Of a stretch of DNA of 32,118 bases, positions 1 through 32,118 are shown in pieces. The notes beneath the pieces were generated by a model. That model was not told where the DNA came from, did not search any database, and saw nothing but the letters and a program-made list of their open reading frames with translations. Both the position numbers and the translations under genes were made by a program. This stretch comes from Elusimicrobiaceae bacterium (GTDB lineage: Bacteria; Elusimicrobiota; Elusimicrobia; Elusimicrobiales; Elusimicrobiaceae), in contig JAGCMD010000077.1 in NCBI GenBank assembly GCA_017646765.1, forward strand, positions 1-32,118, read 5' to 3'. Position 1 is the stretch's first letter. Every line of letters begins with the position of its first letter.

Positions 1-658
1 CACCAACTGGGGATTGCAGAGTGCTTCTGATGAGGAAAGCGTATTTTCCATATTTGTTGACAATTTCCAATTCTACGCGGCGGTTTTGGGCACGACCTTC
101 TTTGGTTTTATTGGTAGCAACCGGGTGGGAAGCACCATAGCCGATGAAGGAAACGTTTTCCGCGGCTACGCCGTTTTTCACCAGTTGGGTGGCAACGGCT
201 TGGGCGCGGCGTTGAGACAAGTCTACGTTGTAGTTCGGGTCACCCAACGAATCGGTGTGACCGGCTACGCGTACGCGGGCATTGGGATATCTTTTCAAAA
301 CGTTCGCGGTTTTGCGGATTTGCGTATAAGAATCGTTATCAATTTCGTCGCTGTTGTGGGCGAATTTGATCGGTTCTTTGAAAGACAAGACGGCGCTGCT
401 GTCGGCCTTGCGGCTGACGGTGGCAACTTCGGCTAAGTCTTTGTCGTCGGTTACTTTGGCTACCGGTTTGGGGGCCGGGGCCGGTTTGGCCGGGGCCGGT
501 TTAGCGGCAGCTTTGGGGCAACCTTTGTGATGGTGTTTACCATGGCAAGAGGCTGCCTGCGCGCACGTGTTAGAGCGGTTGGGCGCGGTAGTGCATTTGG
601 TGCAATGGCAGGCGCCTAAAAATAAGGCAGCTACCAAAATGGTTAATACTTTTTTCAT
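1..658 (-). CDS. OmpA/Pal-family lipoprotein (3' end outside window)
   Basis: The frame begins MKKVLTILVAALFLGAC, a lipoprotein signal peptide with lipobox LGAC (Cys17 would be lipidated). A Cys/His-rich stretch (about residues 17-55, including HGKHHHKGC) and an Ala-Pro-Lys linker follow. An OmpA C-terminal peptidoglycan-binding domain starts near residue 95, with the hallmarks VAGHTDSLGD, NVDLSQRRAQAV, IGYGASHPVA and NRRVELEIV. The family tethers the outer membrane to peptidoglycan non-covalently. The start is fixed by AAGGAG 5 nt upstream. No stop is reached before the left edge, so the C-terminus is missing; about 20 residues extend beyond the usual end of the domain. The Cys/His-rich segment after the lipid anchor is unusual and might bind metal (inference). 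Sure of the domain, less sure whether it is the Pal orthologue. Confidence 0.9.
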   Translation of the reverse strand, partial: MKKVLTILVAALFLGACHCTKCTTAPNRSNTCAQAASCHGKHHHKGCPKAAAKPAPAKPAPAPKPVAKVTDDKDLAEVATVSRKADSSAVLSFKEPIKFAHNSDEIDNDSYTQIRKTANVLKRYPNARVRVAGHTDSLGDPNYNVDLSQRRAQAVATQLVKNGVAAENVSFIGYGASHPVATNKTKEGRAQNRRVELEIVNKYGKYAFLIRSTLQSPVG

Positions 659-675
659 TTTTTCTCCTTGAATAA

Positions 676-705
676 AATATAACTGCTAACACATATATTC
701 TACAA
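676..705 (-). promoter_or_regulatory. possible promoter of the OmpA-like gene
   Basis: On the minus strand TTGTAG (705-700), an 18-nt spacer and TATATT (681-676) precede the AAGGAG ribosome site and ATG at 658. It overlaps the end of the upstream folK fusion gene. The -35 box is a weak match, so this is tentative. Confidence 0.35.
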
Positions 706-1689
706 AATCTGACAGGTTGGTGCCCCCTTTTTTTTCATTAGTTCCCGATACAGTTGATAAATAGGTTTGCCCAGCTGCGGGTGTACATAGTCCGGCAAGA
801 GGTATGAGAGCGGTTTAAGCACAAACTCCCGCTCTGCTAAACGCGGGTGGGGTATTTGTAGGGGGTATTTTTCGTCATTCTGCAAGAGCACCTGCTTGTC
901 GTAAAAAAGGATATCTAAATCAATGACCCGCGGGCCTTGCGGGAAGGTAGCCACACGCCCCAGTTTAGCTTCCAGTGCTTTTAGTTCCCTAAGCAATGCT
1001 ATAGGCGATAAGTTGGTATTTAAAATGGCAACGGCATTTACAAAATCGGGTTGATTGGTAAAGCCTTCCGGTTTGGAGGAAATATAAGGAGATACTTGTT
1101 TGACTTCGCCCAGCCTGGCTAAGGCTGTGATAGCCCGGTCTATATTTTTTTTGGCGGGGGGGATATTGCTACCCAGCCCGATAACCGCTTGTATGGTAGG
1201 GGCGGATTCCACGGCGGGGAGTTGTTTTTCCGGTGCGGGTGGCTCCTCTGACTTGGGAAGCGATAAATCTATCATTTGTGCCGGTCCGCACGGGATGAAC
1301 TCCGTAACCGGCTCCGGCGTAGTAAAATGGGCGGCAGGGGTATTTTCTCCTTCATATTCTACCCAGCGGTCGGGTTCTTCTGCCACGCGCACGCGGATAA
1401 TTTGCGCAAATTGTTTTTGTACGGTTTTAAAAATCCATAGGGCGATATTTTCCGACGTTGGTTTTTTAAAAATGGTATTTAGGTCTTTGCGGTGTAATTT
1501 TTCTCTAATATGTGTTTGTAGGAAGGCCTGTACCTCGCGAAAATCAATCAAAAATCCCTCGCTGTTTATGGGGCCGTAAAACGTAACTTGATAGGTAAAT
1601 TGGTGCGGGTGGGGCGGTTCATTTAATTGACCGTCGTGGGCGTGGATAGCGGTAAAAGTGCCGCATTGGGTTAGGTAAACATTTCTCAT
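700..1689 (-). CDS. folK: PTPS-like domain fused to FolK (HPPK)
   Basis: Two domains. Residues 1 to about 118 resemble 6-pyruvoyl-tetrahydropterin synthase/QueD: putative zinc ligands His16, His27 and His29, an ILE-Asp-Phe-type segment (LIDFREV), and KPTSENIALW. The catalytic Cys of the CxxxHGH motif is absent; instead Glu24-Pro-Pro-His-Pro-His matches the ExxHGH pattern of PTPS-III enzymes, which make 6-hydroxymethyl-dihydropterin from dihydroneopterin triphosphate in place of FolB. The usual Asp-His catalytic pair (LDHHYLN in E. coli QueD) reads LHRKDLN. A Pro/Glu-rich linker (about 118-164) leads to HPPK/FolK (about 165-329), with LGSNIPPAKKN, FPQGPRVIDLDILFYD and HPRLAEREFVLKPL; it pyrophosphorylates hydroxymethyl-dihydropterin. 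The start overlaps the folP stop by 4 nt (ATGA), so translation is coupled. The FolK assignment is firm; the role of the N-terminal domain is inferred. Confidence 0.9.
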   Translation of the reverse strand: MRNVYLTQCGTFTAIHAHDGQLNEPPHPHQFTYQVTFYGPINSEGFLIDFREVQAFLQTHIREKLHRKDLNTIFKKPTSENIALWIFKTVQKQFAQIIRVRVAEEPDRWVEYEGENTPAAHFTTPEPVTEFIPCGPAQMIDLSLPKSEEPPAPEKQLPAVESAPTIQAVIGLGSNIPPAKKNIDRAITALARLGEVKQVSPYISSKPEGFTNQPDFVNAVAILNTNLSPIALLRELKALEAKLGRVATFPQGPRVIDLDILFYDKQVLLQNDEKYPLQIPHPRLAEREFVLKPLSYLLPDYVHPQLGKPIYQLYRELMKKKGAPTCQIL

Positions 1690-2477
1690 TTAGTTTTCTC
1701 CAATTCTTTCCAAAAATTAAGCAGTTGCTTGGTTTCTTTTACGTCGTGCACGCGCAAGATGTCGGCACCTTGCTCCAGGGCAATTAAGTGCGCACCCAAG
1801 GTTTGCGGCAGGCGCTCTTTTGGCGTGTCGCCCGCTTGGCTTAAAAAACTCTTGCGCGATAAGGCCACTAACAAAGGTATACCTAACTTTTTGAAATAGT
1901 GCAAGTTTTTTAAGAGCGTATAATTTTGCGCGCGGTCTTTGGCAAAGCCGAAACCTACGTCAATAATCAGTTGCTCTTTGGTTAGCCCGGTGGTGGTGGC
2001 TTGGGCGATTTTTTCGGCCAGAAAATCGTACACTTCTTTTATTAAATCGGTATAGTTAGTTTGCGTTTGCATGGTTTGCGGTGTACCGCGCGTGTGCATT
2101 AGCACCAGTTGGGCTTGATGTTTTTTGACGAGCGAAAACAGTTCTTTTGTAGGGTTGCCGCTGACGTCATTGATAATCGTAACGCCGTTTTCCAGCCCCG
2201 CTTTGGCTACGCTGACGTGGCGCGTATCTAAGGAAAGCGGTGTTTTTAGGCCGCGCGCGCGCAACGCTTTGATGAGAGGTAACACGCGGGCCATTTCTTC
2301 GTCCTCGCTTACCGGGGTAGAGGTGGGACGGGTAGACTCGCCGCCGATATCCAACACGTCGGCTCCGTCCTGCACGAGCGTTTGCGCGCGCGCCAGGAGC
2401 GAGTCCAAGGTGTTGGCCGGGTTGCCGTCGTAAAACGAGTCCGGCGTAGCGTTAATAATTCCCCAGATTTGCGGCAT
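1686..2477 (-). CDS. folP: dihydropteroate synthase
   Basis: FolP condenses hydroxymethyl-dihydropterin pyrophosphate with p-aminobenzoate to give dihydropteroate, in the cytoplasm. The 263-residue length is normal for the family. Visible motifs in order are IINATPDSFYDG (pterin/pABA loop 1), DIGGESTRP (loop 2), SLDTRHVSVAKAGLENG, TIINDVSG, DVGFGFAKD and LSRKSFL (the SRK segment of the pyrophosphate site). The start has AGGAG 5 nt upstream. It lies 7 nt after the TraB-like gene and overlaps the folK fusion by 4 nt, so the product of the upstream enzyme in the pathway is made by the next gene in the same operon. Confidence 0.95.
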   Translation of the reverse strand: MPQIWGIINATPDSFYDGNPANTLDSLLARAQTLVQDGADVLDIGGESTRPTSTPVSEDEEMARVLPLIKALRARGLKTPLSLDTRHVSVAKAGLENGVTIINDVSGNPTKELFSLVKKHQAQLVLMHTRGTPQTMQTQTNYTDLIKEVYDFLAEKIAQATTTGLTKEQLIIDVGFGFAKDRAQNYTLLKNLHYFKKLGIPLLVALSRKSFLSQAGDTPKERLPQTLGAHLIALEQGADILRVHDVKETKQLLNFWKELEKTK

Positions 2478-2484
2478 AACGCTC

Positions 2485-3411
2485 CTATGGTACGAGCACT
2501 TTTTCTTGTAAGCCCTCTAAATTGCAATCTTCCCACACGACTTGCGGGGGAATTTGGTCTGCCGTAATATACTGCGGTTTACCTAACATTTTTTTGAGGG
2601 CTTTGGAAATTTCTATAAAGTGTCCCGCGCCCATTTCGCTAAATACGGTTTGATACTCATTAAGCGCGGCGGTTATGTTTTCCAACATAAATACACTGCG
2701 GTATACGCGGTCAACTACATGAATTTGATAAAACGGTGTTTTTTTGACCCATTTTTTGGGATGTCTGTTCATTAAATCTTGGTACAACGCTATAAAATCG
2801 GTGGAGTTGAAATCTCGGTTGTAGTGCTCTTGGAAATATGCTAACAAGCGTTCTTCGGTAAATAATTCGCCCCACGCCGGATTGTGGATCGTGCGTTTAT
2901 AATCTTTAATTTCTTGCGCGGCGGAGGTTTGCTTGCCCTCTTGGCTGGCAAAGCCGTATGCACTGCGAATCATCCAAAGCATTTGAAAATCTTCGTATGA
3001 AAAGCCCAGTTTTTGTGCGTATTTCCATTGGCCTTCTAAATCTAAATCACTACGCACCAGCGGGATATTGTTTCTAGCACTTAATGCAGCCGTGTAACCG
3101 TCCTCTCCTTTGATACAGGACACAAAAGGTTGGCCCGGCTCGCGTTCCACCAAAGATACTTGCGGGTGATACGTATCAAACGCATATTGCACTGCCGGGA
3201 TAGACTTTGGCCCGTGAACGGCCGCTAACAACACAAGCGTTTTACCGTTCTTTTGATAAATGGCTAACCCTGGCGGCGGCGTCTTGGTGTAAAATGCTTC
3301 TTTTTGTTTTTCAGTAGGGTTAAAAATGAGCGAAGTATCTGCCTTAAAGGTTTGGGCGAACGCGCTGCCGCACACAAAGCAAAGTAACAACATGGCGAGA
3401 TTTTTTTTCAT
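2485..3411 (-). CDS. secreted TraB/GumN-like protein (function unknown)
   Basis: I chose the ATG at 3411 because AGGAG lies 6 nt upstream; an in-frame TTG at 3417 would add two residues. The 308-residue product starts with a clear Sec signal peptide (MKKNLAMLLLCFVCGSAFA, cleavage before QT). The mature part has LLAAVHGPKSIPAVQ near the N-terminus, SLVEREPGQ soon after, and SEMGAGHFIEISKAL near the C-terminus. This arrangement of an early His, a Glu and a late GAGH resembles the TraB/GumN/ChaN-EreA superfamily, some members of which are metal-dependent hydrolases. The similarity is by eye and weak. It sits between folE and folP with minimal spacing, so it is co-transcribed with pterin genes although it is exported; the reason is not apparent. 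Confidence 0.6.
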   Translation of the reverse strand: MKKNLAMLLLCFVCGSAFAQTFKADTSLIFNPTEKQKEAFYTKTPPPGLAIYQKNGKTLVLLAAVHGPKSIPAVQYAFDTYHPQVSLVEREPGQPFVSCIKGEDGYTAALSARNNIPLVRSDLDLEGQWKYAQKLGFSYEDFQMLWMIRSAYGFASQEGKQTSAAQEIKDYKRTIHNPAWGELFTEERLLAYFQEHYNRDFNSTDFIALYQDLMNRHPKKWVKKTPFYQIHVVDRVYRSVFMLENITAALNEYQTVFSEMGAGHFIEISKALKKMLGKPQYITADQIPPQVVWEDCNLEGLQEKVLVP

Positions 3412-3420
3412 GCGCAACTC

Positions 3421-4041
3421 CTATTTAATCATTTCTAAAAATTCACTGCGGACTTCCAACTTTTTAAACGCACCGCGAATCGCACTTGTAACCATAACCG
3501 CGTTGTGCTTTTCAATGCCGCGCGAACTGATGCACATGTGCTTGGCTTTGCACACGACCATGACGCCGTGCGGGTGGAGCGTTTCCATTAAACTGTCGGC
3601 AATCTGCGCGACGAGTTTTTCCTGAATTTGCAAGCGGCGTGCAAACACTTCTACGAGGCGCGCGAGTTTGGAAATGCCCAGTACGCGCCCGTTGGGCAAA
3701 TACCCAATGCTAATTGTGCCGAAAAACGGCTGCAGGTGATGCTCGCACGTGGAGTAAAACTCAATATCTTTGAGTACCACCATTTCTTCACAAGAGCCCT
3801 CTACAAACGTTTTTAACACATCTTGCGGTTTTTGGTGGTAGCCGCCGAATAGTTTTTTCCAACTTTTAACTATGCGTTTGGGGGTTTCTTGCAACCCTTC
3901 GCGCGACGGGTCGTCGCCGATATAGGCAAGCATTTCGCGGATGTTTTGCAAAATTTTTTCTTCGCTTACTTGATGTTTATGAGCTTGTGCAGTTGCACGC
4001 TTAACCGTGCTGACGGGTGTTCTTTTACCAGTTTTACGCAT
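3421..4041 (-). CDS. folE: GTP cyclohydrolase I
   Basis: FolE converts GTP to 7,8-dihydroneopterin triphosphate, the common precursor for folate and queuosine. At 206 residues it is of normal length. Visible are GDDPSREGLQETPKRIVK, FYSTCEHHLQPF (zinc Cys and His, active-site His), GISKLARLVEVFARRLQIQE, and KAKHMCISSRGIEK, whose Cys is the second zinc Cys. The ATG at 4041 has AGAGGAG about 11 nt upstream. This start places the first 25 codons inside the 3' end of queE, a 76-nt overlap in a different frame. I found no ATG, GTG or TTG closer to the conserved domain that would fit. It is the shared first step for both branches encoded in this operon. Confidence 0.96.
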   Translation of the reverse strand: MRKTGKRTPVSTVKRATAQAHKHQVSEEKILQNIREMLAYIGDDPSREGLQETPKRIVKSWKKLFGGYHQKPQDVLKTFVEGSCEEMVVLKDIEFYSTCEHHLQPFFGTISIGYLPNGRVLGISKLARLVEVFARRLQIQEKLVAQIADSLMETLHPHGVMVVCKAKHMCISSRGIEKHNAVMVTSAIRGAFKKLEVRSEFLEMIK

Positions 4042-4559
4042 AGGGCGATATTCTCCTCTTTGTTGCTTTCGGGTTGTAAATAAACCGTTGTTTTTTCGTT
4101 TTCGTAATTATAGTATTTTTTCAAATCTTCCAAATCGGTTTTTTCGTTGACGACAAGTTTGATAACGTCTGCTTTTTTAAGCATATTCTCGCTGACGTAT
4201 TTTTTGGGGGAAACACACACAAAGTCCGCTTTGCTGACGTCGCAATCGTGCGCGCCGTTTGTTTCAATATGTACAATATGCCCCGCCGATTTTAATACGT
4301 TAATAAGCGTAGGCAAATCTTGCTCGGCCGGCTCGCCGCCCGTTACCACGACCGTCTTGCACGGGTATTGCGAAAGCGCGACTAACACTTCCAAATTGTT
4401 CATCTCTTGGCCGCCGGAAAAAGCGTATTTTGTGTCGCACCACGGGCAGCCCATACTGCACCCGGCCAGGCGCAAAAACACGGCGGGCATACCGGTATGT
4501 TTCCCTTCGCCTTGGATAGAATAAAAAATTTCGCTAACCTTCCACAACGGCTGCGGCAT
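3966..4559 (-). CDS. queE: 7-carboxy-7-deazaguanine synthase
   Basis: QueE is a radical SAM enzyme that contracts carboxy-tetrahydropterin to 7-carboxy-7-deazaguanine in queuosine/preQ0 synthesis. The 197-residue sequence opens with VSEIFYSIQGEGKHTGMP, the family signature, then AGCSMGCPWCDTKYAF, which carries the CxxxCxxC cluster-binding cysteines. TVVVTGGEPAEQD, HIETNGAHD and the C-terminal LSVQLHKLINIK follow, all typical. GGGAGAG stands just upstream of the ATG. The gene overlaps queD by 26 nt and folE by 76 nt. queC, the next step, is not in the window. Confidence 0.95.
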   Translation of the reverse strand: MPQPLWKVSEIFYSIQGEGKHTGMPAVFLRLAGCSMGCPWCDTKYAFSGGQEMNNLEVLVALSQYPCKTVVVTGGEPAEQDLPTLINVLKSAGHIVHIETNGAHDCDVSKADFVCVSPKKYVSENMLKKADVIKLVVNEKTDLEDLKKYYNYENEKTTVYLQPESNKEENIALCVKLVKEHPSARLSVQLHKLINIK

Positions 4560-4878
4560 TATCGCTCTCCCACACTTCTACGGTTTTTAAGGTTAAATTT
4601 TGTTTTGTAAGTTCCGCGCTGACTTTATCAAATAAGTATTGCGCTAAATTTTCAGCCGTCGGGTTGGGCAGTAAATCGTTTAGAAACTGGTGGTCGGGCA
4701 AAAAGCCGTCCAACAGTTTTTTAACGACCTTAAAATCGCATACCATACCGTCTTCTTTTACCGGGCCCTCCAACACAAAAACGGCTTTCCACGTGTGGCC
4801 GTGTAAGTCGTGGCACGGGCCTTTGTAATTGGGCAAGCGGTGTGCCGCGCTAAACGAGCGGATGAGTTTAATACGCAT
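4534..4878 (-). CDS. queD: 6-carboxytetrahydropterin synthase
   Basis: QueD converts dihydroneopterin triphosphate to 6-carboxy-tetrahydropterin, the substrate of QueE. The 114-residue protein has the complete active site: FSAAHRLPNYKG (zinc His), CHDLHGHTW (CxxxHGH catalytic Cys plus two zinc His), LPDHQFLND (catalytic Asp-His), NPTAENLAQYL and a late Glu in VEVWES. It contrasts with the second PTPS-like domain fused to FolK in the same operon, which has lost the Cys and the Asp-His. GGAGGG lies 5 nt before the ATG. The start of queE lies inside its last codons. Confidence 0.95.
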   Translation of the reverse strand: MRIKLIRSFSAAHRLPNYKGPCHDLHGHTWKAVFVLEGPVKEDGMVCDFKVVKKLLDGFLPDHQFLNDLLPNPTAENLAQYLFDKVSAELTKQNLTLKTVEVWESDNAAAVVEG

Positions 4879-5617
4879 TTTTTCCCTCCGGAATTAGGTT
4901 AAAAATCTGCTGTACATAAATAATACATAAAATCAGTTGCGCCAGCATAAAAAGCGGAATATTATACCACAGCCGAACGTACCACAAAACCGACAGCGGC
5001 CCCAGTAAGAAAACCGCCCAGCGCACCAGTACGCGCCGCGGCAAGAAACGCCGCGTCCGGATATTGAAAAAGAAACATACCGTTAAGGCCAAACAAAAAT
5101 CAAAAACAAGTATTAAAGGAATAAAAAACAAGGATACCATAAACACAAAAAACCGTAAGATTTGTGTTAACTGCACTTTGTGTTGCGTCAAAAAATCTTG
5201 GGAAGTGGTTAGCGTTAACGTGCCCGGTAATTTGAACTTTTGGACCGCCGAGCCATCCGGAGTATAAATAGAGTCCTTCATAACAAAAGCCAGCCATTTG
5301 TTTTGGGTGAATTCTTCCAAAGTGGGCGGTGTTTGGCGGCCGGCGTCAAAACCGATTTTTAGTTCGCCCTGTGGCAAGAACGCATATACCGGGGTTGTGG
5401 GTTCGGTTAGTACGCCTTTTTCAAAAGTAACTTGCGGGAAGTTTTTTAAAAAAAGAGGCACATTTCGCTTAATTATCTTGCCGGAAACCCAATAAAACAT
5501 AAGTAGCCAGACGAGCCCTAAATATATTAAAAAGCCCATCAGATGCCACCGATTTGTTTGGACAAGCCGGTGATATGTGCGAAATGAAAACAGGGTCTTC
5601 AAGTGAATCCACAACAT
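4868..5617 (-). CDS. DUF1189-like integral membrane protein
   Basis: A 249-residue protein with one membrane segment near residues 27-47 (GFLIYLGLVWLLMFYWV), a soluble, probably periplasmic, domain of about 110 residues (FEKGVLTEPTTPVYAF, LKIGFDAGRQTPP, FVMKDSIYTPDG), then about three more hydrophobic segments at 155-240. This topology and the soluble-domain pattern resemble DUF1189 proteins, whose function is not established. It is the first gene of the pterin operon and overlaps queD by 11 nt. The start codon is preceded by TATAAT ending 6 nt upstream and no ribosome-binding site, so its mRNA is predicted to begin at the ATG. The family call is by eye. Confidence 0.75.
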   Translation of the reverse strand: MLWIHLKTLFSFRTYHRLVQTNRWHLMGFLIYLGLVWLLMFYWVSGKIIKRNVPLFLKNFPQVTFEKGVLTEPTTPVYAFLPQGELKIGFDAGRQTPPTLEEFTQNKWLAFVMKDSIYTPDGSAVQKFKLPGTLTLTTSQDFLTQHKVQLTQILRFFVFMVSLFFIPLILVFDFCLALTVCFFFNIRTRRFLPRRVLVRWAVFLLGPLSVLWYVRLWYNIPLFMLAQLILCIIYVQQIFNLIPEGKNAY

Positions 5618-5623
5618 AATCTT

Positions 5624-5629
5624 ATTATA
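5624..5629 (-). promoter_or_regulatory. -10 box giving a leaderless pterin-operon transcript
   Basis: A perfect TATAAT on the minus strand ends 6 nt before the ATG at 5617, so transcription should begin at or next to the A of the start codon. No clear -35 and no Shine-Dalgarno sequence are seen. It would drive the seven-gene operon down to the folK fusion. Confidence 0.6.
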
Positions 5630-5647
5630 TCAATTTGGCAGCGCAGG

Positions 5648-6211
5648 CTATTTGGCGGGGCGGGTTTTTTTGTCTTGGCAAGTAATTTTAGAACCTAAAA
5701 AGTAGGTTTGGTTTTTCTTAAACACGCACGCCAGTTTTTTGGAAACGGGATTTTCCGGGGTGGAACCCGGCTGAGGAAGCCAACAAGCAATGCGGGTGCA
5801 AGAGTAGGTTTCGCCGCATTCGGGAAAAGACGACGAGGGAAAGTTGGCAATAAACCACGAAAAATCTAAATTATAATTAAGTGCCGCTAAAAAATTATTA
5901 CAAGTTAAATCGGAAAAAGTGCACAAGGGCTCAGCCGTAGTTTGTTCTTCACTAATAGTTTGGTCCAATAGCTCGTAACGTTCTTTGTCTACGGGGTCGC
6001 CTTGCACGCGGTATACGTCAAAGCAACTAAACCCGGGCGGCTCTTGTTTGGTGCATACAAACTGGTTAAAGATATCCTGCCCCGGGCACGTATCTTCTAC
6101 GGCGGATGCTTGAGTGGTTAAATACTGCGCTTGCCCGCGAACGGTAACCGGTTTGTAGGTGGCTGCCGTCAAACCGCATACACAAAGCAAAGTTACACAA
6201 AAACGTTTCAT
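5648..6211 (-). CDS. secreted cysteine-rich protein, unknown
   Basis: Not recognised. The 187-residue product starts with MKRFCVTLLCVCGLTAATYK, a short signal peptide probably cut after TAA. The mature part has ten cysteines (for example EDTCPGQD, QFVCTKQ, GFSCFDVY, PLCTFSD, LTCNNF, PECGETYSCTRIACW, KLACVF, KITCQDKK); an even number in an exported protein suggests disulfides. No repeat or known domain is apparent. It ends 30 nt before the DUF1189-like gene, on the same strand. The TAGTAT box 6 nt before its ATG and the lack of a ribosome site suggest a leaderless start. It could read through into the pterin operon, which also has its own -10. Confidence 0.7.
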   Translation of the reverse strand: MKRFCVTLLCVCGLTAATYKPVTVRGQAQYLTTQASAVEDTCPGQDIFNQFVCTKQEPPGFSCFDVYRVQGDPVDKERYELLDQTISEEQTTAEPLCTFSDLTCNNFLAALNYNLDFSWFIANFPSSSFPECGETYSCTRIACWLPQPGSTPENPVSKKLACVFKKNQTYFLGSKITCQDKKTRPAK

Positions 6212-6217
6212 AGGTGT

Positions 6218-6223
6218 ATACTA
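6218..6223 (-). promoter_or_regulatory. -10 box for the Cys-rich gene (leaderless)
   Basis: TAGTAT on the minus strand ends 6 nt before the ATG at 6211. There is no AGGAG-like site and no convincing -35 hexamer. The call rests on the same geometry at seven other unit-leading genes in this window. Confidence 0.45.
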
Positions 6224-6313
6224 GCAAATTTAAAGGCCGCGCGGAAAAATTTGTTCCCCAAAAAAGGGTTATTTTCCCCGTACCCGCGCGGCTGTGCGCG
6301 CGTTCGGGTTGTA

Positions 6314-6342
6314 TTGCAACAAACGGCCGATTTATGTAATAT
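6314..6342 (+). promoter_or_regulatory. promoter of the multi-PAS gene
   Basis: TTGCAA (6314-6319), a 17-nt spacer and TAATAT (6337-6342) form a good sigma70-type promoter. The predicted start near 6349 leaves a leader of about 28 nt containing GGGGGAG before the ATG at 6377, so this unit has a conventional leader. Confidence 0.6.
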
Positions 6343-6376
6343 ATAACCGTACAACCTAAAACCAAGGGGGAGACGT

Positions 6377-9300
6377 ATGCCCAAAAATATTTTTTCTTTC
6401 TTTTCTAAACAAAAACCGGCTGACGCTACACTCAAAAATGTACCGCCCGAAATGTTGGCTCTTCTGGAAGAATTGCCTGCAGCAGTATTGTTGGTAGGGA
6501 AAACAGGTTTAATTAGTTATGTAAATGCGTCTGCGGCTTCTTTACTACAGCAGGAAAAGCAGGCGTTGGTCGGGCAAGATATCAAGCAGTTATTGCGTTT
6601 GTCTGAGGAGCAATTTGCCGCTTGGCCGGATAATACTACTAAACACACGACGTTGGTTGATTTGCCAAAAGGGGGGGAGATTTGTTTACAAGCTTCGGCA
6701 AAAACCGTGTGGGATATGCCGCTACTAATGGTTGCATTGGAAGAAACGGCCCCCAAGACAGTAGATTTGACCGAAGTCTCTGCGCAAAGCGTGCTGGACT
6801 CCTTCCCGGATGCTATTACCGTACAAGATGAATTGGGACGTTGTCTGTTTTGGAACGCGCCGGCACAAAGACTTTTTGCAAAAGGTGCAACCCCCGCCGT
6901 CGGTAAAATGGTTTATCAATTATTTCCTAAAACATTATCGGCTTTTGTATACGGATTAGACGAAGAATTTAAAGCCGGTAAAATGCGTACCGAGCCGGCG
7001 CGGTTTACGTTTCCCGAGAAGGAAGAAGAATCCGGCGGCCGTTGTATTGCTATTAGCAAATCGTGGGTAGGACGGTCTCCCCGAATGTTGGTAACTAAAT
7101 ATGAGGACGTCACAAACCGCGTTTCCCGCCAAGAAGATTTAGAGCGCAGCCAAAAATTATTACAAGCTATTTTAGAGAATATTCCGTTGGGTATTTACAC
7201 GCGGGATTGTGATAAAAAAGTAACTTTTATTAACAGACAAGGATTGCAGATTTTAAACGAAACGCCTAACTCTTTAGAAGCGAAGCACGCCTACCAGGCT
7301 CAAGAGGAAGCTGACGGTTATACAGATCGCGAGAAACAGATTTTACGTGAAGGAAAAATTTGCGAATATCCGGAAGAAGTATATGTGGATTCTTCGGGGA
7401 AAAAACGAATCGTGCATGCTATAAAAGCCCCCTTGTTTGACGTGGGGCCTAAGCCGCTTGTGTTAACGATTGTGGAAGATATTACCAAACGTCACGAACA
7501 AGAACAGGAAATCCGGCGTGCTAACGGCTTTTTATCCGCCATTGTGCAAAATGCACCGATTGCGTTGTATGCCCGTTCACAAGACGGACGTATTTTGCTG
7601 CGCAATAAACAATGCGAGAAGGTGTTTGGTTCTGACGACGGAACTGGACGTTTGGAACATGAAACCGATGAACAAGTAGCGGCTTATATGAAACGCGAAA
7701 ATGAGATCTTGCAAACAGGAGAAACGATAGATATCCCCGAAGAAAATTATGTTTCTGCTGACGGAAAGAAGAAATTGTTGCACTTGGTTAAAGCGCCCGT
7801 GCAAGAAAGTCACTGCGTGGTTACCTTGGTGGAAGATATTACGCTTCGCAAAGCGCAGGAACGGGCGTTGGTGGAATCTAAAAATTTCCTACAGACAGTG
7901 GTGGATCAATTACCGGTTTCGTTATCGGTCAAAAATTACGAAGGAAAATATATTTTGTGGAATAAAAAAAGTGAAGAACTTTTTGGCGCGGCGGCCGGGG
8001 ACGTTATCGGCAAGAGCGCATATCGTTCGGACTTAAACAAAGAACAAGCCGAGTTTATTCGCGAAACGGATTTGCGCGTGTTTGAGAACAAAAAAGAGCA
8101 AGATATTCCGCAGGAACTTATTTCCTCTGCCAAAGACGGTATCAAAATTATGCACACCGTTAAAACGCCGGTGTTTAATGAAGACGGTACCCCCAATTGT
8201 TTGCTCATGGTGTCGGAAGATATTACGGCCAAAACCAAAATGGAAAAACAAATTCGCGAAGCCAGTGATAAAAACACGTTGCTGGTGGAAAATGCCCGCG
8301 AAGGCGTGGTGATGGTAGAAGACGGTAAAATTATCTACGCTAATCACGCGTTTTGTGAAATGCTGGGCGTTGAAACCTTGGAAGAAATCAAAGGTAAAAC
8401 GCTGTTGGAATTTTCCACGGAAAATCACCGGGTGTTTTTGAAAGAAAAATACGAAGCCGTGCGTTCCGGAGCGGACGACGGTAAGGATGCTATTGAGGCG
8501 CATTTCTTACGCAAAGACGGTACCAAGTTGGAAGCCAAGTTTGTCGCCATGCTGGCTAAATACATGGGACGGCGTATTGTGCTTGGATTTGCCAATGATA
8601 TTACGGCAGAAAACCGCGTCTTGCGCGATTTGAAAAACGAGCGGGATAATTTCCGGCGTGCCTTTGAAAGCAGCGTGTTACCGGCGTTTATTCTATCGCC
8701 ACGCGGTTACATTTCGCTTATGAACGAGTCTTGCCGCCAGCTGCTTGGCTTTACACAAGCTGATAAAAAATTCTATCGCAATGTGTATGTCCGCCCTGGC
8801 ATAGCTTTGCCGGTGCGTAGGGCCATGAAAGAGGGAAAATCGGCCCAATTAGATTATATACTTGATTTTGATAAATTAGCTCAAAAATTTCCGGGTCGTA
8901 TTAATAAAACCGGATTGTTGGAGTTGTCGGTCTCCTTTGTGCCGTTGTCTAAGCGGGATGCCAAAGACGGCTCCGTAGAGGCGGAATATATGGTTTCGCT
9001 TCAGTCTAAGGACGCGGCTATGCAAAAACCGGTTACGGAGTTGCCACCGCCTGCGGAACAAAAACAAGAATCTCAAGAAGAAATCCGGTTTGCCAAGACG
9101 GCCCAAGCGTCCGAATCGCTTCCGCCGTTGCCGCCTTTCTTGGCAGCCACGCAGAGCGGCCGGCAAGTGGACCGCGTTGTCCTGCCCAATAGCGAGCCGT
9201 ATGCCTTGTGTGATGATAATTTCTTTATTATGGAGTGTAATGAACTCTTCTGCTCGTTGTGCGGGCTGCAAAAAGATGAACTGACCGGGCAAGATATCCG

Positions 9301-11113
9301 GCACTTGTTTCACCCGGATGAGAAGCCCCTGGTGGAGCAGGATTTTGAGCTGCTTAAGAAAGAGGGGAAACTTTCCAACCGGGAATATACTATTAACCTG
9401 GGTAGCAGTTTGGAAACGTGCAAGGTGCGGTTGATGGCCGTGAAAGAAGAAGAGCACGGAGGCTTTTTGTTTGTATTACATAGTTTAGCCTTCCATACGC
9501 AAATTATGAAGATTTTAGAAGAACGCTCTGCCCAATACAGCGCGTTAAGCAGTGCCACGAACGGGGCTGTATTACGGGTAGGTTTTGACAATGAGAAACT
9601 GGGGCCGATAGAACAGCTAAACAACTGGCTGTCAAACAAAACCGGCTACCTGCATGAAGAATTAGCCCAAAAATCGTTGGGGGATTTGTTTGTGGAACCG
9701 GAGCCGGAACAACCGACATTGGCACTTACACTTTCCAAGGCGGCCAAACAGTTGGCTTATACAGGCAAAACATCCTTTATCTTGCCGCTTCGTAAGAAAG
9801 ACGGGAGCGTATTTCAAGCACAAGTAACGTTGTCTACTATGGATATTCCCATGCAGCAAGATGCGTTGGCGGTTGTTACTGATTTAACTGCCCAACAGGA
9901 ATCTTTGGGGCAAATTTCCCGGGAAGCGCAGGAACTTTCCGGCTTGCGGCAAAATTTACCCGGGCTTTATTTGCGGGTAGATGAAAAAGGGACCGTATTG
10001 GAAGTTTCTTCCAATTTGCCGGGGTTAGATAATGCGCAAGTTCAACAGTTCTTAGGCAAAACGCCGGACGCTTTTTGGCCGCAGGAAGCCGCTAATCAGG
10101 CTTTATTTATGATTAAAGAGGCCTTAGGGGTACACGTAACTTCTAATTTTTCGTTTGAGTGGCCCCGGGAAAATCAATCGCGTTATTATGAAGCGGATGT
10201 GATCCCGTTGGGGTCTACTCCTCAAGCGATTTTATGGGTAAAAGATGCTTCCGAAAAACGTATTTACGATAGTCGTTTGCATGAGTTATATCATATGTTT
10301 GAGCAAACGGAGCTAACTATTACCGAGCAGGTGGATAGAATTTTGGAAATGGGTAAGCAATTCTTCCAAGCCCAGGTCGGATTTGTCTTGCGCTTTCAAG
10401 AGCGCAAATCACGCCTGGAAAGTGTGGTGCTTTACACGTCGGAAAATGCGTTTTCTATTGAGCGCCATATGGAGTTCCCGGTAGAAGAGTGTTTGCGCGA
10501 CGTGTTGGATGGTTCCTTAACCTTGCTGCCTGATTTAGAGGGGCTCTCTTGTAAACAGTGTATGCATAAAGAGAAAAAACTAAAGTCGTTAGTAGCAGCC
10601 CCCTTGGTGGTGGACGGTAAGATAGAAGGGTCGTTGTGTTTTGCTTCAACCGTTGCGCGTGGCAAGTTTGATGCGGGTGCCGAGGAATTGTTGGGACTCA
10701 TGGCCCGGTTGCTGGCCCTACGCATAGAGATTCGCCAAGCTGATAAAATGCTTGGGGCGGCCAGCCGTGTATTTACACGTACCTTAGATGATGTACAACT
10801 GCCGGCCTTGCGTTTGGGGCTGGATTTTACGGTTACTTACGTTAATGATGCTTTTACGCAATGGACAGGTCGCACCAAGAGCAGCTTGTTAGGCAGGGAT
10901 CTCTTCCAGGAAATTTCCCGCTATGGTGAATCGGCCCGGCGGGCTTTACAAGAGTTATCGCAAAAATCGTCCGGATTTGATTCTTTTGAAATCAAGTTGG
11001 ACATTTTATTACCTACCGGTTTATATCAGGAAACAAAGTGGAACGTATTTGTTTGTAAAGATACGGCCGGTAAGGACGACGGATATGTACTAATCATCAA
11101 GCCCGGTCATTAA
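6377..11113 (+). CDS. giant multi-PAS/GAF sensor protein without output domain
   Basis: A 1578-residue soluble protein with no signal peptide or membrane segment. By eye it holds about eleven PAS domains, near residues 26-125, 138-235, 261-375, 385-490, 504-620, 634-745, 759-870, 939-1040, 1053-1170, 1190-1290 and 1477-1578, and a GAF domain near 1311-1455. A Pro/Gln-rich linker (about 881-930) separates PAS7 and PAS8. Several PAS units end in the characteristic VEDIT or NDIT segment (TIVEDITKRHEQE, TLVEDITLRKAQE, MVSEDITAKTKME, FANDITAEN). No histidine kinase (HATPase), GGDEF, EAL, methyl-accepting or DNA-binding domain is visible; the chain ends 2-3 residues after the last PAS fold. It presumably senses ligand or redox state and acts through protein contacts (inference). 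The start has GGGGGAG upstream. A strong bidirectional terminator follows. Confidence 0.9.
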   Translation: MPKNIFSFFSKQKPADATLKNVPPEMLALLEELPAAVLLVGKTGLISYVNASAASLLQQEKQALVGQDIKQLLRLSEEQFAAWPDNTTKHTTLVDLPKGGEICLQASAKTVWDMPLLMVALEETAPKTVDLTEVSAQSVLDSFPDAITVQDELGRCLFWNAPAQRLFAKGATPAVGKMVYQLFPKTLSAFVYGLDEEFKAGKMRTEPARFTFPEKEEESGGRCIAISKSWVGRSPRMLVTKYEDVTNRVSRQEDLERSQKLLQAILENIPLGIYTRDCDKKVTFINRQGLQILNETPNSLEAKHAYQAQEEADGYTDREKQILREGKICEYPEEVYVDSSGKKRIVHAIKAPLFDVGPKPLVLTIVEDITKRHEQEQEIRRANGFLSAIVQNAPIALYARSQDGRILLRNKQCEKVFGSDDGTGRLEHETDEQVAAYMKRENEILQTGETIDIPEENYVSADGKKKLLHLVKAPVQESHCVVTLVEDITLRKAQERALVESKNFLQTVVDQLPVSLSVKNYEGKYILWNKKSEELFGAAAGDVIGKSAYRSDLNKEQAEFIRETDLRVFENKKEQDIPQELISSAKDGIKIMHTVKTPVFNEDGTPNCLLMVSEDITAKTKMEKQIREASDKNTLLVENAREGVVMVEDGKIIYANHAFCEMLGVETLEEIKGKTLLEFSTENHRVFLKEKYEAVRSGADDGKDAIEAHFLRKDGTKLEAKFVAMLAKYMGRRIVLGFANDITAENRVLRDLKNERDNFRRAFESSVLPAFILSPRGYISLMNESCRQLLGFTQADKKFYRNVYVRPGIALPVRRAMKEGKSAQLDYILDFDKLAQKFPGRINKTGLLELSVSFVPLSKRDAKDGSVEAEYMVSLQSKDAAMQKPVTELPPPAEQKQESQEEIRFAKTAQASESLPPLPPFLAATQSGRQVDRVVLPNSEPYALCDDNFFIMECNELFCSLCGLQKDELTGQDIRHLFHPDEKPLVEQDFELLKKEGKLSNREYTINLGSSLETCKVRLMAVKEEEHGGFLFVLHSLAFHTQIMKILEERSAQYSALSSATNGAVLRVGFDNEKLGPIEQLNNWLSNKTGYLHEELAQKSLGDLFVEPEPEQPTLALTLSKAAKQLAYTGKTSFILPLRKKDGSVFQAQVTLSTMDIPMQQDALAVVTDLTAQQESLGQISREAQELSGLRQNLPGLYLRVDEKGTVLEVSSNLPGLDNAQVQQFLGKTPDAFWPQEAANQALFMIKEALGVHVTSNFSFEWPRENQSRYYEADVIPLGSTPQAILWVKDASEKRIYDSRLHELYHMFEQTELTITEQVDRILEMGKQFFQAQVGFVLRFQERKSRLESVVLYTSENAFSIERHMEFPVEECLRDVLDGSLTLLPDLEGLSCKQCMHKEKKLKSLVAAPLVVDGKIEGSLCFASTVARGKFDAGAEELLGLMARLLALRIEIRQADKMLGAASRVFTRTLDDVQLPALRLGLDFTVTYVNDAFTQWTGRTKSSLLGRDLFQEISRYGESARRALQELSQKSSGFDSFEIKLDILLPTGLYQETKWNVFVCKDTAGKDDGYVLIIKPGH

Positions 11114-11138
11114 GGAAAGAGTGGTTGGGAAGTGATGT

Positions 11139-11186
11139 TTTTGTAAAAACCCCCCGGGCTGTTTGGGCCCGGGGGTTTTTACAAAA
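11139..11186. terminator. bidirectional intrinsic terminator
   Basis: A long near-perfect inverted repeat (TTTTGTAAAAACCCCC pairing with GGGGGTTTTTACAAAA, plus GGGC/GCCC inside) lies between the convergent multi-PAS gene and the small membrane-protein gene. The A-run on one arm and T-run on the other let it stop transcription from both sides. Confidence 0.9.
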
Positions 11187-11198
11187 CAAATTTTATAG

Positions 11199-11468
11199 TT
11201 AATTTTCTTCGTTATAATCACGCACGAAGAAAACGATATAGGCCAGCCACGTAGCCCCGAAGAACATCCAAAAGCAGTAGGAAAACCACCACAGCTTGTT
11301 AAGCGGGTTATAATCGGTAAGCAGGGCCCCGATAAACAACCACGCCAACACGACGGTCAAATAGCACCATACTACCAGCACGACTAATTTTAATACCAAG
11401 TCGCACGTACCCTTTATAAGTCCTTTTTCAGTATACGGTCTTTTAATAAATGCCAGGATGTTTTGCAT
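11199..11468 (-). CDS. small two-segment membrane protein, unknown
   Basis: Not recognised. The 89-residue product has an N-terminal stretch MQNILAFIKRPYTEKG, then a hydrophobic segment at about 24-50 (LVLKLVVLVVWCYLTVVLAW) and another at about 60-82 (WWFSYCFWMFFGATWLAYIV), ending in a charged tail RDYNEEN. It is rich in Trp, as many small inner-membrane proteins are. Its promoter is the best in the window: TTGACA, 17 nt, TAAAAT, then 6 nt to the ATG with no ribosome-binding site. That supports both its reality as a gene and a leaderless mRNA. It converges on the multi-PAS gene at the shared terminator. Confidence 0.75.
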   Translation of the reverse strand: MQNILAFIKRPYTEKGLIKGTCDLVLKLVVLVVWCYLTVVLAWLFIGALLTDYNPLNKLWWFSYCFWMFFGATWLAYIVFFVRDYNEEN

Positions 11469-11474
11469 AATTTT

Positions 11475-11503
11475 ATTTTATTCCCTTTATTAAAATTTGT
11501 CAA
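11475..11503 (-). promoter_or_regulatory. consensus sigma70 promoter abutting an ATG (leaderless)
   Basis: On the minus strand TTGACA (11503-11498), exactly 17 nt and TAAAAT (11480-11475), then six bases and the ATG at 11468. The predicted transcription start coincides with the first base of the start codon. There is no usable Shine-Dalgarno sequence; an AAAGGGA lies inside the spacer, too far away. Confidence 0.8.
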
Positions 11504-11527
11504 GCTTTTGCACTACAATTACTACGG

Positions 11528-12226
11528 TTAGAAATCATCCAACAAATCATCTTCGGACAAAGGATCTGTTAGCGCATCGGAAGGTGCAGCCGGAGGCTCT
11601 CCCGCCAAATTATTCGTAACGGGTTGAGGCGTTTCTTCGTTTACTTCCGGGGTTTGGGTTTCCTCCTCAGGGGCCTGTTCTTCTGTTGCACGCATCATCC
11701 GACCCGGTTTGTTCAAACGGGCGGAAATGCCCTTGGCATCATTTTTAAGCGTGCCCGAATTGGAAGAAGTTGTCTGGGCGGGTTCTTGGCGTTGAGGCTT
11801 TTGTGCCGAGAAAGACCCTTTTACCCCTTGCAGGCGTTGGGCCGCCTCCGAACGGGCCAACTCTTCCCGCTCCCTTAGTTCTTGCAATTCCTTATCACTT
11901 AAAATATCATTTTCCAATTCCGGGAATTGGTTGGTTCCTACATAGTTACGGTATACCGACACTCCGGATCCTTTAAAATAACTCTGTCCGCGGGAAGAAG
12001 CAGTCTCTTCTTTTGTAGTGGCGGGTTTCTTATCAACGACCCCGTAATATACCAGGTCGGGTACGTCCGGGTTGGCAACAGCGGCCGTCTCCGGCGTTAA
12101 ACAATAATTTACGCGCTGAAGCGTAGTGGCATCTTGATGCTTATCTACCCTTGTTTCACAAGTAGAAACCGCGTGCGCGGTAACAGCGGACATAAATAAA
12201 ACTGTCAAAAAGAAAAATTTTTTCAT
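11528..12226 (-). CDS. secreted acidic protein, unknown
   Basis: Not recognised. The 232-residue product begins with MKKFFFLTVLFMSAVTAHA, a Sec signal peptide cut before VS. The mature N-terminus has a pair of cysteines (STCETRV, VNYCLTP) that could form a disulfide, then VPDLVYYGVVDKK. A charged helical stretch (about 110-135, SDKELQELREREELARSEA) may be a short coiled coil. The last 90 residues are low complexity, Glu/Pro/Thr/Gln-rich, and end in a strongly acidic LSEDDLLDDF. The start is set by GGAG 5 nt upstream. It lies just past the terminator of the tRNA-Met gene on the same strand; its own promoter is not obvious. Confidence 0.75.
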   Translation of the reverse strand: MKKFFFLTVLFMSAVTAHAVSTCETRVDKHQDATTLQRVNYCLTPETAAVANPDVPDLVYYGVVDKKPATTKEETASSRGQSYFKGSGVSVYRNYVGTNQFPELENDILSDKELQELREREELARSEAAQRLQGVKGSFSAQKPQRQEPAQTTSSNSGTLKNDAKGISARLNKPGRMMRATEEQAPEEETQTPEVNEETPQPVTNNLAGEPPAAPSDALTDPLSEDDLLDDF

Positions 12227-12274
12227 ATTAACTCCGTATTAAAAGGATAACACATTTTGACACTTTTTGCACGT

Positions 12275-12304
12275 AAAAAAACCCACCTGTATACGGGCGG
12301 GTTT
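12275..12304 (-). terminator. terminator after tRNA-Met
   Basis: On the minus strand AAACCCGCC and GGTGGGTTT pair (one G-U), with a short loop, followed by TTTTTTTA. It lies a few bases beyond the 3' end of the tRNA. Confidence 0.85.
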
Positions 12305-12309
12305 AAAAA

Positions 12310-12383
12310 TGTCACCGGGTGGGATCGAACCACCGACCTAGCGCTTATGAAACGCTCGCTCTAACCAGCTGAGCTACGGTGAC
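12310..12383 (-). tRNA. tRNA with CAT anticodon (elongator Met, or Ile2)
   Basis: A full cloverleaf is visible: acceptor GTCACCG/CGGTGAC, D-arm GCTC..GAGC with AGCTGGTTA, anticodon arm AGCGT-TTCATAA-GCGCT, T-arm GGTGG-TTCGATC-CCACC, discriminator A. The acceptor has a paired first base and the anticodon stem lacks three G-C pairs, so it is not the initiator. The anticodon CAT fits elongator Met; tRNA-Ile2, whose C34 is modified by TilS, cannot be excluded by eye. CCA is not encoded. Confidence 0.93.
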
Positions 12384-12400
12384 GTAAATCGTACCTTCTT

Positions 12401-12430
12401 ATTATAGCAAAACCATTTTGCCGGGCGCAA
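12401..12430 (-). promoter_or_regulatory. promoter of tRNA-Met
   Basis: On the minus strand TTGCGC (12430-12425), an 18-nt spacer and a perfect TATAAT (12406-12401) stand 17 nt before the tRNA 5' end. Confidence 0.7.
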
Positions 12431-12454
12431 GTTTTTTCTTGCTATGCATCCGCG

Positions 12455-13057
12455 TTATTTGTGTTGGAAATACAAACCGAGCGTTGCCGGGAGTCCGTCG
12501 GTTTTAGCCATTTGAAAATCTTTTTCGGCCAAATCGGTTTTTCCCATACGCAAATACGTGGCTCCGCGGGCGTTGTATACGTCAGCCGCGGGATAAAGAT
12601 TAATGACGGAAGTGTAATCGGTGAGGGCGTTTTCAAATTTTCCCAGCATAAAAAATACCCCGGCGCGCGAAAAGAAATTTTCCGGTTTACGCGGATTTAA
12701 TTGGATAGCCACTTCAAAAACTTTTAACGCATCCTCATAATTGCCCTGTGCGGCCAACACACTTCCATAGGCGGTGTATATATCTTCGTAAGCAGGATTA
12801 GCCTTTAATACACGCTCAAAATCTTCTTGAGCTAAGTTATAATGTCCGTCAAAAAAATGTACGGTTCCGCGGGAAGCATAGGCCGACGTATTTCCCGGGT
12901 TCAGAACCAAGGCGCGGTTATAGGCCGCTATGGCCTGAGCGTGTTTACCATCTTTAAAAAACCCGTCCCCGCGGGCCACATACTCTGCCGAAGTGGGCAA
13001 GGTTTGGCACGCCCCTAACATAAGTAGCCCGATGGTCACATGCAAAATTTGTTTCAT
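12455..13057 (-). CDS. TPR-repeat lipoprotein
   Basis: The 200-residue product starts MKQILHVTIGLLMLGAC, with lipobox LGAC (Cys17). The rest is almost entirely tetratricopeptide repeats, about five, beginning near residue 25: GDGFFKDGKHAQAIAAYNRA, SRGTVHFFDGHYNLAQEDFE, YGSVLAAQGNYEDALKVFE, SRAGVFFMLGKFENALTDY and ARGATYLRMGKTDLAEKDF. TPR lipoproteins of this kind act as periplasmic or outer-membrane scaffolds, for example in secretion or cell division (family knowledge); the partner is unknown here. AGGAG lies 7 nt before the ATG. It follows the REC-GGDDF gene by 30 nt on the same strand and is probably co-transcribed with it. Confidence 0.88.
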   Translation of the reverse strand: MKQILHVTIGLLMLGACQTLPTSAEYVARGDGFFKDGKHAQAIAAYNRALVLNPGNTSAYASRGTVHFFDGHYNLAQEDFERVLKANPAYEDIYTAYGSVLAAQGNYEDALKVFEVAIQLNPRKPENFFSRAGVFFMLGKFENALTDYTSVINLYPAADVYNARGATYLRMGKTDLAEKDFQMAKTDGLPATLGLYFQHK

Positions 13058-13087
13058 AAAATTCTCCTAGGTACACTGTAATTTATA

Positions 13088-14017
13088 TTAGGAACGTCTG
13101 TCTAACACGTAGTAGCTGCCTTTTTCGTGCTTTTTGGCCAGGCATTTGAGTTCTGCCCCGATATGGCTGACCATCGCAAACGAATCCAACGGATGTTTGG
13201 TGTTGTGCACAATACCAATGCCGATAGCTAAAAAGTTAAATTTTTCTATTTCGCCTTTGCGGTTGTGGGCTTGCATGAAACCTTGCTGGCGGTCTTCTTC
13301 ATTGTAAAAAGAGGGGGCCATTTCATCTATGCGTTGGGTGATTTCTTTAGCAATACTTTCTGCTTTTTCAAATGAGCAGACAATAATAAAATCGTCCCCG
13401 CCGATATGTCCTACAAAGGCGTTGGCATCTTGCCGGGCGGCTTGTGTCAACACTTCGGCGGTTTGTTTGAGCACGCGGTCTCCGGCTTCAAAACCGTATT
13501 TATCGTTAAACGACTTAAAGTTATTTAGATCGCAATATAATACAGCAAAAGGATTTCCGCTAGCAATTTCTGTTTCCACGCGGGCCTGAATAGACGGGTT
13601 GCCCGGCAATCGTGTCAGTGGGTTGCAATCCATTTTTTGTTTATTGCGTTTTAGTAGTAATTTGACGCGGGCAACGATTTCATCTTCGTCGGCCGGTTTA
13701 GTCAAATAATCGTCAATATCCATCCCCAAGCCTTCCAGCTTGGTATTCTTTTCGGTATTGGCTGTAAATATAATAATAGGGGTGTGCAGGTAACCGGTAC
13801 GGCTACGCACTTCGCGTACTACTTCAAAGCCGTTTTTTTGCGGCATATCGTAATCTAAAATTAGCAAGTCCGGGTTTTCTTTATAGGTCTTTTCAATGGC
13901 TTCCTGCCCATTTTGAGCTTCAATCACTGTAAAACCGGCATTAGTCAAAATCTCCGAGACTAAAAACCGGATTGCATGTGAATCATCTGCTAATAGAATT
14001 TTGGCACTTTGTTGCAT
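13088..14017 (-). CDS. response regulator with GGDEF-type (GGDDF) output domain
   Basis: The 309-residue protein has an N-terminal receiver domain (about 1-125): LLADDSHAIR acidic pair, phospho-acceptor Asp in LLILDYDMPQKNGFE, Thr in IIIFTANT, Lys in YLTKPADED. A diguanylate cyclase-like domain follows (about 135-305), with LTRLPGNPSI, LYCDLNNFKSFNDKYGFEAGD and HIGGDDFIIV near residue 205. The signature is GGDDF, not GGDEF; Asp replaces the usual Glu, so cyclase activity is possible but not certain. No RxxD inhibitory site is evident upstream of it. Such proteins turn a phosphorylation signal into c-di-GMP. No histidine kinase is adjacent. The start has TACAAT ending 7 nt upstream and no ribosome site. 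Confidence 0.93.
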   Translation of the reverse strand: MQQSAKILLADDSHAIRFLVSEILTNAGFTVIEAQNGQEAIEKTYKENPDLLILDYDMPQKNGFEVVREVRSRTGYLHTPIIIFTANTEKNTKLEGLGMDIDDYLTKPADEDEIVARVKLLLKRNKQKMDCNPLTRLPGNPSIQARVETEIASGNPFAVLYCDLNNFKSFNDKYGFEAGDRVLKQTAEVLTQAARQDANAFVGHIGGDDFIIVCSFEKAESIAKEITQRIDEMAPSFYNEEDRQQGFMQAHNRKGEIEKFNFLAIGIGIVHNTKHPLDSFAMVSHIGAELKCLAKKHEKGSYYVLDRRS

Positions 14018-14024
14018 AATAGTT

Positions 14025-14030
14025 ATTGTA
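14025..14030 (-). promoter_or_regulatory. -10 box for the REC-GGDDF gene (leaderless)
   Basis: TACAAT on the minus strand ends 7 nt before the ATG at 14017. A TTTACA lies 19 nt further upstream inside the end of pgeF. No Shine-Dalgarno sequence precedes the ATG. Confidence 0.5.
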
Positions 14031-14041
14031 ACATTTTCCCG

Positions 14042-14734
14042 CTACGGTTTGTAAATAAAGGATAAAAGGTTTTGGCGTATATGGTCGCGCCGCCAGGAAA
14101 AGAAATTCTCTTTATCCCCGCATGTGCAATAATACGGCGTTTTAATTTCCTGCGGATTTAGCCCGGCTTCTTCTAATTGGCGTAAAATTTCCAAATTTAA
14201 ATTAACAAAAATTTTACCGTTTTTGTGGTGCAAGCTTGTAGGAGAAAATTGGGCGGCTACGTCTTCTTGCACTTCAAAACAACATACTTGAATATGCGGC
14301 CCCAGCCATCCATACATTGTGCCGGCGGCTCCGGCTTGCTTAAGAGCTTGCGCTGTTTTGAAAGGCAGGCGTTTGACCACGCCGCGCCACCCGCAATGGG
14401 CCAGCGCAAAAACACGGGCGTTTTCATCCCATAAAAAAAGAGGTACGCAATCGGCTGTTTGAATAGCGGCTCCCCAGCCGGTAACAGCCAATAACCAGGC
14501 ATCCGCATCCTGTACAGGTGCCTGTTGCACACGCCGGGCATCTTGTTCGGTTAAAACAGGAACAATCGTATCGCTATGGGTTTGATGAAAATGCAAAATT
14601 TTTTCCGGCGGGATAGATAAGTCTTGATAAACGGGTTGCTGGGCAGCCACCTCTTGCATATTACCGCGATGGCGCGAAAGAGTGCCTCCTATCAGGCCGG
14701 ATGCTAATAAACGGTTATCGGTAAAGATAGTCAT
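14042..14734 (-). CDS. pgeF: peptidoglycan editing factor / YfiH-family purine nucleoside phosphorylase-like
   Basis: A 230-residue member of the YfiH/LACC1 family. Metal and catalytic residues are present: HFHQTHSDTIVP, IQTADCVPLFL, FALAHCGWRGVVK, and later YYCTCGDKENFFSWRRD. E. coli YfiH removes L-Ser-containing errors from peptidoglycan precursors (PgeF); family members also act on purine nucleosides. The start overlaps the end of murI by 4 nt (ATGA), so it is translated with glutamate racemase. That context fits a role in peptidoglycan quality control rather than nucleoside salvage (inference). Confidence 0.92.
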   Translation of the reverse strand: MTIFTDNRLLASGLIGGTLSRHRGNMQEVAAQQPVYQDLSIPPEKILHFHQTHSDTIVPVLTEQDARRVQQAPVQDADAWLLAVTGWGAAIQTADCVPLFLWDENARVFALAHCGWRGVVKRLPFKTAQALKQAGAAGTMYGWLGPHIQVCCFEVQEDVAAQFSPTSLHHKNGKIFVNLNLEILRQLEEAGLNPQEIKTPYYCTCGDKENFFSWRRDHIRQNLLSFIYKP

Positions 14735-15531
14735 GCGTTGAGCTTTTTAAGATGAACGGTAGTAATTTTGTCTGCCAATAAACAAGCCGCCAAGCGTTTA
14801 AAGCGGGCCGGATCGTCACTGGCGTAGACAGTTAATTTCCCTTTTCCCGCGGTCTCTTGCAGGTGGTTTTTCTGTAAAAAGTTTTGTACCGCTTGGGCAA
14901 CAACCTGTGCCGAATCTACCAATGTTACTTCCGGCCCAAGCACGCGGGCAATCATTTTTTTGAGTACCGGGTAATGCGTGCATCCTAAAATAACCGTGTC
15001 GGCCCGGTGCTTGCGTACGGAAGCTAAGTAATCTTGCGCAATAAGCAGGGCCGCCGGTTTTTTAGTCCAATTTTCTTCTACGAGCGGCACAAAAAGGGGA
15101 CATGCTTGTTGTTTAATATGAATACGCGGGTTGCATTTTAAAATGGCCGCCGCATAGGCGTTACTTTTAACGGTGCCTTCCGTTCCCAATACGGCAATAC
15201 GCCCGTTTTGGGTAGAGGCAACCGCTTTCCGGGCACCGGGTTCAATGACGCCTATTATGGGAACGCGGCATTGTTTGCGTAAGGTTGGTAACGCTAAGGC
15301 AGAGGCAGTATTGCACGCCACTACAATCATTTTAACGCCTTGGCTTTCCAAAAATCGGACAATATCTAACGAAAAGCGCGTGACGGCCTGTTTGGATTTA
15401 GAGCCGTAGGGCACGTTGGCACTGTCGCCGAAATAAATTAAATTCTCGTGCGGCAAGGCACGGCGCAAGGCTTTCAAAATCGTTAGCCCGCCCAGCCCGG
15501 AATCAAAAACACCGATGGCTTTTTTAATCAT
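14731..15531 (-). CDS. murI: glutamate racemase
   Basis: MurI makes D-glutamate for peptidoglycan. Motifs are IGVFDSGLGGLTILKAL, IYFGDSANVPYGSKS, VVACNTASALALP (first catalytic Cys) and ILGCTHYPVLKK (second catalytic Cys), with the expected length of 266 residues. I prefer the ATG at 15531: a TATAAT ends exactly 6 nt before it, so the transcript would start at this codon. An in-frame ATG at 15537 would add Met-Cys but would lie upstream of the predicted transcription start. No ribosome-binding site precedes either. pgeF is translationally coupled downstream. The gene is divergent from the receptor-like kinase gene. Confidence 0.95.
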   Translation of the reverse strand: MIKKAIGVFDSGLGGLTILKALRRALPHENLIYFGDSANVPYGSKSKQAVTRFSLDIVRFLESQGVKMIVVACNTASALALPTLRKQCRVPIIGVIEPGARKAVASTQNGRIAVLGTEGTVKSNAYAAAILKCNPRIHIKQQACPLFVPLVEENWTKKPAALLIAQDYLASVRKHRADTVILGCTHYPVLKKMIARVLGPEVTLVDSAQVVAQAVQNFLQKNHLQETAGKGKLTVYASDDPARFKRLAACLLADKITTVHLKKLNA

Positions 15532-15537
15532 ACACAT

Positions 15538-15543
15538 ATTATA
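15538..15543 (-). promoter_or_regulatory. -10 box for murI (leaderless)
   Basis: A perfect TATAAT on the minus strand, followed by ATGTGT and then the preferred ATG at 15531. No clear -35 is seen. Confidence 0.55.
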
Positions 15544-15604
15544 TGAATTATTGGGCGCTTGTGCGTTAGGGCAAAAGATTTGCCGACAACACGTTTTTTT
15601 GTGC

Positions 15605-15610
15605 TAGAAT
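15605..15610 (+). promoter_or_regulatory. -10 box for the kinase gene (leaderless)
   Basis: TAGAAT is followed by ATGTAT and then the preferred ATG at 15617. TTGCCG (15580-15585) lies 19 nt upstream as a possible -35. No Shine-Dalgarno sequence is present. Confidence 0.5.
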
Positions 15611-15616
15611 ATGTAT

Positions 15617-17104
15617 ATGCGTTTAAATAAGTTTATTTTGATGGCTTGTTTTTTAGGGATCGCCGGCGTGTTGCAAGCGGCGGATACGTCGTCTACACCT
15701 TTGTTGGTGGGGGGAAGTTTTTCATCGCAAACAAGCGCGGTCTCCTCAGCGGTGTTTGACCAAAGTGCCCGCGACGCGGAAATTGCCAACCTAAACCAAT
15801 TGCTTAAGAAAAAACAGTTTTCCGAAGCTGTCAAGCGGATTAACGAACTGACTGCCAAAAAATTTATAGATACCCGTTTTTATTTACTCTTGGCCATTGC
15901 TTACGACGGCTTAGGGAAATATGATGATGTTATTTATTCTGCTTCTCAGGCCATAGCCGTTACGCCGCAAGATGCGCGTCCGTACATTTTGCGGGCGCAA
16001 GCCTACTTGCAAAAAGGCCAATACGAACGTTGCCAACTGGATTTGGACACGGCCTTTAAATTGAAACCGGATTCCAAAGTAGCCCAAAAAATCCAACAAG
16101 AATTGGACGAAAAAACCCTGGCTCCGAAAGCTAAACCTTTAGAAGATCCGGAACAGGTTAAGCGTTCTAACTCGGCGTGGGTGGTGATGTATTTTGTAGC
16201 GATTTTGTTAGCCATACTCCTTTATGTATATTGGCGGTATGAAGATGTATTCCGCCGTCCCAAAAACGCGTTTACCCGCCGGGAAGTAGAAATCAAAGAA
16301 CAGTACGAATTTATCCGCCAAATCGGGGAAGGCGGCATGGGTAAAGTGTATGAGGCGTATGATAAAGTGCTCAAACGCAAAGTAGCCATTAAACGGGTGC
16401 GTCCCGAGCTGGTGCGCAGTACGTATGTGCGCGAACAATTTTTAGCCGAGGCACGTATGGTGGCCCTGTTGCGTCACCCGTGCATTGTGGAAATTTATAC
16501 GGTGATTGAGTCGGAAAGCTCGCTCTACTTAGTGTTTGAATATGTGGACGGACAAACGTTGGAAACGCGGTTGGATATTGACGGCCGTTTGCAATTTTCC
16601 AAGGTTAAAAAGATTTTTGAATATGTTTGCCGCGGGTTACATTATGCACACTCGCAAGACATTATCCATTGTGATTTAAAACCCGGCAACATTATGATTT
16701 ACGGCGACGATAAAGCCAAAGTGATGGATTTTGGTGTGGCCAAACGCGCTATTGACCACGATACCGGCGCGCGTACCGTGGCCGGAACGCCCGCGTACAT
16801 GGCGCCCGAACAACAAAAAGGATTTATGAAAAAACAATCGGACGTGTACTCCTTGGCACTGTGTCTTTACGAAGCGCTGGCCGGGCAAGTGCCGTGGACG
16901 GTTAAAGGGTTTAATATCGCTAACAAAAAAATTGTGCCGGTTTCCACGCTGGCGCCGAGTATCCCCGAAGAAGTGGATAAACTCTTGGAAGATGCTTTGA
17001 AAGAAGATCCCCACGAGCGTATACAATCTATAGACGAGTTCTGGAGCCGGCTTAAAGCCATTGAGCCGCTTCACGAAGATGATTTGACACAAACACATTT
17101 TTAG
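15617..17104 (+). CDS. receptor-like Ser/Thr protein kinase with exported TPR domain
   Basis: A 495-residue protein from the ATG at 15617; an in-frame ATG at 15611 lies directly against the -10 box. Order of parts: signal peptide (MRLNKFILMACFLGIAGVLQ, probably cut after QAA); a helical TPR-type domain at about 40-165 (VIYSASQAIAVTPQDARPY, AQAYLQKGQYERCQLDLD); a membrane segment at about 186-206 (VVMYFVAILLAILLYVYW); and a Hanks-type kinase at about 229-488. The kinase has IGEGGMGKVYEA, VAIKRV, HCDLKPGNIM, VMDFGVAKR, GTPAYMAPEQ and SDVYSLALCLYE, so Lys, Asp and DFG are intact. HRD is HCD, a non-RD kinase. The sensor is N-terminal and exported, the kinase C-terminal and cytoplasmic, the reverse of PknB/PASTA kinases. 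The corA-like gene follows after 12 nt. Confidence 0.93.
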   Translation: MRLNKFILMACFLGIAGVLQAADTSSTPLLVGGSFSSQTSAVSSAVFDQSARDAEIANLNQLLKKKQFSEAVKRINELTAKKFIDTRFYLLLAIAYDGLGKYDDVIYSASQAIAVTPQDARPYILRAQAYLQKGQYERCQLDLDTAFKLKPDSKVAQKIQQELDEKTLAPKAKPLEDPEQVKRSNSAWVVMYFVAILLAILLYVYWRYEDVFRRPKNAFTRREVEIKEQYEFIRQIGEGGMGKVYEAYDKVLKRKVAIKRVRPELVRSTYVREQFLAEARMVALLRHPCIVEIYTVIESESSLYLVFEYVDGQTLETRLDIDGRLQFSKVKKIFEYVCRGLHYAHSQDIIHCDLKPGNIMIYGDDKAKVMDFGVAKRAIDHDTGARTVAGTPAYMAPEQQKGFMKKQSDVYSLALCLYEALAGQVPWTVKGFNIANKKIVPVSTLAPSIPEEVDKLLEDALKEDPHERIQSIDEFWSRLKAIEPLHEDDLTQTHF

Positions 17105-17116
17105 AAGGTGCAGTGT

Positions 17117-18031
17117 ATGCTTAAAAAATACATCATTTCAAATAAAAAACTGCAAGAGACCGAAACGGAAAAGGCGCAAGTGTATGTGTATACCAACCCC
17201 ACGGTGGAAGAACAACGCTTGCTGGTGGACAAATATCAAATTGATGAACATACGCTTTCTTCTGCGCTGGACCCCGACGAACTGCCGCGGCTGGAGTTTG
17301 AGCCCGAGCATATCGTAATGATTTACAAACGTCCCAAAAATTATTCCGGCAAAGACCAGTTGGAGTTTAAAGTGGCTTCTGTCGGGATGTTTTTGTTTGA
17401 GGACAAATTGATTGTAGTGTTAGCCGATGACATCCCGTTATTTGTGGGGAAACGGTTTTTAGCTGTCAGTTCTATTAAAGAGATTTTCTTAAAATTAGTT
17501 TACAACGCCATTTCTCATTATGTAGAGCACTTGCGCATTATCCACATGATTTCGGAAGAAATTGAAGACAAGATGACCGAATCAATGGATAACACGTACT
17601 TACTCAACTTATTTAGTTTGGAAAAAAGCTTGGTGTATTATGCCGAGGCTATTACTTCCAACGGTTTTGTGTTTGAAAAAATGCGTAACCTTTCCGCGCG
17701 TATCGGCTTTGAAGAAAAAGATGAAGAAATGCTAGACGATATGATTGTGGAAAATATGCAATGTAAAACACAGGCGGATATCCACTCCAACATTTTAGCC
17801 CAACTGCTCGGCGCGCGGGCATCTATTGTAAGCAACAACTTAAACCTGCTCATTAAAAAACTAAACGTCATTACCATTTGGATGATGGTGCCGACGCTGG
17901 TGGTCAGTGCGTACGGTATGAACGTGGCCTTGCCGCTAGCCGGCCACCCGGACGCCTTTTGGATGCTGATGGGTGTGTGTTTAATTTTGGTGTGGCTGGT
18001 GATGATGTACTGGCGGCACAAAAATTGGTAG
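17117..18031 (+). CDS. corA: CorA-type divalent cation transporter
   Basis: A 304-residue CorA/MIT-family protein: an acidic cytoplasmic N-terminal domain (about 1-230, with DEHTLSSALDPDELPRLEF), long helices rich in Glu/Ile leading to the pore, then two C-terminal membrane segments. The first ends in the signature YGMN (about 270) and is followed by an outer loop (VALPLAGHPDAF) and a last segment before WRHKNW. CorA pentamers conduct Mg2+ and related ions inward. I chose the ATG at 17117, since GAAGGTG lies about 7 nt upstream; an in-frame GTG at 17108 would sit within that ribosome site. It is co-transcribed with the kinase, which may regulate it (inference). A terminator follows. Confidence 0.9.
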   Translation: MLKKYIISNKKLQETETEKAQVYVYTNPTVEEQRLLVDKYQIDEHTLSSALDPDELPRLEFEPEHIVMIYKRPKNYSGKDQLEFKVASVGMFLFEDKLIVVLADDIPLFVGKRFLAVSSIKEIFLKLVYNAISHYVEHLRIIHMISEEIEDKMTESMDNTYLLNLFSLEKSLVYYAEAITSNGFVFEKMRNLSARIGFEEKDEEMLDDMIVENMQCKTQADIHSNILAQLLGARASIVSNNLNLLIKKLNVITIWMMVPTLVVSAYGMNVALPLAGHPDAFWMLMGVCLILVWLVMMYWRHKNW

Positions 18032-18054
18032 GCCTTGTCCAAAAGAATATTTAT

Positions 18055-18088
18055 AAAACGGGCCGCATTAACAAGCGGCTCGTTTTTG
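18055..18088 (+). terminator. terminator after corA
   Basis: AAAACGGGCCGC pairs with GCGGCTCGTTTT (one G-U) around an 8-nt loop, ending in TTTTT. It stops the kinase-corA unit. Confidence 0.88.
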
Positions 18089-18126
18089 CTTTACCGTCTG
18101 ATAACATCGGAATTGTCTGTGCTGTT

Positions 18127-18186
18127 TTTATAAAACCTTGCGAGAATAACAATTTATAAAATCAATGTCAAGGCTAATTTATAAAA
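18127..18186. repeat. TTTATAAAA repeats upstream of the porin gene
   Basis: The near-palindromic 9-mer TTTATAAAA occurs at 18127-18135, 18153-18161 and 18178-18186, spaced 26 and 25 nt, with a fourth copy at 18050 next to the corA terminator. CCTTG (18136-18140) and CAAGG (18168-18172) form an inverted pair across them. The last copy sits just upstream of the porin -35. They may be an AT-rich activating element or operator; this is a guess. Confidence 0.45.
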
Positions 18187-18190
18187 AGAC

Positions 18191-18219
18191 TTGAAATACT
18201 TTTTGAAAAAAGTTTTAAT
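18191..18219 (+). promoter_or_regulatory. promoter of the porin-like gene
   Basis: TTGAAA (18191-18196), 17 nt and TTTAAT (18214-18219). The leader of about 40 nt carries AGGAGGA 10-11 nt before the ATG at 18268, the strongest ribosome site in the window, as expected for an abundant protein. Confidence 0.6.
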
Positions 18220-18267
18220 AATAAAGTAAGGAAGTAGTTAAACTTAAATTAGGAGGAAGTACTTAGC

Positions 18268-19497
18268 ATGAAAAAACTACTAAGCTTGCTAGCTGTAGCC
18301 GCTTTAATGCCGGTTGCCGCTAACGCTGAAGTATTAAGCAATGTAAACCTCAAAGGCGAAATTCAAACCATCGCCTCTGATGTCAAAAACAGCGAAGCGA
18401 CTTATGTTCGTGGAACGAGCGCTCGTGTATTAGCCGGTTTGTCTGCCGACTTAGTGGAAGACGTAACCGCGAACTTGATGTTCCAATATGCCAACATTTG
18501 GGGCAGCGATGATTCCGTCGGCAAGACCACCCAAAATTATTTGGACAATGTCCGTGTAGTGGAAGCCAATGTTGTTTTACACAACTTGTTCTGCTGCTTG
18601 GAAGCCACGGTCGGCCGCCAATTCTACGGTGATGAAGACAGCGCCGTTATGTATTTGGGTCCGAACCACTACAACGCCGAATACAACGGTTATGTAAGCT
18701 CCGTTGACGCTGCCAAAATCACTTACAGCGATGATGTGAAAGCCCTTACCTTGATCGCCGGTCGCATCAACGATTTGGCCACTGCGGGTGCTAACGGTAC
18801 CGATGCTATCGCTTGGTTCAATGCTGTCCCGACTACCGGGCTTGCGTCTTATGACTTCTTTGGTGCGGACTTCCGCATGAACTTGACCGATGCTTTAACC
18901 GCTCAAGTTTACGGTTATGATTTCCGCGATGCCTTTGTAGGCCCGAGCGGTGATGTAGATTCCGACGCCGGTCTCTATGGTGTAAAATTGGCCTTGAACC
19001 CCGAAGACGGTATCCGCTTGGCGGCTGAATATGCCCGCAACTTTGGCGGTGACCGCTTAGTTAAAGAACACCACAACACCGGCGATATGGTAAAAGTAGA
19101 CGCCGCAATGGACGTTGAAAAATTCACCGTTCGCGGTGCTTTCTATCGTGCCACCGAAAACTTCTTCGCGTTTGGTAACTATACCCCCGGTTTGTTAGTC
19201 GGTCACGTTTTAGGTGGTGATTTGGCTGCTTACAGCGCTGAAGGCGTCTCCATGTTCAACCTCGGTTTAGATATGAAACCGGCTGACAAATGGACCGTTT
19301 CCTTGGATGGTTTCTCTTTCCAAACCAAGGACGTAAAACACACCGCTACCTACGAAGCTGACGTAACCGCCAAATATGCCCACAACGAAAATGTGGAATT
19401 GTTTGCCGGCGTAGGCTATGCGAACTATGCCAAAATGTTGGGTATGGACCATCGCGACAACGTCAAAGGTCAACTCGGCATGTTAATCAAATTCTAA
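18268..19497 (+). CDS. outer-membrane beta-barrel porin-like protein
   Basis: The 409-residue product has the signal peptide MKKLLSLLAVAALMPVAANA, cut before EV. The mature chain is a series of alternating amphipathic strands with aromatic girdle residues (for example ANLMFQYANIW, KWTVSLDGFSF, VELFAGVGYANYA), and it ends LGMLIKF. The C-terminal Phe preceded by alternating hydrophobics is the recognition signal of the BAM machinery. A Cys pair (LFCCLE) lies near residue 110. No specific substrate can be read. Strong promoter, AGGAGGA ribosome site and an own terminator suggest high expression as a single gene. Its codon choice is even and G/C-ending, consistent with high expression. It may be one of a family of similar porins in the genome; not testable here. 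Confidence 0.85.
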   Translation: MKKLLSLLAVAALMPVAANAEVLSNVNLKGEIQTIASDVKNSEATYVRGTSARVLAGLSADLVEDVTANLMFQYANIWGSDDSVGKTTQNYLDNVRVVEANVVLHNLFCCLEATVGRQFYGDEDSAVMYLGPNHYNAEYNGYVSSVDAAKITYSDDVKALTLIAGRINDLATAGANGTDAIAWFNAVPTTGLASYDFFGADFRMNLTDALTAQVYGYDFRDAFVGPSGDVDSDAGLYGVKLALNPEDGIRLAAEYARNFGGDRLVKEHHNTGDMVKVDAAMDVEKFTVRGAFYRATENFFAFGNYTPGLLVGHVLGGDLAAYSAEGVSMFNLGLDMKPADKWTVSLDGFSFQTKDVKHTATYEADVTAKYAHNENVELFAGVGYANYAKMLGMDHRDNVKGQLGMLIKF

Positions 19498-19516
19498 GTT
19501 AATTAGAAATTGAAAC

Positions 19517-19546
19517 AAAAACCCCGCTCGTAAGAGCGGGGTTTTT
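19517..19546 (+). terminator. terminator after the porin-like gene
   Basis: AAAAACCCCGCTC and GAGCGGGGTTTTT form a perfect stem with a GTAA loop, 20 nt after the stop codon. Confidence 0.93.
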
Positions 19547-19558
19547 ATATAAAAAAGA

Positions 19559-19731
19559 TTGTCATCCCCGAAGGCTGTAATCGGGGATCTCCCGCTTTTA
19601 CGTACGCAAGGGACGGAAACGAACGGAAAGAAAATCGGGAGATGCCGGATAAAAACCTTCGGGCATGACAACTTGATTTAATAACAAACCCTAATCGGGA
19701 GATGCCGGACAACAAATTTCCGGCATGACAA
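19559..19731. repeat. three copies of a 36-bp REP-like palindromic repeat
   Basis: Copies lie at 19559-19594, 19636-19671 and 19696-19731; the first is inverted relative to the other two. Each has TTGTCAT at one end and CTCCCG at the other (or the reverse complement) and a core that folds back on itself (for example ATCCCCGA/TCGGGGAT and ATGCCGGA/TCCGGCAT). The second and third are 60 nt apart and share a few flanking bases, suggesting tandem duplication. The whole lies in the 380-bp gap between the convergent porin and DJ-1 genes, which holds no gene. Confidence 0.8.
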
Positions 19732-19756
19732 ACTAATTTATAACAGCAAAAACCAA

Positions 19757-19866
19757 CATGCGGGGAAGCGTGAGTGACGGGCAGTGGAAACTACTTCAAG
19801 TAGTGGCTAGTAGGGGGAGGGCTACGCCCGTCCTGTGAACCCCCCCGGAATAGCCCGGGGTCTTTT
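19757..19866 (+). other. structured intergenic segment, possible RNA or repeat element
   Basis: No open frame of note. GACGGGC (19776-19782) pairs with GCCCGTC (19826-19832), enclosing ACTACTTCAAGTAGT (19790-19804), a 7-bp fold-back, and a G-rich run AGGGGGAGGG (19812-19821). A CCCCGG/CCGGGG hairpin with TCTTTT follows. The arrangement could be a small structured RNA ending in a terminator, or a non-coding repeat element. I do not recognise it as 4.5S RNA, tmRNA, RNase P or 6S RNA. Confidence 0.3.
19843..19866 (+). terminator. hairpin with short T-run
   Basis: CCCCGG and CCGGGG pair around AATAGC, followed by TCTTTT. It could end a transcript entering from the porin side or from the structured segment. 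Confidence 0.5.
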
Positions 19867-19877
19867 GTGTACGTTGC

Positions 19878-20417
19878 TTATTTATAAAAAATACTTTTTT
19901 TTACTTCGTCGGCTTTTTCTTGGCCCATCATTTTTTTTACGATAGCCAGCCCAAAGTCCAGCGTAGCCGCGGCGCTTTGCCCGGTTACTATGTTGCCGTC
20001 TATGGTTGCATATTCATCGGTAAACGTGCCGCCGAAGTTTTCGTTCATAGGCGTAAAGCACGTGTAATTTTTGCCGGTTAAATATCCGGCGCGGCCCAAA
20101 ATAGTGGGCGAAGCGCAAATGGCGGCTACCACTTTGCCGGCGGTCATAAAATCTTTAATGGCTTTTTGTAAGCGTTCGTTTTTTTCAAGGGCTTCATATC
20201 CCGGACCGCCCGGTAAAACAAGTGCGTCATAATAAGAAGTATTAAACGTAGAAAACGCGTGCAATTTGGTGCAGGTAAGGCCGAATTTTCCGGCGGTATC
20301 TTGGCCGGAAAGGGCGTATATATCTACATCTAATCCGCCGCGGTTAAGTATATCATACGTACCGATGGCTTCCATTTCTTCAAAACCGTCTGCCAAGATA
20401 AGGGCTACTTTTTTCAT
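19878..20417 (-). CDS. DJ-1/PfpI-family protein
   Basis: A 179-residue protein of the DJ-1/ThiJ/PfpI superfamily. Visible are VALILADGFEEMEAIGTYD (the Glu that contacts the active Cys), DALVLPGGPGYE, VAAICASPTILGRAGYL with the nucleophilic Cys near residue 101 in the elbow AICASP, and DGNIVTGQSAAATLDFGLAI. It matches the YajL/DJ-1 subgroup, which protects against carbonyl or oxidative damage (family knowledge; the reaction is debated). AAGGAG lies 6 nt before the ATG. It follows metK after a terminator, so expression may depend on read-through or an unseen promoter. Confidence 0.92.
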   Translation of the reverse strand: MKKVALILADGFEEMEAIGTYDILNRGGLDVDIYALSGQDTAGKFGLTCTKLHAFSTFNTSYYDALVLPGGPGYEALEKNERLQKAIKDFMTAGKVVAAICASPTILGRAGYLTGKNYTCFTPMNENFGGTFTDEYATIDGNIVTGQSAAATLDFGLAIVKKMMGQEKADEVKKSIFYK

Positions 20418-20432
20418 ACATTCTCCTTGTTA

Positions 20433-20458
20433 TAAAAACCCCGCGCAAGCGGGGTTTA
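20433..20458 (-). terminator. terminator after metK
   Basis: On the minus strand AAACCCCGC and GCGGGGTTT pair around a short loop and are followed by TTATA after TTTTT. It lies directly after the metK stop. Confidence 0.88.
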
Positions 20459-20460
20459 AA

Positions 20461-21621
20461 TCAGTTAGCGGCTTTTTGCAAGGCAGCCACTTTGTCCGTT
20501 TTCTCCCACGGGAAATCCGGCCGCCCAAAATGCCCGAACGCGGCCGTTTTCAAATAAATCGGGCTGCGCAGTTTAAAATGTTCAATAATACCGCGCGGCG
20601 TAAGCGGGAAAATTTTACGCGCGATTAGGGCTAATTTCTCGTCGGGCAAAATGCCGGTGCCGTCTGTATCTACATAGAAGCCGACGGGCTCGTCGCGCCC
20701 GATGGCATACGCAATTTGCACGGTACACTCGTGGGCCAGTTTAGCCGCCACGATATTTTTAGCAATATAGCGTGCCATATACGCGGCCGAGCGGTCCACT
20801 TTGGTTGGGTCCTTGCCGGAAAAAGCACCGCCGCCGTGCGGACAGCGACCGCCATAGGTGTCTACAATAATTTTCCGCCCGGTCAGCCCGGTGTCGGATT
20901 GCGGCCCGCCGATAACAAATTTGCCTGTCGGGTTAATATAAATTTTGGTATTTTTGTCCGCCCATTTTTTAATAATCGGCCAAATGGCGACGTCGGCAAT
21001 TTCTTTTTTAGATTTCTCGGTAATTTGATTGCCCGATTTGTCCAAAATTTTTTCGGTATGTTGGGTGGATAAAACCACGGTATCAATACGCACCGGACGG
21101 CCGTCTTTATATTCCACGGTTACTTGGCTTTTGGCGTCAGGACCTAAATAGTCCAGTTTTTTGCTCTTGCGTACGCTTTCTAATTTTTTCAAAATTTCGT
21201 GTGAAAGCACCAAAGAGAGTGGCATAAATTCTTTGGTTTCGTTGACGGCATAGCCCACCATTAAACCTTGGTCACCTGCGCCACCCACGTCAACGCCTTG
21301 GCTGATATCGGGCGATTGCTTGCCAATAACGTTCACTACCGCACACGTGCTGCCGTTAAAACCATGCTCGGCACTATCATAGCCGATGTCTTTAATTACG
21401 TCGCGCGCGATTTGTTCCACGTCCACCCATGTACGGGTGGTGATTTCGCCACCGACAACTACTAAACCGCGCGTGATGTACGTTTCGCACGCTACGCGGG
21501 CCGTTTTGTCTTTACGTAAAATTTCGTCTAAAATTGCATCGGAAATTTGGTCGCACACTTTGTCCGGGTGCCCTTTGGAAACAGATTCAGACGTAAAAAA
21601 ACAAGTTCCTTGTTTAATCAT
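20461..21621 (-). CDS. metK: S-adenosylmethionine synthetase
   Basis: MetK makes S-adenosylmethionine from ATP and methionine. The 386-residue protein has all signatures: [20 protein letters not shown] (ATP and Mg site), [20 protein letters not shown] (the P-loop-like GGGAFSGKD), [10 protein letters not shown], and [25 protein letters not shown] lies 7 nt before the ATG. No SAM riboswitch can fit in the short leader. It supplies SAM, among others, to the radical SAM enzyme QueE encoded elsewhere in the window. A strong terminator follows. Confidence 0.97.
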
Positions 21622-21664
21622 ACAGCTACTCCTAGATAAATTTGAGGGGAAAACGATTTTTTAT

Positions 21665-21670
21665 ATTATA
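21665..21670 (-). promoter_or_regulatory. -10 box of metK
   Basis: A perfect TATAAT on the minus strand overlaps the stop codon of the upstream M20 peptidase gene. The -35 is weak. It gives a leader of about 40 nt with an AGGAG site before metK. Confidence 0.4.
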
Positions 21671-23153
21671 TCATTTCGTCGCTTGAGGATTCGACGTTTG
21701 TATCCGACTCTTCTTCAGCGGCGGGTTCTTCTCTCAGCGGCAGTAAATCTTGCCCGTACGCAAAATCAAACACGACGCCGGCTACAAATTTAAGCTGGTT
21801 GTAAAAATCGTGTTCGCTGATAAATTCATCTGCCACATGGGTCCTGTTTTCGGAAAGGGGATCCATCTCCGGCCCTAACCCGTACGTAATCACACCCAAC
21901 TTGCGCAGAAACTCATTATCACCGGACGCCGGGCTTAACCCCGGCACGGTAATGGCCCCCGGCATCAATTTCTCTGCCGTGCGGGAAATAGAGGCAAATA
22001 GCGGGTCGGTTCCGTCCATCGGCTGCGGAAACGGCAGTTGCGGACGTTCTATAATTTCCAGCGAAATGTTATCTTGGGGGGTAAATAACGCTTGTAACTG
22101 CGCTACCAATTTGTCCGGGTCAGAGCCGGGCAGCAGCCGTGCGTTAATAAGGGCGGATGCTTCCCCAAAAGTAGAGCCGGCATCTTTGCTGGCCGATAAA
22201 ACGGTGGGGTTGAGTGTATCTTGTAATTGCGTGCGAAAGAACGGGTCTAGCGCCATAATCTCGGCGGCAGATTGTTGGTTTTGAGTAGTTCCGTTTAGCA
22301 GGAAATGAATCGTGGTTTTTCCGTCCTCATCTTGCAACGGGGCAATGGCTTTGAAAAAAGTGCGGGCCGGCGGTGTTAGACGGGCCGGGGGAGTAAAATT
22401 GGCTATTTTGGAGAGTGCTTGTGACAGCAAATAAACCGCGTTATCATCCACCGGCATAGAAGAATGTACCCCGGTGCCGTGAGCGGTCACTTTAATGTCC
22501 ATATACATTTTAGTAGAGGCTTCCGCAAAAACAATATCGGTCGTTTCGTTGTGAATGATGCCGCCACCTTCGTTTAGCGCGTAGCCGGGGGCGATTTGTT
22601 TCCAATGCGTATCTCCCAACCATTGAAGCCCCGTTGCACTGCCGACTTCTTCGCCGGACGTAGCCAAAAAAATGATATCGCGCGTAGGTTTAATGTCTTG
22701 GCTTTTAAGCCAGGTAAGTAAAGTTAGGTAAATAGCCGTATAGTTTTTGGCATCCGTAGAACCCAGCCCGTAGATGTTGCCGTTTTTTTCGGTGGCGCGC
22801 AACGGGGGAACCGTCCAGCCTTCGGCGGCGGGGGCAGTGTCTAAATGGGAAATTAACAAAAGCGGTTTTTCGTTTGGGTTGCTGCCTTTAATACGCGCGA
22901 GCAAGTTGGCGTGTTTTTTATCCGGGCGGAAAATATCCCAATCAATGTGGTGCTTATTAAATTCCTTATAAATATAACGCGCCGCGTCTAACTCTTGCGG
23001 CTCCGGGTGAGAGGTGTCTATATTGATTAGGTTAATTAAATGGCGCTTAGCGGTTTGATTGAGAGTTTCCCAAGATGAGTCCGCCGGTTGGGCTTGCAAC
23101 GCTGCCGCACCCCATATCAAACCAATGGCCACCAATCCAATATGCTTCTTCAT
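21666..23153 (-). CDS. exported M20-family metallopeptidase
   Basis: A 495-residue M20/M25/M40 peptidase with signal peptide MKKHIGLVAIGLIWGAAALQA, so it should act in the periplasm. The di-zinc site is complete: LLISHLDTAPA (His, Asp), GLGSTDAKNYT (bridging Asp), LATSGEEVGSATG (catalytic Glu and Glu ligand), ALNEGGGII, and the last His in ENRTHVADEF. The dimerisation insert contains HGTGVHSSMPVDDNAVYLL. The chain resembles carboxypeptidase S-type enzymes, which remove residues from peptides. It ends in an acidic tail (EEPAAEEESD, VESSSDEMI). The start overlaps the DUF192 lipoprotein stop by 4 nt. It may feed the oligopeptide importer encoded on the other side (inference). Confidence 0.92.
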   Translation of the reverse strand: MKKHIGLVAIGLIWGAAALQAQPADSSWETLNQTAKRHLINLINIDTSHPEPQELDAARYIYKEFNKHHIDWDIFRPDKKHANLLARIKGSNPNEKPLLLISHLDTAPAAEGWTVPPLRATEKNGNIYGLGSTDAKNYTAIYLTLLTWLKSQDIKPTRDIIFLATSGEEVGSATGLQWLGDTHWKQIAPGYALNEGGGIIHNETTDIVFAEASTKMYMDIKVTAHGTGVHSSMPVDDNAVYLLSQALSKIANFTPPARLTPPARTFFKAIAPLQDEDGKTTIHFLLNGTTQNQQSAAEIMALDPFFRTQLQDTLNPTVLSASKDAGSTFGEASALINARLLPGSDPDKLVAQLQALFTPQDNISLEIIERPQLPFPQPMDGTDPLFASISRTAEKLMPGAITVPGLSPASGDNEFLRKLGVITYGLGPEMDPLSENRTHVADEFISEHDFYNQLKFVAGVVFDFAYGQDLLPLREEPAAEEESDTNVESSSDEMI

Positions 23154-23593
23154 TTTTCATCCGTGAGAGAAAATTGAATTTTAGTTCCCGGTTTCACGCC
23201 GTGGCGCGCCGCGGTTTTGGCGGCCAGTTCCAGCACATATTGGCCGTATCCGGCGGCTCTGGCCACTTGGCTATCGGGTGTATAGGTGTAGGAATGGGGC
23301 ATTTGCTCGGCTACGGAAGTAACTGTTTTATCGGCCCCGATAAATACCATATCTAAGTCAATTAGGGTGTTTTTCATCCAAAAGAGTAAGTCATCTTCTT
23401 TGTCAAACACAAAGAGCATGCCTTCATCTTCAGGCAACTTAGTTACAAACATAAGGCCTTTTTCGTGTTTTTCCGGCGTGTCGGCCACACGGGCCGTTAC
23501 TTTAAAACCGTCGGGTAATACTACTTCCGCGGATTTTTGCGGTCCGCACGCGGCCAAACACAGGGCCAAAGCAACAAGTATAAATTGTTTCAT
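23150..23593 (-). CDS. DUF192 lipoprotein
   Basis: A 147-residue protein beginning MKQFILVALALCLAAC, with lipobox LAAC (Cys16). The mature part is a complete DUF192 domain: RVADTPEKHEKGLMFV, LPEDEGMLFVFDKE, LLFWMKNTLIDLDMVFIG, and VLELAAKTAARHGVKPGT. DUF192 proteins are small beta-rich proteins of unknown function, often exported. The stop overlaps the start of the exported M20 peptidase (ATGA), pointing to joint production in the periplasm. TACACT ends 7 nt before the ATG with no ribosome site. Confidence 0.93.
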   Translation of the reverse strand: MKQFILVALALCLAACGPQKSAEVVLPDGFKVTARVADTPEKHEKGLMFVTKLPEDEGMLFVFDKEDDLLFWMKNTLIDLDMVFIGADKTVTSVAEQMPHSYTYTPDSQVARAAGYGQYVLELAAKTAARHGVKPGTKIQFSLTDEK

Positions 23594-23600
23594 ATATATA

Positions 23601-23606
23601 AGTGTA
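23601..23606 (-). promoter_or_regulatory. -10 box for the DUF192 gene (leaderless)
   Basis: TACACT on the minus strand ends 7 nt before the ATG at 23593. No Shine-Dalgarno sequence and no convincing -35 are seen. Confidence 0.4.
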
Positions 23607-23622
23607 GCAAATTCGCATTTAC

Positions 23623-23651
23623 TTTAGAAACGCCTTTCAACTTGGTATAAT
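23623..23651 (+). promoter_or_regulatory. promoter of the oligopeptide transporter operon (leaderless)
   Basis: TTTAGA (23623-23628), 17 nt and TATAAT (23646-23651) precede the ATG at 23660 by 8 nt. The predicted start falls at or 1-2 nt before the ATG. No Shine-Dalgarno sequence is present. Confidence 0.65.
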
Positions 23652-23659
23652 AAATATAT

Positions 23660-24631
23660 ATGAGTATTTCGCCCGTTTTACAGGTAGAAGATTTGCACAT
23701 TGATTTCCAAAATGACCAAAAACCGTTGCCGGTGCTGCGGGGGCTTTCTTATACCCTGGCTGCCGGGCGCGTGTTGGCGGTAGTGGGAGAATCGGGCAGC
23801 GGAAAAACGGTACACGCGTTATCTCTTTTGCGCTTACTGCCGGCGGCCGGGCGGGTAAGCGGCGGAAAAATTTTATACAAAGGGGAAAATCTGTTGGCAC
23901 TTTGCGAAAAAGAATTGCGCCAAGTGCGCGGACAGAAAATTGCTATGATTTTTCAAGACCCGGCGGCTAGTCTCAACCCGGTGCTTACCGTCGGCGAGCA
24001 ATTAACGGAAACCTTACGCGCGCACCGTAAATTAACGAAAGAACAAGCCCGGCAAGAAGCCGTAAAACTTTTGGAAAAAGTAGGCATTGCCGACGCGGAA
24101 AAACGGCTGGATGAATATCCTTTTCAATTTTCCGGCGGGATGTGCCAGCGTGTGATGATTGCGATGGCCTTGGCGTTATCGCCCGACATTTTAATTGCGG
24201 ATGAGCCCACTACGGCGCTGGACGTAACTATACAAGCCCAAATTATCCGTTTGATAAAACAACTCCAAGAGCGCGAAAAAATGGCTGTTATTTTTATTAC
24301 GCACAATTTGGCTTTAGCCAGCCAAGTAGCTGATGAAGTGTTGGTTTTATATGGCGGGATGTGTATGGAGCAAGCCCCGGCTAAGGAATTATTTTCACAG
24401 CCCAAACATCCGTATACACAAGGGTTACTTGCGTCGCTAGCATCTTTAAAAACGCGCCCGGAGCGTTTGCCGGCCATTGCCGGACAACCTCCCGTGCCGG
24501 GAGAAATTGTGACAGGCTGCCCGTTTGCGCCGCGTTGCCCCCGCGTCAAAGAAAAATGCCGACAATCTTTACCGCCGCTTACCAAGCGGGGGGAACACGC
24601 CGTGCGTTGTTTCTGGGAGAATAAACCGTGA
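23660..24631 (+). CDS. oppD: oligopeptide/dipeptide ABC transporter ATPase (OppD/DppD)
   Basis: A 323-residue cytoplasmic ATPase of the peptide/nickel (PepT) importer family. Walker [10 protein letters not shown]-loop [14 protein letters not shown] signature FSGGMCQRV, Walker [13 protein letters not shown] and switch His in FITHNLAL are intact. The C-terminal oligopeptide-type extension has [14 protein letters not shown], whose cysteines bind an iron-sulfur cluster in some family members. Together with OppF it powers uptake through OppB and OppC. The 4-nt overlap with oppF (GTGA) shows translational coupling. Substrate is read as peptides from family and from the peptidase in the operon. Confidence 0.93.
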
Positions 24632-25608
24632 GCGCATGCGTGGAAATTAAAAACCTTTATAAAACGTATCACCGCCGCAAGTGGCTGTTTGGGGCGGGGG
24701 AAGCGGTGGAAGTCCTTAAAGATGTGACGCTTTCGCTCGCGGAAAACCGCGTGCTCGGGCTGGTGGGCGAGTCCGGCTGCGGGAAAAGCACACTTTGCAA
24801 GGTGTTGCTTGGCATAGAAAAACCTACTTCCGGCACGGTAGTTGTGCAAGGGCAAGAGGTTGCTGCGAGTACGCCGGCGCAACTCAAAAAAATGCGCCGC
24901 GTGATGCAAGTGATTTACCAGGACCCATACGGCAGTTTGGACCCGCGTATGACGGTGCGCCAACTGCTTAGCGAGCCGTTGGATATTCATAAATTATATT
25001 TAGATAAACATGAGCGTAATAAATTTTTGGAAGAATTAGTACAAGCGGTAGGTCTTTCCCCGGAGCATTTGAACCGTTATCCGCACGAGTTTTCCGGCGG
25101 ACAGCGCCAGCGTATCAGCATTGCGCGGGCGTTGGCATTAGACCCGCATATTTTAGTGGCCGACGAGCCCGTTTCGGCGTTAGATGTTTCGGTACAAGCA
25201 CAGATTTTGAATTTACTGCGTGATATAAAAAGAACGCGTAAATTATCCGTTTTGTTTGTAACACACGATTTTGCCGTAGCACGCTTTTTGTGTGACGATA
25301 TTGCGGTAATGTATCAGGGGCGTATTATGGAAAAAGCGCCGGCCGAGCAATTATTGGCTCGCCCGATGCATCCCTATACGCAAACCTTGTTGTCGGCTGT
25401 TCCGGAAGTGGGGAAAGCCCTGACTTCCGAGCCGGAAGAAAAGGCATCCGGGCCGTCAACCGGGACGGGGTGTCCGTTTGCTCCCCGTTGTAGTAAGGCA
25501 AAAGAGGTTTGCCGGCAACAAATCCCAACTTTAGTAGAAACAGCTCCGGGCCATTGGTGCGCGTGTGCCTGTTTAACGCAAGGAGAAACAAATGACCTTA
25601 AATCGTAA
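24628..25608 (+). CDS. oppF: oligopeptide/dipeptide ABC transporter ATPase (OppF/DppF)
   Basis: The partner ATPase, 326 residues, starting at GTG 24628 inside the oppD stop. Walker [11 protein letters not shown]-loop [12 protein letters not shown], signature [10 protein letters not shown], Walker [13 protein letters not shown] and switch His in FVTHDFAV are intact. The C-terminal extension has [14 protein letters not shown]. Order oppD-oppF-peptidase-oppB-oppC differs from the usual oppABCDF. The end overlaps the next gene, a peptidase, by 17 nt. Confidence 0.93.
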
Positions 25609-26737
25609 ACGTTTAGTAGATACTTTTTTGGAAATGGTACAAATTGACAGCGAATCTTTCCAAGAAAAAAAGATGCAAGAATATGTAGAAAAAGCTTTGA
25701 AGCAAATTGGTTGCCGGGTTATAGTGGATAATGCCGGGAAAAAATTTGAAACCAATGCGCGCGGCAATGTAATGGGATTTTTGCCCGGGACGATTAAGAG
25801 TGCTCCGTTTGTGTTGGCGGCTCACGTGGATACAGTCAAGCCCGGCTGCGGGATAAAACCTGTACTCAAAAAAGATTGCATTACTTCCGATGGAACAACT
25901 ATCTTGGGCGCCGATGACAAGGCCGGCGTAGCTATTGTATTGGAAATTTTACGTACGTTAAAAGAAACCCGTGTGCCGCATCCTCCGATAGAAGTACTCT
26001 TTACCTTGTGTGAAGAACGCGGTATGTACGGAGCTAAAAATTTAGATTGCAAAAAGATGAAGGGCCGCGAAGGTATTATTCTGGATAACGAAGGGGCGGA
26101 TGAACTCTTAGTACAAGGGCCGGCCGTGAACGACATTTGGGTAGATGTGATGGGGAAATCGGCCCATGCGGGAGCTTGCCCGGAGAAGGGAATTTCGGCT
26201 TTGGAAGTGGCGGCGTATGCTATTTCTCATATGAAATTAGGCCGTATTGATAAAGAAACGGTAGCCAACTTTGGGGTAGTACGCGGAGGGGAAGTGTCCA
26301 ACGTGGTGATGGAAAAATGCTCGCTGACCGGCGAAGCGCGCAGTTTAAATAACGCTAAACTTGCCAAACAAACTGCCCATATGAAAGCGGCTTTTGATTT
26401 GGCAGTTAAGCATTTTACCAAGAAAATAGACGGGCGTATTTGCAAACCGCAAATCAATTTCAAGGCCGCTTTGCGCTATCCGGCCGTGTTGGTTTCCAAA
26501 TCGCACCCGGTGGTCAAATCGTTGCAAGCGGCCGCTAAACGTTTGCATGTGCCGCTATATGTTCGTGCTTCGGGCGGCGGGTGTGATGCTAATATACTTT
26601 CCGGCAAAGGGTTCACCATGCCCAATTTGGGCGTAGGCGTGCGCGATTGCCATACCACGAAGGAAACATTGATTTTGAAAGAATTTTATACCGCCTTTGA
26701 GCTTGTTTGGGCGGCGGTAACGTCGTATAAGAAATAA
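25592..26737 (+). CDS. PepT-like M20 tripeptidase (cytoplasmic)
   Basis: A 381-residue M20B peptidase without signal peptide. Zinc and catalytic residues are LAAHVDTVKPG (His, Asp), ILGADDKAGVA (bridging Asp), TLCEERGMYGAK (catalytic Glu), LDNEGADE, and GVGVRDCHTTKE (last His). It resembles the PepT2-like group, which removes the N-terminal residue of tripeptides. AAGGAG lies 6 nt before the ATG, inside the end of oppF. Its place between the ATPase and permease genes links import and hydrolysis of peptides in one transcript. Confidence 0.92.
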   Translation: MTLNRKRLVDTFLEMVQIDSESFQEKKMQEYVEKALKQIGCRVIVDNAGKKFETNARGNVMGFLPGTIKSAPFVLAAHVDTVKPGCGIKPVLKKDCITSDGTTILGADDKAGVAIVLEILRTLKETRVPHPPIEVLFTLCEERGMYGAKNLDCKKMKGREGIILDNEGADELLVQGPAVNDIWVDVMGKSAHAGACPEKGISALEVAAYAISHMKLGRIDKETVANFGVVRGGEVSNVVMEKCSLTGEARSLNNAKLAKQTAHMKAAFDLAVKHFTKKIDGRICKPQINFKAALRYPAVLVSKSHPVVKSLQAAAKRLHVPLYVRASGGGCDANILSGKGFTMPNLGVGVRDCHTTKETLILKEFYTAFELVWAAVTSYKK

Positions 26738-26746
26738 AGAGAATTT

Positions 26747-27772
26747 ATGTTTCGCTACATTGTCCGCAGATTATTGTTATTGCCGCTCGTGGTTTTGGGA
26801 GTAACGTTCTTGTTATTCTTTTTAACACAGCGCCTCAGCCCGGAGATGCGTGCTTCCTTGTATGTAAAAGATGCGCGGCAGATGGGGGCGTTAGAGGAGG
26901 TAATTCGTCAATACGGGTTGCGGGACAATGTGTTTAAGCAATACGGGCGGTGGCTGGGGCAAGTGGTAAGAGGCGATTTGGGATACAGCCCCAGTGCCAA
27001 TATGCCCGTCTCAAAAGCGCTGCGGGAATACCTGCCGGCTACCGTGCAACTCGCGTTGTTGACTATGATATTGGTTGTCTTTTTCGGGGTGTGGTTCGGC
27101 GCCTTTTCTGCGGTACATAAAGATAAATGGCAAGACAGTTTGGCCCGTGTGGTGAGTGTAGGAGGTTTTTCGCTGCCGATTTTTGTGTTGGGGCTACTGC
27201 TTTTGATGTTTTTCTACGGGAAACTCGGTTGGTTTGCGCCCGGCGGATATTCTTTTCAAACGGATATGATTATTCACAGTGCGGTCTTCAAAAATTACAC
27301 GGGATTTTTGCTCATAGATGCGTTGCTAAATTGGAATTGGCGTGTGTTTGGAGATGTGCTATCGCATTTGGTTTTACCGGCGGTAACGCTTTGTATCGGT
27401 TCGTTTGCACTTATGGTGCGGGTTATGCGTTCCAGTATGCTGGAAGAACTAAATAAAGAATATGTACGTACCGCACGTGCCAAAGGACTTAGCGATCGGC
27501 AGGTCATTTATAAGCACGCCGGAAAAAACGCTATTATTCCCGTTATTACGTTAGCCAGCATCCAATTTATCCGTCTTTTGGGCGGTACAGTCATTGTGGA
27601 AACAATTTTTGATTATCCCGGTATTGGCCGCTTTGGCGTATTAGCCGCCCAACAGTTAGATATTGCCGGGATATTGGGCTTTTCGCTGATGGTAGCGGTG
27701 CTGTTTGTGCTGGGCAATTTGCTTTCGGACATTTTATATACGGCGGTAGATCCGCGTATTAGGTTGGAGTAA
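26747..27772 (+). CDS. oppB: oligopeptide/dipeptide ABC permease (OppB/DppB)
   Basis: A 341-residue membrane protein with the OppB-type N-terminus (RYIVRRLLLLPLVVLGVTFL) and about six membrane segments. The EAA-type loop that contacts the ATPase reads EYVRTARAKGLSDRQVIYKH, and IVETIFDYPGIGRFG is the family signature near the C-terminus. A weak AAGAGAA site precedes the ATG. OppC starts 3 nt after its stop. Confidence 0.93.
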   Translation: MFRYIVRRLLLLPLVVLGVTFLLFFLTQRLSPEMRASLYVKDARQMGALEEVIRQYGLRDNVFKQYGRWLGQVVRGDLGYSPSANMPVSKALREYLPATVQLALLTMILVVFFGVWFGAFSAVHKDKWQDSLARVVSVGGFSLPIFVLGLLLLMFFYGKLGWFAPGGYSFQTDMIIHSAVFKNYTGFLLIDALLNWNWRVFGDVLSHLVLPAVTLCIGSFALMVRVMRSSMLEELNKEYVRTARAKGLSDRQVIYKHAGKNAIIPVITLASIQFIRLLGGTVIVETIFDYPGIGRFGVLAAQQLDIAGILGFSLMVAVLFVLGNLLSDILYTAVDPRIRLE

Positions 27773-27774
27773 GT

Positions 27775-28650
27775 ATGTGGCAAAACCGCATTGTGAAACG
27801 AATTTATACAAATAAAACTTCGCTGGCCGGATTTATCCTGGTAGTTTTTTTCTTGCTGGTGGCCTTGTTTGCTCCGTGGTTGGCGCCGGTGCACAACCCA
27901 CATAACCCGTATCAAATGCCGCAAAAAAGTTACGCCATCGCGCCGCAATCTCCTTCTGCACAAAATTGGTTTGGCACGACCGAACAACAGTACGATTTAT
28001 ATTACGGAGTTGTATGGGGAGCACGCCTGGCATTTGTGGTGGGTGTGACCGTTACATTTTTTGCGTTCTTAATCGGCCTGTTGGTGGGGGCCGTAGCGGC
28101 CTATTTCGGCGGGAAAGTGGATGAGGTGCTTATGCGGCTAACCGATGTGGTTTTTGCCGTGCCTTCGCTGGTATTGGCTATGGTGATTGCCGCTATGCTG
28201 GGGCCGGATATTAAAAACATGATGATTGCGTTAACCGCGGTAGCATGGCCTTCGTACGCCCGTTTGATACGCGGGGATATTCTGTCGGTCAAACGGCGCG
28301 ATTATGTAACGGCAGCCCGCACATTAGGCGCACGCGGTCCGCGTATTTTGCTGCGTCATATTTTACCTAACTCCATTTATCCGGCAGTGGTGGTAGCCAG
28401 TTTGGATATCGGTTACATTGTACTGACGGCGGCTTCGTTATCCTTCTTGGGGCTCGGTGCGCAACCGGGCACGGCTGATTGGGGGCAGCTGATTGCTATG
28501 GCGCGCAACTGGGTATTAGGCACGGCACAAAACCCGTTTGCGTATTGGTATACGGTCGCTATACCGGGGGGAGCCATTTTCTTATTTGTGCTCGGTTGGA
28601 ATTTATTGGGAGATGCTTTTAGAGATATTTTAGACCCCAGACAGGTCTGA
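27775..28650 (+). CDS. oppC: oligopeptide/dipeptide ABC permease (OppC/DppC)
   Basis: A 291-residue permease. The N-terminal membrane segment (SLAGFILVVFFLLVALFAPW) and the OppC signature domain (HNPYQMP, NWFGTTEQQYD) are followed by five more segments. The EAA loop is RDYVTAARTLGARGPRILLR, and AASLSFLGLGAQPGTADWGQ is typical of the family. GGAG just upstream serves as ribosome site. The operon ends here; no OppA-type binding protein is encoded next to it. Confidence 0.93.
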   Translation: MWQNRIVKRIYTNKTSLAGFILVVFFLLVALFAPWLAPVHNPHNPYQMPQKSYAIAPQSPSAQNWFGTTEQQYDLYYGVVWGARLAFVVGVTVTFFAFLIGLLVGAVAAYFGGKVDEVLMRLTDVVFAVPSLVLAMVIAAMLGPDIKNMMIALTAVAWPSYARLIRGDILSVKRRDYVTAARTLGARGPRILLRHILPNSIYPAVVVASLDIGYIVLTAASLSFLGLGAQPGTADWGQLIAMARNWVLGTAQNPFAYWYTVAIPGGAIFLFVLGWNLLGDAFRDILDPRQV

Positions 28651-28655
28651 TTTTT
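28632..28655 (+). terminator. weak terminator at the end of the opp operon
   Basis: AGACC and GGTCT pair across 7 nt and are followed by GATTTTT. The 5-bp stem overlaps the oppC stop codon, so termination may be partial. Confidence 0.35.
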
Positions 28656-28666
28656 ATACAATATAG

Positions 28667-28672
28667 TATAGT
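28667..28672 (+). promoter_or_regulatory. possible -10 box of the acyl-CoA synthetase gene
   Basis: TATAGT at 28667-28672, and another TATAGT overlapping it at 28662, precede the AGAGGTG ribosome site and the ATG at 28693. The -35 is unclear. Confidence 0.35.
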
Positions 28673-28692
28673 CTTATTTTACAGAGGTGCTT

Positions 28693-30318
28693 ATGATTCG
28701 CCGTAAAGATTTATATACTTCGTTAGCTGATAGTGCATTTCGCTTCCCGGACAAAATTGCTTTGGTAGAAGCCGGCAGCGGCAAGAAAGTATCTTATCAC
28801 GAACTTCTCATGCAGGTAGACCGTGCCGCGGATATGTTTTTTGAACATGGTATCCGCAAAGGCGACCGGGTGGGTATTGCCCACCGCAACGCGATTGATA
28901 CGGTGGTAGCTAACTACGGCCTCTATAAATTAGGTGCAGTAAGTATCCCGATAAACTTCATGGTTACCAAGCAGGAAGAAATCCAATATATCCTGAATAA
29001 TGCCGGTGCCAAAGCGGTGGTAACGCAAGCTGAATTTTTACGCCATTATGTAAAAGCTGTTCCAAGTACGCCTACTGTGGACTATATTTTTACGACGGAC
29101 GAAATCCCTTCTTCGGCCGCCGGATGTGATAAAGTACAATTCTTCTGGAAGGAAATTGAAAAATCTACCGTCCATGAAGAAACCGCCTCTCCGCAAGCCG
29201 GGCTGGACGATTTAGCTTTCATATTATATACTTCCGGTACCACCGGACTGCCTAAAGGCGCCATGATTTCCCACGGAAACTTGGCTTCCAATGTTATTTC
29301 GTGTGCGCAAATTTTCAAGATTAATGATGACGATGTGTTTTTGTGTTTGCTGCCCATGTTCCACTCGTTTGCGTGGACCACATGTGTGGTAATTCCGCTT
29401 TATCTTAACTTAAAAGTGGTGATTGTGGCCAACGTGATGCCGGCCAGCAAGTGGCTCGGTGCGATGGGAACGGAAGACGTTACTTTAATGTTGGCAGTGC
29501 CGCAGATTTACGCAGTGCTGTCTAAGGAAGCCAAAGGGCTCAAGCGGTTGTATTTACGTTTCTGGCCGTTTAAGAAAGTTCGCTTCTGTGTGTCCGGCGC
29601 CGCGCCGCTTACGCAAGAAATTAAAGACCGGTTTGAACAGAAATTTTCTGTGCCGATATTGGAAGGATACGGCTTAACGGAAACGAGCCCGGTTGTCAGT
29701 GTAAACACCGAAGAACTTCAAAAAATTAAATCGGTGGGGCCGGCGTTGCCCAGCGTCAGTACGCTTGTAGTAGACGAGAACGGAAACGAAGTACCGCGCA
29801 ATCACGAAGGGGAGTTGTGTGTGAAGGGGCCCAACGTGTTCCGCGGTTATTGGGGTAACCAAACCGCTACGCACGACGCTTTTACCGAAGACGGTTGGTT
29901 TAAAACCGGAGACATTGTGGAAGTAGATGACGATGGTTTTATCTTCATTAAAGACCGCAAAAAAGACATGATTATTATTAAGGGACTCAAAGTGTTTTCC
30001 GCGCAAGTGGAAGCCATTATTTGCGAACACCCCGCGGTGGAAGAGTGCGCCATTATCGGCGTGCCGGACGGCCGCGGCGGCGAGTTTATCAAATTATATG
30101 CCGTCAAAAAAGAAGGCGCGGAACTAAACGAAAAAGAATTTAGAATGTTCCTTAAAACCCATTTGGATAACTACAAACGCCCGCGTGATTTTGAGTTTGT
30201 GGAAGCGTTGCCTAAAAACGCCTTACGCAAAGTGTTAAAGCGCGAGCTGCGTAAAGATGCCGTGGCCAAATTGGCGGCCCGTACCGCAGCCGCCCCGGCG
30301 GAGGAAACCGTTGAATAA
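28693..30318 (+). CDS. AMP-binding acyl-CoA synthetase (long-chain fatty acid type)
   Basis: A 541-residue ANL-superfamily ligase that should activate a fatty acid to acyl-CoA via acyl-AMP. Motifs in order: ILYTSGTTGLPKGAMISHGN (P-loop), LPMFHSFAW, VSGAAPLTQE, YGLTETSPVV, DGWFKTGDIVE, KDMIIIKGLKVFSAQVE (hinge) and LPKNALRKVLKREL, where the catalytic Lys is kept although the usual Gly before it is Arg. I chose the ATG at 28693 because AGAGGTG is its ribosome site; the in-frame GTG at 28687 is part of that site. Substrate length cannot be read. The cca gene overlaps its last codons. Confidence 0.9.
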   Translation: MIRRKDLYTSLADSAFRFPDKIALVEAGSGKKVSYHELLMQVDRAADMFFEHGIRKGDRVGIAHRNAIDTVVANYGLYKLGAVSIPINFMVTKQEEIQYILNNAGAKAVVTQAEFLRHYVKAVPSTPTVDYIFTTDEIPSSAAGCDKVQFFWKEIEKSTVHEETASPQAGLDDLAFILYTSGTTGLPKGAMISHGNLASNVISCAQIFKINDDDVFLCLLPMFHSFAWTTCVVIPLYLNLKVVIVANVMPASKWLGAMGTEDVTLMLAVPQIYAVLSKEAKGLKRLYLRFWPFKKVRFCVSGAAPLTQEIKDRFEQKFSVPILEGYGLTETSPVVSVNTEELQKIKSVGPALPSVSTLVVDENGNEVPRNHEGELCVKGPNVFRGYWGNQTATHDAFTEDGWFKTGDIVEVDDDGFIFIKDRKKDMIIIKGLKVFSAQVEAIICEHPAVEECAIIGVPDGRGGEFIKLYAVKKEGAELNEKEFRMFLKTHLDNYKRPRDFEFVEALPKNALRKVLKRELRKDAVAKLAARTAAAPAEETVE

Positions 30319-31819
30319 GTCCGCGCGCGTGGGTTTAGCGCGCGTTCTGCAAGAAACCGTCCCTCAGGCGTATTATGTGGGGGGGATTGTACGCAGCAGT
30401 TTATTAAAACGCTATTCTACCGATATAGATTTAGCCTTGCCCCCGGCAGATGTAAAACCTGCTGCGTTGGCGTTGGCTAAAAAACTTAAAGCTGCCGCAT
30501 TTGAAATGGATGCCGAGTACGGCGTGTGGCGGCTGGTTACCCACCAACATAAAATCCAAATTGATTTAACTGCTTATCAAGGCAAAGACTTAAAGGCCGA
30601 TTTGCTCCGGCGTGATTTTGCATTTAATGCACTGGCGTATCCGGTTTCTGCCTTGCCGCAAATTCAAATTATCCCGCAAAAAAACGGCAACGCTAAGATT
30701 TTGCTTAAGCGGATCCTCCGTTCCAAAATTATAGATTACGCAAACGGTTTAACGGATGTAAAACAGAAAGTTATTTGTGCCACCAACCCGCGTGTGTTTG
30801 AAGAAGACCCTTTGCGTATGCTGCGGGCGTTTCGCTCGGCGGCGGAACTCAACTTTACGATTGCGCCGGCCACACTTAAACTCATTAAAAAGCACGCCGC
30901 CCTTATTAGTCAACCGGCGGGAGAGCGCGTTCACGAAGAACTCTTCCGTCTGTTTAACACGTCCAAAGCGTATGAAAATTTGCTTTTGATGGACGCGTGC
31001 GGGTTGCTGACGGCGCTATTTGCCGAGTTAGAGCCGCAACGTACCTGTGCCGAAGTATATTATGGTAAAGGCGGCGTACTGAAACACACATTGCTGGTTT
31101 TTAAGCGTATGGAGTATCTGTTGGACCACTTAGACAAAGCCTTTGCAAAATACGCGCGCAAACTTTCCTTTGTGCAAACGCAAAAACCGCTTTTTAAAAT
31201 GGCCGCCCTCTTGCACGACATTGCTAAACCGGCTACGGCCCGGGTGCAAGGCGACCGGTTGCGGTTTTTTTACCACGAACAGAAAGGTGCTAAAATGGCA
31301 AAGGCCGTTTTGGAACGGTTGCACTACAGCCGTCCGGATATGCGGCTTATTTGTGCGATGATTGGCGAGCATTTGCGCCCCAGTAATTTAGCCAGTAACG
31401 ATGTAATTACCGATAAAGGAGCGTATCACTTTTTCCGCGATTTAGGCGACGCGGCTTTGCCGCTGCTGCTATTGTGCTGGGCCGATTATACAAGTTATAT
31501 TTCGGATGCACAATTAACGCGTATGCTCCCGCATAGCGCTGAGCCCATGATGAGTTTAGAACAAGCCAAAAAGAAAGCGGCTTTGGGCAAAACATTGCGG
31601 CACGTGCAAGTTTTATCGTTACTTTTTAATAAGTATTTTGAGCATCCGCGGGCCGTGCGTCCGTCGCGCCTTATTACCGGGCGAGATGTGATGGACGCGC
31701 TTAACTTGCCGCCCAGTCCCAAAATCGGCCAAATTTTAGAAGCGGTAGCCGTTGCACAAGTAGAAGGGAAAGTGCATGATAAGAAAAGCGCGCTGGCGTT
31801 TATTAAAACGTTAAAATAG
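30311..31819 (+). CDS. cca: tRNA nucleotidyltransferase / poly(A) polymerase family with HD domain
   Basis: Class II nucleotidyltransferase of 502 residues. Motifs: YYVGGIVRSSL (GG loop), STDIDLAL (DxD metal site), KADLLRRDFAFNALAYP (RRD), and EEDPLRMLRAFR (the EDxxR of base selection). An HD-type domain follows with KMAALLHDIAKPATA and IGEHLRPSN. The start is TTG 30311, overlapping the previous stop (TTGAATAA), with GGAGG 7 nt upstream; a longer frame would start upstream without such a site. It likely adds CCA to tRNAs; both tRNAs in the window lack encoded CCA, which fits. A-adding or poly(A) activity cannot be excluded by eye. Confidence 0.92.
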   Translation: MNKSARVGLARVLQETVPQAYYVGGIVRSSLLKRYSTDIDLALPPADVKPAALALAKKLKAAAFEMDAEYGVWRLVTHQHKIQIDLTAYQGKDLKADLLRRDFAFNALAYPVSALPQIQIIPQKNGNAKILLKRILRSKIIDYANGLTDVKQKVICATNPRVFEEDPLRMLRAFRSAAELNFTIAPATLKLIKKHAALISQPAGERVHEELFRLFNTSKAYENLLLMDACGLLTALFAELEPQRTCAEVYYGKGGVLKHTLLVFKRMEYLLDHLDKAFAKYARKLSFVQTQKPLFKMAALLHDIAKPATARVQGDRLRFFYHEQKGAKMAKAVLERLHYSRPDMRLICAMIGEHLRPSNLASNDVITDKGAYHFFRDLGDAALPLLLLCWADYTSYISDAQLTRMLPHSAEPMMSLEQAKKKAALGKTLRHVQVLSLLFNKYFEHPRAVRPSRLITGRDVMDALNLPPSPKIGQILEAVAVAQVEGKVHDKKSALAFIKTLK

Positions 31820-31848
31820 TTGTGTGCGGTAAAAAACTTTGCTAAAAT
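31820..31848 (+). promoter_or_regulatory. promoter of tRNA-Gly
   Basis: TTGTGT (31820-31825), 17 nt and TAAAAT (31843-31848) lie directly after the cca stop and about 27 nt before the tRNA. Confidence 0.5.
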
Positions 31849-31874
31849 AAAACAGTATTGATACGCTTACGTAC

Positions 31875-31945
31875 GCGGGCGTGGTTCAATGGTAGAATGG
31901 AAGCTTCCCAAGCTTTAGACGAGGGTTCGATTCCCTTCGCCCGCT
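31875..31945 (+). tRNA. tRNA-Gly (CCC anticodon)
   Basis: Acceptor GCGGGCG/CGCCCGC, anticodon arm GAAGC-TTCCCAA-GCTTT, T-arm GAGGG-TTCGATT-CCCTT and discriminator T, as usual for Gly. The anticodon is CCC. CCA is not encoded; a run of Ts follows directly. Confidence 0.95.
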
Positions 31946-31963
31946 TTTTTTATCAGGATAACT

Positions 31964-32118
31964 ATGGAAAACGAAAACCTTGATTTGGACGTAAAACCGG
32001 CCGCTAATAAAGACCTTTGGCTTTTCCTTATTATTGTGGATATCGTTTTGTTATGCGTGTTTGGTTTCTTTTTATACAAACACTTCTCTGCCGGTTTGTT
32101 CCAAACGCAGCCGTCGGC
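31964..32118 (+). CDS. small membrane protein, 5' part only
   Basis: The ATG at 31964 has AGGA about 7 nt upstream and lies 18 nt after the tRNA. The visible 51 residues have a charged start (MENENLDLDVKPAANKD), then a membrane segment (LFLIIVDIVLLCVFGFFLY) and KHFSAGLFQTQPS before the window ends. N-in topology with a single anchor is likely. No family can be assigned from this fragment. Confidence 0.7.
   Translation, partial: MENENLDLDVKPAANKDLWLFLIIVDIVLLCVFGFFLYKHFSAGLFQTQPS

Follow-up and report, generated by a model that had tools for sequence, protein, structure and literature searches.

We analyzed a stretch of an Elusimicrobiaceae genome (GCA_017646765.1; contig JAGCMD010000077.1, positions 1 to 32,118, forward strand), and this entire stretch of 32,118 nucleotides is referred to below as the window. 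One of its genes encodes a protein in which a PTPS-like domain precedes FolK (HPPK). The same strand carries, upstream of this gene, folP, a gene with no assigned family, folE, queE, and queD (Table 1). In the fusion protein, amino acids 16 to 115 matched the Pfam PTPS profile (E value, 5.7e-19; 68.7 bits versus a cutoff of 22.4), and amino acids 169 to 297 matched the Pfam HPPK profile (E value, 4.6e-34; above the cutoff). The NCBIfam folK profile TIGR01498, an equivalog profile, scored 122.6 bits (cutoff, 54), and the motifs of the FolK domain, GPRVIDLDI (including D257 and D259) and PHPR, are intact. No match to FolB (PF02152) was obtained for the fusion protein in the Pfam search. The Pfam and NCBIfam matches bear out a preliminary description of this DNA, which had recognized the joining of a PTPS-like domain to HPPK. 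That description had also placed FolE, FolP, and a canonical QueD in the same operon, and all three were confirmed there, QueD with its CxxxHGH and Asp-His motifs intact.

Table 1. Positions of the fusion gene, its segments, and neighboring genes in the window
Feature	Position (nt)	Strand	Basis or remarks
PTPS-FolK fusion gene	700..1689	-	329 aa; start codon and folP stop overlap by 4 nt (ATGA)
PTPS-III-like (T-fold) domain, aa 1-118	1336..1689	-	Pfam PF01242, AlphaFold2, Foldseek
Active-site segment H16-x-H18...E24-P-P-H27-P-H29	1603..1644	-	Alignment
QueD Asp-His position, H66-R67 in fusion	1489..1494	-	Alignment
Pro/Glu-rich linker, aa 119-164	1198..1335	-	Low predicted confidence; pLDDT <50 at aa 136-149
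FolK (HPPK) domain, aa 165-329	700..1197	-	Pfam, NCBIfam, motifs, Foldseek to HPPK structures
folP, dihydropteroate synthase	1686..2477	-	Pfam, NCBIfam
Gene between folE and folP, 310 aa	2485..3417	-	TraB/GumN-like by eye only
folE, GTP cyclohydrolase I	3421..4041	-	Pfam, NCBIfam
queE	3966..4559	-	NCBIfam
queD (PTPS-I)	4534..4878	-	CHDLHGH and PDHQFLN, without active-site Glu; Pfam, NCBIfam

The product of the 310-aa gene had neither a Pfam nor an NCBIfam match, and the gene also occurs in a few relatives but not in most. The queE and folE open reading frames share 76 nt (positions 3966 to 4041), and the overlap is of equal length in 50 of 51 loci of the family. Elsewhere in the window (positions 6377 to 11113), a 1,578-aa open reading frame carries several PAS domains and one GAF domain.

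The AlphaFold2 model of the fusion protein had a mean pLDDT of 90 (94 for the PTPS domain), and the linker was predicted to be disordered. In Foldseek searches, the PTPS domain matched 2OBA, 2DJ6, and E. coli QueD with TM scores of 0.84 to 0.87, and the top match of the entire model was the DHNA-HPPK protein of S. pneumoniae (2CG8). The N-terminal domain thus combines the profile match, the T-fold, and the three predicted zinc-ligand histidines of the PTPS/QueD superfamily (PF01242, COG0720). In comparison with the closest locus, that of Elusimicrobia bacterium UBA1202 (G025), the dN/dS ratio was 0.09 for the PTPS domain and 0.06 for FolK, and the linker evolves faster. The PTPS domain is therefore under purifying selection.

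The active-site segment of the fusion contains His16, Glu24, His27, Pro28, and His29, and the QueD Asp-His position is occupied by H66-R67 in the sequence LHRKDLN. When 31 PTPS-III-like sequences from the family were aligned, F12, A14, H16, H18, L22, E24, H27, H29, F31, N42, E44, D49, F50, R51, L70, T78, E80, and E104 were invariant, and all 18 positions hold in a larger set of 55 Elusimicrobiaceae sequences. The zinc histidines (16, 27, and 29) and Glu24, to which the preliminary description had drawn attention, are thus conserved in 55 of 55. This includes the placement of the glutamate three residues before the first histidine of HxH, as in PTPS-III. The Asp-His pair was found in 0 of 55 PTPS-III-like sequences versus 48 of 48 QueD paralogues of the family. 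At the place of the QueD cysteine, no Cys occurs at amino acids 17 to 27 in any of the 55. The glycine of HGH, replaced by proline in the fusion as had been noticed earlier, is substituted nearly throughout the 55 sequences, and HGH is kept throughout the 48 QueD paralogues. Two residues are missing from the active-site loop relative to QueD, and the family has an additional invariant histidine (His18) and an invariant arginine (Arg51). Because these oddities are family-wide in 55 sequences, they reflect neither a sequencing quirk nor chance, and the unusual active site first proposed for the fusion is a real property of the family. The absence of the Asp-His pair had been described correctly; the LDHHYLN motif cited for QueD is the E. 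coli form, and the QueD of the window reads LPDHQFLN.

The fusion domain lacks the CxxxHGH motif and Asp-His pair of PTPS-I (QueD), and it carries HPH where the exact PTPS-III signature, ExxHGH, has HGH. Because ExxHGH fails at the glycine, the domain is classified, on its sequence, as a divergent PTPS-III variant and not as a plain member. Like the PTPS-III enzymes of COG0720 from P. falciparum and bacteria, it has a T-fold, three zinc histidines, a glutamate in place of cysteine, the company of folate genes, and a role in FolB replacement that is predicted here (PMC2229834, PMC5041015). It differs from them in the missing HGH glycine and Asp-His pair, the shorter loop, the invariant His18, and, in a few species here, the joining to FolK. 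In P. falciparum PTPS, His80 is retained and listed as catalytically important (PMC7546909). The best sequence match among solved structures was PH0634 of Pyrococcus horikoshii (2DJ6/2DTT; profile E value, 2e-20), which shares the fold and the glutamate (in WEDVHGH) but is a stand-alone chain that keeps HGH and Asp-His (LDHRNLN). The Asp-His pair is likewise kept in the other solved relatives within the alignments. QueD/PTPS-I proteins, represented by the QueD encoded in the same operon and by E. coli QueD (4NTK), share with the fusion domain the fold, the zinc triad, and the T/E/E residues of the pterin site, but have CxxxHGH and Asp-His, have no glutamate, and form a separate, well-supported clade. 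FolB-FolK enzymes (S. pneumoniae 2CG8; Bifidobacterium, PMC1971073) carry out the same two consecutive activities that are predicted here, with a T-fold domain before HPPK; their first domain is FolB, whereas that of the fusion is PTPS without a FolB match.

Among ExxHGH PTPS-III-like proteins elsewhere, the pair reads D-Y in genomes G239 and G280 (loci L143 and L131, respectively) and E-H in WOR-3 genomes (L205 to L208). The Asp-His pair has therefore been loosened in more than one lineage.

The nearest public relatives are Elusimicrobiaceae metagenome-assembled genomes from gut and rumen. The gene order queD-queE-folE-folP-ptps-folK was exact in 46 of 56 loci of the family, with small variations in most of the others. 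In relatives, the PTPS copy before folK is mostly a separate gene between folP and folK. Fused PTPS-FolK genes were found in 6 of 66 genomes of the genus (G000, which is the genome studied here, G025, G099, G256, G265, and G296), with linkers about 2 to 48 residues long. A search of the literature, of partial coverage, revealed no PTPS-FolK fusion. In a four-gene tree, from which G296 is absent, the five sampled fusions fell into one clade (support, 0.98) together with two unfused genomes. Such a clade fits one fusion followed by fissions as well as it fits several fusions. It is improbable that the domain arose by recent duplication of QueD within the family: in the tree, the PTPS-III-like sequences form a separate, well-supported clade that lies nearer to WOR-3 PTPS-III, on long branches.

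The absence of folB from the window, noted at the outset, extended to the genome (1.35 Mb; 95.7% complete): no FolB (PF02152) match exceeded the cutoff, the best scoring 12.5 bits. This match, obtained at loose thresholds, was rejected because it falls in a pilin-like region, among pilin-like open reading frames. A transaldolase-type FolB2, proposed earlier for bacteria without FolB (PMC1971073), was not found in the genome either. A phylum-wide set of 295 genomes contained 44 with FolB above the cutoff, all of the same class and from other orders, and none from the same family (about 79 genomes) or the same order. Because FolB is absent family-wide, a FolB gene missed in spite of the 95.7% completeness is unlikely.

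FolB and a PTPS with the active-site glutamate exclude each other in the genomes of the phylum that were examined. Glutamate-bearing PTPS accounted for 0 of 24 sequences from FolB-positive genomes versus 39 of 50 from FolB-negative genomes (Fisher's exact P = 2e-11, uncorrected for relatedness and excluding the 55 family sequences). A further hallmark of PTPS-III, occurrence with folate genes where FolB is absent, applies here as well. Other groups of the phylum, among them those of the Endomicrobia type, have a single hybrid CExxHGH protein; such hybrids are described as working in folate as well as queuosine synthesis (PMC5041015). Such a single hybrid, without a separate PTPS-III beside folK, was also seen in two genomes of the family, G127 (L119) and G133 (L128). 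In three genomes of the same order (G208, G221, and G212; L132, L134, and L139, respectively), FolB was not found and the sole PTPS lacks the glutamate.

On the basis of the conserved operon, the absence of FolB, and the mutual exclusion of FolB and glutamate in the phylum, we predict a FolB-replacing role for the PTPS domain. The fusion is very probably a two-domain folate enzyme, with a divergent PTPS-III-like zinc enzyme that replaces FolB at its N terminus and FolK at its C terminus. FolB replacement, already suggested in the preliminary description, is strongly supported by the lack of FolB and FolB2, the operon, the invariant glutamate and zinc triad, and the exclusion in the phylum. Counting against it are the inexact ExxHGH motif (HPH) and the loss of an Asp-His pair present in characterized PTPS enzymes. 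Judging from sequence, the most likely role of the PTPS domain is the production of 6-hydroxymethyl-dihydropterin for FolK, a substrate and reaction that we infer. The PTPS-III-like domain would supply the substrate of FolK, which would then pyrophosphorylate it for FolP.

In cysteine-type PTPS enzymes, the Asp-His pair presumably assists the cysteine in serving as the base. It is plausible that the pair was lost in a dedicated PTPS-III, since a carboxylate may not need it. By analogy with Glu38 of P. falciparum PTPS, Glu24 would be the base and, perhaps aided by the invariant His18, a candidate substitute acid/base, would make a cysteine supported by Asp-His unnecessary. In the P. falciparum enzyme, Glu38 is required for formation of the FolK substrate; the E38C and E38Q variants yielded only the conventional product, and E38L yielded none (PMC2229834). 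More tentatively, the Elusimicrobiaceae proteins may constitute a PTPS-III-like subclass of their own, in which dihydroneopterin triphosphate is cleaved without any Cys-Asp-His triad, with Glu24 as the base, His18 near the zinc site assuming the acid/base role of the lost histidine, and a shortened loop.

It is unlikely that the domain is instead a true aldolase acting on dihydroneopterin or dihydroneopterin monophosphate after dephosphorylation by a separate enzyme. The shorter active-site loop and the invariant His18 and Arg51 would suit such a change of substrate, but bacterial PTPS-III enzymes, in the work of Pribat et al. from 2009, reportedly act on the triphosphate and have little dihydroneopterin aldolase activity. 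A point in favor of the aldolase is the suggestion in a family review that some archaeal PTPS-III members might take the monophosphate (PMC5041015).

We also regard as quite improbable the idea that the fusion serves substrate channeling, in which FolK would receive hydroxymethyl-dihydropterin directly from the active site of the PTPS domain. A single polypeptide does unite consecutive steps, and such fusions occur in six congeners; however, 60 of the 66 congeners dispense with it, and the linker is variable in length, fast-evolving, and predicted to be disordered. The channeled hand-over put forward in the preliminary description thus found no support, and the fusion probably only ties two activities into one chain and is probably of minor significance in itself. 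The same description had considered a regulatory or binding domain. It is very improbable that the PTPS domain is no longer an enzyme and instead serves FolK as a module for pterin binding, regulation, or structure, with another enzyme supplying hydroxymethyl-dihydropterin: the missing Asp-His pair and HGH glycine and the joining to an intact FolK are compatible with such a module, but the zinc ligands, the glutamate, and the pterin-site T/E/E residues are invariant in 55 of 55 sequences, the domain is encoded by a stand-alone gene between folP and folK in most relatives and is under purifying selection, and neither a FolB nor a FolB2 candidate was found in the genome.

Replacement of FolB by PTPS-III is already known and is an established bypass (PMC5041015). 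New here are a dedicated subfamily without the Asp-His pair or the HGH glycine and with an extra invariant His18, as well as the PTPS-FolK fusion. If active, the two-domain folate enzyme would show that PTPS-III retro-aldol chemistry is independent of the Asp-His dyad of cysteine-type PTPS enzymes, and would bear on how the switch from Cys to Glu affects the reaction. The annotation signature ExxHGH overlooks this whole family of putative FolB replacements, which will be mistaken for QueD-like proteins or remain annotated as hypothetical. Within the phylum, FolB with QueD, the hybrid CExxHGH protein, separate QueD and PTPS-III, and the PTPS-III-FolK fusion make up a natural series suited to the study of the division of labor between folate and queuosine synthesis.

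The genome encodes FolE, FolP, FolK, FolC, and ThyX. No dihydrofolate reductase of the PF00186 type was found in it, though ThyX and FolC are present. Because QueD, QueE, and QueC are also encoded, queuosine synthesis has a PTPS of its own. QueC forms the C-terminal part of a 679-aa open reading frame elsewhere in the genome (G000:C68; L214:1474-3513, minus strand), the N terminus of which matches 2-phosphosulfolactate phosphatase (PF04029) and is connected to QueC by a long low-complexity join.
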